Of a stretch of DNA of 58,359 bases, positions 1 to 58,359 are shown piece after piece; the first letter of the stretch is position 1; each line of letters starts with the position of its first letter. The position numbers and the translations under genes were made by a program. The notes below the pieces were generated by a model. The model searched no databases. It was not told the DNA's origin and worked only from the letters and a program-made list of their open reading frames with translations. This DNA is from a virus. The DNA is taken from IMG/VR virus record IMGVR_UViG_3300017991_000124, positions 1 to 58,359 of that record; one strand, written 5' to 3'.

Positions 1-24
1 GAGGGTTGTGAACAAATTCATCAT
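1..24 (-). CDS. 5' end of a gene running off the left edge
   Basis: On the minus strand an ATG at 24 preceded by GGAG opens a frame reading MMNLFTTL before the window ends. It lies about 20-30 nt downstream of a good leftward promoter (53-82), which supports a real gene start. Only eight codons are visible, so no product can be named. The hydrophobic start could be a signal or membrane segment, but that is a guess. Confidence 0.4.
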
Positions 25-52
25 GCTCCGCAATCCGTGGTTCCTGGCCCAG

Positions 53-82
53 AGTATGCGCCAGGGCTGTAGCGAATGTCAA
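53..82 (-). promoter_or_regulatory. Leftward sigma70-like promoter
   Basis: Minus strand reads TTGACA (77-82), an 18-nt spacer, then CATACT (53-58). The -35 is perfect and the -10 matches four of six positions. It sits after the stop of the annealing-protein gene and just ahead of the ATG at 24, so it would start a new transcription unit leaving the window. Confidence 0.5.
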
Positions 83-138
83 GCCGAGCGCACAACTTTT
101 TTGGGAATTGTCTGATTAGCGCGGGATTATCTAGGGGG

Positions 139-1305
139 TTAGAACTCGCGACCGCCCTGCTGATTTCCGTTCAGGGGCAGGGCACCCTGGGGCTCGGGGG
201 CGGGCTTCCGGTGCGGGTGCACGAACCGATCCTCGGGCCCGCCGCCGGGACAGCCGTTGTTCTGGCTGTGCTCGCTCCAGGGCTGGCCACACGCCGCGCA
301 GGCGGGATCCTCGGTGCTCGGGCCCGGGTCGGGCTGCTGCGCCTCCTGGGGCGCCCTGGGGGCGTCCTGCGGCGGTTCCTGCTCGGTTGCCGGCGGTTGG
401 GGGTCCGGCGCCTGTGCGGCCTCCTGCGGCCGGCTGACGGTCGTCTGGGCAGCCCCCCCGCGCTTGGCCGCCTGTGCCGCCATCGTCTCCTCGGTCGCGG
501 CGTCGATCGGGGGCAGCACCTCGGCCTCGCGCACCAGGGCGTAGTCCTTCCACTTGGCCTCGCCGCCCTTGATCGCCTCGTAGATGGCCCGCAGCTCCTG
601 GAAGTCGGTGTCCTCGTGGTCCACGGGGTGCGCCAGGTACGCCTCGAGCTGGGTGCGCGACACGCCGATCGCGGCGAACGCCCGGGTCACCCGCTGCGCC
701 GATCCGGCCCGGTCCTGCCGGTCGCGGTTGTGCAGCGTCTCCTGCGCGGTTTCGATCGCCTCGTCCACGACGTCCACCGGGATCAGGCGCAGCCCCTCGT
801 TGCGCAAAACCTTGGAGATCACCGCCGCCTCCTTGGTCGCCATCTCCTCCTCGGTCGCCAACACCACGTACACCTGCTCGTTGTAGCTGTTGGTGCGGAC
901 CGACACGACATCCCGCCCCTTGCGGCTCTTGCGCTCCACGGTCTTGTGGATCGTCGACTGCTTGCCGAACGCCACGTTGGTTTCCAGGTCGGTACAGGTC
1001 ACCTGGATGCGGCGCATGGTGTCGTCCTCGTAGATGGTGGTGACGTCGGTGCGCACGTTGCACCACTCGCGCAGGGCGAGCTCGGCGAACCGGATGGACG
1101 GTCCGCGCACGCTCCCCCCGCCGATCGGCTTGGAGTACTCCACGCGCTCGGCGAACGCCGGCCGGGTGCAGGCCTCCAGGATCCGCGCCCGGGATCGCTT
1201 GTAGTCCCGCGGGTTGCGCTGGGCCATCCCGTAGGCCGCCACCACCATCGCCCGGGCCGTCTCGGCGGCTGCGATGGCCCCCGGGCTGATCTCCGCGCCG
1301 CTCAC
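139..1305 (-). CDS. Putative single-strand annealing (RecT-like) recombination protein
   Basis: 388 residues from a GTG at 1305. The core, GPSIRFAELAL then TCTDLETN, KTVERKSRKGRD and LRLIPVDVVDEA, matches a conserved phage family usually found next to YqaJ/lambda-type exonucleases and thought to anneal single-stranded DNA. Here the YqaJ gene lies immediately upstream, which supports an exonuclease-annealase pair. The last ~110 residues are a Pro/Gln-rich linker ending in a Cys pair (CAACGQPW), possibly a zinc knuckle or an SSB-type tail. The GTG lacks a convincing Shine-Dalgarno; a perfect AGGAGG plus ATG lies 18 codons upstream in the same frame but is cut by a TAG (see 1321-1359). Coding is certain; the annealase role is family inference. 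Confidence 0.75.
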   Translation of the reverse strand: MSGAEISPGAIAAAETARAMVVAAYGMAQRNPRDYKRSRARILEACTRPAFAERVEYSKPIGGGSVRGPSIRFAELALREWCNVRTDVTTIYEDDTMRRIQVTCTDLETNVAFGKQSTIHKTVERKSRKGRDVVSVRTNSYNEQVYVVLATEEEMATKEAAVISKVLRNEGLRLIPVDVVDEAIETAQETLHNRDRQDRAGSAQRVTRAFAAIGVSRTQLEAYLAHPVDHEDTDFQELRAIYEAIKGGEAKWKDYALVREAEVLPPIDAATEETMAAQAAKRGGAAQTTVSRPQEAAQAPDPQPPATEQEPPQDAPRAPQEAQQPDPGPSTEDPACAACGQPWSEHSQNNGCPGGGPEDRFVHPHRKPAPEPQGALPLNGNQQGGREF

Positions 1306-1320
1306 CGCGAGATTGGTCCC

Positions 1321-1359
1321 CTAGCGCTCGGGCACGATCGCCTTGCTTTCTCCCTCCAT
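1321..1359 (-). other. 12-codon leader in frame with the annealase, ended by amber TAG
   Basis: AGGAGG (1368-1373) stands ideally before an ATG at 1359 that encodes MEGESKAIVPER and then TAG (1321-1323). The frame is the same as that of the downstream 388-residue gene, and the next codons lead to its GTG at 1305. Homologous annealing proteins usually carry a short N-terminal stretch before the conserved core, so this looks like the true original N-terminus interrupted by one stop. It could be a mutation, a sequencing error, programmed readthrough or a translational leader. Confidence 0.55.
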
Positions 1360-1379
1360 GGTCGTTTCCTCCTGTTGGG

Positions 1380-2330
1380 CTAGACCCCCTTCGGGGGGTA
1401 GTGTCTGAACATGGCGAACGGGTCGCCCCGCTCCTCGTACCTGCCGAGGTCGAGGTCCGGGTGCTCCGCTGCCAGCAGTTTCTTGTTGAACCGTGTGCGG
1501 CCGTCCTGCCAGGCGTGGATCACCTTGTGCCCGGCGCAGGCGATTTTTTCCAGCGACGCCCCGGCCATCATCGCCTTGAGGTTGGCCCGTGCCTCCTCGT
1601 GGTCGGCCTTCGCCGCGTCCAGCGCCTGCTTGGTGGTCAGCAGCGCGCCCACCGCCTCCTCCCACTCGGGCCCTTCCACGGTCACGTACTCGCTGGGCAC
1701 CTTGAGCCGGCGCGTCTCGGACCCCGCCGCCGCGGTCGGCGGCAGGCGCCCCTCCACAACCCGCTTCCACCAGTCCTCGACGTTGGCCGTCAGCGTGGCG
1801 ATCCGGGCGTCGTCCCGCTCCACCTCGAGGATGTGGTCCCGCACGCTCACGATGTCGTAGAGCACGAACCGGCACCCGGGGGCGTCCGGGCAGCACGCGA
1901 GCTGCGCCTGGATCTGCCAGTCGTAGATGTCGGGGATCCCCTTGTCGAGGTACTCGGCCAGCTTGTGTGGGCGCGGCGCCTTGGCCTCGGCCAGCCACCC
2001 GTCGTGGCACATGCCGTCCAGGGTCGCCCGCAGGTGCGGGGCGTCCGGTGCGGTGAAGCAGAACCGCCCGATGTCGTCGGCGGTGGCCGCCCGGTCGATG
2101 GCGATCCCGGTGGCCTCGGCGGCGAGCGCCAGGGCGAGAGCCTCGTATGCGTGGCCCCGGCGGAAGTCCGCCACGTCGTCGTCGGTCGGCTCCGACTTCC
2201 CGATCTTGTCCAGGTACAGCGTCAGCTCGTTCCTGCCGAACGCCTGCGCCCCCATGATGATCCCGGCCTCGCTGGCCCCCACGCCGCCCCGGCGCTCGGC
2301 CAGCCACTTCTGGTGTTGTAGGTCGTCCAT
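1380..2330 (-). CDS. YqaJ-like (lambda-type) viral recombinase/exonuclease
   Basis: 316 residues. The N-terminus RRGGVGASEAGIIMG is the YqaJ signature, followed by RRGHAYEALAL (the upstream Glu of the nuclease core), ATLDGM and EAKAPRPHK (the E-x-K of the PD-(D/E)xK fold), then DWQIQAQLACCP. The family trims one strand of duplex ends 5' to 3' and works with an annealase, encoded here just downstream. ATG at 2330 has a GGAGGTAGC ribosome site. The preceding gap carries a promoter-like pair, so the two recombination genes may form their own small operon. Confidence 0.9.
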   Translation of the reverse strand: MDDLQHQKWLAERRGGVGASEAGIIMGAQAFGRNELTLYLDKIGKSEPTDDDVADFRRGHAYEALALALAAEATGIAIDRAATADDIGRFCFTAPDAPHLRATLDGMCHDGWLAEAKAPRPHKLAEYLDKGIPDIYDWQIQAQLACCPDAPGCRFVLYDIVSVRDHILEVERDDARIATLTANVEDWWKRVVEGRLPPTAAAGSETRRLKVPSEYVTVEGPEWEEAVGALLTTKQALDAAKADHEEARANLKAMMAGASLEKIACAGHKVIHAWQDGRTRFNKKLLAAEHPDLDLGRYEERGDPFAMFRHYPPKGV

Positions 2331-2348
2331 GCTACCTCCTTCGGCGGT

Positions 2349-2377
2349 ACTCTACCCCCGGCGCGCGAGGGTGGCAA
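2349..2377 (-). promoter_or_regulatory. Promoter for the YqaJ/annealase pair
   Basis: Minus strand reads TTGCCA (2372-2377), exactly 17 nt, then TAGAGT (2349-2354); the start codon is at 2330. The -35 matches five of six consensus positions and the -10 four of six. The upstream bases GACAACCTTGCCAC resemble those before the promoters at 4.6 and 5.7 kb. Confidence 0.5.
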
Positions 2378-2392
2378 GGTTGTCAGGCCAGA

Positions 2393-3094
2393 TTACCAGT
2401 CGCGTGTGACAGGATCGGTCGCAGGGGGGGGATCGGGAGCGGGGGCGCGTTCGGCGGGGGGCGGATCGATCACCGCTGGCGCGGGATCGGGGACCGGGGG
2501 ATCGGCGCGCGTCACCGGGCGCACCTCGATCGCGTCACCATCGGCCGGGGGCAGTGTCCGCCCCTCCTCCCGCTGGATCTGCGCCTCTACCATCTCCCGC
2601 AACTTGGCGGGGTCGTTCTCCACCAGGTGCCCCCATATCCGAAGCACCGTGTCGCTGACCCCGTGCTCGATGTGGATATGCTGCTCCTTGGGCGCCTCGG
2701 TGCCCTGGATGCGCGCCAGCACCTGCTCGAGGTTGGGCACCGCCGACCACTTGCCCGCCTTGCGCGCGTCGTGGATCTCGCCCCTGATGCGCGTCTCGGC
2801 CTCGATGGTGGCGTAGGGGCGTCGCTTGGCGTGCTCCTCGGCCAGTCGCGCGTAGGCCGCCTGGATGGCCACGTGGACGGCATTGCGGGTCATGCCGAAC
2901 TTGTCGGCCATCACCGCGTAGATCTCCTCGTGGGTCGGGGCGGTCACCAGCAGCCGCTCGAGCGCCAGACGGCGTGCGGTGCGCTCGGCGGGGGGCACGT
3001 ACCGCCGCGGCGGATCCGGGCGCTGCTGCTCGGCGGGCAGGTTGGGGCCGGCGTCGGCGTGTAGCAGTTCCTCGCGTTCGGCGTCGTCAATCAT
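2393..3094 (-). CDS. HTH protein resembling small terminase subunits
   Basis: 233 residues. A helical region at about 35-130 (LERLLVTAPTHEEIYAVMAD, then NAVHVAIQAAYARL and WSAVPNLEQVLARIQGTEAP) has the layout of phage small terminase or related HTH proteins: N-terminal HTH, an alpha-hairpin, then 'LxGTEAP'. The C-terminal third is Pro/Asp-rich and disordered-looking. It shares the LERL-T-P...FGMT pattern with the 95-residue protein at 17914-18201. It is remote from the large terminase at 40 kb, so a TerS role is only possible; a DNA-binding regulator is the alternative. Its start overlaps the upstream stop by 8 nt. Confidence 0.65.
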   Translation of the reverse strand: MIDDAEREELLHADAGPNLPAEQQRPDPPRRYVPPAERTARRLALERLLVTAPTHEEIYAVMADKFGMTRNAVHVAIQAAYARLAEEHAKRRPYATIEAETRIRGEIHDARKAGKWSAVPNLEQVLARIQGTEAPKEQHIHIEHGVSDTVLRIWGHLVENDPAKLREMVEAQIQREEGRTLPPADGDAIEVRPVTRADPPVPDPAPAVIDPPPAERAPAPDPPPATDPVTRDW

Positions 3095-4160
3095 GTTTCG
3101 ATCCTACCACGGGCACGCGCCGCAGTTCCACCCGCGCCTCCAACTGGCCGGCGTCGTTCTGCCTGGTGTTGATCCGCAGGTGCAGGTCGGGGCGCAGTTG
3201 GATCCGAGTCCACGGATCCTCCTCGGTGCTCATCGCCGGCACCGTGGGCTCGTCGACACGCCGGTCCGTGATCGTCGGTCGCGCCCACAGGGGCACCACC
3301 GTCCACCCCAGGGGGAGCGTGTCGAAGTACTCCTCCGGGCCGTCCTGGGGGAACATCGGCCAGGGGCATGGCGTCGGATCGCTCTCAGCGGCCCCCTGCG
3401 CCACGTCAGGCGGCGCCGAGGGCTCCGTGCCCTCGGATGCCTGTTTCCGTGCTTCGACCTCTTTCTGGTGCCTCTGGCGCACCCGGCGGCGCATCTTGGT
3501 CCGTGCGACCTTCGCAGCCTCACCTGATGGCTTGCCGACAACCTCAGCCAGGAACGCCGGCTGCTCCTCCACGGGAAACCGCAGGGCCTGGGCCAGCCGC
3601 GTCACACCCATCTCCTCCACCTGCTCCCGGGTGAACTGCTCGGTGACGCGGATCCAGCGCCGGGCCGCCGCGCGCCGCAATCCGATCTCCTCCTCCACGA
3701 AGTCGTAGAAGGATCGGAACCGGTGCAACCCGTACTGATCCAGGCGCAGACGCCACAGCCCGCGCTCCTGGATGTCCCGCAGCGCGAGCCCCATGTCGTA
3801 GGTCGAGACGCCCACCTGGGCGTCCATGCGCGCCACCCGTGCCACCGCCTCGTCCAGGTCGGCAACCGTGGCCCCCGGCTGCGGGAGCGGTTGCCCGTCG
3901 GCCGCCGTCAGGGCTTCATCCTTGGGCGGCGCCACCGCCTGGCCCGGCTCGCCGCAGTACGGACACTCGGGCAGGCGCGCGTCCGAGTCGCCCCCGCACT
4001 CGGAGCAGTTGGCCAAAACGATCGGCGGGTCGGTCTGCCGCCACAGGGACTGCAGCCGCGCCACGAGGGCCTCCGGGGATCCATTGGTGGGCAGTCGGTA
4101 GTAGACCAGGTAGGTCGCTACCAGATCGCGCTGGACCATCCCCATGTCGGGGCGCTTCAT
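3087..4160 (-). CDS. Zinc-ribbon plus helical DNA-binding-type protein
   Basis: 357 residues from ATG 4160, which overlaps the upstream stop as ATGA. Near residues 40-65 there is a four-Cys ribbon (CSECGGDS...CPYCG). Residues ~110-220 (GLALRDIQERGLWRL, FRSFYDFVEEEIGL, RRAAARRWIRVTEQF, EEMGVTRLAQAL) follow the pattern of HTH proteins of mobile elements in which a short 'LRDI..R.L...' helix precedes a helix-turn-helix. A basic stretch follows (MRRRVRQRHQKEVEARK). A role in DNA binding or partition-like functions is inference; no catalytic motif is visible. It is co-transcribed with two small HTH genes upstream. Confidence 0.7.
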   Translation of the reverse strand: MKRPDMGMVQRDLVATYLVYYRLPTNGSPEALVARLQSLWRQTDPPIVLANCSECGGDSDARLPECPYCGEPGQAVAPPKDEALTAADGQPLPQPGATVADLDEAVARVARMDAQVGVSTYDMGLALRDIQERGLWRLRLDQYGLHRFRSFYDFVEEEIGLRRAAARRWIRVTEQFTREQVEEMGVTRLAQALRFPVEEQPAFLAEVVGKPSGEAAKVARTKMRRRVRQRHQKEVEARKQASEGTEPSAPPDVAQGAAESDPTPCPWPMFPQDGPEEYFDTLPLGWTVVPLWARPTITDRRVDEPTVPAMSTEEDPWTRIQLRPDLHLRINTRQNDAGQLEARVELRRVPVVGSKHD

Positions 4161-4375
4161 CCCCGGATCATCCCGTCGATCGCCGGCTGCAGGACGTGCC
4201 CGCGCGCGGCCAGCCGCTTGACCCACCGCCGCACGGTGTTGGGATCCACGTCGTACGCCGCCGCCACCGCAGCGCGATCGCCCCGGTGCTTGCGGAACGT
4301 TTTCAGCAGCTCGGCGAAGGCCCCGGCTGGGTCCGCCTGGATGGTGGTGCTCATGACGATCGGTCGGTAGCTCAT
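4157..4375 (-). CDS. Small HTH protein
   Basis: 72 residues from ATG 4375, with AGGAGGTAA ideally placed upstream; a longer frame extends upstream but ignores this site. The core FAELLKTFRKHRGDRAAVAA then YDVDPNTVRRWVKRL is a helix-turn-helix of the Fis/homeodomain-like type seen in small phage regulators. It resembles the neighbouring 66-residue protein, so the two may be a diverged duplicate pair. Its stop overlaps the next start. Confidence 0.7.
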   Translation of the reverse strand: MSYRPIVMSTTIQADPAGAFAELLKTFRKHRGDRAAVAAAYDVDPNTVRRWVKRLAARGHVLQPAIDGMIRG

Positions 4376-4379
4376 TCGA

Positions 4380-4580
4380 TTACCTCCTGCGGTGTCGGTG
4401 TCGTTCTTGCCGCACCCGGTTGACCAGCGGCCAGAGGTGCCAGGCGCGGATCCAGTCGAACACGGTATCTCGACGCACGCCAAGTTCGTGCGCCACGCGC
4501 ACGATGACCCCGTGGTTTGCGATCAGCACGTCGGCCAGCACGTCCCGTGTCACCCCCCAGCGTTCTCCCATCTTGTACAC
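4380..4580 (-). CDS. Small HTH protein, paralogue-like neighbour
   Basis: 66 residues from GTG 4580, or 63 from the ATG at 4571; neither start has a strong Shine-Dalgarno. The sequence LIANHGVIVRVAHELGVRRD then TVFDWIRAW is a compact helix-turn-helix like that of the downstream gene (both have a 'G-x-V/A...A...D/GV...TV...W' core). It is first in a possible operon under the strong promoter at 4587-4614. If transcription starts just after that -10, the GTG start would give an almost leaderless mRNA. Confidence 0.6.
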   Translation of the reverse strand: MYKMGERWGVTRDVLADVLIANHGVIVRVAHELGVRRDTVFDWIRAWHLWPLVNRVRQERHRHRRR

Positions 4581-4586
4581 GGGTCG

Positions 4587-4614
4587 ATTATCGCCCGGGG
4601 AGTCGCGGTGTCAA
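4587..4614 (-). promoter_or_regulatory. Strong sigma70-like promoter before the HTH operon
   Basis: Minus strand TTGACA (4609-4614), a 16-nt spacer and GATAAT (4587-4592). The -35 is perfect and the -10 matches five of six. It is preceded by CCGACAACC, shared with other promoters here. It should drive the two HTH genes and the recombination genes downstream. Confidence 0.6.
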
Positions 4615-4644
4615 GGTTGTCGGTGTGGAAGGGGGGAGGATCGA

Positions 4645-5142
4645 TCAGTTGGAGCAGTCGACGTTGGCGCAGGGTTCCACCCCGCGTTTCAGGCGCTCCC
4701 GGTTGCGGCGCAGCAGGCGTTCGTACTCGCGCTCCCGGCGCTGCCGGTTGGGGATCGATTCGGTCACCCGGCGCGCCTCCTGGCTGGCGAACTGGTCGTG
4801 CTGCACGGACTGAATCTCGCCCACCGTCTTGGCCAACTTGAGGCCCTGCACCTCCACCGCCTTGATCGTCTCGGCCTGCTTGTCGACCTTCTGCTCGATC
4901 TTGGCATCGCGGTCGATGCTGGCCTGGGTGGCGGCCTTCTCGCAGCCGTCCACGTAGCCCTTGGTCGCCAGTTGGAATCCCCCGGCGGTCCCGCCTCCGA
5001 TGACGAGCGCCCCAAGCAGAGGAAGCACGAGTTTCCAGGGGACCGTCACGCCGCCCCCGGTGATGGTGGCGGCTGCGGCGTCGGTGTCCGTTGCGTGCGT
5101 TCCAGTCGGTTCGGCTGCGGGCGAAGCGGTAGGGTCCGGCAT
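4645..5142 (-). CDS. Membrane-anchored coiled-coil protein, possible spanin-like lysis protein
   Basis: 165 residues. A Thr/Ala-rich N-terminus (~30 residues) is followed by one membrane segment (VPWKLVLPLLGALVIGGGTA). A long heptad-like region comes next (IEQKVDKQAETIKAVEVQGL, LAKTVGEIQSVQ), then a highly basic tail with two Cys (VEPCANVDCSN). The topology fits an inner-membrane protein with a periplasmic coiled coil, as in i-spanins, and it lies after the tail-fibre gene where lysis genes often sit. No endolysin or holin is recognisable nearby, so the role is a guess. Confidence 0.65.
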   Translation of the reverse strand: MPDPTASPAAEPTGTHATDTDAAAATITGGGVTVPWKLVLPLLGALVIGGGTAGGFQLATKGYVDGCEKAATQASIDRDAKIEQKVDKQAETIKAVEVQGLKLAKTVGEIQSVQHDQFASQEARRVTESIPNRQRREREYERLLRRNRERLKRGVEPCANVDCSN

Positions 5143-5161
5143 GGGGGCACCTCCTTAGAGG

Positions 5162-5611
5162 CTAGTTTACCGCTTTCGGCCCCTCGGCGCTATCCCCGGG
5201 ATCCAGGAGCTCGAACGCCTGGCCCACCACCAGCGGCGAGGGGAAGGTCTTGGCGATCATGGTCTTGATCAGATCCACGTCCTTGGCCTCGATGGCGACG
5301 GTGCCTTCCGCCTGGTAGACCTGCTGCATCAGCATGTAGCGGCGCACCTTCTCCTTGCCGTTGGGGTCAGGCGCGCGGTTCTGGTTGGGCTGGTCCATGT
5401 ACCCCAGCCCGGTCAGGATCACGTCCCGCAGCGTCAGCGCCGCCGGCTCCATCTCCCAGATCGGATCTCCGGCGTCGTCCATCAACTGCGCTCCGTCAGC
5501 GCAGCAGCGCGGGATCTTCTCCCCGTCGGCGTCCCGCTTGGGCTCCATCTCGTTTGAGCGGAGCGGGTTGCCTTTCAAGTCCTTCAACACGGCGGTCACG
5601 TCGATCAGCAT
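5162..5611 (-). CDS. Conserved small phage protein of unknown function
   Basis: 149 residues from ATG 5611, which has AAGGAGG at the right distance; an upstream ATG in the same frame (5646) lacks such a site. It reads MLIDVTAVLKDLKGNPL, then TLRDVILTGLGY and KDVDLIKTMIAKTFPSPLVV. Small phage proteins with 'ID.T..L.DL.G' at the start and 'DI.LIK.L..K.Y.P.VVGQ' at the end are common near late genes, but I know no function for them. No membrane segment or catalytic motif is visible. Confidence 0.75.
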   Translation of the reverse strand: MLIDVTAVLKDLKGNPLRSNEMEPKRDADGEKIPRCCADGAQLMDDAGDPIWEMEPAALTLRDVILTGLGYMDQPNQNRAPDPNGKEKVRRYMLMQQVYQAEGTVAIEAKDVDLIKTMIAKTFPSPLVVGQAFELLDPGDSAEGPKAVN

Positions 5612-5654
5612 CTTGGGCCTCCTTCGCTTGATTTTGCGTCGACTCATGCTCCGG

Positions 5655-5683
5655 ACTATGGCCCCGGGAACGGCGGGTGTCAA
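5655..5683 (-). promoter_or_regulatory. Promoter for the 149-residue protein
   Basis: Minus strand TTGACA (5678-5683), 17-nt spacer, CATAGT (5655-5660), lying between the end of the large fibre gene and ATG 5611. The upstream bases CCAACC match those before the 4.6-kb promoter (ACAACC), so both may respond to the same control. Confidence 0.55.
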
Positions 5684-5697
5684 GGTTGGCGCGTGGG

Positions 5698-8600
5698 CTA
5701 GGCGTAGGTGGCGGTCGAGTAGTGGTAATCGAACATCACGTAGCGGCTGGCCCCAATCCGGTTCTTGACCGCCACCGTGTTGCTGCCCGCGTCGTAGATG
5801 CAGTAGTAGGTGTCCGTGTCGGCATCGTCCACGTTGGCCGAATTGGCGATCAGGGTCACCGTCCCATCGGCCGCCCACGCCACCTGGGCGTAGCTGCCGT
5901 CGTTGTGGAAGTAGAACGTGCCCCAGCCGTACGAGTCCGCCGGCAGGGTAAAACTCGCGTCGTCGGCGAGCAGCACCGGGGCCTCGTGGTTGGTGACGTG
6001 GCTGCCGCTGCCGATCCCGCTGTAGGCGTCGGTCTGGTTGTGGGTGAACGAGCGCCACTCGGTTGCACTCTGGTTTGCGCTCTGGATGAACACGGTCGGG
6101 TCGGTTTCCAGGGCGTGCGCGAAGTCGTATCCCATGTCCGCCTTCTGGCAGACGATGAGCGCATTGGAATCCGTGCTGACGCCGAACAGCCAGGAGTCGG
6201 GTGTCTGCGTCGTGTCGTACTGGATCGCCGCGTTCGAGTCATCGCCGAACGCCCAGTTCATGTCGTCCTTGACCACCCCGCCGTAGTACGACGTGACCAC
6301 CCCTGCGGAACTGATCGCCAGTACACTCTTGTTCCGCATGCCGCGCGCGTCGGTTCCATATTGGACATGGAGCGAACCGTCTCCGCTGCCGTCCCCGTTG
6401 GTCTGCCGTCCGATGGCCCACTTGTTCTCGAACACCGTGCCGTCGACTTGCGCGAAACTGATCGCGCTGCCCCACGTCCCGGCGTCGGTGGACACGATCG
6501 TCACGCCGGCGTCGTCGCCGACCGCGGCGATCTGCGCGCTCGCGTCCGTGTCGTCCCAGCCGGTGCCGAGGTCCGCGGTTTGAACGTGTAGTTCGGTGAG
6601 CGGCGACGTGATGCCGAGCCCGGCCTTGCCTGCTTCATCGAGCGTGAAAACGATCGGGATGTCGTCATCGGCGATCGCCGTGTCCTTGGTGGCGAAGTGC
6701 AGCTTGCCTTGCGACTCGCCGCCAACTCGTTCGTGAATGATCGCCGCGCCGACGTTGCTCGTGTCGGTGCTGTTCCCGAACCCGATGCCGACGGCGTGAT
6801 TGTTGTCGTTCGCGTATCGGGTGACCACGAAACCCAGCTCGGAGACGTCGACGTCGGTTCCGCTCAACGCGTTCTCGTCCTGCATCGTATGGAAGTCGAA
6901 CTCAGGTGCCGTCATCCGCCCGCCGATGCGTGTGACCGTCCCGCCTGTTTCCTGTATCAGCGTCAGCGTATGACGTGCTGCCCCGTCTGCGGTGACTACA
7001 CCAAAATCGACGTGCGCCTGATCGCTTATCCGCCTGCCTGCCTTAATCTCGAGCCCTCGGTCGTTAGCGGTTCCGAATCGTGCCATCACGCCAGAGTCGT
7101 CGGCGTCGCCAGCTCCAACGACGTACAGCGCCGGCAGGTAGCTGCCGGTCGTCGATGTATCAGTCTGAACGTGGAGCATCGACGCTGTCGGAACCGGTGC
7201 GTTAGCCCAAGTCCCTGGCGTCATGGTGTTCACGCCGACGCTGCCGATCTTGTCGATCCTCACGCTCTCGGCGTAGGTGTCGCTGTCGGTGCGCCGCTGG
7301 ATCGCCAACTCTGAACCGGACAGCGTGTCGTCCGGCTGGATCGCGTTAAACGCAATCACCGAATTCTTGGCGTCGGCCCTTGCGTTGAGCACCAACGAGG
7401 AGAAGGTGTCATGCACCGCCCCGTCGGCGGCGTTGTAGATCATCGCCCCCTGCGTCGAGGGTACCGCCGTCGCACTGTACGCCGTGTCGCTGTCGACTTG
7501 GACTTCCAGCCGATACCCGCTATCAGCAGCGGTTCCAATCCCCAGGTTACCGCCGCTGTCGATGTACGAATATGTGCCCGCACAAAGTCGAACACCGACG
7601 TTCGCGCTCGCGTCGTATAGGTACAGCCGGGCGTGGTCGGAACTGTCTTGCGTGACCAACAACAGCGCGTCGGTGTCCTCGCTGTTCTCAATGCGCAGCG
7701 CGTTCGAACTGACGCCGCTGGACTTCACCTCCAGCATCGCCGTCGACGGCAGCATGCCAGCGCCGATCGCTCCGGTACGTGTGATCCCTGCAACGTCGCT
7801 CGCGCCGTTGTTCACCACGAACGGCACGGCGTCGTTGTCGTCACTGACGATCTGCAACACCCGGCTGCCGCTGCTCCAGTTCGTCCCCTGCGACTCCAGG
7901 CTGACGACGGTTTCCACGATGCCACCCGTCGGCGTCTGCACAACGGTCAGCAACCCGGCGGTGGTGTCGTCGTCCACGATGTTCACGGCCCCGGTGTCGG
8001 CCGTGATGGTGCGCCCCGCTCCCGCGCCCCCTGAATCGTAGGCGTCGTCAAGCGACACCCCCGCCGCCGCCGCCGCCGCCGTCGTGTCCACGTAGGTCTT
8101 GACCGCCCGCTCCGTCGGCAGCGCCGTGTCCGACGCCCCGCCCAGCGTCCCGTCGGTCGAGAACTCGTTGATCGTGGCGCCTGCCGCCATCGTGGCGCCC
8201 GTCGCCGAGATCGTCATCACCGTGCTGGTCGCCACGTTCAACAGCACGTTCGCAGCCCCATCCGCGATCACGTCCCCGCTGCCCGTGGTCTGCAACGTCA
8301 GGTCCGCCCCCGCCACGACGAAGTGCGACGCCTTGGCCGCGTCGATCTCCACCCCGCCGGCCGTCGCGTTGATGTCGACGGCGTTGGTCGGAGCGCCGTT
8401 GGTATTGATGATCACCGATGCGTTGGTCCCACCCGTCGCCGACAGGGTGAGCGCCTGACTCGCCCCCGACACGCTGAAGTTGGAGGACTGCGCGGCGTCG
8501 ATGCTCACCTGCCCGGCGGTAGCGTCGATGGTGACCGTGGTCGCCGCGTTGATGTCCACCACCGCCGCCGAGTCGATCACGATGTTGCCAGACGTTGTGG

Positions 8601-9603
8601 TCTGCACCGTGATGGTCCCGCTGTCGCGGGCGATCACCGCGCCCCGGCTCACCGTCAGCACGTCGGCTGCCCCGTCGTTGATCGCCAGCGGCACGGCGTC
8701 CGCGTCGTCGCTGATCAGTTGGAGCACCCGCGACCCCGCCGCCCAGTTGGTGCCCTGCGCCTCGATGCTGGTCACGATGTTGGTGGTCGGCGCCGGCGGC
8801 GTCTGCACCACCGACAGCAGTGTCACCACCGAATCCGTGCCCGGGATCGATACCGTGTCCCCGGTCATCAGCGGCGCCAGCACAGTGCCTGTCCGGTCCC
8901 ACCAGTAGATGTCCGAGTTGTCGACCTTCTGCCACACGGTGCCGTTGAAGATCGCCCAGTCGTTCTGCTCCCAGTCCGTGATGCCGTCCAGGTTCGTCGT
9001 CCCCGCCACGCTCACCACGTAGTAGTAGCCCTTGGTCCCGACCCCGCTGGCCAGGGCCGGGGTGTTGGTGTTGGCGTTCCACGTGCCCTGGTAGTTGACC
9101 GATCCCGCGATGAACGCCGCCGCCGACAGCGCATCCACGATCTCGTTCTGCGTCTCGCTCCACGTCTGCGCCGCGTACTGCGTGGATTCCGCCGGCACCA
9201 ACTTCCGCACGTTGGGCAGCAGCGTGGTGGTGCGAATCGACACCACGCGCTCGAACACGTGGTCGTCGCCGTCGAAGTGCGCCGTGCAGCGGAAGGTGTA
9301 GGAGTGCACCCCGGACCCCGGCAGGATGATGGTCGCGTTGCCGTTGGGGTTGGTCAGGTACTGCCGCGCCGTCCCGCTGTCCACGAACGTCAGCAGCGGG
9401 GCATCCTTTGACGCCAACGGGCTGTTCCCGTCGGTCGGGTCGTACACCTCGTACGTGACCGCCAGCGCGCCGCTGGGGCTGTTCTCCAGCGTCAACGTCA
9501 GCGTCTGGCTGTGCGTGCCGTCGAACCCCGGATCCCCGGTGACCGGATCCTCGGCCGGCGTTCCGTTGATCGTGAACTTCGCTTGCTCGGATAGGATCGT
9601 CAT
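5698..9603 (-). CDS. Large tail fibre / receptor-binding structural protein
   Basis: 1301 residues from ATG 9603, directly after the upstream TGA. The first ~110 residues look like Ig-type beta sandwiches. The middle is a long beta-repeat region (VDINAATTVTIDATAGQVSI, VDINATAGGVEIDAAKASHF) typical of fibrous trimeric phage fibres. A ~50-residue unit occurs twice: SIEAQGTNWAAGSRVLQLIS and SLESQGTNWSSGSRVLQIVS, each followed by DD-DAVP. The motif DTALPTERAVKTYVD is the usual fibre linker. The C-terminal ~500 residues (TELHVQTADLGTG...) resemble fibre shafts ahead of a receptor-binding tip. No intramolecular chaperone was recognised. Confidence 0.85.
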   Translation of the reverse strand: MTILSEQAKFTINGTPAEDPVTGDPGFDGTHSQTLTLTLENSPSGALAVTYEVYDPTDGNSPLASKDAPLLTFVDSGTARQYLTNPNGNATIILPGSGVHSYTFRCTAHFDGDDHVFERVVSIRTTTLLPNVRKLVPAESTQYAAQTWSETQNEIVDALSAAAFIAGSVNYQGTWNANTNTPALASGVGTKGYYYVVSVAGTTNLDGITDWEQNDWAIFNGTVWQKVDNSDIYWWDRTGTVLAPLMTGDTVSIPGTDSVVTLLSVVQTPPAPTTNIVTSIEAQGTNWAAGSRVLQLISDDADAVPLAINDGAADVLTVSRGAVIARDSGTITVQTTTSGNIVIDSAAVVDINAATTVTIDATAGQVSIDAAQSSNFSVSGASQALTLSATGGTNASVIINTNGAPTNAVDINATAGGVEIDAAKASHFVVAGADLTLQTTGSGDVIADGAANVLLNVATSTVMTISATGATMAAGATINEFSTDGTLGGASDTALPTERAVKTYVDTTAAAAAAGVSLDDAYDSGGAGAGRTITADTGAVNIVDDDTTAGLLTVVQTPTGGIVETVVSLESQGTNWSSGSRVLQIVSDDNDAVPFVVNNGASDVAGITRTGAIGAGMLPSTAMLEVKSSGVSSNALRIENSEDTDALLLVTQDSSDHARLYLYDASANVGVRLCAGTYSYIDSGGNLGIGTAADSGYRLEVQVDSDTAYSATAVPSTQGAMIYNAADGAVHDTFSSLVLNARADAKNSVIAFNAIQPDDTLSGSELAIQRRTDSDTYAESVRIDKIGSVGVNTMTPGTWANAPVPTASMLHVQTDTSTTGSYLPALYVVGAGDADDSGVMARFGTANDRGLEIKAGRRISDQAHVDFGVVTADGAARHTLTLIQETGGTVTRIGGRMTAPEFDFHTMQDENALSGTDVDVSELGFVVTRYANDNNHAVGIGFGNSTDTSNVGAAIIHERVGGESQGKLHFATKDTAIADDDIPIVFTLDEAGKAGLGITSPLTELHVQTADLGTGWDDTDASAQIAAVGDDAGVTIVSTDAGTWGSAISFAQVDGTVFENKWAIGRQTNGDGSGDGSLHVQYGTDARGMRNKSVLAISSAGVVTSYYGGVVKDDMNWAFGDDSNAAIQYDTTQTPDSWLFGVSTDSNALIVCQKADMGYDFAHALETDPTVFIQSANQSATEWRSFTHNQTDAYSGIGSGSHVTNHEAPVLLADDASFTLPADSYGWGTFYFHNDGSYAQVAWAADGTVTLIANSANVDDADTDTYYCIYDAGSNTVAVKNRIGASRYVMFDYHYSTATYA

Positions 9604-9604
9604 C

Positions 9605-9988
9605 TCAGTTTCGCTCCCGCACGATGTCGTCGCCAAACGCATCGCCCTCGACCGTGATCACCAGGCGCCCCTGCCAGCGGTTGTGGTGGATCTCCCGCAC
9701 CAGCACCAGGTAGGTCCCGGCGCTGGGCACGGTGAACGTCCACGAGTCCGGCGGCGTCCGCCGGTGCACCTTGTACCGGTACCCATACGCCGCGCCCCCC
9801 TTCGAACCACCCGGTTGTAGGATGGTCTCGATCGGGCAGGCGATCCCCGACGGATCCGCGTCGCCGTAATCGATGTTGATGGTGATCGGCTTGAACGGCT
9901 GCAGCGGCTCGCTGCCCTCGTCCACGGTCAGCGTGATGCGATCCGCCTTGACGTAGGTTGGCGATAGGATGTCCAGCGTTGCCGGCAT
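9605..9988 (-). CDS. Small beta-rich virion protein
   Basis: 127 residues; GGAGG precedes ATG 9988. The sequence is short beta strands throughout: ADRITLTVDEG, ITINIDYGDADPSG, SWTFTVPSAGTYLVLVREI and GRLVITVEGDAF. The 'F..P..G.Y.V' pattern is that of Ig/PKD-like sandwiches found in tail and fibre accessory proteins. It is translationally coupled to the large fibre gene and overlaps nothing upstream. Function unknown; likely a fibre-associated or decoration protein. Confidence 0.7.
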   Translation of the reverse strand: MPATLDILSPTYVKADRITLTVDEGSEPLQPFKPITINIDYGDADPSGIACPIETILQPGGSKGGAAYGYRYKVHRRTPPDSWTFTVPSAGTYLVLVREIHHNRWQGRLVITVEGDAFGDDIVRERN

Positions 9989-10006
9989 GCGCGTACCTCC
10001 AGCACG

Positions 10007-11293
10007 CTAGACGCCCTCGGCATCCAGGTGCAAAATCCGGGTGCCCCCGTTCTCGCGGTACACCGCAAACGTGTAGTGGCCCGAGGCGGTGATCACCACG
10101 TCACGCACCGCCGACCACCCCGGGTCCGGGTAGACCGCCGGGGGGCCCGCCGACGGGTACTCGATACACACCATGTCGAACAGCTCGCCGCCCAGCAGCG
10201 AGTCCGGTAGCACCAGCCCGTTGACCGTGGCCGCGATCTGGATCCGTGCCGCCCCGCCCGCCGAGAACTGCGCCACCTGGAACGTCTGCGCCGCGAACCG
10301 CGAGGGGTTGACCCGCGACACCTCGCCCGCGCTCGCGTCCGCCGTGTCGTCGGTCCAATCCCGCCGCAGCATGTCCGCCCGCGTGTAGGTCGCCCGGTCC
10401 GTCCCGTCGGGGTCCAGCGTCTGGTAGGCGAAGTCCAGTTCCAGCGGGGACGGCCGCCGCGTCCACATCTGCATCGACGCCAGCGTGCCGTCCAGCCAGT
10501 CGGTCAGCCCGTCGCTGCTGCCGATGTAGCCCGCCGGGTCGCCCGCGTCGATCGCCGCGTCCGAGGCTGTCCCCGCCACGTCCACCGCCGCGTCCAGATC
10601 CATCGCCGCCGCCACCGCGCTCGTCCAGTACAGCGTCCAGAACCCGTCCAGCAGATCCGTCGGGCCGCCCACGCTCACCCCGTTGTGCCGGTACTCGTAC
10701 GTGCCCCCAGCGTTGATCCGCATGATCTCGAGGTTGGGGAACCCCAGCACGGTCTGGGTGCTGGTGTACACGTCGGCGATCCAGTCGAACGCAACGAACC
10801 ACTCCCCCGCCAGAATCCCGTAGTCCAGCGGGATCTTGAAGAACTGCTGCAAGGTGCGCTCGAACGTCGCGCGCTTGATCCCAGTCGCCGCCGAGACCGT
10901 CGGCCGGGCCGCCGCCGTGTCCTGGTACGGGTTGCCGAACCTCGGGGTGGTGATCACGTACTCGTCGTCCGTGTCCCAGTCGTTGTCCGTGCCCCCCGCC
11001 AGCGTCGCCGTGACCTTGACGTCCGTGTTGGCCGTGATGGCCCCCGCGCTCCCGTCGGTCACGTTGTAGATTGTGCACCCGACCAGTTCATCCGTCCCCC
11101 AGAACGCCGCGCCGTCCTCCAGCGCCGCCTGGTTGTTCGCCCCCGTGTGCGCCCCCGTGCGAACCGCCCGCGCCGGGGGTGCTACGTTCGTCCACAGCGA
11201 CCCGTCCAGCGCCAGTCCGGACTCGCGGCAGTCCAGCACCAACCCCTCAATGTCGGCGTAGTCGGTGCGGATCTTGGCGTCGAAGTTCGGCAT
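10007..11293 (-). CDS. Structural protein with a concanavalin/LamG-like domain
   Basis: 428 residues from ATG 11293. Residues ~50-110 hold the module DELVGCTIYNVTDGSAGAIT then GGTDNDWDTDDEYVIT, also present in the 233-residue protein at 13596-14297. The middle (WFVAFDWIADVYT, LLDGFWTLYWT, WLDGTLASMQMWTR) follows the beta-jellyroll pattern of LamG/concanavalin-like lectin domains. The C-terminal ~120 residues are another beta domain. The position among the fibres suggests a baseplate-distal or carbohydrate-binding protein. Confidence 0.75.
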   Translation of the reverse strand: MPNFDAKIRTDYADIEGLVLDCRESGLALDGSLWTNVAPPARAVRTGAHTGANNQAALEDGAAFWGTDELVGCTIYNVTDGSAGAITANTDVKVTATLAGGTDNDWDTDDEYVITTPRFGNPYQDTAAARPTVSAATGIKRATFERTLQQFFKIPLDYGILAGEWFVAFDWIADVYTSTQTVLGFPNLEIMRINAGGTYEYRHNGVSVGGPTDLLDGFWTLYWTSAVAAAMDLDAAVDVAGTASDAAIDAGDPAGYIGSSDGLTDWLDGTLASMQMWTRRPSPLELDFAYQTLDPDGTDRATYTRADMLRRDWTDDTADASAGEVSRVNPSRFAAQTFQVAQFSAGGAARIQIAATVNGLVLPDSLLGGELFDMVCIEYPSAGPPAVYPDPGWSAVRDVVITASGHYTFAVYRENGGTRILHLDAEGV

Positions 11294-12505
11294 CTACATG
11301 TAGCCCTTCACCATCACGCTGATCTCGCAGTTGGTGCCGCCGGCGTTTGGCACGATCAGGTTCCCCGCGTCGTCGTACAGGCTGAACGACATGGTTCCAA
11401 CCGCTTTCGATTTGTACACGCCGAACCACGACGCACCGGCCACCAATACGCCGATGTACACGGCGTAGGTGGTGTTCGCAAAATTGCGCTGGAAGGTGAC
11501 CGTGATCTGGGTCGCGTTGGACGTCACGGAACTCACGTTGTTATTATCCCCCATCGCCGGCGCCCCGCCCCCCGTGATCGTTGCCGAGCACCAGGTGTCC
11601 AGCAACTGGAACTTGTGGGTGTTGGCGCGCACCAGGAACTCAGCGTTGGTCGCCTCGTACCACAGATCCCCATCGCTCAGGCTGGTGGGATCCGCCGCCG
11701 CGCCCTGCATGCTGATGTTTGGGCCGCCCGCCGTGCGGACGGTGTGTACCGCAGAACCGGTTCCTGTGCCCTGGAACGCCCCACCGTTGCCGTTGGTGGC
11801 GCCGCCCACCCCCTCCACGCCGTTTGCGTCCGTGCCGCCGCCGGTGCCCTTGACACCCGCGCCCAGCCCCGCGCCCGTCCCCACAACACCGTAGCCGTTG
11901 GTCGCGCCGCCGTCCGCCGTCACCCCGTGCCCGTCCGACGCGCCCCCCTGGAACACGCCACCCTCGCCGGCACCCTGGCCGTAGCCCTCGACACCGTGGC
12001 CGCCTGCGACCCCGTGGCCCTCGACCCCGGTACCGCCGCCCGATCCGCCCTGGCCGTAGACCCCCGCCGTCGCACCGCCGCCGATCCCGCGCACGCCTTC
12101 GCCACCGCCGGCACCGCCGACCCCCCGCACCCCCTGCCCCGATCCCTGGCCCGTGCCCAGCACGCCGTGCCCGTTCGCCGTGCTGCCGGTGAAGTCTCCA
12201 CCGGGATCGCCGCCGGCCGCCCCCGCGACCGCAACCACCCCCGATCCGCTCGACCCGCCGGTGAAGTCGCCGCCCGGTTCTGTCCCCTTGCCGACGCCGG
12301 TAACCCCCGTAGCGTTCGCCGCCACCACCCCCGATGCGTCGAAGGTGGCTTCCTCGTTCCAGACAAGCGCCGCGCTGGGGTTGTACGTGCCGCCCGCGTA
12401 GCCGTCTACGGCCCTGGACTGGTTGATGTCGATCCCGTTGGCCTGGGCCGATGTGAGAATTTCAAAAGCCGCCCACCCGGCAGGATTCTGTCGCGAGAAG
12501 GTCAT
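11294..12505 (-). CDS. Glycine-rich fibre-like structural protein
   Basis: 403 residues. After an ordinary ~50-residue head, residues ~60-255 are a low-complexity run of 'GxGVxGxG' units (GHGVLGTGQGSGQGVRGVGG, GTGVEGHGVAGGHGVEGYGQ), consistent with a polyglycine-II or collagen-like shaft. The C-terminal ~130 residues (SLSDGDLWYEATNAEFLVRA, ITVTFQRNFANTTYAVYIGV) look like a globular fibre tip. Its ATG is inside the end of the upstream gene (4-nt overlap). Phage adhesins with Gly-rich loops use this kind of composition, but binding is not shown here. Confidence 0.75.
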   Translation of the reverse strand: MTFSRQNPAGWAAFEILTSAQANGIDINQSRAVDGYAGGTYNPSAALVWNEEATFDASGVVAANATGVTGVGKGTEPGGDFTGGSSGSGVVAVAGAAGGDPGGDFTGSTANGHGVLGTGQGSGQGVRGVGGAGGGEGVRGIGGGATAGVYGQGGSGGGTGVEGHGVAGGHGVEGYGQGAGEGGVFQGGASDGHGVTADGGATNGYGVVGTGAGLGAGVKGTGGGTDANGVEGVGGATNGNGGAFQGTGTGSAVHTVRTAGGPNISMQGAAADPTSLSDGDLWYEATNAEFLVRANTHKFQLLDTWCSATITGGGAPAMGDNNNVSSVTSNATQITVTFQRNFANTTYAVYIGVLVAGASWFGVYKSKAVGTMSFSLYDDAGNLIVPNAGGTNCEISVMVKGYM

Positions 12506-12864
12506 CTCGTCACCTCATCGATTGGCACTGAACCGTAGACCGGATCCTTGAGTTGCCACCCGTTCCAGGCGCCGGTCACCTCGCCGCTGTCCTTGTCGAT
12601 CGCAACGTCGCTGTGATCGCGCCCAAACACGACCCTGCGCCGCGCGTCCACCGGGCGCCATCCGTCGGGCGTCTCCACCAGCAGCTTGCGCTCGACGAGC
12701 CCGTCCCATGCCCGGCAGATCATGGCGTCGGTGGCCTCGGGGTGCTGCGACGCGCGCACCAGATCCGCGACCTCCAGCGGCCCCTCGGCGGTGCGCCCGC
12801 TGATGGTCAGCAGGTTGTAGATCGTCATGGCGACGGTGCTGGTCGCGTAGGGTTCCTGTCTCAT
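12502..12864 (-). CDS. Small winged-helix-like protein in the fibre region
   Basis: 120 residues from ATG 12864, overlapping the upstream stop as ATGA. It reads TIYNLLTISGRTAEGPLEVA, then AMICRAWDGLVERKLLVETP followed by DGWRPVDARRRVVFGRD. The helix-helix-strand pattern ending in 'L...LV.....G.RP' resembles a winged helix, but the position between gp48-like and fibre genes makes a virion-assembly role equally likely. No known family was recognised with confidence. Confidence 0.65.
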   Translation of the reverse strand: MRQEPYATSTVAMTIYNLLTISGRTAEGPLEVADLVRASQHPEATDAMICRAWDGLVERKLLVETPDGWRPVDARRRVVFGRDHSDVAIDKDSGEVTGAWNGWQLKDPVYGSVPIDEVTR

Positions 12865-13580
12865 GATCCAAACGCTCCAAAGTCTAGCAGCGACTGGTCC
12901 AGTACGAACCCGGCGCTGGGGTTGGCGATGATCCGAAAGTCCACCCAGGCCGGCAGCACCTGGTTGAGGATGGCCTTGGCCTGCTCGATCCGACGCTTCT
13001 GCTCGGCCGACAGCGCCCCGGCAGCGACGTTGTACTGCACGATGCACACGAAGTCGTCGCTGAAGTTGGGGAACAGGGTGGAGTACCGGCCGCCCCCGAA
13101 CGCCGGGCCGCAAGCTGACGGATCGCTGGGGTCGAAGTCCTCGAATCCCCGGCCGGGGGTGGTGCTGGCCGAGGTGTCGCGGTCGCCGTCCAGGATGGAG
13201 AACAACGGGTCGACGCGCTGGAGCTCGGCCTCCAGATCCTCGGTCTCCGCGGTGACGGCCTGCACCCACCGGCGCAGGATCTCCTGCCGCCGCTCCTCGT
13301 CGCTGGACGCGCTGGGGGCGGTGATGTGCAGGATGTCCTCGTAGATGGCGATGGCGTCGGTCGCGCGATCGGGCCACACCTGGCACACGGCGCGCTCGTC
13401 GGCCACCCCGGCGGCGATCCCCCGGGCCAGCGCCCAGCGCCACGCGCCGTCCAGCGAATCGATGTCCCCGCAGTTATCCCGGCCGATCGCGTCGCGGAGC
13501 GCGTGGTACGCCCGCTCGGCCAACGACAGCCCCCCGCCGATCTGGCAGGGGATGGGGTTGCCGGCACCGATCTTCGCCAC
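12861..13580 (-). CDS. Distal baseplate protein, Mu gp48 / YmfQ (DUF2313)-like
   Basis: 239 residues. AWRWALARGIAAGVADERAV then VWPDRATDAIAIYEDILHI is close to the YmfQ/gp48 pattern (linear helices over a degenerate repeat). Further on, LSAEQKRRIEQAKAILNQVL and WVDFRIIANPS fit its C-terminal domain. In Mu-like phages gp48 follows the baseplate wedge gp47, and here the gp47-like gene is two genes upstream. It probably links the wedge to the fibres. Confidence 0.7.
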   Translation of the reverse strand: MAKIGAGNPIPCQIGGGLSLAERAYHALRDAIGRDNCGDIDSLDGAWRWALARGIAAGVADERAVCQVWPDRATDAIAIYEDILHITAPSASSDEERRQEILRRWVQAVTAETEDLEAELQRVDPLFSILDGDRDTSASTTPGRGFEDFDPSDPSACGPAFGGGRYSTLFPNFSDDFVCIVQYNVAAGALSAEQKRRIEQAKAILNQVLPAWVDFRIIANPSAGFVLDQSLLDFGAFGS

Positions 13581-13595
13581 GCGCGCCTCCTTCGG

Positions 13596-14297
13596 TTACC
13601 AGATGGCCAACAGAAACTCGGACACCTCGGCCGGATCCCCGGCCGCATCCCGGAACACCACCGTGCCCGCGTAGTCGCTGGTGAGTTGGAGAATGCCCTC
13701 CAACTTGGCGTCCAGGATGATGTACTCGTCGTCGATGTCCCAGTCGTTGTCCGTGCCGCCGCCGAGCGCGCCGGTCACGGTGTCGGCCGTGTTGCTGACG
13801 ATCGTCGCCTGCGAACCGTCGGTCAGGTTGTAGATCTCCATCCCGGCGAACTCGTTGACCGTCCAACTCTGCGAGGTGTCGGTCAGCACCGCCACGTTGT
13901 CGAGCCCGTCGTGGGTTCCCGTCGCCGGCATCGCGTTGGTTGCGGCCACCATCCCGCCACGGAGCACCAACGCGATCGCTGCGCCGAGCTCGTTGTTGTA
14001 GGTGCTGGCGAATGCGAACTGGTAGACCCCCGCCGCGGCGTAGGTCCACGTGATCGCGGACAGCGCGCCGTCGGCGTCCCAGGCCAACCCCTGCACGTCG
14101 GTGGTCACCACGCCGCCCGAGACGCTGCACCGCAGCAGCGCCAGCGGGGACGACTGGCACAACCCCGCCAGTTGCCAGAAGTTGAGCTTGTAGGTTGAGG
14201 CTCCGATCTCGCGCTTCGGATCGATAACCGGGCGCTCGTCCTCGAGATCCGACGGCCCGAACGCCGACCGGTTGCTTCGTGTGGGAAATCCTGCCAT
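13596..14297 (-). CDS. Baseplate-associated structural protein with the NLTDGS module
   Basis: 233 residues from ATG 14297 (AGGTAGGACCG upstream); a longer in-frame extension overlaps gp47 and is less likely. The N-terminus is polar, the middle is beta-rich (WTYAAAGVYQFAFAST), and residues ~155-205 carry FAGMEIYNLTDGSQATIVSN followed by GGTDNDWDIDDEYIIL, shared with the protein at 10007-11293. Its location between gp47 and gp48 homologues implies a baseplate or fibre-attachment role. Confidence 0.7.
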   Translation of the reverse strand: MAGFPTRSNRSAFGPSDLEDERPVIDPKREIGASTYKLNFWQLAGLCQSSPLALLRCSVSGGVVTTDVQGLAWDADGALSAITWTYAAAGVYQFAFASTYNNELGAAIALVLRGGMVAATNAMPATGTHDGLDNVAVLTDTSQSWTVNEFAGMEIYNLTDGSQATIVSNTADTVTGALGGGTDNDWDIDDEYIILDAKLEGILQLTSDYAGTVVFRDAAGDPAEVSEFLLAIW

Positions 14298-14310
14298 CGG
14301 TCCTACCTCA

Positions 14311-15906
14311 TCACAGCGGGTAAAGCGCAACCCGTCCCAGGGTCACGATGTTGGGCCCGTCGATCACGTCGCCGGGCAGGTCGGGTTCGCTCCTCGAGAT
14401 GGACGTGAGCTCCGCGTTCGGCGCCACCCCGCCCAGCGCGTCGATCACCCGGCTCACCACGAGCTGGCCTGCGATCGACGGATACTGCTCCGACGGCGGC
14501 GGGTACCGGAACGCCCGCGCCGCTCGCGCGTCGGTGTCCAGGTCCACAACCTCGCCCGGCCCCAACTCGTCGAAATAGTCCGACAGCGCGTCGGCAATGA
14601 TAGTGAGGCGATCGGTTCCAGGGGACAGGTACTGCCCGGTGGCGATGGTCATCGTGGGGGCTGCGTTCAACTTGATCGTGGCGATCGGAGAACTGAACGA
14701 CACCTCCGACACGTCCAGTTCCTCCCACGCGCTGTTGTCCTCGTCCCAGAGCATCAGGCTGGGCACGTCGTCGCCGGTCAAGGTCGCAGCCCCGCCCGGG
14801 AGGGTTACATTCGTTTGCACCGTGAACTGCGTCTGCGAAGCGACGCCGTTTACCGTGACCGCCGGGTAGCTGCTGGAGTAGGTCGGCCAGGGCGAGGTGT
14901 CGGTCCAGCCGCCGGTTGTGCCGTACCCCATGCTAAGTCGCATCACCAGGTCGGAGTCCTGCTCGTTGGGTGGCACGCAGACGACGTAGGCCCGCTGCGG
15001 GGTGACCGGGCTGTCGGGTGGCACCAGGTAATTCCGGGCAGCGATCAGGGTAGCCGGCGCCACGTCGGTGCGCGCCTCGGGGCCCAGGGTGCTGCCCCGC
15101 TTCTGGAGCACGCAGACCATCAGGGATCCCGCGTGGAACACGCAGGGATAGACGAATGCAGACTCGATCGCGTTGCTGGCCGCGCGCGCCCAGTTGACGA
15201 AGTGCGCGGCGTTCCCGCAGGCCGGGCGGTAGGCGATGAACTGCTCGATCCGCGAGGCGTACTCGGTGTCCGTTTCGACGTCGAACCCGCCGGTGAAGTC
15301 CTCGTCCACCTCGGCGTCGTCCTGTGCGCCGACCGGCTTGTTGACGCTCCATGTCAACGTGGTAGTGGCCGGGGGGTTGGTGTCCGATCCGGTGTCGATC
15401 GCCCCCATCTCCAACGCGACCTGCGCGGATCCTGCGGGAACCGTGCCCGTGACCAGCACCTGATACTGCACGCCGTTCTGATCGACGGCGACACACGCCG
15501 TCGGGTCGCCCAGGGTAGTCGATCCGGTGAACACCGTGCCCGCCGGTCCGTAGGCCACCACCGGCCCGCTGCCGCCGGTGGCCGGCAGCTTGGATCCCTG
15601 CCCCAGCCAGAGCGGCCCGTGGAAGTTCTCCAGGAACGCGGTGTTGCTCCACGCCGGCCGCAGTTGGTTTGCCAGATACCGCGCGCGCGACTGCGATGCT
15701 TGCAGCGCCAAGTCCAGGCAATCGGCTTCGATGAAGAACGCGGACCCGCGCTGGGTCACTTCGATTACCGTGTCCTCGGTGAACAGCGCGGCGGTGTCCG
15801 GGTCGATCATCACCCGCAGCGCGTTGCGCAGGTTGCTCAGAACCACATCGTCGCGGATGTCGCCCCGGCGGAACAGGATGAACTGGCGTTCGTCTGCGGT
15901 GGTCAC
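14311..15906 (-). CDS. Baseplate wedge protein, Mu gp47 / gpJ-like
   Basis: 531 residues. The core of baseplate J proteins is visible at about 235-275: VETDTEYASRIEQFIAYRPA then CGNAAHFVNWARAASNAIES. An N-terminal region (CLDLALQASQSRARYLANQL) matches the helix that precedes the insertion. The C-terminus holds LTIIADALSDYFDELGPGEV. The length is usual for the family. It forms the wedge around the hub of contractile baseplates. ATG overlaps the gp46-like stop. Confidence 0.85.
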   Translation of the reverse strand: MTTADERQFILFRRGDIRDDVVLSNLRNALRVMIDPDTAALFTEDTVIEVTQRGSAFFIEADCLDLALQASQSRARYLANQLRPAWSNTAFLENFHGPLWLGQGSKLPATGGSGPVVAYGPAGTVFTGSTTLGDPTACVAVDQNGVQYQVLVTGTVPAGSAQVALEMGAIDTGSDTNPPATTTLTWSVNKPVGAQDDAEVDEDFTGGFDVETDTEYASRIEQFIAYRPACGNAAHFVNWARAASNAIESAFVYPCVFHAGSLMVCVLQKRGSTLGPEARTDVAPATLIAARNYLVPPDSPVTPQRAYVVCVPPNEQDSDLVMRLSMGYGTTGGWTDTSPWPTYSSSYPAVTVNGVASQTQFTVQTNVTLPGGAATLTGDDVPSLMLWDEDNSAWEELDVSEVSFSSPIATIKLNAAPTMTIATGQYLSPGTDRLTIIADALSDYFDELGPGEVVDLDTDARAARAFRYPPPSEQYPSIAGQLVVSRVIDALGGVAPNAELTSISRSEPDLPGDVIDGPNIVTLGRVALYPL

Positions 15907-16355
15907 GCGCTCGCCTCCGTGATGCTCTGCGTGGACCCCTTGGGCGCGCGCAGATTGACGTACTCGACTCGGAACTGCTGGGTCTGGTTGGTGCGGTCCG
16001 CGTCGTTGAAGAACACCCCGACCAGGCGGATGTCCTTATTGCGCCGCAGGCGGGCCAGCGCAGTGTTCACCTCGCTGCGAATGTCGTCCTGCATCGAGGC
16101 GGCCATGTGGCGAATCTTGTGCAACTGCGTGCCCTCGTCCGACACCGCCGGGCCATTCCAGCGGATCAGCGACAGCGCCAGCACCACCTGCGCGTCGATG
16201 GGATCCATGCCCCGGGTCAGGCTATCCCAGTCCCTGGTCATCGGGTTCCAGATCCGCGCCTTGAGCGGCGAAGGGGATTGGAGCGGGTCGGTGGCAAAGA
16301 CCAGAGCGCCCACGGGTTGCGCGGTGGACGGCAGGGCGATGCGGATGATCGTCAT
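15903..16355 (-). CDS. Baseplate protein, Mu gp46 / gp25-like
   Basis: 150 residues. WDSLTRGMDPIDAQVVLALS, then DDIRSEVNTALARLRRNKDI followed by RLVGVFFNDADRTNQTQQFR has the layout of the Mu gp46 or T4 gp25 fold: an N-terminal strand-helix, 'E....L.....D.I', then a long beta hairpin 'V.....D.......V.Y'. It is coupled to the gp47-like gene (ATGA overlap). It begins a new transcription unit after the unusual 16.4-18.3 kb cassette, using its own promoter. Confidence 0.75.
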   Translation of the reverse strand: MTIIRIALPSTAQPVGALVFATDPLQSPSPLKARIWNPMTRDWDSLTRGMDPIDAQVVLALSLIRWNGPAVSDEGTQLHKIRHMAASMQDDIRSEVNTALARLRRNKDIRLVGVFFNDADRTNQTQQFRVEYVNLRAPKGSTQSITEASA

Positions 16356-16361
16356 GGGCCA

Positions 16362-16390
16362 ATCCTATCATCAGCCGTGACGGCGGGCAA
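16362..16390 (-). promoter_or_regulatory. Promoter before the gp46-like baseplate operon
   Basis: Minus strand TTGCCC (16385-16390), 17-nt spacer, TAGGAT (16362-16367), only ~7 nt before the start codon. The -10 and leader (TAGGATTGGCCCATGAC) are nearly identical to those at 27741 (TAGGATTGGGCCATGAC). With the start so close, the shared block may instead be a translation signal (AGGA as ribosome site). Confidence 0.4.
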
Positions 16391-16427
16391 ACGAGACGAA
16401 CGGGGGGGGCGGGACGATGGGGCGGGG

Positions 16428-22498: not shown

Positions 22499-24598
22499 CT
22501 AGCCCGGTGGCGTGTATGACCCAGGTTGGTTGCTGAGTCCGCTCTTGCCCCCCCGGGCGCCGCCACCCTTGGCGGGATCCGTTCCCCCTCCCCCCCCGCT
22601 GTTCTTCGCCAGTTTTTCTGCCGCCGCAGCCATTTTATCGGCGGCCTTCAACTGACGGTCCTGGGTCTTGGCCAGCAGGCGGATCGTTTCCTTGGCGTCA
22701 TCAAACGACGTGCGCCCCCCCGTCATCATGGCGATCGCGTCACCGAACTCGGTGGCAAAATCGCGGTTGATGGCTTTCTTGAACACCACGTCTTTTTCTT
22801 TTTCTAGGCTCGAGATACTCTTCCCCATCATCTCGATCCCCTTGGAACCGCCGACCTCCTTGGCTTGACGCTCAATGTCCCGCGCCTTGTCCAGAGCAGA
22901 TCGCCGCCCCGCCTCGCGCTCATCGTACTTCGCGCTGGCTTCGTCGATCTTGCTTTCCAACATCTTGCCCAGCGCGTACCCCATGGACGCGGCCCCAGCC
23001 AATGACGCCGCCGCCCCCATGGCACTCTGGTTCAGTTTCCAGAAACCGCCCTTCTTGCCACTCATTTCCTTGACGGCGGCAATCTCCATACGTCGCGCCC
23101 GGTTCAGGCGCATGGTTTCCTCTCGGCTGAGCTTCTGGCCCGCGAGCGCCTTCCGCTGCGCATCAACCGCCTTGGGATCAAACCGCGCGAGGCCGCCGAA
23201 TTTGCCGCCGCCACCTGCACCGCCCGCCCCGCCGCCGCCGAACCCACCCCCGGCCCCCGCTGCCAGCATTTCCCCGCCCCCGCCCAACGTGTTCATCATC
23301 GCCGGCAGCCCCAACCGCATCCCCGCCGCCATCCCCGCCGCACCCAACGGGTTACTGGTAATGAATTCCATCAGCGATGCGATCCCGTCGGCCAATGTCG
23401 GCAGAAGGTCTGCCAGACGCTCAATCGCGCTCAGCATCTTGGGCTGCGTGAACGCCTTCTGTACTTTGGTAATCGCCGCCCGCAGTTTGACCGTGGGATC
23501 CTCGTCCATGCGCTTCTCGTAGCGCGTCTGGAGTTTCTCCCATGTATAGTCGGTCTTGCTTACCGCCGTGACCATCTTATCGTAGGCGGACAGCCCCGCC
23601 TGGATCGCTTCCTGTTCGGACGCCCGCGCCTCAATCGCCTGCTCGTACGCCTCCACGAACGGCTTGCGCAACTCGTCAAACGAGGACCGCGCCGTCTCAG
23701 TGAACACCTTGAGCGACTCCTCGTGCATCTTGGGGTTCTTGAGGATCGTGCGGATTTTTTCGAACGGCGTGGAGTCCGCCTCGAACTTGATCTTGCCCGC
23801 CTTCTCCAACTGCTGCATCTGGGTGGTGCCCTCTTTCATGTACATCAGCATGGTCTTCAGACCACGGGCACCCATCCCCGCTCCCATCCGCGCGTCCAAC
23901 AGTTCTAGCGTGCCGAACAGTTCGGACACGTTCATCCCGGCCGCCGCCGCCTCACCAGCGGCGATGTCCATCCGCGACGACAGCTCGTCAATCCCCAACC
24001 CGCCGCGGTCGAGCTTCTCGAGGAACTGCGCCATCAACTGGTTCATGTTCTCGCTGGTGGCCCCCCACTTCCGGCGCAGCATGTGGGCGATGGTGGCCAA
24101 CTCGCTGGTGCTCTTGCCGGTGGCCGTGGCCGCGATTCCGATACTGTCGATCGCCCCCTTGGTGTACTCCAGATCCCCGGTGGCCGAGTACACCTCCTTG
24201 AACGCCGATGCCATGTCGCCGATGGTCTGCCCCGCGCGCATTGCCGAGTCGGTCACCAACTCCTGCGCCGCCTTCCAGTCCATCGTCTGCCCCGGGATCC
24301 GCTCTACCAGAAACGAGATGTCACGGAATTGCTTCTGCAGGTCGATCGAGTTTTTGATCATGCCGCCGATGGCGAACGCCCCGCCAAACGTCGCCATGGT
24401 CTTGATGCTGCCGGCGATCTGGCGGTCCATCCCCTTCATCACCGACTGCATCTTCTTACCAGCCGTGACGAACCCACGGCTCATGGCCGCGCTCATCTTG
24501 TGCCCGGCCTTCTGCACGTCGGCCGTCATGCGCTTCACGCCAGCCTGGAAGTCTCCACGCTTCAGGCTGACCCGAATGCCCGCTTCACGCATTGCCAT
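22499..24598 (-). CDS. Tape measure protein
   Basis: 699 residues. AGIRVSLKRGDFQAGVKRMT opens the usual tape measure helix; ISFLVERIPGQTMDWKAAQE, MRAGQTIGDMASAFKEVYSA and TGKSTSELATIAHML match the TP901 core. Hydrophobic segments lie near 405-445 (LLPTLADGIASLMEFITSNP) and 530-550. A Gly-rich linker sits at ~460-490. By the rule of about 0.15 nm per residue the tail should be near 100 nm. It starts inside the frameshifted chaperone frame, the standard arrangement. Confidence 0.85.
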   Translation of the reverse strand: MAMREAGIRVSLKRGDFQAGVKRMTADVQKAGHKMSAAMSRGFVTAGKKMQSVMKGMDRQIAGSIKTMATFGGAFAIGGMIKNSIDLQKQFRDISFLVERIPGQTMDWKAAQELVTDSAMRAGQTIGDMASAFKEVYSATGDLEYTKGAIDSIGIAATATGKSTSELATIAHMLRRKWGATSENMNQLMAQFLEKLDRGGLGIDELSSRMDIAAGEAAAAGMNVSELFGTLELLDARMGAGMGARGLKTMLMYMKEGTTQMQQLEKAGKIKFEADSTPFEKIRTILKNPKMHEESLKVFTETARSSFDELRKPFVEAYEQAIEARASEQEAIQAGLSAYDKMVTAVSKTDYTWEKLQTRYEKRMDEDPTVKLRAAITKVQKAFTQPKMLSAIERLADLLPTLADGIASLMEFITSNPLGAAGMAAGMRLGLPAMMNTLGGGGEMLAAGAGGGFGGGGAGGAGGGGKFGGLARFDPKAVDAQRKALAGQKLSREETMRLNRARRMEIAAVKEMSGKKGGFWKLNQSAMGAAASLAGAASMGYALGKMLESKIDEASAKYDEREAGRRSALDKARDIERQAKEVGGSKGIEMMGKSISSLEKEKDVVFKKAINRDFATEFGDAIAMMTGGRTSFDDAKETIRLLAKTQDRQLKAADKMAAAAEKLAKNSGGGGGTDPAKGGGARGGKSGLSNQPGSYTPPG

Positions 24599-25354
24599 CG
24601 TCGCCGGCCTTTCGTCGTCCCCCCGTCAAGCGCTCTTCGATATTATTCCACAAAGCCTCGATGGCGGAAAGGTCCGCCCCCCGGAGTATATCGTTCCATG
24701 CATGAGGCGGGAGCGCCCCTGAGTCTATTGCTCTGACGAATCCGAGGATGACTTCGACAGAAGTACAGGCACTAGCAGGTCGGCCATAGAAAGAATGAAG
24801 GAATTCTGCGCTCCTGGCCCGTATACGGCTAAAGGGCTGATGTCCCGCTCCCGGACGATCTTCGCCACCAGCGCGATCATCTCCCCCTCGCTGATCTGGT
24901 CGGGGCTCGGGTCCACCACACGGCAGAGGTGCTCCAGTTTCGTGTACAGTTGTTGCAGGGACTCCCGATCGTAGTGCTGCTCCAGCGATTCGGGGAACGG
25001 ATCCCACTGCGTGTCGGGCTTGTCCGGGTCCATCATGGCCAGCGACAACTGGCAGATCACTTCCAGATTGTCGAACTGAACGCGGTCATCGGGAAGTCGC
25101 ATGCCTTCGCGCTCGAAAATCTCACGCGCCTTCAGCCGCGCCTGACGGATTTCGGGTTCCCTGAGCACACGCATCAGCACCGGGATTGCCTTGAATCCCC
25201 CCCCCGACTGACGCTTGTACAGGTGCTCCGGGAATAGCAGTCTGCCGTCCTGCTCGAGCACCTCGAGGTCACCCCAGTCCTTGCCCAGCAACCGATCTGC
25301 CACATGGTCGGGCACGTCGCTCGGAAGCTTCAGCGGCTTGTCGGTCTCGGCCAT
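24585..25354 (-). CDS. Tail assembly chaperone, -1 frameshifted long form
   Basis: Slippage at C_CCT_TTA (24836-24830) after residue 173 would move ribosomes into the -1 frame, giving a 256-residue protein: the first 175 residues of the short form, then SRIRARSAEFLHSFYGRPAS and on to ERLTGGRRKAGDDGNA, ending at 24585. The extension has no start site of its own and overlaps the tape measure start by 14 nt. Long and short chaperone forms bind the tape measure and tube proteins during tail assembly in many phages. Confidence 0.7.
24725..25354 (-). CDS. Tail assembly chaperone, short form (Mu gp41 position)
   Basis: 209 residues. It lies directly between the tail tube gene and the tape measure gene, where Mu gp41 or lambda G belongs. 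LKLPSDVPDHVADRLLGKDW, EHLYKRQSGGGFKAIPVLMR and EGEMIALVAKIVRERDIS form helices without enzyme motifs. The zero frame ends in SSSDSSEQ before the TAG at 24725. The shift to the longer form is described under the frameshift site. Confidence 0.75.
   Translation of the reverse strand: MAETDKPLKLPSDVPDHVADRLLGKDWGDLEVLEQDGRLLFPEHLYKRQSGGGFKAIPVLMRVLREPEIRQARLKAREIFEREGMRLPDDRVQFDNLEVICQLSLAMMDPDKPDTQWDPFPESLEQHYDRESLQQLYTKLEHLCRVVDPSPDQISEGEMIALVAKIVRERDISPLAVYGPGAQNSFILSMADLLVPVLLSKSSSDSSEQ
24830..24836 (-). promoter_or_regulatory. -1 programmed frameshift site (slippery heptamer)
   Basis: Sense sequence C CCT TTA in the chaperone zero frame has the X XXY YYZ form: CCT-TTA can re-pair as CCC-TTT. 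The -1 frame is open from here to 24585 and the zero frame runs on to 24725, so both products are possible. The ratio and any stimulatory structure downstream cannot be judged by eye. Confidence 0.7.
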
Positions 25355-25357
25355 GCG

Positions 25358-25732
25358 CTAGGTGACGGAGATGCTGCCGACGAAGTTGAGCGACTCGGTG
25401 ATCTCGCTGTCGGACGTGAAGTCCAAATCGTTCGAGGTGAACACGCCCTCGCAGACCACCGTCTTGCCCGGGAACTTGCCCCGCAATTGCGTGGGCTCCG
25501 CGGTCAGGATCTTCTTCAGCGTGTCCAGATCCTGGCCCTCGGACCCGATGGCCGCCTGGTAGCTGACCGTGCACTCGATGTTGCCGCGCACCGTCCCCGC
25601 CGGCGAGCGCGAGATCGTATGCACCTGCTTGGCGTTGTTGTTGACCGAAATTTTGAAGTTCTGGACGTGCACCAGCTCCCCCGCGCCTGCGGCCAGGAAC
25701 CCGCGCCCGAACGTCTCCGTCGAAGTGCCCAT
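25358..25732 (-). CDS. Tail tube protein (Mu gpM-like)
   Basis: 124 residues. VHVQNFKISVNNNAKQVHTI, SRSPAGTVRGNIECTVSYQA then GKFPGKTVVCEGVFTSNDLD and FTSDSEITESLNFVGSISV show the tube fold: N-terminal beta hairpin, central strand pair and a C-terminal strand that completes the barrel. It follows the sheath gene and precedes the chaperone, the invariant order in contractile tails. GGAGG sits before ATG 25732. Confidence 0.8.
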   Translation of the reverse strand: MGTSTETFGRGFLAAGAGELVHVQNFKISVNNNAKQVHTISRSPAGTVRGNIECTVSYQAAIGSEGQDLDTLKKILTAEPTQLRGKFPGKTVVCEGVFTSNDLDFTSDSEITESLNFVGSISVT

Positions 25733-25742
25733 CGGTTACCTC

Positions 25743-27290
25743 CTAGCTCGGGATGCGAGCCACCTCCATGCCGATCTTGGCGAGCGGCTGGATGATCTCG
25801 AACGGGATGTAGGTGTCCACCTGCGTCGCGTCGCTGGCGTTGATCTGCACGATCAGCTCGTCGTTCTCGAGGATCTCGTCGAAGCCTTCGCCGTACACCA
25901 CGCCCTGCCCCTCCCAGTACCGGATCCGCGACACGATGAACGCCTTGATGTCGCGCTCCTCGCTGACGTTGGGCGGCAGCGGGGTAGTGGGGTCTGTGCG
26001 GTCGGGCATGATCTTCGCGCCCTCGAACTGGATGGGGGTCTGGCTGCGCAGGTCGCGCGCCACCACGAAGGTGCCGTCCACGTTCTGCGTGTCCAGCAGC
26101 CGGCGATCCGCGCCCCCCGCGCTGTCCTGGCTGTGCGTGGTGATGCCCCGGATCAGGTACTCGGCGTCCTGTGCCGTGTAGCCCACGATCGACACCCCGG
26201 CCCCCAGCGCCTGCTCCACCTCGGTGCTGGTCGGCTGGTCGGCGATTTTGTCGTGCGCGCCGTACAGGCCGACGTACTCCTCGCCGATCCGGTTGTAGGC
26301 CGGGTCCACGGAGATGGCGGCGATCCGCGCCCCCGCTTCCTCGGCGCCGAACTCGCCCGGCAGCGACCGCCCGTTGATGCACAGCAGGCACTCGCCGTAC
26401 TCGCTGTTGCTGCCCGCGTTGGAGTGCGGGGCCGCCGCGATGGCGGTGGCCAGCGACCCGGTGTACCCATACACCGTCTGCTGGAGCTTGGCGTTCTTGC
26501 CCTCGTTGTAGAGTTCGATGTGGTCGATGATCTTGGACACGTTGTTCGCGGTGCCCGTGTTGGCGATGTCGGTGTTGGACAAGACCGGCACGATGAAGTG
26601 GTACTCCTTGCCCGCCAGCGCCGCCAGGGCGTTGGTCAGGTTGGGATCCGTGGTGCCGCCGGTGAGCTTGGTGGTCCACGCGGTCGCGCCGCCCACCGCC
26701 TCCGTGCCCTGCTGGTCGCGCACGTCGCAGTGGATGTAGATGTCGTTCCCGATGTTGCCAGTGATCTTGGACGTCACGGTGCAGACTCCTGCGCCGCCGC
26801 TGGCCGCCGTGACCGGCAGGTCGTTTCCTCGGGCGTTAATGGCGTCGATCAGGGCGGTGGCGAAATCGGCCAGGCTGACGCCTGCTCCCCACACTACCTC
26901 GAACGATCGCCCCGCGATGTCCACGTCCACCACGCTGTCCACCGACGTGGCGCCGCTGGCGGTGATGGAGGCGGTGGCCGCCGTTGCTCCAGCCACGGGG
27001 GAGATCGCATCGATCACGGCCGCGCCGTAGCGGGAAAACAGGCGTCGCGCCGCCAAGTCGCCGGGCGTGCCAGGCCCGAACGACGTGGCCGATCCGCTCG
27101 CGTCCGTGCCGGTGCCGCTCAGGGTCCGCACCTCGGTGTCGTCCGTCAGGTCGCCCGAACTGCCCTTGGTGGCGACCAAGGCGATGCGCAGGGTGCCCGT
27201 CCCGGGGCTCGCCGCCCCCGCGAGCAGGTTGACCGACAGGTACAGCCCGGGGCCCAGAATGCTGGGACTCACAACAGGGGTCAGGGACAT
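25743..27290 (-). CDS. Tail sheath protein (Mu gpL-like)
   Basis: 515 residues. SPSILGPGLYLSVNLLAGAA then LRIALVATKGSSGDLTDDTE is the conserved N-terminus. The middle carries a beta insertion (ITASGATSVDSVVDVDIAGR). The C-terminal sheath core includes YHFIVPVLSNTDIANTG, AISVDPAYNRIGEEYVGLYG, RDIKAFIVSRIRYWEGQGVV and YIPFEIIQPLAKIGMEVARI. The length and order match Mu gpL, so the phage has a contractile tail. Confidence 0.85.
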   Translation of the reverse strand: MSLTPVVSPSILGPGLYLSVNLLAGAASPGTGTLRIALVATKGSSGDLTDDTEVRTLSGTGTDASGSATSFGPGTPGDLAARRLFSRYGAAVIDAISPVAGATAATASITASGATSVDSVVDVDIAGRSFEVVWGAGVSLADFATALIDAINARGNDLPVTAASGGAGVCTVTSKITGNIGNDIYIHCDVRDQQGTEAVGGATAWTTKLTGGTTDPNLTNALAALAGKEYHFIVPVLSNTDIANTGTANNVSKIIDHIELYNEGKNAKLQQTVYGYTGSLATAIAAAPHSNAGSNSEYGECLLCINGRSLPGEFGAEEAGARIAAISVDPAYNRIGEEYVGLYGAHDKIADQPTSTEVEQALGAGVSIVGYTAQDAEYLIRGITTHSQDSAGGADRRLLDTQNVDGTFVVARDLRSQTPIQFEGAKIMPDRTDPTTPLPPNVSEERDIKAFIVSRIRYWEGQGVVYGEGFDEILENDELIVQINASDATQVDTYIPFEIIQPLAKIGMEVARIPS

Positions 27291-27293
27291 GAT

Positions 27294-27734
27294 CTATTCC
27301 TCCTCGTCGTCGGCGGCGTTCTCGCGCCGTCCGTCCTGCTCGTCGTGCTTCGCTGTCGGGTCCGCCGCCGGGGACGGTTGGTTCTGCTTGTCCTTCTGCT
27401 TTTTCTTCTTGGCGGCGCGCCTGGTCTGCGCGGTGCCCTTGGTCGGGGGCGCCTCCGGGCGCTCATGCTTGGGGGGGGGGCCGTGACGACGCTCCTGCTC
27501 TGCGTCGTACTCCTCCCGCGTGCGCTCGATCAGCGCCCCCTCGCGCAGCGCCCGACTGTACTCCCGGTGGTACCGGATCATCTGCGTCTTGGGGATGGCC
27601 ACCACAGCCTGCGGATCCCAGACCCATCCATGTTCGGGATCCCGCTGCACACCGATGAACAACTGGCCGCTGCCAAAGCGCGCGACCACGTGGCCCTCGA
27701 CGCAGGAAAAATATCGGTAATCTTCGTTGGTCAT
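27294..27734 (-). CDS. Small protein in the Mu gp38 (DUF2635) position
   Basis: 146 residues. The first 75 (WVWDPQAVVAIPKTQMIRYH then REYSRALREGALIERTREEY) fit the short 'V..P.......L....V.' pattern of gp38-type proteins between gp37 and the sheath. The rest is a charged Lys/Glu/Pro tail (AAKKKKQKDKQNQPSPAADP), likely disordered. It starts at ATG 27734 behind a well-formed promoter. The role in tail assembly is unknown. Confidence 0.65.
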   Translation of the reverse strand: MTNEDYRYFSCVEGHVVARFGSGQLFIGVQRDPEHGWVWDPQAVVAIPKTQMIRYHREYSRALREGALIERTREEYDAEQERRHGPPPKHERPEAPPTKGTAQTRRAAKKKKQKDKQNQPSPAADPTAKHDEQDGRRENAADDEEE

Positions 27735-27740
27735 GGCCCA

Positions 27741-27769
27741 ATCCTAGCGCACGTTAGACCGTCTGTCTA
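27741..27769 (-). promoter_or_regulatory. Promoter before the sheath operon
   Basis: Minus strand TAGACA (27764-27769), 17-nt spacer, TAGGAT (27741-27746). The spacer begins with part of a palindrome, AGACCGTCT on the plus strand at 27756-27764, also found after the capsid gene (30313-30321). The leader TAGGATTGGGCCATGAC nearly repeats at the gp46-like gene. Confidence 0.45.
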
Positions 27770-28735
27770 TCAATCGCACTCCACCTCCATCCCGGGCAGT
27801 CCCAGCGACCCGTCGCCCACGATGGCAATGTCCCCCTGGTTGGGGAGTGCCGGATCTTGCGGTTTCACGATGTCGTACACCACCTCGGCCAGCGTCTCGA
27901 ACGTGCGGGCGTCGGTCATGTGGTAGACCCTCATCGCCGACACTTGCAGCCCGTAGATGTAGTAGGGCAGCGACCCCTTGGTGTCGGGGATCTCGCGGCG
28001 GAACCGCTGCTGCACCTGCAGGCCGCTGGGGTAACTGATCAATCCCCCGTCAAAGTCCACCCGGCTGGTGAGCAGCCCGGTGATCGCATCCAAGATGTAG
28101 AGCCCCTGCAGACGCCGCATGTGGTCGGACTCCGCTCGGTTGGACACCACCAACACCTGGAAGGTCTCGTGGTACATGGTCGCCGTGCCGGACACGCGGC
28201 GCTGGGTGGTCTGGTCCACCGCCGCCCCGTCGGCCGGTTCCGATCCCATCCAACTGATCAGGATCCCGGGGAACTCCTTGATGCCGCTGCGCACCATGTC
28301 CAGCGACGCCGCCGACGCGCGGAACTGCTCGTAGAGCACCATCGACTTGACGGCCGCCAGCCCGGTGGGCGCCGCCCCCCCGGAAAACCCGGTCTTGACC
28401 ACGCACGTGTCGATCCCGTCCAGCGGCGGGTCGATCAGCAGTTCGGTGCCGGCGATCAGGGTGTTGTGCGGCACGCCACCGATGTTGGCCACGCAGTCCA
28501 CGTCCACCCCGCCCGCCGTGATGGTCCACCCCGCCTGGTAGTCGTCGCTGGGCTTCGATTTCACCACAAGGTCCGGGCGGTACTGCCCGCCCAACCGAGG
28601 CACCAGGTAAGTCGCCGCCGGCAGTTCCACGTCGGCTCCGCTGGCGGTGATCGTCACCACTCCCGTGGCGCGGGTTCCGGTAACCGGCGACATGACCGCC
28701 ATGATGTCGCGGCCGGTATCGATGATCGTGCTCAT
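27770..28735 (-). CDS. Mu gp37-like tail terminator-region protein
   Basis: 321 residues. The N-terminal ~100 are a beta domain (TGVVTITASGADVELPAATY then LVPRLGG). The rest, FPGILISWMGSEPADGAAVD, MYHETFQVLVVSNRAESDHM and RRLQGLYILDAITGLLTSRV, follows the gp37/DUF1834 pattern of Mu-like tail terminators. The order gp36, gpG, gp37, gp38 and sheath supports this. The N-terminal beta domain is extra relative to the usual family. Confidence 0.7.
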   Translation of the reverse strand: MSTIIDTGRDIMAVMSPVTGTRATGVVTITASGADVELPAATYLVPRLGGQYRPDLVVKSKPSDDYQAGWTITAGGVDVDCVANIGGVPHNTLIAGTELLIDPPLDGIDTCVVKTGFSGGAAPTGLAAVKSMVLYEQFRASAASLDMVRSGIKEFPGILISWMGSEPADGAAVDQTTQRRVSGTATMYHETFQVLVVSNRAESDHMRRLQGLYILDAITGLLTSRVDFDGGLISYPSGLQVQQRFRREIPDTKGSLPYYIYGLQVSAMRVYHMTDARTFETLAEVVYDIVKPQDPALPNQGDIAIVGDGSLGLPGMEVECD

Positions 28736-28738
28736 GCG

Positions 28739-29182
28739 TTACTCCACCGCCATCGCGGAGACGATCCGCGCGACGTCCTCCACCACCGCATCCAGGTCGA
28801 TGCCCAGCAGGTCGCGCTGCGGCATCCCGCGATCGCTGTGCACCCACCCGCGCACCTTGCTGGTCCCCGTGTGATGGAAGATCGCGTAGGGCGCGGGGCT
28901 GCGCACCATCGCCCAGTCGGGGCCGGTGGTGGTCTGGTAGGCGGACAGGACATTCGTGCGCCCCTGCAACAGTTTGCCACCCCGTCGGTACGGGTGTAGC
29001 ACCAGGGTCACGTCCGACAGCGCCTCCCACTGCCCGTTGCCCTCGCTGTCCAGCAGGTCACTCATCGCTGTTGAGATGCCCTCGCCCAGCACCTCCATCG
29101 GGATGTGCGCCACCCGGCCGCCAATGCGTTCCAGCTCGCGGACCAGCGCGCTGACGTCAACCTGGACCGAAGGACCCGGCAC
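28739..29182 (-). CDS. Virion morphogenesis protein, Mu gpG-like
   Basis: 147 residues from GTG 29182 with GGAGG nine bases upstream. LVRELERIGGRVAHIPMEVL then GKLLQGRTNVLSAYQTT, YAIFHHTGTSKVRGW and MPQRDLLGIDLDAVVEDVAR match the gpG/phage-tail-completion family ('G..L..........I...', 'A.....G', 'R.FLG.s..d...I'). It is probably a head-tail joining or tail-completion protein. Confidence 0.75.
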   Translation of the reverse strand: MPGPSVQVDVSALVRELERIGGRVAHIPMEVLGEGISTAMSDLLDSEGNGQWEALSDVTLVLHPYRRGGKLLQGRTNVLSAYQTTTGPDWAMVRSPAPYAIFHHTGTSKVRGWVHSDRGMPQRDLLGIDLDAVVEDVARIVSAMAVE

Positions 29183-29184
29183 CT

Positions 29185-29682
29185 CTAGTAGCCTCCATGG
29201 CCAGTGGGGGAGTTGTTGTCGGGGGCGAACACAAAGCGCGGGGTGTCCTCGTCGGTCTGCACGGGTTGGATCGCTCCACCCTGCTGTAGGTTGCCACCCG
29301 CCTCGGACTCTGCGCGGGACCGCCGGCGCCCCTTGCCCATCGCGATGAACGCTTCCTTGGCGCGCTCGTACTGCGCCCAGTAGTGCCCCTTGCCGTCGTC
29401 CCCCGTGAACTCCGGGCGCCGCTCCACCGCGAACTCCAGCGCCACCCACGCGCAGTGGCCGACGAAAATCTGGTCCTCGGCGGCCATGGCGATGATCCCG
29501 TCCACGCTGCTGAACGCATTGAGCAGGTACGAGTAGGCGAACGCCTCGGCCTCGTTCAGCACCTCGGCCACCTGGGTGCTCTCGTCCGCGATGCTGCCGT
29601 CCACGTCGTCGTCGAAATACTGCTGAACGCGGGCCTCGCCCACCTTGTTGTAGAGGTCTTGGAGCGTCAAGAAGTCGGCCAT
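29185..29682 (-). CDS. Mu gp36-like (DUF1320) head-tail connector protein
   Basis: 165 residues. FLTLQDLYNKVGEARVQQYF then ADESTQVAEVLNEAEAFAYS and YLLNAF, HYWAQYERAKEAFIAMG match DUF1320, the Mu gp36 family and a likely connector or adaptor. The C-terminal ~45 residues are Gly/Gln-rich and flexible. It overlaps nothing; the next gene starts 3 nt before its stop region, so the two are tightly coupled. Confidence 0.75.
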   Translation of the reverse strand: MADFLTLQDLYNKVGEARVQQYFDDDVDGSIADESTQVAEVLNEAEAFAYSYLLNAFSSVDGIIAMAAEDQIFVGHCAWVALEFAVERRPEFTGDDGKGHYWAQYERAKEAFIAMGKGRRRSRAESEAGGNLQQGGAIQPVQTDEDTPRFVFAPDNNSPTGHGGY

Positions 29683-29700
29683 GATCCACTCCGTTCCCGG

Positions 29701-30231
29701 TTACACCGGTTCGATGGCGTTCTGCGCCAGCAGGTGCGCGATCTGCTCAGGCGTTGCGTCCTCGGGCAGCAAATTGCCCCGGTCGATCGGTTGCCCGTTC
29801 AGCGTGATGCCGCAGATCAACCGGTAGCGGACCACCGGCTGGTCGAACGGATCGGGGGGCGGATCGGCCACCGGGGCGGCCGGCACGGGCGTCGGTGGCG
29901 CGGGGGCAGCCGGGGGGATCGGTCCGGGATCGGGATCCGCATCCTCCACCGGGATCGGCGCAATCGTCACCTCGTCGTCCTCGGTGCCCAGCGCACCGTC
30001 GTCGCCCGGGTCCACCGTGGCCCGCATGATCCCCACGTCCACCGTCAGCGGTTCGTCGGCCGCCGTGGTCCCGTCCTCGGGCGCATCCGGCTGGACCGCC
30101 TCCGGGACAGGATCCGCCACGGGTTCGGGCTGCTCGGCCAGAATGCGTTCCATCTGCGCCTTGTTCCAACGTTTGGAGACTGCGACGCCCCGCGCTTCCA
30201 ACGCTTCGATCAGTTCCTTGCGGGTTGGCAT
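29701..30231 (-). CDS. Mu gp35-position protein with HeH/SAP-like N-terminus
   Basis: 176 residues. TRKELIEALEARGVAVSKRW then NKAQMERILAEQ is a HeH/LEM-like helix-extended-loop-helix as in several phage head-region proteins. An acidic, Pro-rich linker of ~90 residues follows. The C-terminus RLICGITLNGQPIDRGNLLP then EDATPEQIAHLLAQNAIEPV is the short 'G..L..G..I..A....' domain usual at the end of such proteins. It lies between the capsid and gp36, like Mu gp35. Confidence 0.6.
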   Translation of the reverse strand: MPTRKELIEALEARGVAVSKRWNKAQMERILAEQPEPVADPVPEAVQPDAPEDGTTAADEPLTVDVGIMRATVDPGDDGALGTEDDEVTIAPIPVEDADPDPGPIPPAAPAPPTPVPAAPVADPPPDPFDQPVVRYRLICGITLNGQPIDRGNLLPEDATPEQIAHLLAQNAIEPV

Positions 30232-30261
30232 GGGTTCCTCCTCGGGGTTGCTGCTGACCCT

Positions 30262-30290
30262 ACGATAGCAGATCGCCAGAAACGCGACAA
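30262..30290 (-). promoter_or_regulatory. Promoter between capsid and tail genes
   Basis: Minus strand TTGTCG (30285-30290), 17-nt spacer, TATCGT (30262-30267); ATG is at 30231. It follows the capsid gene's terminator-like hairpin, so tail genes could be transcribed apart from the head genes. The match to consensus is moderate. Confidence 0.4.
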
Positions 30291-30324
30291 TCGCGGTGCG
30301 GTCAGAATGGTAAGACGGTCTGGT

Positions 30325-30339
30325 GCGGCGGTACGCCGC
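30325..30339 (-). terminator. GC hairpin after the capsid gene
   Basis: GCGGCG-GTA-CGCCGC (plus strand) forms a 6-bp GC stem with a 3-nt loop, seven bases after the capsid stop. There is no U-run in the transcript, so it would not be a classic intrinsic terminator. It may slow or partly end transcription, or protect the abundant capsid mRNA from 3' decay. Confidence 0.35.
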
Positions 30340-30345
30340 TACAGG

Positions 30346-31389
30346 CTAGGTGTAGATGCCGGTGATGATGCCGCCGGCATAGGTCGAGACGAACTTGTGG
30401 TTGGAGGCCTCGGACACCACCACCATGTTGCCGCCCCTCGGCCCGCGTCCGTTGACGAACCACTCGCGCGTCTCCCAGCCGGTTCCGTTCGCGCCCTTGC
30501 GCCGGAACGTCGCGGCCGACATGATCTCCATCCCGTCGGTCGGCGGGGTGGGCGGACCGCTGATGAGCACGACCACCGCGCCCAGGCAGTAGGTCATGGT
30601 GCCGCTCGACAGGTACCGGCTCTTGATCACGTGGAACGGCGGCAGGCCCGGGATCTGGAAGTCGGTGATCACCCCGCCCTGGCCGATCGGCGGCGGGTTG
30701 TCCCCGTAGAACTGGCGCATGTGGTCCTTCGTCTGCGGGTGCCGCAGGAAGATGTGCGCCGCCTTCTCGTTCAGCCAGAGGCCGGTGACCTCTTGGTACG
30801 ACTTCTCGATCGCCGTCATCACGTCGGTGACCGGCGTCCCCAGGGTCTCGTCGGTCCACACGTTGCCGGCCGCCGTGCGCACCGCCGCGTTCCAGTTGGT
30901 GTTGGTGCCCAGCAGCGTCGTGATGTCGATCTCCATGTCCAGGTAGATCGCATCCGCGCAGCGGGCCGCGGTCCGCGTCCGCACGCCGTAGGTCGCCTGC
31001 TCCTCGGTCACCGTGGGGATGAACCCGCCGATGAACCGGTCGACCACCGTGTAGTCGTCCAGCGAGCTGGTAGCGTCGATCTCGGGCGGCGCGCTCTGGA
31101 TCGAGGCCTTGACCTCGACGTGCTCGAACGCGTTGTCCGAGGAGAACACCCGGAACTTGTCCGTGTCCTTGTCCACCGGCACCACCGGGCACATCTCCGT
31201 GCCGCGGTACTTGAACGGCTTGTAGCCGAACAGGTACTCGGGGAGCTCGGACGGGTCGTGGACGTCCGAGGGGGTGAGCGTCAGGGTCACGCGCTGGTCG
31301 CCGACCATCGCCTCGACCTCGCCGCCGTGGAAGTTGCGCCCCATGCCGCTCAGGAATCGGACGGGCTCGTTCATATTGAGTTGCGTCAT
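30346..31389 (-). CDS. Major capsid protein
   Basis: 347 residues from ATG 31389 (AAGGAGGACGCC upstream). PVRFLSGMGRNFHGGEVEAM, YTVVDRFIGGFIPTVTEEQA then RTRTAARCADAIYLDMEIDI, MTAIEKSYQEVTGLWLNEKA and FHVIKSRYLSSGTMTYCLGA follow the HK97-fold E-type capsid proteins (E-loop region, spine helix, P-domain). The position after the protease/scaffold and decoration genes confirms it. Confidence 0.85.
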   Translation of the reverse strand: MTQLNMNEPVRFLSGMGRNFHGGEVEAMVGDQRVTLTLTPSDVHDPSELPEYLFGYKPFKYRGTEMCPVVPVDKDTDKFRVFSSDNAFEHVEVKASIQSAPPEIDATSSLDDYTVVDRFIGGFIPTVTEEQATYGVRTRTAARCADAIYLDMEIDITTLLGTNTNWNAAVRTAAGNVWTDETLGTPVTDVMTAIEKSYQEVTGLWLNEKAAHIFLRHPQTKDHMRQFYGDNPPPIGQGGVITDFQIPGLPPFHVIKSRYLSSGTMTYCLGAVVVLISGPPTPPTDGMEIMSAATFRRKGANGTGWETREWFVNGRGPRGGNMVVVSEASNHKFVSTYAGGIITGIYT

Positions 31390-31399
31390 GGCGTCCTCC

Positions 31400-31801
31400 T
31401 TACGGCATCGCGGCGCCGCAACCGGCACCGAGCTCGACTTCCATGTAGGCCGACGCGGCGCCGACCGTGACGGCGGTCCCCACGATGGAGTTGCCGCTGG
31501 TCGCCTTGAGCGCCTTGGCGCCCGTGGTCGGCATCACCTGCTCGCCCTCGGCGATGGTGCCCCCGGCCAGCACGATGGCGCGCCCTGCGATCTGGCAGTC
31601 GCCCCGGCTGGCGTCGGCGATGTCGTTCACCAGCACGCCGTACACGTTGTCCGTGTTGCCGGCGGCGGCCTCGATCTCGCCCTTGTAGGTCGCGCTCGCC
31701 TTGAGCTTGACGAAGGTCCCCTTCGACAACGTGCCGCCGGTCCCGTTGTACACCTGGCGCACGCCCTTCTCGGGAACGATTGCGGTAAGCACTGCGGTCA
31801 T
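31400..31801 (-). CDS. Capsid decoration/stabilisation protein (DUF2190-like)
   Basis: 133 residues. VYNGTGGTLSKGTFVKLKAS then VYGVLVNDIADASRGDCQIA, GRAIVLAGGTIAEGEQVMPT and NSIVGTAVTVGAASAYMEVE are the beta-tulip type repeats of DUF2190 head decoration proteins. GAGAACGAAATG supplies the ribosome site. It precedes the capsid gene by 10 nt and is surely co-expressed. Confidence 0.75.
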   Translation of the reverse strand: MTAVLTAIVPEKGVRQVYNGTGGTLSKGTFVKLKASATYKGEIEAAAGNTDNVYGVLVNDIADASRGDCQIAGRAIVLAGGTIAEGEQVMPTTGAKALKATSGNSIVGTAVTVGAASAYMEVELGAGCGAAMP

Positions 31802-31818
31802 TTCGTTCTCCTTTGTAG

Positions 31819-31833
31819 CTGGCGTTCAGCCAG
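31819..31833 (-). other. Small hairpin between scaffold and decoration genes
   Basis: CTGGC-GTTCA-GCCAG (plus strand) gives a 5-bp stem and 5-nt loop just after the scaffold stop. There is no U-tract. It may mark an RNA processing site or a partial attenuator before the highly expressed decoration and capsid genes. Confidence 0.25.
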
Positions 31834-31838
31834 ACGTG

Positions 31839-32531
31839 TTACTCGATCACCTGGTTGGTGCGGAGCAGCTCGTAGGCGCGCCGCCCCAACTCCTTCTCGT
31901 CGAACTTGTCCGCCCCGTCCACCGTGGCCGCGATGAACTGCTTGGCCCGGTGGGTGAGGTTGCGGCCCTCGTAGGCCCGGAGGTCGATGACCTTCGGCCC
32001 GTCGGGCTCGCCGTCGCCCTCCTTCTTCTTGGGCTTGGCCAGGAGCGGGGCCACGAGCCGCTGCTGCTTGGGGTCCAGCGGCGGGTACTGCTTGGCGAAC
32101 TCCTCGGGCTGCTGCGTGCGGAACAGCAGCAGCGCCGCCTTCGTGTCCTCGGGCAGCCCCCGGGACGCGATCACGGCCTCGACGTCGGCCTCGGCCATCG
32201 CCTTGTCGCGCTCCTCGGCCTCCTTGGCCAGCGCCTCGTACTTGGGCTTGAGGTCGGCCAGTTCCTTCGAGGCGGTCACGAGCTCGGCCACCTTGGCCAC
32301 GGTGGCCTTGTGGTCGGCGGTGCCCAGGGCCTCGCGCACCTGCGTCAGGTGCACGGTGTCCTCCTGCACCCGCTTGGCGCGGGCCAGGATCTCGTCGTTG
32401 CTGTCGCGCTCGAGACCCAACGCCTGGGACACGCCGCCGCGCAGTTCGATCGCCTCGTCGACCGCGTCGAGCACCGCATCCTCGGCGTCCCGCACGCGCA
32501 GGCGCTTCGCAAGGTCGCTCAAAATCGTCAT
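31839..32531 (-). CDS. Capsid scaffold, internal in-frame start (Mu gpZ-like)
   Basis: ATG at 32531 lies in the same frame as the protease and is preceded by GAGGAGGAAGAG, a near-perfect ribosome site coding HEEEE. It would give a 230-residue protein: TILSDLAKRLRVRDAEDAVL, long Ala/Glu helices (KELADLKPKYEALAKEAEER) and an end KELGRRAYELLRTNQVIE. This is the I/Z nested arrangement known from Mu and lambda (C/Nu3): one reading frame yields a protease-scaffold and a free scaffold. Confidence 0.7.
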   Translation of the reverse strand: MTILSDLAKRLRVRDAEDAVLDAVDEAIELRGGVSQALGLERDSNDEILARAKRVQEDTVHLTQVREALGTADHKATVAKVAELVTASKELADLKPKYEALAKEAEERDKAMAEADVEAVIASRGLPEDTKAALLLFRTQQPEEFAKQYPPLDPKQQRLVAPLLAKPKKKEGDGEPDGPKVIDLRAYEGRNLTHRAKQFIAATVDGADKFDEKELGRRAYELLRTNQVIE

Positions 32532-33881
32532 CTCTTCCTCCTCATGTTTGCGATTGGCCGCCGTGGCCGAGTTCGTTCCGAACGTGTCGCTGGTCCCCGC
32601 GAAGGGCCAGTATCCGTTTTCCATTACCGCCGGTTCCGGTTTTGCCAACTCCGGCGGGGCGGCCTGCCCCGCCTGTGCCGCGCGCTCCTCGAGCACCCGC
32701 GCCGCGATGGACGCCGCGCTCCGCAGCACCTCGGTGGCGCTGATGAGTGCGCTCAGTTTCAGGATCTGCCGCAGGGCCCCGATGATGGCGTCCATGTCGA
32801 TCCCCGGGGGGGTGGTGCCGGTGTCCATCCACTGCGCGCATTGCGCCAAACTGCTCTGTACCACTCCGAGGTCGGTCAGCATCGGCAGCCCGAACAGATC
32901 CTTCATGGCCTCCACCGCCTCGGTCGCGGTTTCGGCCTCGCCGTAGTAGTGCATCCGTGACGCCACCAGTTTGTTCATGCCCTCGATGAACGGATCGTTG
33001 GTCATGGCGATGCTCAACACCCGGGCGCCGACGCGCTCGCCGGACTCCCCGTCGATGGCGTTGAGATCCATCGACACCGATGCGCCCTGGTAGCGTCCCT
33101 CTTTGATGTAGGTCGCCGCCGGCTCCAGCCACCGGGTCAGCGCCCAGAGTTCGTCGCGGCCGTCCGCTCCGGTGCGGATCTCCATGTCGCGCGTCCACCC
33201 CTGCGCCGGCGCGCCGTCGGCGGCAATCGCCCCGGCCGGCATCGCGCTGGCGTGCTCGAAATCCCACGGGATGACGTCGGCGGTTCCCACCCCGTCGGCC
33301 CCGGCTTGGAAGCTCGGGTGCGCGTGCAGGTTGCGGATCGCCTGCTCAAAGGTGACCCGGGTGAATCGGAACGGCAAGTCGCCGCCCTTGTAGCCCAGGT
33401 AGTCACCGGCGCGGGCCACCTGCACCCACACCACCCGTTCGTCCCCGGTTGCCTCGGTGGCCAGTTTGACCACCTGTCCGCGCGCCGCGCGCGCCTGCGC
33501 CTTGCTCGCCTTGTACTTGGGCAACTGGTCCTCCTCGATCCCGGCCTTTTTCAGGTACCGGATGGCGTTGTCGTATGCCGCCTGCCGCACGGCGTCGGGC
33601 ACCGCGAGCGGCGCGCGCGACCCGTTGATCGCTCCGATCGCCTGGCTGATCTGCGCCTGCACCGCCTTCAGCGTCCCGTCGAACATCCGCGCGATCGGCA
33701 GCTTGTAGCCGGCCTTGACCTCAGCGTTGTCGGGATCGTGGATCAGGTGCGCCTTGCGGTAGCGCGCCCAGTCGTCCTCGCCGAGCACTGCGTTCATCAG
33801 GGCCGGCGCACCCTCCCCGTCGGGATCCCAGGCGTCATCCGTGACGGGGAGGTTGGCGAACGGTGTGGCTTCCCAGGACAT
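31839..33881 (-). CDS. Head maturation protease with scaffold (Mu gpI-like)
   Basis: 680 residues. The N-terminal ~150 (MNAVLGEDDWARYRKAHLIH, KLPIARMFDGTLKAVQAQIS) form a helical domain seen in some prohead proteases. The protease part has VIPWDFEHASAMPAG (catalytic His region), ALTRWLEPAATYIKEGRYQG and GASVSMDLNAID (Ser region), then VLSIAMTNDPFIEGMNKL, which is the Mu gpI pattern. From residue ~451 a Glu/Ala-rich helical scaffold follows. Self-cleavage of such proteins during prohead maturation is usual. The scaffold is also separately translatable (31839-32531). Confidence 0.8.
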   Translation of the reverse strand: MSWEATPFANLPVTDDAWDPDGEGAPALMNAVLGEDDWARYRKAHLIHDPDNAEVKAGYKLPIARMFDGTLKAVQAQISQAIGAINGSRAPLAVPDAVRQAAYDNAIRYLKKAGIEEDQLPKYKASKAQARAARGQVVKLATEATGDERVVWVQVARAGDYLGYKGGDLPFRFTRVTFEQAIRNLHAHPSFQAGADGVGTADVIPWDFEHASAMPAGAIAADGAPAQGWTRDMEIRTGADGRDELWALTRWLEPAATYIKEGRYQGASVSMDLNAIDGESGERVGARVLSIAMTNDPFIEGMNKLVASRMHYYGEAETATEAVEAMKDLFGLPMLTDLGVVQSSLAQCAQWMDTGTTPPGIDMDAIIGALRQILKLSALISATEVLRSAASIAARVLEERAAQAGQAAPPELAKPEPAVMENGYWPFAGTSDTFGTNSATAANRKHEEEEMTILSDLAKRLRVRDAEDAVLDAVDEAIELRGGVSQALGLERDSNDEILARAKRVQEDTVHLTQVREALGTADHKATVAKVAELVTASKELADLKPKYEALAKEAEERDKAMAEADVEAVIASRGLPEDTKAALLLFRTQQPEEFAKQYPPLDPKQQRLVAPLLAKPKKKEGDGEPDGPKVIDLRAYEGRNLTHRAKQFIAATVDGADKFDEKELGRRAYELLRTNQVIE

Positions 33882-33885
33882 CGGA

Positions 33886-36084
33886 TTAGGCGCTCCAGGT
33901 GGCCGAGTCGCTCTGGCAGTCGACCACCACGCACCCGGCCGCCGCCGAGGCGAACCCGCCCCGGGTCGTGGAGGCCGAGAAGTAGTTGGTCTCGTCGGCC
34001 GCGTTGCTCAACGCGCCCTCGTACAGCCCCGTGGCGTCGGTGGTGACGATGGCCGAAGCCGCGCCGCTGCCGACCACCAGCGTGCCAGTGGAGGCCGCAC
34101 CGAACTGGCAGGTGCCCGCCGCGTCCAGGTCGCCCGCGAGGTCGGTGTCGGAGATGTCCAGCCGCAGTTGCACCGCGCGCCCGATGGCGTTGCCGGCCAG
34201 GTCGTTAACCTGCACCGAGATGGTGCCGGCCGTCGCGCCGCCCGATCCGCCGGTTGCGGTGATGACCACCTGCACCAGCCGGTGGTTGATGATGTCGCCG
34301 CCCCCGTCCATGTCGATGTCCCCGGTGCCCAGGAACTCGAACGTGGTGTTGTTGGTCACGTTGCCGAAGGCCAAGGCCACGGTGTTGTCCGCGCCGATGG
34401 CGATCGACCCGTCGGTCCCCGCGCCACCGCCGCCGCTGGCACCGCCCGCACCCGCGTTGATCGTGACGTCGCCACCGTCGCCGCCGGCCGCTCCCGCGGA
34501 TCCGGCACCACCCGCGCCACCGGTCACCGTGGCGTCGGCACCGTCGCCGCCCGCCACCGCCGTGTGCGCCGCGCCGCCCGCACCACCAGCCAACCCGGCC
34601 GCCGCTCCGTTGGCCGCCGCGTCGGTACCGTCGGATGCACCGCCGTCACCACCTTCCAGCAGCAACGCACCGCCGGCCGCCGCCGCCGAACCGGCTCCCG
34701 CCGCCGCACCCGCGCCACCGATGATGGTGACCGTCGCGCCCGCCGTGGTCGATCCGGCCGCGTCCGCCGCCGGCTGGATGAGTTGGTTGCCCAGCCCGTT
34801 GACCGTGAGGATCGGGATCGTGACCGTGCCCGTGCCCAAGAACGTGGTGCCGGGGTTGTCGGTCGCGTTGCCGATCTGGATCGCCCCGGTGTTCGCCGCG
34901 CCGATGGTCACGTTGCCGTCCGCACCGGGACCGGCACCGCCGTCGGCACCACCCGCGCCGGCATTCAGCACAGCGTCGCCGCCCGCGCCACCCAGCGCAC
35001 CGACCGAGCCCGCGCCGCCGTTGCCGCCGAGCACCCGCACCACCGCGCCGTCGCCGCCCACGACCGCCGTGTTGGCGGCACCACCGGCGCCACCCGCGAT
35101 CGTCATCGCCCCGCCGAGCCCCGCCGCGTCGGTGCCGTCCGACGCACCGCCCACGCCGCCGGTGAACGACGCCGCGCCACCGTTGGCACCCGCGACCGCG
35201 CCGCCCGCTGCCGAACCTGCGCCGCAGGTCAGCGTAATGTTCGCACCCACCGTGCCGCCGCCGCCGGCCTGCGCCGAGGGCGTGATGGCCTGGTTGCCGA
35301 GGCCGTTCACCAGCAGGTTGGGCATGGTGACCAGGCCCGTGCCGAGGAAGGTCGTCGCCGGGTTGTCCGTGGCGTTCGCGATCTGGATGGCCGCCGTGTT
35401 GGCCGAACCGATCTGGACCGTGCCGTCGGTACCGCCACCGCCACCGCCGTCCGCACCGCCGGCTCCCGCGTTCAGCAGCGCGTTCCCACCGTCGCCACCC
35501 GCGGCGCCAGCCGAACCCGCACCACCGGCACCACCGGCGAGCGTGGCCGCCGCGCCGTTCGCACCCGCGATCGCGCCGCTGGCCGCACCACCAGCGCCCG
35601 CCGTCAGGCTGGCCGCACCGCCGTTGGCGGCGGCATCCGTGCCGTCGCTCGCTCCACCAGCGCCCGCCGCCATGGTGAGCGCGCCACCGGCCGCACCGGC
35701 CGTGCCGCCGCTGGCCGCCGCGCCGGCGCCCGCCGTGATCGGGATCTGCGTGCCGGCGGTCCCGCTGCCCGCGGTTTGCGCCGCCGGGGTCAGGTCGCCC
35801 TGCACCACGTCCCACCCGGTACCGTTCCACGTCAGACGCTCGCCCGGCAGGAACGACTGCCCGGTGTTGGTCTTGGTTGCGTCGTTGTCGGTAACCGCTG
35901 CGGTGGCCATGTAGGTATCACCGGTGCCGACCGCCGCGCTAGTCGGGAAGTCGCTGTTGACCGCGACCCCCCCCTTGTAGTCCATCGGCCCGGTCAACCC
36001 GATCTGCGCAGCCGTCACGCTGTGCGGATTGCTGACGTTGACCATGTGGGCGACCATCTGGCGGATTCGGTGGTAAAAGGCCAT
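33886..36084 (-). CDS. Gly/Ala-rich fibre protein in the head module
   Basis: 732 residues. The N-terminus NPHSVTAAQIGLTGPMDYKG then NTGQSFLPGERLTWNGTGWD is like phage fibre heads. The middle has three large modules with a shared end (IGSANTAAIQIANATDNPAT then TFLGTGLVTMPNLLVNGLGN; again IGAANTGAIQIGNATDNPGT), each filled by GG-x runs such as GGAGGAGSAGAAGGDGG. The C-terminal ~150 residues are beta-rich. The fold may be a Gly-rich shaft. The site, between the portal and protease genes, is unusual for a tail fibre and suggests a capsid fibre. Confidence 0.75.
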   Translation of the reverse strand: MAFYHRIRQMVAHMVNVSNPHSVTAAQIGLTGPMDYKGGVAVNSDFPTSAAVGTGDTYMATAAVTDNDATKTNTGQSFLPGERLTWNGTGWDVVQGDLTPAAQTAGSGTAGTQIPITAGAGAAASGGTAGAAGGALTMAAGAGGASDGTDAAANGGAASLTAGAGGAASGAIAGANGAAATLAGGAGGAGSAGAAGGDGGNALLNAGAGGADGGGGGGTDGTVQIGSANTAAIQIANATDNPATTFLGTGLVTMPNLLVNGLGNQAITPSAQAGGGGTVGANITLTCGAGSAAGGAVAGANGGAASFTGGVGGASDGTDAAGLGGAMTIAGGAGGAANTAVVGGDGAVVRVLGGNGGAGSVGALGGAGGDAVLNAGAGGADGGAGPGADGNVTIGAANTGAIQIGNATDNPGTTFLGTGTVTIPILTVNGLGNQLIQPAADAAGSTTAGATVTIIGGAGAAAGAGSAAAAGGALLLEGGDGGASDGTDAAANGAAAGLAGGAGGAAHTAVAGGDGADATVTGGAGGAGSAGAAGGDGGDVTINAGAGGASGGGGAGTDGSIAIGADNTVALAFGNVTNNTTFEFLGTGDIDMDGGGDIINHRLVQVVITATGGSGGATAGTISVQVNDLAGNAIGRAVQLRLDISDTDLAGDLDAAGTCQFGAASTGTLVVGSGAASAIVTTDATGLYEGALSNAADETNYFSASTTRGGFASAAAGCVVVDCQSDSATWSA

Positions 36085-36113
36085 CGCGTACCCCTTTCGT
36101 CAGGATACGACCG

Positions 36114-36130
36114 GGCGCCGATCGGGCGCC
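36114..36130. other. Inverted repeat upstream of the fibre gene
   Basis: GGCGCC-GATCG-GGCGCC forms a 6-bp GC stem with a 5-nt loop, about 30 nt before the fibre ATG. It lies between the divergently arranged RHH gene and the fibre gene, so it could be an operator for the RHH protein or a leader structure of the fibre mRNA. Otherwise the gap 36131-36231 shows no gene. Confidence 0.3.
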
Positions 36131-36231
36131 GAGTCGATGTTGTGCCAACGGATTTTGTTGACGTGTTGCATCGCCTCTATATTGGCGCGAGCAACCAGAT
36201 CGCGGAATGGCCAGCCTATATGGCTATTTGA

Positions 36232-36259
36232 TTGTGCCATGCTCCTCGCCGGATATAAT
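36232..36259 (+). promoter_or_regulatory. Rightward promoter for the RHH gene
   Basis: Plus strand TTGTGC (36232-36237), 16-nt spacer and a perfect TATAAT (36254-36259). It is the only good plus-strand promoter I see and it points at the only plus-strand gene, starting 34 nt later (ATG 36293). Confidence 0.6.
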
Positions 36260-36292
36260 GGGGGGCAGGCGGACACACCACTGAGGATAAAA

Positions 36293-36481
36293 ATGGCCTT
36301 CGAAAAACGACCGGTGAGGGACGAGATGATCCGATTCCTGGTGACCCCCGAGGAGCGGGAGATCATCCAAGCGGCGGCCGAACAGGACGGGATCACCGTG
36401 TCGGAATATATCCGGGCGACCCTTCAGCGTGCGATGGCGCACACCGCAAAATCAGAGCGCCGACCGAAATCTAATCGCTAG
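36293..36481 (+). CDS. Ribbon-helix-helix protein, sole plus-strand gene
   Basis: 62 residues from ATG 36293 (TGAGGATAAAA upstream); a longer frame to 36137 has no good start site. RPVRDEMIRFLVTPEEREII then QAAAEQDGITVSEYIRATLQ is a ribbon-helix-helix of the DUF1778/CopG kind, with a short basic tail (KSERRPKSNR). Such proteins are antitoxins or repressors; no toxin gene accompanies it. Its TAG and the portal's TAG share the palindrome CTAG (36478-36481), so the two genes converge with a 4-nt overlap. A repressor made from its own promoter inside the late region is plausible. Confidence 0.75.
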   Translation: MAFEKRPVRDEMIRFLVTPEEREIIQAAAEQDGITVSEYIRATLQRAMAHTAKSERRPKSNR

Positions 36482-39324
36482 ATCAGCGAGGGAATGCCCG
36501 CCACGAATCCAGGGTCAGGTAATCCGGTGATGCTTGACCCCGGAACCACCTGGGACAGGTACGTGGCCGGGCGACTGATCACCCGACAGCGGCAGTTGAA
36601 ACCCACCGGTGGGTAAATTGTCTGCCAGATGGGATCGTTCGCTAGGATCATCTTGCCGTTGGCCCCAAGGTGCGTCGGGCGGGTCCGCTTGTCGGCGACA
36701 GCCCGGTACTCCCACACCGGGAATGCACGGAGCACCGTCGGCTGCGTGGCGTTGGCCACCCGGCCGCCGTTGTACGTGTTGAGCACGTTTGTTCTGAATA
36801 CCGTCTCCACGTGCCCAGCCCCCAGCGTGCGCCCGTCGGCAGACGGGATCATGCCCGCCGATTTGAGGCGATCGGACATGAACTGCTGGAACGATCGGAG
36901 GTCCGCGCCGGCACCCACCTGCTTTGCGAGCTCGTCGTGGATCACGTCCAGCATCTGCTGGGCCTGCACCCCGGCCACGGTGAACGCCCGCCGCTTCAGG
37001 TCGGCGGTGAGCCGGTCGAACTGCGCCCTCGGCATCACGTCCTTGGCGCGGAACCACCGCATGGCCTCGGCGAACGGCATCAGCGAGAAGTCGCGCAGCC
37101 GGATCGGCGTGGTGCCCCGTTCGCGCGCGGCTGTGGCGAACTCCTCGTCTGCCTCCTCGGTGACGTCGGCGTTGGCGTCCAGCCAGCCGATCTCCATGGC
37201 GTGATCCAGAATGCCCAGCGCGCACGACTGCCGGGTGCGGCGCTCCAGCGGACGGGAGTAGGCGTTGAGGTCCAGATCCTCGGCCGCCCGGTTCACCGCG
37301 TTGTAGATGTCCAGCGGGCGGTCCAAGCCCTCCACCGCATCGGAGAAGGTCTCGGCCCAGCCCTTGGTCGCGCGCCACAGTTCGCGCTCGCCCCGGCGCA
37401 TGATCTGTTCGGGCGATCCGAACGCGGTGCGGGGCTGTTCGTGGTCGGGACCGCAGCACACGGCGTGCGCATCGCGGTGGGCCCGAATCCGTTCGTCGGC
37501 CGCCGTGCACCGCTGGCTGGCGATGGCCATCAGGGAGGCTGCGATCTCCTCTGACTCCACCTCGGGGGGCGGCGTCAGCGCGGGCTCATCCGGGGTTGGC
37601 GCTTGCGGTGCTGCGGGTTTCGGTTGCGCGCCTTCGGCCGGTGCCTTGAGCATGGCCTCGAACTGGTAGATGGTCAGGTTACCGTTGGGATCGTCGGTGC
37701 CGTCCGGCAGTTTCAGCGGTCCCAGCCCCTGGCCGGCGCGTGCCTCGTTGACCGTCACATACTTCGAGGCGTCGGAGATGGACACCACCACACCGCTGGG
37801 CTCCTCGATTTCCTCTTTGCCAACCCCCGTGCCCGCGACCGACGGGATCGGCTGCTGCTCGCCGGCCTCGGGCGACCTTCCGTGAGGATACACCTCGACC
37901 GGACGCGGAGGCGGCGGTTGCAGGCCCAGCGGCGGGGTCGGCGGCTGGTCGATCTTGATCACCGCCTCGTCCGGTTCGGGTTGCCGGAACCCGCTCACCT
38001 CGTAGGCCTCCGCACGCGCGATGGCCAGCCCGGCGTCCTCGGCAAGCTTCAGTCGCTCGAGCTCCTTGGACCGGTCGGCGGGCTTGTCGTACCGCAGCAC
38101 GAACCGCGGGGCGTAGCCCAACTCGGCGGCGGTGTAATTCACCTCGATGATCGCGTCGGTTACCTGGTCCTCGATCATCTCCGACAGCGCCCGGGCGTCC
38201 CGCTGTAGGATGCCGTACTGCTCGTCCTGCATCACCAGCGATTGCTTGGAGTTCATGCCGGCGTTGACCGGATCCGTGGTGCCGGTCTGCCCGAGCACCA
38301 GCTTGCTGATCTGGCGGTCCGCCTCGGCGATGACGTCGCTGTGCACCTGGCCCGCGTTCTGCCCCGGCTGCGTCAGGTTCAGGTGCGTGCCGCGCGGCAT
38401 GCGCACCGACTGCGATCCGCCGAGCGCGTCCACGGCCTCGTCCGCCGCCAGCAGGTCGTCGATGCTCGCGGTGCTCTCTTCTTCCACCTCCACCACGCGG
38501 AACGGCTTGCCGAACAGCTCCATCAGGATCATGCGCTCGCGCTGACCGAACCTCTTGAAGAACGACCAGATCATGCATCTCGGCCCCAGCCCGTCGCGCT
38601 CCTGGTAGTCGCAGAACAGGTGCGGGGTCCACTGCACGTACTTGCGCCACAGACGATCCCGCACCAGATCCTTCGCCGCCAGCGATTGCCCAACCTCGGG
38701 GAACCGCCCGGCCACCGTGTAGTCGTCGTCGGTAACCCGCAGCTCCCGGTAGGGGCCGTAGTGGATGCGCCGAGGGTGGATCCAATCCATCCGCCCCAGC
38801 AGCATGGTGACGGGCTTGATCTTCTTTCCCTCCACCGGGCGCACCGTGGGGATCCACTGCATCTCCATCACCGCGCGGTTGTCGAACATGCCCCACGCCA
38901 TGCGCGCCAGGGCCTCGCGGAAATTCGCCAGGTTGGCCAGTTGCTCCCGGGCGATCAGCGCGTAGGTGAACGCCTTGGCCTTGTCGATGCCGTAGCCCTC
39001 GGCCGGGTGCACCTCGTAGGGGAGCGACGCCGCGGCGCCGAACCGCTTCTGCAACACCGCCGCCAGGTGCGGGTCGGTGTCCACCGTCTCCCGGCAGATG
39101 TCGGTCATGGTCCGCATCACGCCCAGGTAGGATTGCCGCAGCGCCAACTCGATCACGTCCATGTTCACGGCGCGGCCGAACCGCTGCCGCGTGGCGAGCT
39201 GGGCGTTCTGCTGGGCCAAACGCGGGTTGCGCAGGGTGGATACCGGCGGGACGGGGGGCACCCGCTCGGGCGGGTTGGCCTGGGCCACGACCAGCGCGGA
39301 ATCACGGGGGGTGTAGCGCGGCAT
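36478..39324 (-). CDS. Portal fused to Mu gpF-like head morphogenesis domain
   Basis: 948 residues from ATG 39324 (AGGAGATCGCCG). Residues 1-~480 match Mu gp29/DUF935 portals: MDWIHPRRIHYGPYRELRVT, WTPHLFCDYQERDGLGPRCM, VLGQTGTTDPVNAGMN then SLVMQDEQYGILQRDARALS. After a Pro-rich linker, the last ~400 are gpF/SPP1 gp7-type: AGHVETVFRTNVLNTYNGGR, EYRAVADKRTRPTHLGANGK and WQTIYPPVGFNCRCRVISRP, with the C-x-C near the end usual for the family. Most relatives encode the two as separate genes. Confidence 0.85.
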   Translation of the reverse strand: MPRYTPRDSALVVAQANPPERVPPVPPVSTLRNPRLAQQNAQLATRQRFGRAVNMDVIELALRQSYLGVMRTMTDICRETVDTDPHLAAVLQKRFGAAASLPYEVHPAEGYGIDKAKAFTYALIAREQLANLANFREALARMAWGMFDNRAVMEMQWIPTVRPVEGKKIKPVTMLLGRMDWIHPRRIHYGPYRELRVTDDDYTVAGRFPEVGQSLAAKDLVRDRLWRKYVQWTPHLFCDYQERDGLGPRCMIWSFFKRFGQRERMILMELFGKPFRVVEVEEESTASIDDLLAADEAVDALGGSQSVRMPRGTHLNLTQPGQNAGQVHSDVIAEADRQISKLVLGQTGTTDPVNAGMNSKQSLVMQDEQYGILQRDARALSEMIEDQVTDAIIEVNYTAAELGYAPRFVLRYDKPADRSKELERLKLAEDAGLAIARAEAYEVSGFRQPEPDEAVIKIDQPPTPPLGLQPPPPRPVEVYPHGRSPEAGEQQPIPSVAGTGVGKEEIEEPSGVVVSISDASKYVTVNEARAGQGLGPLKLPDGTDDPNGNLTIYQFEAMLKAPAEGAQPKPAAPQAPTPDEPALTPPPEVESEEIAASLMAIASQRCTAADERIRAHRDAHAVCCGPDHEQPRTAFGSPEQIMRRGERELWRATKGWAETFSDAVEGLDRPLDIYNAVNRAAEDLDLNAYSRPLERRTRQSCALGILDHAMEIGWLDANADVTEEADEEFATAARERGTTPIRLRDFSLMPFAEAMRWFRAKDVMPRAQFDRLTADLKRRAFTVAGVQAQQMLDVIHDELAKQVGAGADLRSFQQFMSDRLKSAGMIPSADGRTLGAGHVETVFRTNVLNTYNGGRVANATQPTVLRAFPVWEYRAVADKRTRPTHLGANGKMILANDPIWQTIYPPVGFNCRCRVISRPATYLSQVVPGSSITGLPDPGFVAGIPSLI

Positions 39325-39341
39325 CGGCGATCTCCTGTCCG

Positions 39342-39719
39342 CTAATCCTTCAACGCCCCCATCATCGCACCGCGCAGCCGATCGCGCAAGGTTCGCCGCG
39401 TGGCCGGGCGCTGGGCCACCGCCTGGCCGAGGTGCCGCGTTCCCTCGGCACGCGCCTTCCCTGCTGCGGCGGTCAACTGGCCGAGGATCTCCTTGACCTG
39501 CGCTGCCCACTGCACCAACCCGTCTAGGTTCGCCTGCACCTGTGGATTGCGCTCGGCCTCCGATTGGCAGGCCTCGACCCACTGATCGATCCACGCCGAC
39601 AACTGCTGGACGCTGGACGCCATCCCGTCCGCCCGCCCCGCGTGCAGGCCCGCCATGTAAAGCAGGTAGTCGCGGCCCTTCAACGTCAGCGTCTGCACCT
39701 CGGGGGTGGGTTTGTCCAC
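39342..39719 (-). CDS. Helical protein between terminase and portal
   Basis: 125 residues from GTG 39719 with GGAGGAGATC before it. VQTLTLKGRDYLLYMAGLHA then GRADGMASSVQQLSAWIDQW and AAQVKEILGQLTAAAGKARA are amphipathic helices; the end is basic (ATRRTLRDRLRGAMM). It sits between TerL and portal. A small-terminase or connector role is possible from position only; no HTH is clear. Confidence 0.65.
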   Translation of the reverse strand: MDKPTPEVQTLTLKGRDYLLYMAGLHAGRADGMASSVQQLSAWIDQWVEACQSEAERNPQVQANLDGLVQWAAQVKEILGQLTAAAGKARAEGTRHLGQAVAQRPATRRTLRDRLRGAMMGALKD

Positions 39720-39732
39720 GATCTCCTCCTGA

Positions 39733-41391
39733 TCAGTAGGTGGACCAGTCGCGGGCGGCGAACCGGCGCTTGCCGGCGGTCGGCCTGGGATCCGTGCGGT
39801 GTACCCGGCGGGCACCCTCTCGGGCCAGCCACGAGCTCATAAGGTAGTCCCCGGTGTGATGGTGCGGCTGGTAGAACAGGCAATCGTCGATCCATGCCTG
39901 GACCTCCGAATGACAGCGCCCGGAATTGTCGCAGGGGATGATCCACATGCCCTGCTCGATCTCGGTGAACACCGACTCCACGCCGAACTCCTGGCTCTGC
40001 TTGTTGGCCCGGGTGGTGGTGTGCGCCTGGATCGTGAGGCCCTTGCGCGCCTGCTGGGCGAACTGTCGCAGGTAGGCCTGCGCCTGATTGGTCTCTACTC
40101 GCACGATGGAGCCAAACGCCTCGGCGATGCGCACCAGCCGGCGCACGATCTCCGGGCCTTCCCATCGCCCGCTTTCGATGTGCAGGATCTTCTTGCGCTG
40201 GTCCGGTCGCAGCTCGAGCGTGAAGAACACGGTCTTGTCGTTGGCGCGCCCCTGGCCGATGCCCAGGTCCAGCCCGGTGTACGTGGGGTTGGGGCCGCGA
40301 TATTCGCTGACCAGCGTCTGCCCCATGCCGTCCACCTTGCACTTCTCAATCCACCCGCGCTGGCATTTGCTGTCCTCGAGGGACATCGGTTCGCAGAGCA
40401 GCAGGCGCGCGAATTCGTGCGGGGTGTACTCCTCCCGCAGCGCGTCGACCCGGGCCCGGGGATAGATTTCGGGCCAGAGCGTGGTGACCTCCTCGGGGTC
40501 GGGGTCGTGCGCGCGCAGGCGATACCAATCGTGCAGCTTGCCGGTCCGGGTGCGCGCGGGCCGGAGGTGCGCGTCCAGCGCCTGCCGCAACCAGACCGCG
40601 TTGGCGTTCGAGGTGCGCACGAACCCGTAGATGTCCATGGTCAGCGTCGGCCAGCCGCGGGACTCCAACTCGTAGGTCAGATCCTCACGGTTCCACGGTG
40701 TGTTGGTCACCACGCAGCGCGACTTGTGCACGTCCAGCCGGGACAGGAACCGGGACTCGAACTGCTCGCGGAGCGCCGTGCGCTGCTCAGGGGTCGCGGA
40801 GTTCTGGTTGTTGATCAGGTCGTCGCAGACGATGTTAGTGATCCGCGCACCCTCGATCGTGGTCCCCACGCCAACCGCGTGCACCGATGGGTCACGGATG
40901 GCGGCGGGGCGGTCGATGGCGATCCGTTCCGTCGTCCACGCATCGCCCTCCCGAGGTGAACGGCGCAGTTTGGGGAACACCATGTGCAACGGACCGTTCA
41001 GCGAATCCTCGGTGATGTAGTCCTTGATCATGCCCAGGATCTTCTTGGCCTGCGCCTGGGTGTTGGACACGATCATGTTTCGCGCGGTGGCGTCGCGGCC
41101 GAGCAGCCAGAGCAGGAACGTGGCGGCGCTGAAGGTCTTACCGCTGTAAATCGGCTGGCGGATGACGCACCGCCGGTGGGCGTACATGAACGAGTAGAGC
41201 AGCGCCTGGTGCGGGGCGGTGGTCAGCGCCTGCTGCGTCTGCTCCTCCCTGATCACCAGTTCAAAGAAGGTTGTCAGCGACTCGCGCCCCTGCGCGTAGT
41301 GGTTACGGATCGCGCGTGTGATCAGCGCGGGGTCGGCGTCCAGCCCCTCCAGCGGGTTGACCGCGGCGGCTGGATCAACGGTGCGGGGCAT
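39733..41391 (-). CDS. terL: Large terminase subunit (Mu gp28-like)
   Basis: 552 residues from ATG 41391 (CGGAGATCCG). ATPase: an unusual Walker A, RQPIYSGKTFSAATF, and Walker B ITNIVCDDLINNQN. Nuclease: TYTGLDLGIGQGRANDKTVF (first Asp), IVRVETNQAQAYLRQFAQQA and VQAWIDDCLFYQPHHHTGDY (late Asp pair). The order and spacing fit headful-type TerL. It is first in the packaging/head operon and has its own promoter. Confidence 0.85.
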   Translation of the reverse strand: MPRTVDPAAAVNPLEGLDADPALITRAIRNHYAQGRESLTTFFELVIREEQTQQALTTAPHQALLYSFMYAHRRCVIRQPIYSGKTFSAATFLLWLLGRDATARNMIVSNTQAQAKKILGMIKDYITEDSLNGPLHMVFPKLRRSPREGDAWTTERIAIDRPAAIRDPSVHAVGVGTTIEGARITNIVCDDLINNQNSATPEQRTALREQFESRFLSRLDVHKSRCVVTNTPWNREDLTYELESRGWPTLTMDIYGFVRTSNANAVWLRQALDAHLRPARTRTGKLHDWYRLRAHDPDPEEVTTLWPEIYPRARVDALREEYTPHEFARLLLCEPMSLEDSKCQRGWIEKCKVDGMGQTLVSEYRGPNPTYTGLDLGIGQGRANDKTVFFTLELRPDQRKKILHIESGRWEGPEIVRRLVRIAEAFGSIVRVETNQAQAYLRQFAQQARKGLTIQAHTTTRANKQSQEFGVESVFTEIEQGMWIIPCDNSGRCHSEVQAWIDDCLFYQPHHHTGDYLMSSWLAREGARRVHRTDPRPTAGKRRFAARDWSTY

Positions 41392-41425
41392 CGGATCTCC
41401 GGGGGGCGGTGTCAAGCATGATCCC

Positions 41426-41454
41426 CTTATACCCCGGGGCGGGGAGCGGGGCAA
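41426..41454 (-). promoter_or_regulatory. Late promoter before the terminase gene
   Basis: Minus strand TTGCCC (41449-41454), 17-nt spacer, TATAAG (41426-41431). It lies between the recombinase stop and ATG 41391 and would drive the packaging and head genes. A second TTGACA follows at 41410-41415 without a -10. Confidence 0.5.
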
Positions 41455-42135
41455 CTAGGCGGCGGCGAGCATGCGCTGGATCTGGATGGCCTGGAAGGCG
41501 GTGCCGGTGCGGGTGCGGTGCCCGGCGGCGGTCAGGGCGCGGGCGATGGAGTTGGGGCAGAGGCCGTCCTCGTCGCGCAGCGCCCGGGCGGCGGCCACGG
41601 TGGCCTGCTCGTCGGCGTCGGGGGTCAGGGTGCCGTCCTCGGTGCGCCGGTATCCGTAGGGGGCGTGGCCGCCCGTGTAGCGCCCCTGCGCGCGCAGGTG
41701 CTGCATCGCTGCGGCGGTGCGCTCGCCGATCACCTCGCGCTCCCACTGCGACACGGAGGCCATGATGTGGAGCACCAGCCGGCCGACCGCCGAGCGCGTG
41801 TCGAACTGCTCGGACACCGACACCAGCGACCAGCGATCACCGGAGAAGTAGGTTTCCAGCAGGTGGCCGAGGTCGCGCACCGACCGCGTGAGCCGGTCCA
41901 GTTTCACCACCAGCAGGGCCTCGGCCTCGCCGTCCTTCAAGGCTGCCAGGGCGCGCTGCAACGCGGGGCGGTCCAGCGTCTTGGCCGATGCCCCGGCGTC
42001 CTCCTCGATGCACACGATCTCCAGGTCGTAGAGCTCGGCGTAGGCTTCGACCTTGGCGCGCTGGGCGTCCAGGGAGATGCCGTGCTCGGATTGCTTGTCG
42101 GTGCTTACTCGGATGTAGGCGATCGTGCGGGTCAT
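41455..42135 (-). CDS. Serine recombinase (resolvase/invertase family)
   Basis: 226 residues. The N-terminal catalytic domain begins TRTIAYIRVSTDKQSEHGIS (nucleophile Ser in VSTDKQ). ALLVVKLDRLTRSVRDLGHL is the Arg-rich active-site block and IMASVSQWEREVIGERTAAA leads into the E-helix. The C-terminal part has GGHAPYGYRRTEDGTL and LCPNSIARALTAAGHRTRTG, the start of the Recombinase domain, but no zinc ribbon or coiled-coil arm. It may be a resolvase, a DNA invertase or a small integrase. It sits next to the terminase rather than the edge of the window. Confidence 0.8.
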   Translation of the reverse strand: MTRTIAYIRVSTDKQSEHGISLDAQRAKVEAYAELYDLEIVCIEEDAGASAKTLDRPALQRALAALKDGEAEALLVVKLDRLTRSVRDLGHLLETYFSGDRWSLVSVSEQFDTRSAVGRLVLHIMASVSQWEREVIGERTAAAMQHLRAQGRYTGGHAPYGYRRTEDGTLTPDADEQATVAAARALRDEDGLCPNSIARALTAAGHRTRTGTAFQAIQIQRMLAAA

Positions 42136-42290
42136 CGGGATCCCTCCTCTGCTAGTTTGCGGGCCGCGCGCTCCAGTTCCGTCGCTCGGCGTACGAGGTC
42201 CGCCGCGTCCCGGTCCAACCGGCGGCGCCGGCCCTCGGCCATGCGCGCCTGCCACCGGGCGGCGGCGGGGCGCTTGGCGGCAACCTCCAT
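42132..42290 (-). CDS. Small basic coiled-coil protein
   Basis: 52 residues. AARWQARMAEGRRRRLDRDA then ADLVRRATELERAARKLAEE is a charged amphipathic helix. It overlaps the recombinase start as ATGA and may be its accessory factor, or simply a small nucleic-acid-associated protein. No family recognised. Confidence 0.55.
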   Translation of the reverse strand: MEVAAKRPAAARWQARMAEGRRRRLDRDAADLVRRATELERAARKLAEEGSR

Positions 42291-42292
42291 CG

Positions 42293-42685
42293 TTAGAACG
42301 TCCCTTCTTCGATCGGCTCCCCGTCGTGGCGCAGCACACTGTACTTGCAGGTGCCGGCGTAGTCCCGCACGTAGGGCCACGCATCGATGGCGGCGGCGTG
42401 GAAGTCGTCGCAGTCGTCGTGCACATCCACCTCGTAGTCGGTCGTGCCGTTGGTCATCGCCAGCGTGCAGACCTCGGTGAGCCCCGCGATGAACTCGCGG
42501 CGCAGGTGCGCCATGTAGTCCTCGCGGTCCATGATGTCGGGGTGCGGCGTTTCCACCTCGCCGTCCTCCCAGTCGTCGGCGTACATCTCGAACGTCGGCC
42601 GCATCTCGTCGGCCAGCGCCTCGAATGACTCCGTGTCGAACGGCCCGCAGTCCCCGTATTCATCGTTGTTGTTGTAGACTCTCAT
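42293..42685 (-). CDS. Very acidic small protein, possible DNA mimic
   Basis: 130 residues from ATG 42685 (GGAGGGTACG). The sequence is rich in Asp and Glu with few basic residues: MYADDWEDGEVETPHPDIMD, then YEVDVHDDCDDFHAAAIDAW. High negative charge in a phage protein can mean DNA mimicry, as in anti-restriction or anti-repair proteins, but other causes exist. It is the first gene after the regulatory gap at 42.7-43.0 kb. Confidence 0.6.
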   Translation of the reverse strand: MRVYNNNDEYGDCGPFDTESFEALADEMRPTFEMYADDWEDGEVETPHPDIMDREDYMAHLRREFIAGLTEVCTLAMTNGTTDYEVDVHDDCDDFHAAAIDAWPYVRDYAGTCKYSVLRHDGEPIEEGTF

Positions 42686-42989
42686 CGTACCCTCCGTGTG
42701 TTGCGTCGCGTCCATGCCCCAATATAATGCAATCGCCGTGCCGGGATCCAGCCCCGCGTTGCCCCCGTTCGCCCCCGCAATCGGCCCGATCTGGCCCGTG
42801 ATTCCACCGTGCCTGCATTAGCGATGTGTTGCACTTCTGCAATGCGACATCTTTGTCATACCAGCGAAACGCCCGTAACCGTGCGGGATCCCGCCTGGAT
42901 TGCCGGGAAGTTATGCTATGACATGAATGTCCGGGCATTCCTGTCACTCCGTAAGTGTGCGGAACGACGGCGCAATCGGCGCCAACGAA
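42686..42989. promoter_or_regulatory. Intergenic region with GACAT/ATGTC operator-like repeats
   Basis: This 304-bp gap holds no gene. It contains GACATCTTTGTC (42846-42857), a near-palindrome GACATGAATGTC (42920-42931) nested in the longer inverted repeat TGACATGAATG-TCCGGG-CATTCCTGTCA (42919-42946), and another GACAT just inside the methyltransferase end (42999-43003). CACT-CCGTA-AGTG follows at 42945-42957. Minus-strand TATATT (42721-42726) could be a -10 for the acidic-protein gene, though no clear -35 is seen. It looks like a control region for the operons on either side. Confidence 0.4.
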
Positions 42990-44327
42990 TTACACTGCGA
43001 CATCTGGATCAGGTGGAATTGCCGCTTGCAGTTCCGACCAGGTGGCACGCTCCTCGCCGCGCTCCCGCACCGGATCCTGCCCCGTGTGCTCGGCCCAGCG
43101 AGCCACGCAGACGTCGCAGTATGCGGGGTCGATCTCCATCGCGTAGCAGCGGCGCCCCAAGTTCTCGGCGGCGATCAGCGCCGTGCCAGACCCGGCAAAC
43201 GGATCACAGATGATCTCCCCTTCGCGGCTACTGTTTCCCATCGCGCGTTCGTACAACCCGACGGGCTTCATCGTGGGGTGCAGTTTCGACTGATGCGGGC
43301 GGTCGATCGCCCACAGCGACGTCTCACCAGTGCCGCCATAGAACCGATGCCCGGCGCCCTCGACCCATCCGTAGATGATCGGTTCGTGCTTGTAGTTGTA
43401 ATCCGCCCGACCCAGAACGTGGTTGTTCTTAGCCCAGATCAACATGTGCCGCAGCGGAAACCCAACTTGGATCAGCGTTTGCAGCAGCAGCAGCAGCAGT
43501 TCTCCACCTTGAGGTCCGGTCACGTAGTACCCGGCCCCCGGCTTGGCGAACTGACGCACCGCTCCAAATGCCTTGCGCCAGAAGGATTCCATCTCATCGG
43601 GAGATTGGTGGTCGCTCGCTATCGGTACCTGAATGCGGTTGGCCGGGGCAACCACATTCAGGTACCGATTCTTGTCCGCATAGCTCACGCCGTACGGTGG
43701 GTCGGTGACGAGCAGTTCGTATCGCTCCTGTTGGAACAGCGCGGTAAGCGATTGTGCATCGGCGCAGTCCCCGCACAGCAGCCAGTGGTCGCCGAGGGTC
43801 CACAGATCGCCCGGCTTGGTGATCGGTGTCGCTGGCGGGGCGCCGGGTGCCGTGTCTTGCCCCGGCTGCGCGGTCCGCAAAATCGCCTTGCGGTCGGAGT
43901 CGCTGTACCCGGTCAGGTCCATCTCCATCAGGCCGGTGTCTAGTTCCAGCAGCTCCTCGCGCAGCAACCCCCGGTCCACCTCCCCGAGCTCGGCGATGCG
44001 GTTGTCGGCCAGGCGGTCGGCGCGCTCGTCCTCCTCGGATGAGTAGTTTTGGTGATCGACGGGCACCTGCTGCAGCCCCAATTGTGCGGCCGCTTCACGA
44101 CGCGCGTGGCCGCGCACGATGTAGCCTGACTGGTTGCTGACGGTGATGGGGTAGCGCCAGCCGTGGTGGCGGATCAGTTTGGCGAGGGCGGCGATCTGGT
44201 CGGCGGGGTGCTGCTTGGCGTTGCGGGGGTAGGGGCGCAGGTTGTCCAGGGGGACGATCGCCGTGTGGGCGCAGTGCACGGGCACGCCGTCGGCGGTTGG
44301 GATCTGCTGTTGGTCGGGGTCGCTCAT
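42990..44327 (-). CDS. ParB-domain / DNA methyltransferase fusion
   Basis: 445 residues. Residues ~20-130: IVPLDNLRPYPRNAKQHPAD then LIRHHGWRYPITVSNQSGYI and VRGHARREAAAQLGLQQVPV, a ParB N-terminal (CTP-binding type) domain. From ~170: LWTLGDHWLLCGD, LLVTDPPYGVSYADK (DPPY catalytic motif), KLHPTMKPVGLYERAM and ICDPFAGSGTALIAAENLGR (SAM-binding FxGxG), the beta-class order used by N6-adenine or N4-cytosine enzymes. Such fusions are common in phages and often lack a restriction partner, serving self-protection. Stop is TAA at 42990. Confidence 0.85.
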   Translation of the reverse strand: MSDPDQQQIPTADGVPVHCAHTAIVPLDNLRPYPRNAKQHPADQIAALAKLIRHHGWRYPITVSNQSGYIVRGHARREAAAQLGLQQVPVDHQNYSSEEDERADRLADNRIAELGEVDRGLLREELLELDTGLMEMDLTGYSDSDRKAILRTAQPGQDTAPGAPPATPITKPGDLWTLGDHWLLCGDCADAQSLTALFQQERYELLVTDPPYGVSYADKNRYLNVVAPANRIQVPIASDHQSPDEMESFWRKAFGAVRQFAKPGAGYYVTGPQGGELLLLLLQTLIQVGFPLRHMLIWAKNNHVLGRADYNYKHEPIIYGWVEGAGHRFYGGTGETSLWAIDRPHQSKLHPTMKPVGLYERAMGNSSREGEIICDPFAGSGTALIAAENLGRRCYAMEIDPAYCDVCVARWAEHTGQDPVRERGEERATWSELQAAIPPDPDVAV

Positions 44328-44626
44328 CGTAGTTGCTCCTCGGCCCCCGGCACCATGCCCGGGAGCAGGAATGTGGTGATGGTCTTGCGGTGTCGGTCGT
44401 AGCAGGCGACCGCGGGCACGTCGTCTGGTGGCAGTAGTACGAGGAATCGTCCGACGCGGTTGGAGGTGTCGTCGAGGTGGCGCGCGGAGTTGGACTGGAT
44501 CTGCCGGACGATGGTGTCGAGGTCGGCTGGTGTGAGGTCGAGGTCGAACCGCTCGAGTGCGCGCCGGATGGCGTGGGTCTGCTGGGCGTGGGCCTTGGGG
44601 CGGCGCTTGCGGGAGGTGCGGCTCAT
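44324..44626 (-). CDS. Small conserved phage protein
   Basis: 100 residues from ATG 44626, inside the end of the cytosine methyltransferase (ATGA). ALERFDLDLTPADLDTIVRQ then VGRFLVLLPPDDVPAVACYD and RHRKTITTFLLPG resemble a small 'helix then beta sheet' family with the end 'V.YD...K.I.TFLP'. Known members are uncharacterised phage proteins. It lies between two methyltransferases and may accompany them. Confidence 0.65.
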   Translation of the reverse strand: MSRTSRKRRPKAHAQQTHAIRRALERFDLDLTPADLDTIVRQIQSNSARHLDDTSNRVGRFLVLLPPDDVPAVACYDRHRKTITTFLLPGMVPGAEEQLR

Positions 44627-46953
44627 CGGCCCCCCCTTTTCATTTCGCTGTCGATCCGCTCGCCGATCCAGCGCATCACCGGCACGGCCATGGAGTTGCC
44701 GATGGCCATGTAGCGCGGACCGTCTGGACACTCGGATGGTGGCTTGCCGCGCCAAGGGATCTGCGTCCATCCGCTACTAACGGTCAGATCGCAGACGAAT
44801 GAATTCGCGTGTTGTATTTCGGCTGGAATGAATGAACCGATGACAGTCCACACATAGGAGCACAAGATTGCCAGGTTCAAGCCTGAGTTCTGGAAACTTG
44901 ACCCAACTTCCGACGTGGTGGACGTGGAATGTTGGATCAGTTGTTGTATGCACTGCGCCGCACCGCCGGCATGTTCTTCTATCTCTGGCCCATACAGATT
45001 GACAACATGATTTCCATTCTTTGCTTGTGAAAAACAGTTGTTGCTCTGATGTGATTCCGCCTTTCCATTGGGAACTGCCCTCCCCAGTTTGTGCAGCATA
45101 AGCGCAAGCGTGTGAACAAAACCGCCTGGTAGCATAAGCCGGTGACACGCGCTTTCGATGTCCACACCATTCACAGACAACGACCACTTTCCGATCCTGA
45201 GTCGCAGACGAGGCTCTGGCTCGCAATTGATCAGCGCACTGACGCCCACACGTTCTCGCTGGTCTGGATGGGGGACGACTGAATGACCGACCACAGACCT
45301 CACACTTCCGGGTGATTTTCTTGCGTCTACACGCGAGACATTGTTTGGCAACTTGGGACATCTCTGCCCCACAGCCGCATCGTTGTTTTGACGGTCTGAG
45401 CATACAACTATCGTAACAGTCCTCGCTACCTCTGGGAATCCTTGCAGCCGCTCGCACTCCACCGGCATCAGGCGTCGCACGCGCATCAAAGCACCCTGCA
45501 TCTCTGGTGTTTCCGAGCCTTCGCTTATGCACGGAAAACCTTGCCCGGGTTTACCACCGCCGCACTTGAGGGAACCCATGAGAACATTGGTTTCAACCTC
45601 GCCGCGCTGATTTTCATGCACGGCAACGGGATGCACCACGGCACCGGGCCCATCGCTGCACAGCGCATCGCTCTTCCCATCGAACTTCAAGCCCACCTGA
45701 TTCGACGACTCGCTGTTGCGTAGCTGGCGGGGGTTGGCGAAGAAGTCCTCGGGGCGGTCTGGGGTGGCCACCAACGTTCGCGTCGATCCCCCAGATGCTG
45801 CCCTGATATTGGCAAGATTGTCAGGATCGACCTCGGGAACGTTTCCCTCCTCTCGACCGCGCATGTTGAAGGCTATCGGTTCTTCGCTTGGTTGCAGCAC
45901 GGCCGGCGGATCCCCTTTGCTTCCGCAGCGGAGAGTTGGCGACATTGTGTCTGGATCCTGTCGGGCGTTGAACGCGCAAACCTGTAGCGATTCTGCGGTG
46001 TCCACGTCGGTGCCCGGTGGTCGATCTCCACCCGTGCGATTACCACCAGCGCGCAGAGTCGGCACCAAGTTCTGGCACTCGTCCCCGCTGGGGCCGTCGG
46101 TGCCCTTTGCCCACTTGGAGGTCACGACGTCAGACAACCTTGACACGGCAACCCCGGGATCGCCTTCTTCTTCTCGATCAGCATCGCACAACATACCGGG
46201 CACACCTTCGGTAACGAGTTGTCCTGCGGCGGCTTCGTCGGCCCCGACTCGGTGGCCACCGCCCGGAGAGCATCCCGCAAGCGTGCCGGTAGTTCTCTCC
46301 CGCGCTTCTTCGCCCGACGGATGATCCCCGCGCATGCCCTCGCACTCAAGAAGTACTTCTCCGGGATCGAACCCCGCACGAGCACTTGCGACAACGAACA
46401 CGCGCTTGCGTCGCTGGGCGAGTCCGAAATGTTGGGCGTCGAGGACGCGCCAGGCAATTGTTCGCGCTGGTCCAAGCACGACACCAGCGTGCGTCCATCT
46501 TTCCCCTGACGGGACGAGTGGATCATCCTCGCCGGCCAGCGCGCCCAGGAGGCATCCAAGTGGGTTGTCACCGTGGCTGAGCACACCGGGCACGTTTTCC
46601 CAGACGATGACGATGGGCGGTTGGCCTCGCCGAAGTCGAACAGCGTCGATTGCCTCGGCAAGCCGCACAAAGGACAGGGTAAGGTTTCCTCGTTCATCCT
46701 GCAGTCCCTTTCTCAGCCCCGCCACGCTGAACGACTGGCAGGGCGTCCCCCCGACCAGCACGTCGATGTCGGCGCACTCCTCGGGGTCCAGTTCGGTCAT
46801 GTCCCCGAGGTTGGGGACGTCGGGGTAGTGATGGGCGAGCACGGCGCTGGGGAAGGGTTCGATCTCGCTGACCCACGCGCACTCCCAGCCCAGCGGAAGC
46901 CACGCCACACTCGCGGCCTCGATGCCCGAGCATACCGACCCGAATCTGATCAT
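44623..46953 (-). CDS. C5-cytosine methyltransferase with an in-frame insertion
   Basis: 776 residues. Motif I RFGSVCSGIEAASVAWLPLG, motif IV GGTPCQSFSVAGLRKGL, motif VI IVWENVPGV, motif VIII ERWTHAGVV/LAQRRKRVFVVAS, then a long variable region, motif IX MPVECERLQGFPE and motif X DGPRYMAIGNSMAVPVMRW. Between IX and X, where GFP(D/E)GWTQIPWRG would be expected, sit 219 extra codons (45430-44774) of lower GC that stay open in this frame and carry an HNH gene in another frame. A further overlapping gene lies under residues ~86-277. Phage enzymes of this kind protect the genome from host restriction. Whether the form with the insertion is active is unknown. Confidence 0.85.
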   Translation of the reverse strand: MIRFGSVCSGIEAASVAWLPLGWECAWVSEIEPFPSAVLAHHYPDVPNLGDMTELDPEECADIDVLVGGTPCQSFSVAGLRKGLQDERGNLTLSFVRLAEAIDAVRLRRGQPPIVIVWENVPGVLSHGDNPLGCLLGALAGEDDPLVPSGERWTHAGVVLGPARTIAWRVLDAQHFGLAQRRKRVFVVASARAGFDPGEVLLECEGMRGDHPSGEEARERTTGTLAGCSPGGGHRVGADEAAAGQLVTEGVPGMLCDADREEEGDPGVAVSRLSDVVTSKWAKGTDGPSGDECQNLVPTLRAGGNRTGGDRPPGTDVDTAESLQVCAFNARQDPDTMSPTLRCGSKGDPPAVLQPSEEPIAFNMRGREEGNVPEVDPDNLANIRAASGGSTRTLVATPDRPEDFFANPRQLRNSESSNQVGLKFDGKSDALCSDGPGAVVHPVAVHENQRGEVETNVLMGSLKCGGGKPGQGFPCISEGSETPEMQGALMRVRRLMPVECERLQGFPEVARTVTIVVCSDRQNNDAAVGQRCPKLPNNVSRVDARKSPGSVRSVVGHSVVPHPDQRERVGVSALINCEPEPRLRLRIGKWSLSVNGVDIESACHRLMLPGGFVHTLALMLHKLGRAVPNGKAESHQSNNCFSQAKNGNHVVNLYGPEIEEHAGGAAQCIQQLIQHSTSTTSEVGSSFQNSGLNLAILCSYVWTVIGSFIPAEIQHANSFVCDLTVSSGWTQIPWRGKPPSECPDGPRYMAIGNSMAVPVMRWIGERIDSEMKRGGR
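44777..45403 (-). CDS. HNH homing-type endonuclease nested in the methyltransferase
   Basis: 208 residues from ATG 45403 (a longer frame exists but its extra part is methyltransferase sequence). Two Cys-rich ribbons (CGCGAEMSQVAKQCLACRR; CEVCGRSFSRP...CGRQC) and a third, CEWCGHRKRV...CSHAC, precede the nuclease: SSQWKGGITSEQQLFFTSKE, RRTCRRCGAVHTTTDP, FHVHHVGSWVKFPEL and GNLVLLCVDCHRFIH. H, N and H of the HNH fold are present. The gene fills the low-GC insertion exactly and ends in TAGTAG right at the junction. Homing endonucleases with this layout usually lie in introns or stand alone; here it lies inside an open insertion. Confidence 0.75.
   Translation of the reverse strand: MLRPSKQRCGCGAEMSQVAKQCLACRRKKITRKCEVCGRSFSRPPSRPARTCGRQCADQLRARASSATQDRKVVVVCEWCGHRKRVSPAYATRRFCSHACAYAAQTGEGSSQWKGGITSEQQLFFTSKEWKSCCQSVWARDRRTCRRCGAVHTTTDPTFHVHHVGSWVKFPELRLEPGNLVLLCVDCHRFIHSSRNTTREFIRLRSDR
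46122..46697 (-). CDS. Overlapping gene inside the methyltransferase (LSxxACxGIxRRAxKRG protein)
   Basis: 191 residues read in a third frame. It has a Cys ribbon at the start (CPLCGLPRQST...CPVCSA). The conserved block is NISDSPSDASACSLSQVLVR then GSIPEKYFLSARACAGIIRR and AKKRGRELPARLRDALRAVA. That block belongs to an uncharacterised phage family I recognise ('CSLS.VLE...P.KYFLS..AC.GILRRA.KRGK.LP..L..AL'), and here it lies wholly under the equally conserved methyltransferase motif-VIII region. The end has another ribbon (VCPVCC...PCQGC). Dual coding is likely because both frames match known families. Start is ATG 46697, with weak ribosome site. Confidence 0.6.
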   Translation of the reverse strand: MNEETLPCPLCGLPRQSTLFDFGEANRPSSSSGKTCPVCSATVTTHLDASWARWPARMIHSSRQGKDGRTLVSCLDQREQLPGASSTPNISDSPSDASACSLSQVLVRGSIPEKYFLSARACAGIIRRAKKRGRELPARLRDALRAVATESGPTKPPQDNSLPKVCPVCCAMLIEKKKAIPGLPCQGCLTS

Positions 46954-47342
46954 CCGATCGGGTCCGCCAGTGGGCCGCCGCAGACCAGTTCCATCGCGTG
47001 CGCCCGCACCGGCCCGTCGGTCGCGTCCGGCACGAACACCGTGGCCACCGGGCAGCCCTCGGGCGCCGCCGGGTGATGCACCAGGATCTCGAACCCCTGC
47101 CGCAGCCCGAGCCGTTCGCGCTTGATCATCATGGCGATCCCGCGCACGTTGAACCGCACCTCGTCCCGGGTGTGATCCCAGCGTTCGGTGTCGACGGTGA
47201 TCGGGGTCTGCGCCTCGCGTAGCGCGTTCCACAGGCCGATCACCCGGGAGCGCACGGCGGCCAGTTGGGCCTCCCGCCGCGCGAGCTGGGCGTGCACGTC
47301 CGGGCACTGCGGCTGGTGATCGAGGTCACTGTTGGCTGGCAT
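46950..47342 (-). CDS. Small protein with coiled-coil start, unknown function
   Basis: 130 residues. LARREAQLAAVRSRVIGLWN then ALREAQTPITVDTERWDH is a likely helix; RFNVRGIAMMIKRERLGLRQ then GFEILVHHPAAPEGCPVATV and FVPDATDGPVRA suggests a beta domain. Not recognised. It overlaps the methyltransferase start as ATGA. Confidence 0.6.
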   Translation of the reverse strand: MPANSDLDHQPQCPDVHAQLARREAQLAAVRSRVIGLWNALREAQTPITVDTERWDHTRDEVRFNVRGIAMMIKRERLGLRQGFEILVHHPAAPEGCPVATVFVPDATDGPVRAHAMELVCGGPLADPIG

Positions 47343-47706
47343 TGCTCACCCCTTCCCGGGCCTTGGCCCAGCGTGCGCGCAGGTCGCCCCGCGCGTCGTC
47401 CTCGCCGATACCGCTGGCGTCGATCCGCAGGTCGCAGGCGCGGCACCGCACGCGGTAGTCTACCACCTGGCCGTCGGCGCGCGTCGCTCGATCCACGGGC
47501 AGTTCGCGCCCACACCGCGGGCACGGGATCGACCGTAGCACGGCCCCCGTCCGCAGGCGCGTGTTCTCAGCGGCCAGCGCGCTCAACCTCTCCTCCAGGT
47601 CCGCGATCGTCCGCAGGTGTCGCTGCCGCTCCGTGGTCAGATGCTCGACCAGCGCCCGGTGTCGGTCCGGGGCGCGGGCCTCCGTGATCGTCGCTGCCGT
47701 GTTCAT
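47326..47706 (-). CDS. Coiled-coil plus zinc-ribbon protein, Lar-like
   Basis: 126 residues from ATG 47706 (GGAGGCGGTC). ERQRHLRTIADLEERLSALA then AENTRLRTG is a coiled coil; IPCPRCGRELPVDRATRADG then VVDYRVRCRACDLRIDASGI and EDDARGDLRARWAKARE has the two CxxC pairs and 'A...W...R' tail of Lar-type restriction-alleviation and related phage zinc proteins. Next to methyltransferases an anti-restriction role would make sense, but this is inference. Confidence 0.65.
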   Translation of the reverse strand: MNTAATITEARAPDRHRALVEHLTTERQRHLRTIADLEERLSALAAENTRLRTGAVLRSIPCPRCGRELPVDRATRADGQVVDYRVRCRACDLRIDASGIGEDDARGDLRARWAKAREGVSNASQQ

Positions 47707-47851
47707 GACCGCCTCCATTCCATACGCGCGGGGCCAGGTCTCCGTCTAATATCCGCCGCAGCAATTCGGACACCGGGATCTCCCGCTGCTGTGCCGCACG
47801 ATATAGACCTTGATACTGCGAATCCGTGACCGTGACGGCAAATCGTTTCAT
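47567..47851 (-). CDS. Ribbon-helix-helix protein overlapping the Lar-like gene
   Basis: 94 residues. KRFAVTVTDSQYQGLYRAAQ then QREIPVSELLRRIL is a clear ribbon-helix-helix domain (a strand with alternating residues, then two helices). After residue ~50 the frame continues over the start of the next gene as Gly/His/Asp-rich, low-complexity sequence, overlapping it by 140 nt. The tail may be unstructured. It could repress the operon, by analogy with the RHH protein at 36.3 kb. Confidence 0.55.
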   Translation of the reverse strand: MKRFAVTVTDSQYQGLYRAAQQREIPVSELLRRILDGDLAPRVWNGGGHEHGSDDHGGPRPGPTPGAGRASDHGAAATPADDRGPGGEVERAGR

Positions 47852-47860
47852 GATTAGATT

Positions 47861-48910
47861 CTACTCCCCGATCGTGTGATGGTCAATGTTGATCGCATCT
47901 GATCTGTTTGCGCCCCATCCGGTGGTCACACCGGAGCCAGCCCCCACCCGTATCCGCATCCACGGGTGCGCCCCGGGCAGTCGCCGCGCCCCGGCCTCGG
48001 CAACGTCCCGCGCCGACCGCCCTCCGAAATCCAGTTCGCCGGTGTCGGCCAGCGGGTGATCGCCAAGCGCACCCCGCACGGCATCCATCACGAGAACCGC
48101 GGCGGCTGCCGCCCGTATCTCCTCGACCCCCCGCCGCCGGCGCCACCCCGCCTCCAGCCGCACGTCACGCGCCACCCAGTCCGCGCAGTCGACGTTGACC
48201 GCCCGGGCCGGTACGGATACCGACACGGGGCACCACGGGGATACAGGGTCCGGCAGCCCTAACTCAACCTGCGTCCCGAGCACCCGATGGCTGCGACACC
48301 ACGGACGCAACGGGCACCGCGGGCACTCCACGCGCTCGGGCCTACACCTGATCGCCCCCATGTCCATCACGGCACTGGCCACCTCATAGGCTGGCGGGCG
48401 TCCGGTCACCGACCCGAAGGTGTCGGCGGCGCGTAGCAGTTCGTTCGTCCACCGGCCCGGGTCTGCATCGCGCGCCGCCCGACTGGCCACACGATCGATG
48501 TTGCTGTCGATGGGGACAGCATGCGACCCGTGCAGCAGCGCCACCATCGCCGCCGCGTACGGCCCCAGCCCCTTGGTCGCCACCATCGCCTGCGGCCAGA
48601 GCACGGTGATCCCCTCGTCGGTGGCCTCGGCGATCCCGTCCACCGCCTGCCGCTTCTGCTTCCCTAGTCCCATCGGTGTCAGCCTGCGGTCGCGCTCCTC
48701 GCCGGGGAGCTCGAGCCAGTCGGTCCCCGTCCGCACGCCGTCGAAGATCACCTCGTACCGATCAGCGACCGACCGCGCCCGTGTCTGCGCCAGTAGCCCC
48801 TCGACCATCGCCACGCGCACCAGCGGCTCGCCAGGGCGCCTCCACGGTAGACGTCGGTCCTCGCAATGCTGCGCGTAGTACCGGAGCAGAGCTGCCGCGT
48901 GTGGTGTCAT
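47861..48910 (-). CDS. HhH-GPD DNA glycosylase, MutY/MIG-like with iron-sulfur cluster
   Basis: 349 residues from ATG 48910 (no good ribosome site). LPWRRPGEPLVRVAMVEGLL then AQTRARSVADRYEVIF (the Glu of the MutY-type 'E..LQQT' is kept), GLGPYAAAMVALLHGSHAVP and IDSNIDRVASRAA (catalytic Asp), and the cluster CRPERVECPRCPLRPWC (C-x6-C-x2-C-x5-C). In the hairpin the residue after GLGP is Tyr; endonuclease III has Lys and MutY Ser there, while the thymine-mismatch enzyme MIG has Tyr. That suggests repair of T:G mismatches from deaminated 5-methylcytosine. The C-terminal ~130 residues are an extra domain without known homology. Confidence 0.75.
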   Translation of the reverse strand: MTPHAAALLRYYAQHCEDRRLPWRRPGEPLVRVAMVEGLLAQTRARSVADRYEVIFDGVRTGTDWLELPGEERDRRLTPMGLGKQKRQAVDGIAEATDEGITVLWPQAMVATKGLGPYAAAMVALLHGSHAVPIDSNIDRVASRAARDADPGRWTNELLRAADTFGSVTGRPPAYEVASAVMDMGAIRCRPERVECPRCPLRPWCRSHRVLGTQVELGLPDPVSPWCPVSVSVPARAVNVDCADWVARDVRLEAGWRRRRGVEEIRAAAAAVLVMDAVRGALGDHPLADTGELDFGGRSARDVAEAGARRLPGAHPWMRIRVGAGSGVTTGWGANRSDAINIDHHTIGE

Positions 48911-49002
48911 CGCAGGGGAGGGTGCCCGACCGGCGGCAGGGAGGGACCAACCGCCGGCCGGGCGATGCAGGGTCGAGACGCTGTCGTTACGCTGTCCATA
49001 TC

Positions 49003-49581
49003 CTACTCGTCGTCGGTGCCGGAAGCAACACCGTTGCCCCGTGTCCCGTTGATGTCGGTCCAGGCGAGGGCCACGGCCAGCGCGCTGAAAGCGTGCCCCT
49101 TGACGCCGTACAGCGGGCCAGGGTTGGCCTTCACGCCGATCTCGGGGGTCTTGCCGCCGCCCGTCGCCGGGAACCGCTCGAGCAGGGCCGCGCGGATGTG
49201 CTTGTCCTTCACGCCCACCTGGGCGCCGGTCCGGGGATCGCGGTAGGTGGACCCGCCGCAGATCACGGTCTTGATGTCGCGGCGGTTGAGGTAGGAGAAC
49301 GGGCGCTCGTAGTGTTCGCCTCCCGAGTGCGCCCAGGCGTAGTCGAACCGCCCCATCCACTTGACCGTCTCAAACGTCGACTTGCCGACCGCCATGCCGT
49401 AGCTCACGATGTCCTCGATCACCAGGTGGTCCGCCGTGTATGGGCCGGGGCCAGCCGTCTCCAGTTCGCCGATCAATTCACCGTTGTCCATCTCGCAAGC
49501 GAGCTCGACGGCGTGCTCGTCGCTGTCGTAGATCACGACGCCGCTGGACTCGGGCCCGGGGTCGATGGCTAGGATCCGCAT
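49003..49581 (-). CDS. RuvC-like Holliday junction resolvase
   Basis: 192 residues. ILAIDPGPESSGVVIYDSDE (first Asp), VIEDIVSYGMAVGKSTFETV (Glu in VIED), GVKGHAFSALAVALAWTDIN near the end. In classic RuvC the last motif is D-x-x-D before ALAVAL; here it reads H-A-F-S, a change seen, as I recall, in phage relatives, where His can replace the first Asp. The family resolves branched DNA before packaging. GGAGTAGCCG precedes ATG 49581. Confidence 0.75.
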   Translation of the reverse strand: MRILAIDPGPESSGVVIYDSDEHAVELACEMDNGELIGELETAGPGPYTADHLVIEDIVSYGMAVGKSTFETVKWMGRFDYAWAHSGGEHYERPFSYLNRRDIKTVICGGSTYRDPRTGAQVGVKDKHIRAALLERFPATGGGKTPEIGVKANPGPLYGVKGHAFSALAVALAWTDINGTRGNGVASGTDDE

Positions 49582-49584
49582 CGG

Positions 49585-50487
49585 CTACTCCTTATCTATC
49601 TGCGCCGCCGCATCTTCGATCTGGGTGATCGCGCGGTCCAGTTGTTTGCGGCTGCGCTGCAACTGACGCGCCAACCCGGTCAACTGTCCTGCCTGCACGG
49701 TGTGCCCGCGCAACGCTTCTCGCAGTTGGTTCTTCGCCCCCCACGTCCCGAGGTCCACGCCCAGCACCTCCTTCACCGCCTCGTACGCCTTTCGGTAGTG
49801 CTGCACCTCGGGGTCGGTCGCCAGCACCTTCTGGGTGACCTGGGCTCTGATGGCCTCGGCCTGGGCATCGCTGCCAACCTTGCCGAACCGCGCGTTGACC
49901 AACCGCTGGATCTGGGTTTCCGTCAGGTCGCGGCCCGCTACACGCCAGAACATCCTCGGCCACTTCGTGTCGCGGTGGTAGTAGCTGCGCTCCGGGTCCG
50001 CGCTGTACATTTCCTCGTGTTTGCGCAGCAACCGCAGCACCAGCGGCCATGCCCACTGCGGACGCTCCCGCTGCTTCGGCTGCTTGGTGATGCTGACCGT
50101 GCCGTTGGCGCGCACCTCAAGCAAGCCCCACCCCTCGGGCACCTCGTCCTTCTCCACCAGTCCCTGCGGCACCGCGAACAGACACTCGCCAGCCAGCCGC
50201 TCGCATGCCAGCCTCTTGCTCGGGTCTTCGATCTCGCGAGCAAAATCCTTGCGGTCGACCTTGACCTCGTAGGCCACCACCCGCCCGTGCGATGGCCACC
50301 GGTGCACGGCCACCACATCAACCCGGCGATCGCGTCGGCGGTGCCCCGTCTGGTCGCGTTCGCTGACCACCGGCACCGTGAACTCCGGGATCGTGATCCA
50401 CTGGTCAGGTGGGTGCTTGGCACGAACCGCTCCGAGCACTGCGCTCGTGCGCTGATGTGGTGCCAGTTCTGCCCACCAGTCCGCCAT
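49585..50487 (-). CDS. MmcB-like PD-(D/E)xK nuclease with coiled-coil tail
   Basis: 300 residues. RRVDVVAVHRWPSHGRVVAY then EVKVDRKDFAREIEDPSKRL has D...EVK, the PD-(D/E)xK core, with CLFAVPQGLVEKDEVPEGWG next, as in MmcB-type repair nucleases. The C-terminal ~120 residues (VLATDPEVQHYRKAYEAVKE, GLARQLQRSRKQLDRAITQI) are coiled coil. It lies between an adenine methyltransferase and the resolvase. Confidence 0.7.
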   Translation of the reverse strand: MADWWAELAPHQRTSAVLGAVRAKHPPDQWITIPEFTVPVVSERDQTGHRRRDRRVDVVAVHRWPSHGRVVAYEVKVDRKDFAREIEDPSKRLACERLAGECLFAVPQGLVEKDEVPEGWGLLEVRANGTVSITKQPKQRERPQWAWPLVLRLLRKHEEMYSADPERSYYHRDTKWPRMFWRVAGRDLTETQIQRLVNARFGKVGSDAQAEAIRAQVTQKVLATDPEVQHYRKAYEAVKEVLGVDLGTWGAKNQLREALRGHTVQAGQLTGLARQLQRSRKQLDRAITQIEDAAAQIDKE

Positions 50488-50490
50488 CGT

Positions 50491-51141
50491 CTACTCCTCC
50501 GCTCTCCCCCACCCCTTGGGGTGCGGGCAGTCCAGAAACCCGTCGGTGCACCAGTCGCGCCCGACGTTGGTCAGGAACCGCGCCAGCGCCGGCCCCGGCC
50601 AGACCACCGCCATGTACTCGCGCATGTCCCGGGTCGCCGTCGATTTGGTGCTGGCCACGAACCCGGGACGCGGGCGGATCGTCCGCTTGGCGATCGGCCG
50701 GTAGCGCGCCCAGAAGTCCACCCGGGATCGCGCCCCGTTGAACCCGGTCTGGAGCAGCATCACGATCAGGCCCCAATGGTTGACCACCGCGTGCGCCCGC
50801 TCGACGAACTCCTGCGCCAGACTGTAGGGCGGGTTGGTGATCACCAGGTCGAACGGGTGCGTCGAACCGAACTGGTTGGGGTTGGTGAAATCGCAGTTGG
50901 GGTGCCACCCGAACTCCGGGTCCGGGCGCGGGTAGTCGCCCAACTCCACCCCCACGCAGTCCGCGATCGGCCCGATCAACTGGTCCGCCGCGCGCAGGAA
51001 CGGGGCGTGCTTGCCAGCGCCTGGTTCGAGGATGGTCACCCCGTGCTCCCTCGTCGGCGGCCACATCGACAGCGCCCACCGGGTGATCTCCGTGGCGAGC
51101 AAAGGCGGCGTGGGGTACTCGTCGGATGCGCGCTGTCCCAT
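50491..51141 (-). CDS. Phage N6-adenine DNA methyltransferase (NPPY)
   Basis: 216 residues from ATG 51141 (GAAGGAGTAGTC). EYPTPPLLATEITRWAL, TILEPGAGKHAPFLRAADQL (SAM-binding), FDLVITNPPYSLAQEFVERA (catalytic NPPY), then RPGFVASTKSTATRDMREYM. The order SAM motif then NPPY fits the gamma/Dam-like class. It starts 3 nt after the upstream TAG. It is probably a protection enzyme; no matching nuclease is encoded nearby. Confidence 0.8.
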   Translation of the reverse strand: MGQRASDEYPTPPLLATEITRWALSMWPPTREHGVTILEPGAGKHAPFLRAADQLIGPIADCVGVELGDYPRPDPEFGWHPNCDFTNPNQFGSTHPFDLVITNPPYSLAQEFVERAHAVVNHWGLIVMLLQTGFNGARSRVDFWARYRPIAKRTIRPRPGFVASTKSTATRDMREYMAVVWPGPALARFLTNVGRDWCTDGFLDCPHPKGWGRAEE

Positions 51142-51143
51142 GA

Positions 51144-52406
51144 CTACTCCTTCACCTCTCCGTCCTCGATCACGACCGTCGCCCCCTCGCCGTCCGACAC
51201 CCGCTCGATCCACACCTGGGCGCCGTGCGCCTGCGCCTGCTCGGAGATGGCCCGCAGGTTGTCCGCGTCCAGCAGCGACCCGTCGCGGATCAGCAGCACT
51301 CTCAGGTCGGGGTTGGCCGCCAGCCCCATCGCCACCGACACCCGGATCTGCTCGGCCTGCGAGCACTGGTCGAACGGCACGCCGCCGAACGTGACCACTC
51401 CCTCGGCGTCCAGGGCGAGCCCGTCGATCGGCATCGTGGCCTCGGCGATGGCCGCCTCGCGCTGTCGGTCGCAGTCCTCGATCTGCGTGGTCAAGGCCAG
51501 CACTTCGGTGTTGTGCTTGCCGACGGCGAGCTCCAGGGCGTCGCGTTCTGCGTTGGCGCGCACCTGGCTGTTGATCTCGCTGACGTCGACCAACCGCTGG
51601 CGGGCCGCTGCCACGTCGACATCCTGCAGCGCGTCCACGTCGACCTTCAACTCGCGCCCCCGCTGGTTGAGGGATTCCAGCGCCGCGCGGTGCTCGGCGA
51701 CCTGCTGCTCCAGCCGCTCCAGGGCGGCAGCGCGCTGGTCGTACTCCGCGCGCAGTTCCTCGAGCGCCTTGCGCTTGGCGGCGTTCGCCTTGTTGGCGCG
51801 CTCGGCCTCGTCGATCTCTGCCATCAGGTCGGCGGCGTTGACCTCAGCGTCGGGGGCGTCGGGGTAGTGGGGCAGTTTGTCCAGGCGCGCCCGTGCGGCC
51901 TTGAGTTCCCGGTTGACCTCGGTGCGGGTGTTGTATGCCGCCTCGCGGTCGGCGTCGATCTGGGCGGTGTCCAGGCCCGCCAGTTGGCGCAGGCGCTCGG
52001 CCTGGGCGCGGCGGTCCAGCCGGGTGAAGGCCAAGGGGTCGAACGACAGCTCGCCGGTCAGTTGGTCCAGCACCGTCTGGGGCTTGGGCACCGTGACCCC
52101 GGGCTTGCGGCTGATCGTCAACTGGCCGCCCCCGGCGGCGGTGATGGTGCGCTTGATGATCAGTGCCTCGGTTTCGATTTCGATCACCGCCTTGTCGGCG
52201 CCGTCGCGCACCGGCCGGTCGGGGATTGCTCGCTTGCCAGCCAGGGCGTACATCACCGAATCGAGCACCGAGCTCTTGCCCTGGGCGTTCCTGCCGGCCA
52301 CGACCACCAGGGCGCCGGTCGGGGTCACGCGCACGGCCTTCAGCCGCTTCACGTTCGCGGCCTCCAGGCGCACGATGGTCTGGGGGTCATCAACGACACG
52401 AGGCAT
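51144..52406 (-). CDS. SbcC/RecF-like ATPase
   Basis: 420 residues. VRLEAANVKRLKAVRVTPTG then GRNAQGKSSVLDSVMYAL (Walker A), a long coiled coil (residues ~150-330: TEVNRELKAARARLDKLPHY, RALEELRAEYDQRAAALERL region, and on), then QCSQAEQIRVSVAMGLAANP (ABC signature-like) and LRVLLIRDGSLLDADNLRAI (Walker B). Short SbcC/Rad50-like phage ATPases work with a nuclease in DNA-end processing or recombination. The coiled coil is short and has no zinc hook. Confidence 0.8.
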   Translation of the reverse strand: MPRVVDDPQTIVRLEAANVKRLKAVRVTPTGALVVVAGRNAQGKSSVLDSVMYALAGKRAIPDRPVRDGADKAVIEIETEALIIKRTITAAGGGQLTISRKPGVTVPKPQTVLDQLTGELSFDPLAFTRLDRRAQAERLRQLAGLDTAQIDADREAAYNTRTEVNRELKAARARLDKLPHYPDAPDAEVNAADLMAEIDEAERANKANAAKRKALEELRAEYDQRAAALERLEQQVAEHRAALESLNQRGRELKVDVDALQDVDVAAARQRLVDVSEINSQVRANAERDALELAVGKHNTEVLALTTQIEDCDRQREAAIAEATMPIDGLALDAEGVVTFGGVPFDQCSQAEQIRVSVAMGLAANPDLRVLLIRDGSLLDADNLRAISEQAQAHGAQVWIERVSDGEGATVVIEDGEVKE

Positions 52407-52761
52407 GGGGATCTCCTTTCAGCCCGGGGTCGTCCGGGCAATCGTCGCGTTGCAATGTGCGGGCCACCAACTCCCGCTTGTATTTGATCATCAGGTCCAG
52501 GGCGTCCGCCAGGAAGGCTGCCAGGGTTTCGAAGTCACCGTCCCGCCGCATGGCGATCTCCTTGCGGGCGCGCGTGTGGCAAGGCAGGCAGACCCGGGCC
52601 ACGCGCTCGTCGTCGCCCTTGCTCCCCATGCCGCCGCTGCCGAAGTGGTGCAGTTGCTCCCACCGCCGCTGACGGCACAGGCAGCACTGGCCGGGTTGCC
52701 GATGCGCCCACGCGAGGAACTCGGGATCCTTGACCCGGGGATGGCGGGGGCCGAGCGCCAT
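52390..52761 (-). CDS. Ref/NinG-type HNH recombination nuclease
   Basis: 123 residues from ATG 52761 (TGATG overlap). DPEFLAWAHRQPGQCCLCRQ then RRWEQLHHFGSGGMGSKGDD and VARVCLPCHTRARKEIAM carry two CxxC pairs and 'HH...G.G.K.DD....LC..CH', as in the phage P1 Ref and DUF968 families. These enzymes promote recombination or nick DNA. The last ~45 residues form a helix. Confidence 0.7.
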   Translation of the reverse strand: MALGPRHPRVKDPEFLAWAHRQPGQCCLCRQRRWEQLHHFGSGGMGSKGDDERVARVCLPCHTRARKEIAMRRDGDFETLAAFLADALDLMIKYKRELVARTLQRDDCPDDPGLKGDPHASCR

Positions 52762-53300
52762 CAGAACGGCTCCGGGGCGGTGTTGTCCAGCGCGTTCATC
52801 TGCTGGTCCACCCGGATCTGTACTTCGGGTGGCAGCGTCCACAACCCCTGCTTGCCGCCGCACACCACCGGCTCGGGCAGGATGTCGGTCGGGCCGAGCA
52901 CCCAGTGCACCTCACCGGGGGCCGCCCACGGGGACCAGGACTCCCGGGTCACGTCGGCGAGGGTGGCAACCGCGACGATCGCGCTGCGCACGACGGTGCT
53001 GCCGTCGCACACCAGATCGCCGCCCTCCATCGGCACCACGAACCCCTCGCCGTCTTTCGCAAACTCGCCGACCATCGGCAACAGGTACCCCGCACGCTCG
53101 GCCATGAACCGCAGATCATCGAACGCCTTTCGCCGCACCTCGATCCCGGGCCGGCCGCCGATCGTCTTGCCCGCGTGGATGGCGAACCGATCGCCGATCT
53201 GCAACCCGCGCCGACGCGGATCCCATCGACGGTTCTCCACATTCTTGCCGAGGTGCACGATCGCCCAGCACCACTCGGGCCAGATGGTCAGCGCCTTCAT
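52761..53300 (-). CDS. ASCH-domain protein
   Basis: 179 residues from ATG 53300 (ATGA overlap). KALTIWPEWCWAIVHLGKNV then ENRRWDPRRRGLQIGDRFAI and HAGKT is the classic ASCH/PUA-like start ('L.i.p.wa..I..G.K..E.R.W....rG.i.IHA'). Family members bind RNA or modified nucleic acid, or act as amidohydrolases on acylated cytidine; the role here is unknown. A second ASCH-type gene lies at 54352-55008. Confidence 0.75.
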   Translation of the reverse strand: MKALTIWPEWCWAIVHLGKNVENRRWDPRRRGLQIGDRFAIHAGKTIGGRPGIEVRRKAFDDLRFMAERAGYLLPMVGEFAKDGEGFVVPMEGGDLVCDGSTVVRSAIVAVATLADVTRESWSPWAAPGEVHWVLGPTDILPEPVVCGGKQGLWTLPPEVQIRVDQQMNALDNTAPEPF

Positions 53301-53767
53301 CGGTCGTCTACTCCGCGCACGTAGTGGTTGGCTGATTCTGCCCGCTCCCGCCACCGAAGCGCGTCACGATTGGCTGCTTTCAACTCACCATCCAGCCGGC
53401 AGCATTCGGCCTCTAGGTGGTTGATCTTGCTGACGTCCGGAGTGAACATTTTGATGCGCCGTTCTAGTTCGACAACCTTGTTGGACAGCCCCACATCGCT
53501 ATCTTCCAGTTGTCGAATCCTTGCACGCATTCGCACCAGCGGTTCAATCCCGTTGAGCACGGGGCACATGCGACACCAGTCGTCGGTGTCGGCATCGCAC
53601 TCGTCGCACGGATCCGAGCGGCGTTGCACAGCCTGTAGTTTTCGCACCTCTTGCCGCAGATCGTCGATGGTCGCCACGAGCGCCAGTTCGGCCCGACTGG
53701 CCGGGTGCCGCCGGACCTCCTCCACCCCGCCGGGAGTGAGCGGTTCCACCGAAATGTGATCAGACAT
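53297..53767 (-). CDS. Coiled-coil protein with Cys cluster
   Basis: 156 residues from ATG 53767 (GGAGGTGTACG). LALVATIDDLRQEVRKLQAV is coiled coil, followed by SDPCDECDADTDDWCRMCPV (four Cys, likely zinc) and then RARIRQLEDSDVGLSNKVVE, ELERRIKMF, and more helix. The arrangement coil-zinc-coil is common in small phage accessory proteins. Function unknown. Confidence 0.6.
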   Translation of the reverse strand: MSDHISVEPLTPGGVEEVRRHPASRAELALVATIDDLRQEVRKLQAVQRRSDPCDECDADTDDWCRMCPVLNGIEPLVRMRARIRQLEDSDVGLSNKVVELERRIKMFTPDVSKINHLEAECCRLDGELKAANRDALRWRERAESANHYVRGVDDR

Positions 53768-53978
53768 CGTACACCTCCACAATCTCCGTCTCCTCCATGT
53801 GCAGCACCGTCCGGTACGCCGCTGCCACCATCCTCATCTTGTCCGCCAGATCCGAGAGGCTAATCGTGTCGGCGCACGCCTCGAACCGCTCGGCGGTTTC
53901 GCGCAGATACGCCCGAAACTTCGCCTGCTCGTACGCCGTGAGTTGAACAGACATCGCATTTCTCGACACGTCGCTCAT
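53760..53978 (-). CDS. Small helical protein
   Basis: 72 residues from ATG 53978 (ATGA). QLTAYEQAKFRAYLRETAER then FEACADTISLSDLADKMRMV and AAAYRTVLHM is a short helical bundle. No family recognised. It sits in a chain of overlapping small genes. Confidence 0.55.
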   Translation of the reverse strand: MSDVSRNAMSVQLTAYEQAKFRAYLRETAERFEACADTISLSDLADKMRMVAAAYRTVLHMEETEIVEVYDV

Positions 53979-54355
53979 CGCCGCGCCCCCAGGTAGTTGA
54001 CCCACGCCAGCGCCTCCTGCAACTGCTCGAACAGCCCCTGCATGCCCAGCGGGCAGAGCGTCCGCCCGGGGATGTGCTCGCTGCGATCCTCCTCGTCCTC
54101 GTCCGTCGGGTCCACCAGGCAGATTCCTCGGAACCGGCTGACGGGTTCGTAGGCCGGGCACGGTTCGCCGCCGCAGACGCACAGCCCTCTCGCCCGGTGA
54201 TGCCAGCCGTAGGACGGGATCGCCCGCTTGCCGTTGCCGCAGTCCAGCGTGCCCAGCGTGCCGGATCCGATCGGCGGGGGTTCGTCGCCCCGCACCGGCC
54301 GGGTATCGTCCTTCGCCCGAGATCGGGCCCGCTCCACCGCCTCGCGCGTGTTCAT
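53975..54355 (-). CDS. Small Cys-rich protein, unknown function
   Basis: 126 residues from ATG 54355 (ATGA). Basic start (REAVERARSRAKDD), then SYGWHHRARGLCVCGGEPCP (CxC..C cluster, perhaps zinc) and an acidic end DPTDEDEEDRSEHIPGR. EQLQEALAWVNYL closes with a helix. Not recognised. Confidence 0.55.
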   Translation of the reverse strand: MNTREAVERARSRAKDDTRPVRGDEPPPIGSGTLGTLDCGNGKRAIPSYGWHHRARGLCVCGGEPCPAYEPVSRFRGICLVDPTDEDEEDRSEHIPGRTLCPLGMQGLFEQLQEALAWVNYLGARR

Positions 54356-55008
54356 CGCTCCTCCAAGTCGTAGGCCCAGACCCACGGGTTCGCCGCCCAC
54401 GGGAACCCGCGATCGGCGTTCAGGGCGTCCCAGCCCCGCTCGTACCATCCCCGGGGGTTGGGGTAGTCCGACAGCCACCGGTCCGGGCAGCCCTCGGCTA
54501 CCGCGTCCTCGGCGCTGATCTGCTGCACCCGCTGCACGCGCACCCGGGCCACCGTGCGCTCGATGCGGGACCACCTGCGCTTCATGTAGATCGGCGACAT
54601 CCACCGGACCGCCTCGTGGGTGTAGCGCAGGTACACCGCGCTCTCGTCGGTGCGGTAGACGATCACCTGGTGCGGTTCGCGTCCAAACCCCTGCGGCTCC
54701 TCGGTCACCGCAAACCCCTCGCGCATCCACACCAGATCGCCGGCTGCGACCACGGGCGTGATGCGGTGCATGGCGCCCGGCTCGTAGGGACTGCGATCCA
54801 GTTCGGCTGCAATCAGCGCCGGCCCCTGCTCCCGGTCCGGGGTGGCCGTGTCCAGGTCCAGAATATCCCACAGGCGCCGTAGGTACTTCCCGCCCTTGCC
54901 GTCCACCCGGCTGTTCCCCGGGGCGACCACGCGCCGGGTCTGCGACTTGCGCCCGGCCTGGAACGCGCGGATCGAGTCGGCGCCAAAGATCATGCCCCGG
55001 GCGGTCAT
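54352..55008 (-). CDS. Second ASCH-type phage protein
   Basis: 218 residues from ATG 55008 (ATGA). GMIFGADSIRAFQAGRKSQT then RRVVAPGNSRVDGKGGKYLR, AAGDLVWMREGFAV, MSPIYMKRRWSRIERTVARV and RVQRVQQISAEDAVAEGCPD, ending GFPWAANPWVWAYDLEER, follow the ASCH-like family common in phages ('F....A...G.KTQTRR...GD.....E......I......V..I...A..EG......F..W....G..W..NPWVW...F'). Function unknown; RNA or nucleotide binding is suspected. Confidence 0.75.
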   Translation of the reverse strand: MTARGMIFGADSIRAFQAGRKSQTRRVVAPGNSRVDGKGGKYLRRLWDILDLDTATPDREQGPALIAAELDRSPYEPGAMHRITPVVAAGDLVWMREGFAVTEEPQGFGREPHQVIVYRTDESAVYLRYTHEAVRWMSPIYMKRRWSRIERTVARVRVQRVQQISAEDAVAEGCPDRWLSDYPNPRGWYERGWDALNADRGFPWAANPWVWAYDLEER

Positions 55009-55769
55009 GCGGGCACCCCCGCGCGCTCGAGCAGGTCGGCCTTCACCACCACCAGCTTGCCCTCGCCGCGCAGCAGCGTCCGCACGCGCCGGTAGTACGC
55101 GGGCCAGTCGATGTCGTTCGCGCGCTTGTCGTAGTTCCACGCGCCCAGCTTGTAGGTGTCCACGTACGGCAGCGACGCCAGGATCATCGCCACGGACTGC
55201 CCGGGGGCGATCACCGGCTCGATGCTGGCCCAGGTCGGGATGCCCCGGGCGTGCGCCTGCTTCAACACATCGATCCTATCGGACGGCATCGCCGCCCCTG
55301 GTTCCCACTCCCGCGAGTCCGCCTCGGAGGCGAAGGTCAGCGTGCAGCCGAAGGCGTCGTGCTCGTCGAGCAGGTCCAGATCGCGCGTCGCCCGCAGTCC
55401 GCCCTTGGTCAGGATCGACACCCGCTGCCCGTGGTGCTTCAGGATGCGGACCGCCTGGCGCGTCAATGAGTGCTCGGTGCCGTACCGCTCGCCGAGTAGC
55501 GCGTCCATCAGCATGTAGGGGTCGTGCGTGAAGCTCAACAACACGGGCCGCGTGTTCCCCGCCTCCTCCAAGTCGATCGCGTCCAGGGTCAATCTGGAGA
55601 TCAACCCGGGGCGCTGTGCGGGCACCACAAACTCCTCGCGCTTCATCTTCAAGACGTTGGGCGAGTAGCAGTAGGCACAGCGATGATCGCACCCCCGGTA
55701 CAGCGACACCGCCAGTTCGGCGTACTCGCGCGCCCGGCCCTTGGGTTCGTAGATCACCCGCAGCTTCAT
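55005..55769 (-). CDS. Radical SAM protein, SplB-like
   Basis: 254 residues from ATG 55769 (ATGA). SLYRGCDHRCAYCYSPNVLK has C-x3-C-x2-C for the 4Fe-4S cluster; PVLLSFTHDPYMLMDA, LKHHGQRVSILTKGGLRATR, CTLTFASEADSREWEPG and GIPTWASIEPVIAPGQSVAM are the conserved loops of phage/mobile SplB-like proteins. Such proteins are usually of unknown substrate; spore photoproduct lyase relatives repair DNA lesions. It lies in a DNA-metabolism operon. Confidence 0.8.
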   Translation of the reverse strand: MKLRVIYEPKGRAREYAELAVSLYRGCDHRCAYCYSPNVLKMKREEFVVPAQRPGLISRLTLDAIDLEEAGNTRPVLLSFTHDPYMLMDALLGERYGTEHSLTRQAVRILKHHGQRVSILTKGGLRATRDLDLLDEHDAFGCTLTFASEADSREWEPGAAMPSDRIDVLKQAHARGIPTWASIEPVIAPGQSVAMILASLPYVDTYKLGAWNYDKRANDIDWPAYYRRVRTLLRGEGKLVVVKADLLERAGVPA

Positions 55770-56401
55770 CGCTCGCCCCCCCCCGGCACCGGCCGGTCGG
55801 GGTACACCTCCGACCACTGGCGCCAGCCAGTATCGTTCTTCCCCTCGCGGTATCCGAGCAAAGGGTTCCAGTCGTGTTCGCCTGGGTTTATTTCGTCCGG
55901 CACGTCAACCTTGATCACGCCGACCGTCGCCGCAATCTCGCGCCCGAGAAACGTATTCTCGCCGACAGCCGTGACCAAAACAACACTGCGCCGGAGACAT
56001 CCGGTTCCGAATGGGTAGTGAGTGTTGACAAGAACGTCCCCGGACCGCACCACCGTACCGTTCGGCAGGGTCAGCGTGCGGTCGCCCAATCTGACAACGT
56101 AGAACGGCTCCGGGTCTCGCAGCCACTTCTCGAAGTGCTCGCGCAGTCGCTCTAGCTGGTCTGCGTCGAGAGTCCCGCTGTCGACTACCACCCGCATAGC
56201 GTTCGCCCAATCGTGCCCCCGTGTCAGGTATGCGATCTCCTCCCGCAGCCGCCGCACCTCGGCGATCAGCGCGCGTGCGTTCCTGGCTTCGACAGGGCCG
56301 TCGCTGTCCGCCCAGTTCTCTGCCGAGTATGCACGCTCCAGCCGCGCCAGTTCCGCGTCCGTCATCGGCTTGTGCTCGGTTGTGCCGTCATCCCTAGTCA
56401 T
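55766..56401 (-). CDS. Unrecognised protein with coiled-coil start and beta-rich end
   Basis: 211 residues from ATG 56401 (ATGA). ARALIAEVRRLREEIAYLTR is coiled coil; later PFYVVRLGDRTLTLPNGTVV then RSGDVLVNTHYPFG, SVVLVTAVGENTFLGREIAA and TVGVIKVDVPDEINPGEHD alternate strands. Members of the phage 'HDWNPLLGYREGKNDTGW' type were not recalled. It precedes the radical SAM gene. Confidence 0.6.
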   Translation of the reverse strand: MTRDDGTTEHKPMTDAELARLERAYSAENWADSDGPVEARNARALIAEVRRLREEIAYLTRGHDWANAMRVVVDSGTLDADQLERLREHFEKWLRDPEPFYVVRLGDRTLTLPNGTVVRSGDVLVNTHYPFGTGCLRRSVVLVTAVGENTFLGREIAATVGVIKVDVPDEINPGEHDWNPLLGYREGKNDTGWRQWSEVYPDRPVPGGGER

Positions 56402-57078
56402 CGGGATTCCTCCTTGATCTCAATCGGTGGCAGCAAGTGCGCCCCGGGGTGGTAGTGGGGATCGCGCGTGTAGCGCGCACACCCCGCGCGGTACTGCTCG
56501 GTGGTCAGCGTGACGACGATCCCCCCGGCCTCCCGGCAGTTGTGGTGCGTCCCATCGTCGGCCGCCGCCGCCCCGTAGTAGCAGCACCCCTCGCACCCGA
56601 TCATCGCGCGCCCGGCATCGGGCACCAGCACCACGATTTCCCGCTCATGGCGCCGGTCGAAGTAGGCCACGATGTGATCGCGCGGGATGCGCCGCTCCAC
56701 CACCCGACGCCCGTGGCGCTCGGCGAATAGCGCGGCCACCGTGCGGTCCAGCGTCCACGAGATCACCGCGTCCAGATCCTCGCCGTCCCGCGTCGCCCGG
56801 TAGGCCACCACCACCGGGGGCAGGTCGCGCCACACCCGGCGGTCCTTTTTCTTCATCAGCTTCCAGCGACCGCGCCGGTTGACCTCGAACAGCGGGCGCC
56901 ACCGATCGAGTTCCAGCACGCGCCCCGCCTTGATCCACGCCGTCCCGAGCAACTGCCAGTAGATCGCGTCGTCGTGCACGGTGGGCAGCAGCCGCAGGGC
57001 AGCCGCCCGGAACGCGGGTAGGTGGTGTTCGTGCCGAATCAGCTCGTAAGCGATCGCGCTGTCGTGTTGGTTGGTCAC
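56398..57078 (-). CDS. ART-like (mono-ADP-ribosyltransferase-type) protein
   Basis: 226 residues from GTG 57078, overlapping the metallopeptidase stop. It contains PPVVVAYRATRDGEDLDAVI then SWTLDRTVAALFAERHG and FDRRHEREIVVLVPDA, i.e. R, then S-W-T, then E-x-E before a hydrophobic strand, the R-S-E arrangement of arginine-type ADP-ribosyltransferases. The C-terminal ~60 residues hold Cys and His (CEGCCYYG...HHNC). Phage ARTs modify host polymerase or translation factors; the assignment rests on motif order only. Confidence 0.55.
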   Translation of the reverse strand: MTNQHDSAIAYELIRHEHHLPAFRAAALRLLPTVHDDAIYWQLLGTAWIKAGRVLELDRWRPLFEVNRRGRWKLMKKKDRRVWRDLPPVVVAYRATRDGEDLDAVISWTLDRTVAALFAERHGRRVVERRIPRDHIVAYFDRRHEREIVVLVPDAGRAMIGCEGCCYYGAAAADDGTHHNCREAGGIVVTLTTEQYRAGCARYTRDPHYHPGAHLLPPIEIKEESR

Positions 57079-57683
57079 TTCGCCCCCCGCCTCCGCTCGA
57101 ACCACCGCACGATCTGCTTGCTCTCGTGCTTGGTCATCCCGCCGTGCTCGATGGTGATCCGCTTCGACTCCAGGTGCTTCCGCACCACGCGCAGGTCCGC
57201 CGCCCGCAATCCGTACGCGCGCAGGCCCTCGGCGAGCTCGGCCGGCGTCCACAGGATGCGCCCGGCCAGCGCCTGGCTCACCTCCATGTTGACCTCGAGC
57301 GCCTCGGCCTCGATCCGCGCCCGCTTGGCCCGGTCCAGGTAGCCGGTCAAAAACCCGTCGGGATCCTTCCTCCACTGGCGAACGTGGTGCATCTCGTGGC
57401 CCACCGTGCAGATGTGCCCGATCAACTGCAACCGCGTGCCCTTGTCCGCCAACCGGAACGGCAGGTAGACGGTGGGCTTGGTGACCAGCAGCGGTGGCAC
57501 CAGCGTCGTGGCGTAGGCCTCCATGAACCGGTCGGCGGCGCCGATCTTCAGCGCCTTGAGGAACGCCTGCACCGCGCGCATCTGCGCCGCGTCCCGCTTG
57601 CGCACGATCCGGGCGTGATGGTTGCGGGCCAGGTACCGGGCCACCCCCTTCACCTCGGCCGGCGTGATCGCGTAGTTGGTCAT
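57075..57683 (-). CDS. HExxH metallopeptidase-like protein
   Basis: 202 residues. ADRFMEAYATTLVPPLLVTK then GTRLQLIGHICTVGHEMHHV and RQWRKDPDGFLTGYLDRAKR has H-E-M-H-H, the zincin HExxH, with a candidate third ligand Glu in RARIEAEALEVN. Basic C-terminus (GMTKHESKQIVRWFERRRG). It could be a SprT-like DNA-protein crosslink or ImmA-like protease; nothing here decides. Confidence 0.6.
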   Translation of the reverse strand: MTNYAITPAEVKGVARYLARNHHARIVRKRDAAQMRAVQAFLKALKIGAADRFMEAYATTLVPPLLVTKPTVYLPFRLADKGTRLQLIGHICTVGHEMHHVRQWRKDPDGFLTGYLDRAKRARIEAEALEVNMEVSQALAGRILWTPAELAEGLRAYGLRAADLRVVRKHLESKRITIEHGGMTKHESKQIVRWFERRRGAK

Positions 57684-58359
57684 GACGCACCCCCGTCCGC
57701 CGCGCCGCCGAAAAATTGCTCGTATTCCTTGTTCCCGTACTGTCCCTGTGTAGCCTCGATCACTTCGCGCACCGTGTACTTGCTTTTCAGTTTGCCGTGC
57801 GTCTGCACGAAATTACGCACCCCAGCCTCACACGCCCCGGTGATCACCCGGTAGCTTTCGATGGCCTCGCGCGCCGTGATCTCCCGGTCCAGTGCCCACC
57901 CCTCGTAGGCGCTCTTGTCGCGCTCGCCAATCTTATACAGCAGCGACTCGCGCGCCTCTTTGATCGTGTCGCCGTGTGAATAGGTGCCGTCGGCCTCAAT
58001 GCAGTAGGTTGCCTTCGACTGGCCCACGGTGACGACCTTGTGGATTTTCACCCCGCCCTTCGACACCTTCGTCGCAACGATCCTGGACAGAATGTCGTCG
58101 GCAAACAAATATCCCTGACGCCGGAATGCCTCTGTTACCTGCCTTTTAGCGAACCGATTGCCAACTCCCGATTGCACATTCACCGGCAGCGACACGTCCG
58201 ACGCACCCCGCAGGTAGAGGTAGCCCCCCACGGTGGCCAGCACCGGCATCGACACGTCCGACGCACCCTCCAGGTAGAGGGAGCCGCCCACGGTGGCCAG
58301 CACCGGCATCGACACGTCCGACGCACCCCGCAGGTCGAGGGAGCCGCCCACGGTGGCCA
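57680..58359 (-). CDS. Repeat protein cut by the right edge, phage EAR-YRVITGACE family
   Basis: At least 223 residues; the first ATG visible (58351) is inside a repeat and the true start lies beyond the window. Three 20-residue repeats (TVGGSLYLEGASDVSMPVLA) form an LRR-like or pentapeptide-like array. The C-terminal ~130 residues, ATYCIEADGTYSHGDTIKEA then RESLLYKIGERDKSAYEGW, IESYRVITGACEAGVRNFVQ and EVIEATQGQYGNKEYEQFFG, are a conserved phage domain of unknown function. Such proteins often sit among early genes. Confidence 0.7.
   Translation of the reverse strand, partial: ATVGGSLDLRGASDVSMPVLATVGGSLYLEGASDVSMPVLATVGGYLYLRGASDVSLPVNVQSGVGNRFAKRQVTEAFRRQGYLFADDILSRIVATKVSKGGVKIHKVVTVGQSKATYCIEADGTYSHGDTIKEARESLLYKIGERDKSAYEGWALDREITAREAIESYRVITGACEAGVRNFVQTHGKLKSKYTVREVIEATQGQYGNKEYEQFFGGAADGGAS
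58181..58359. repeat. 60-bp tandem repeat at the window edge, three copies
   Basis: Blocks beginning CACCGGCA(T/G)CGACACGTCC recur exactly every 60 bases (GACACGTCCG at 58191, 58251 and 58311) and run off the end. They code the 20-residue repeats of the last gene. The copies differ at only a few bases, so they are recent or homogenised, and they make assembly collapse or copy-number change likely here. Confidence 0.85.

Follow-up and report, generated by a model that had tools for sequence, protein, structure and literature searches.

How can a phage gene for a DNA methyltransferase (MTase) carry a complete HNH endonuclease gene in its interior and still be open from one end to the other? The question is raised by the window, the whole stretch of DNA that we analysed, which is a 58,359-bp IMG/VR virus record that carries a contractile-tail sheath gene. 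On its minus strand, where the genes of this region lie, an insert separates motif IX of the MTase (ERLQGFP) from the sequence GWTQIPWRG, and so lies between motifs IX and X. A preliminary description, made from the window alone, gave the coordinates of this insert, its length of 657 bp or 219 codons and its lower GC content (0.52 against about 0.65 for the host gene); it also noted an HNH open reading frame (ORF) in another frame that ends in TAGTAG at the junction, and an MTase frame that passes through the insert without a stop. We find all of these to be correct (Table 1). The MTase-frame codons of the insert are 45429-44773, the MTase frame is the HNH frame +1, with no stops across the insert, and the third frame has eight.

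Table 1. Coordinates of the insert, its host gene and the predicted elements within them (window numbering).
Feature	Position	Strand	Basis or remark
C5-cytosine MTase gene (predicted), read through the insert, 776 aa	44623..46953	-	PF00145 6.3e-34, PHROG_116 4e-81; motifs intact on both sides of the insert
MTase N-terminal part to motif IX (..ERLQGFPE)	45431..46953	-	aligns with L002 and with further invaded MTase genes; GFP motif
MTase C-terminal part (GWTQIPWRG.., motif X GNSM..)	44626..44772	-	conservation much like that of uninterrupted MTases
Insert, 657 bp = 219 codons	44774..45430	-	comparison with empty-site relatives and 16 other invaded genes; edges uncertain by 1-3 nt
5′ segment of insert outside the HNH ORF, coding in the MTase frame only	45404..45430	-	in most members the HNH ATG comes 29 nt after GFP
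TACGAT, TANNNT -10-like hexamer, candidate leaderless promoter	45410..45415	-	exactly 6 nt before the HNH ATG
HNH homing endonuclease ORF (predicted), 208 aa	44777..45403	-	PF01844 6.7e-9; PHROG_1271 1.5e-18; frame other than that of the MTase
Two zinc-finger-like CxxC modules, HNH residues 34-100	45104..45304	-	zf-FCS_1 and DZR matches below cut-off; invariant Cys pairs in alignment A4
HNH catalytic domain, residues 145-193	44825..44971	-	Pfam match and invariant columns of alignment A4

By its motifs and its match to PF00145 the host gene is assigned as a C5-cytosine MTase. Motifs I (GSVCSGIE), IV (GGTPCQSF), VIII (QRRKRVF), IX (ERLQGFP) and X (GNSM) are all found, and the ORF can open upstream as far as 47307. 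The C-terminal part that lies beyond the insert has a mean pairwise identity of 0.60 in invaded MTases against 0.66 in uninterrupted ones. The target-recognition region (46350-45500) holds many loose repeats of the type xTLRAGG/SPTLRCGSKGD; AF2 confidence there is very low (pLDDT about 25) and the length of the region differs greatly among relatives. The gene downstream of the MTase (42990-44327, minus strand) is a ParB-like/N4-N6 DNA methylase, so that the window phage has at least two orphan methylases side by side.

A second overlapping ORF, separate from the insert, lies within the MTase gene at 46122-46697 on the minus strand, in the MTase frame +1 and just after motif VIII. Its peptide (..SLSDILETGDVPQRYFLSPKACAGILRRAEKRGKELPPALxxAL..) is strikingly conserved in 27 distinct loci, the window and 26 others, with a wobble identity of 0.72 and amino-acid conservation in the second frame far above the null; tblastn matches to it were found in 132 phage records, mostly beneath an annotated MTase among the matches seen. 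Overprinting, or a product made by frameshifting, could account for this ORF, and a limited literature search found no description of it.

Relatives with an empty site read ERLQGFPDGWT at the junction, in agreement with the uninterrupted PDGW that had been put forward as the usual family sequence. Comparison with such relatives had also been recommended as the means of placing the junction exactly; it located the site, but the edges are still uncertain by 1-3 nt. The 6-bp sequence GTAGCG is repeated at the two ends of the window insert (45429-45424 and 44777-44772), and we treat this as chance because a deletion between the copies would shift the frame and because the repeat is not evident in other members of the family described below.

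The ORF that fills nearly all of the insert is predicted to be an HNH homing endonuclease, with the His-His/Asn/His residues and the zinc cysteines in place. The conserved positions in alignment A4 are H162, H163, N179, C184, C187 and H188, and the protein also has a WKGG motif and an intact HNH/Cys4 core. AF2 models it with a mean pLDDT of 84, and its top PDB match is the HNH protein of phage GVE2 (5H0M, E 0.011). As to how the nuclease might be expressed, no Shine-Dalgarno sequence is evident before its ATG in the window and a simple sigma-70 scan found no promoter. Fifteen members start the HNH ORF 29 nt after GFP (L075 being counted by its second ATG), and in 10 of these a TANNNT hexamer stands exactly 6 nt before the ATG, which suggests a leaderless promoter. 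This promoter is a candidate only, since the same bases encode a conserved Val-x-Ile in the MTase frame and these codons could also explain the hexamer.

When the window HNH protein was used as the sole query, no close relative was found in viral contigs, genome contigs, plasmids or phages. The first lead was obtained with a degenerate pattern for MTase C-terminal parts that are not preceded by GFPD, which led to the decayed copy L041; a pattern for the HNH C-terminus led to complete members, and an alignment-based scan to further ones. The family comprises 17 distinct members in the collections searched: the window itself (W), L060, L062, L063, L065-L070, L072, L073, L075-L077, L079 and L090. 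Members were found via the HNH protein, and the state of the MTase frame played no role in their discovery. In 17 of 17 the insert follows the GFP of motif IX of a C5-MTase (GFP/D-G[YW]T, where the slash marks the site), and a second MTase subfamily has been invaded as well, with the junctions AQGFP/../YVI (L060, L076 and L077). Many metagenomes contributed contigs, which belong to environmental phages unrelated to one another, and a single sequenced bacterial genome, that of Vannielia litorea, also carries a member. When 394 genomes from the host family of L060 were searched, L060 was the only one returned. HNH identities among members are mostly 50-60%. In L041 (7058-7623) the MTase N-terminal part is joined by a large deletion to the last 30 or so HNH codons; the HNH remnant (..CHKFVHSKRNVANEFLHRPSS, then the stop) ends at the same site, and the MTase frame is broken.

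A second HNH clade of the same superfamily (L080-L098) is found inside phage N4/N6-MTase genes or immediately upstream of them. At one of its loci, L097, copies of the MTase N-terminus (..LPSESVDCC[IV]TSPPYF) stand both before and after the HNH gene, as though the element brought with it a substitute for the 5′ end of the MTase gene.

The open MTase frame was said in the preliminary description to be unlikely by chance at this base composition. This is true of base-shuffled DNA, for which 10 stops are expected in the MTase frame of the window insert and the probability of zero stops is about 0, but it overstates the case for the window once the HNH protein is held fixed: zero stops are then obtained in 7% of synonymous-codon shuffles (P about 0.07) and in 1.7% of codon-order shuffles. 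The open frame of the window by itself is thus weak evidence. Across the 17 members, with the protein sequence of each HNH and the codons it uses kept fixed, no stops are observed in the MTase frame (+1) against 25.6 expected, while the other frame (+2) has 159 against 180.9 expected. The control set, 13 HNH ORFs of the related clade (clade 2) that are not at the GFP site, has 110 stops in +1 where 110.0 are expected. L069, an AT-rich member (35% GC), has 24 stops in +2 and none in +1. Multiplied together, the per-member probabilities give about 10^-15, or about 10^-24 with host codon usage, values that are not strict probabilities because the members are homologous. Fourfold-site identity among members is 0.41 against 0.30 expected, so third positions are largely randomised. 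In every one of the 17 the MTase frame runs unbroken out of the N-terminal part, across the insert and on to motif X, which is intact. Relatives with stops in this frame, which had been named in advance as evidence against read-through, number 0 of 17, the sole broken copy being the deletion remnant L041. These data show that stops have been purged from the host frame across the family.

The lengths of the inserts tell the same story. They range from 579 to 666 bp and all are multiples of three. Among the resolved C5 members, the 3′ tail that follows the HNH stop and leads to the MTase C-terminal part measures 4, 7, 13, 19 or 25 nt, in each case 1 mod 3, and as these tails lie outside the HNH ORF nothing in the HNH protein demands such a length. 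In L076 the HNH stop falls inside the MTase C-terminal part.

Several comparisons indicate that the element is probably mobile and has spread horizontally. L073 and L075 have inserts with a DNA identity of 95.9%, against 62-75% in their MTase flanks. The close match extends slightly into the C-terminal part; at the other end, the 30 nt or so before the HNH start are 64% identical against about 96-100% in the HNH body, so that recombination seems to have had its edge at the HNH start and not at the insert edge. Identity of the HNH proteins is nearly uncorrelated with that of the host genes (r 0.08 without the close pair), and the MTase core of L072 is 88% identical to the uninterrupted MTase L036. 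The distribution of the family is disjunct.

Our reading of the locus, which we hold with considerable confidence, is that a homing endonuclease gene occupies motif IX (QGFPD) of the MTase and that its host has been kept by dual coding, the insert being read through in the MTase frame and the nuclease started separately. The target of the nuclease would be the DNA that encodes the conserved QGFPD; empty alleles would be cut, and repair would then copy the element into the cut allele. With the +1 frame kept stop-free and in register, ribosomes would pass straight through the MTase, and selection on the frame suggests that the product is an MTase with a loop of about 200 residues between motifs IX and X. 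For the nuclease, translation would begin at the ATG of the HNH ORF, possibly on a leaderless transcript. This reading predicts, from the sequences, that both frames are translated, that the read-through MTase is active and that the nuclease cleaves DNA. The proposal that this is a homing element read through rather than spliced is therefore strongly supported by the family-wide avoidance of stops, the triplet lengths and the control clade, whilst its accompanying claims of novelty and of a possible intron or intein fare less well, as discussed below.

A variant of this reading concerns what the MTase frame of the insert encodes. The peptide is conserved beyond the constraint imposed by the HNH protein (mean BLOSUM 0.82 against 0.24, z 30.7, or 22.8 with codon identity matched), whereas the control clade shows no such excess (z 0.5). 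The +2 frame is also over-conserved (z 14.7, and 12.1 with matched codon identity), and this excess, together with the fourfold identity above expectation, implies that part of the amino-acid signal is shared ancestry. The MTase-frame product begins with E[IV]xxxVxI..C and ends with NSFSVxVE..G[YF]T. In the AF2 model of the 776-residue read-through protein the MTase core is confident, a strand is predicted at each end of the insert (508-520 and 718-728) and the two strands might form a stalk by pairing; confidence is low in the middle of the insert, mostly with pLDDT of about 25-60. The conserved ends, the two predicted strands and the amino-acid conservation beyond that due to the nuclease would suit the same dual-coding element with a product that is more than a tolerated loop, namely a selected domain that helps the MTase to fold or modulates it. 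Set against this are the low-confidence middle and the insert-free relatives, whose MTases look complete, and we think this variant rather unlikely.

HNH ORFs are a usual cargo of group I introns in phages, and the present insert does sit at a conserved site, so that removal at the RNA level by an unrecognised intron, or a translational bypass that skips the insert, has to be considered. If the element were removed or skipped, however, its frame would not have to stay open and in register, and here the HNH ORF leaves only about 30 nt of the insert uncovered. Rfam gave no intron match in the window at E values up to 5, and at the gathering threshold ten other member loci yielded no intron, the only hit being an unrelated tRNA. 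We judge removal or bypass at the RNA level to be very improbable. The suggestion of an unrecognised intron or intein-like element thus found neither an Rfam match, nor room outside the HNH ORF, nor a Pfam match in its favour.

Orphan phage MTases are often dispensable, and an ordinary free-standing homing endonuclease might simply have disrupted a non-essential one, with the open frame a matter of luck. The modest improbability of zero stops in the window, given a fixed HNH protein, would allow this, but the family data already disfavour it: the stops missing from all 17 members are present at expectation in the control clade, length variation outside the HNH ORF keeps the frame, and the C-terminal part with motif X is intact in every full-length member. 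Luck is accordingly a most unlikely explanation. Equally implausible is protein splicing of an intein-like kind, or assembly of the two gene parts as separate subunits, for although the insertion is in frame between conserved residues, as inteins are, and split C5-MTases exist, the MTase-frame translation of the insert has no Pfam match, and none to an intein splicing domain, the residue after the insert is mostly Gly and not Cys, Ser or Thr, the insert ends vary between members, and the MTase frame offers no start codon at the junction from which the C-terminal part could be translated separately.

The dual-coding element can be compared with several known arrangements. In the ribonucleotide reductase of Enterococcus phage Sw5 (L004) an HNH nuclease likewise lies inside or beside a conserved phage gene, but there the annotation divides the reductase into separate genes on either side of the HNH gene. 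Group I introns with an HNH ORF, of the I-HmuI type, also interrupt a phage gene with an HNH nuclease, whereas in our family no ribozyme was detected, almost nothing lies outside the ORF and the host frame is open. Inteins with a homing endonuclease share the in-frame insertion at a conserved site and spread by homing, but the nuclease here is in another frame and there is no splicing domain.

The closest likeness is to the ShiLan domain of the mycobacteriophage methylase gp65 (Arsenault, Gosselin and Gogarten 2025, PMC11855218; first described in PMC9957025), a stop-free, in-frame methylase insert that hides an out-of-frame HNH gene and has neither intron nor intein (PMC11855218). Pacc40 gp60 is a second case of a hidden HNH (PMC11855218). 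The claim that the window insert represents a new kind of nested mobile gene does not stand, since the same arrangement was published in 2025; the window belongs to a different family. Both ShiLan and the window element have a stop-free host frame, a complete HNH ORF that fills nearly the whole insert and no intron or intein signature. In both, the out-of-frame HNH protein has flanking zinc fingers, starts near the 5′ end of the insert and stops at its 3′ end, the host frame is HNH+1 (verified on L104), the distribution is patchy and the in-frame structure is of low confidence. The ShiLan host is an N6/N4 methylase (PF01555) in place of a C5-MTase (PF00145), with a different site, and its nuclease is of the HNH_3 type (PF13392), not PF01844; it is mainly the zinc-finger/WKGG part of the two HNH proteins that is recognisably similar (hhalign probability 92%). 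ShiLan was reported from mycobacteriophages, with similar HNH proteins noted in other phages and in prokaryotes (PMC11855218). Pacc40 gp60 resembles the window in having an out-of-frame nuclease-like ORF within a stop-free phage methylase insert, again with the host frame at HNH+1, but differs in nuclease, host gene and position.

The 2025 report dealt with about ten mycobacteriophage sequences, and selection on the open frame was not tested there (PMC11855218). The present family extends this kind of element to a second class of methylase and another site, shows it to be widely distributed in the environment and demonstrates, with a control clade, that stops are purged from the host frame. 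What was a curiosity thereby becomes a testable third strategy for homing endonucleases beside introns and inteins, and the family supplies long, independently replicated cases of overlapping genes on the same strand. We would give roughly even odds to a more general proposition: that homing elements can persist without a splicing device by means of two overlapping, simultaneously selected proteins, the nuclease and a strand-anchored, stop-free insert domain, and that this has arisen at least three times (the window family, ShiLan and Pacc40), always with the host frame at +1 and, in the window family, widely in environmental phages. Judged by its methylase class, its site and its type of HNH domain, the window element is placed as a separate family of the ShiLan kind.
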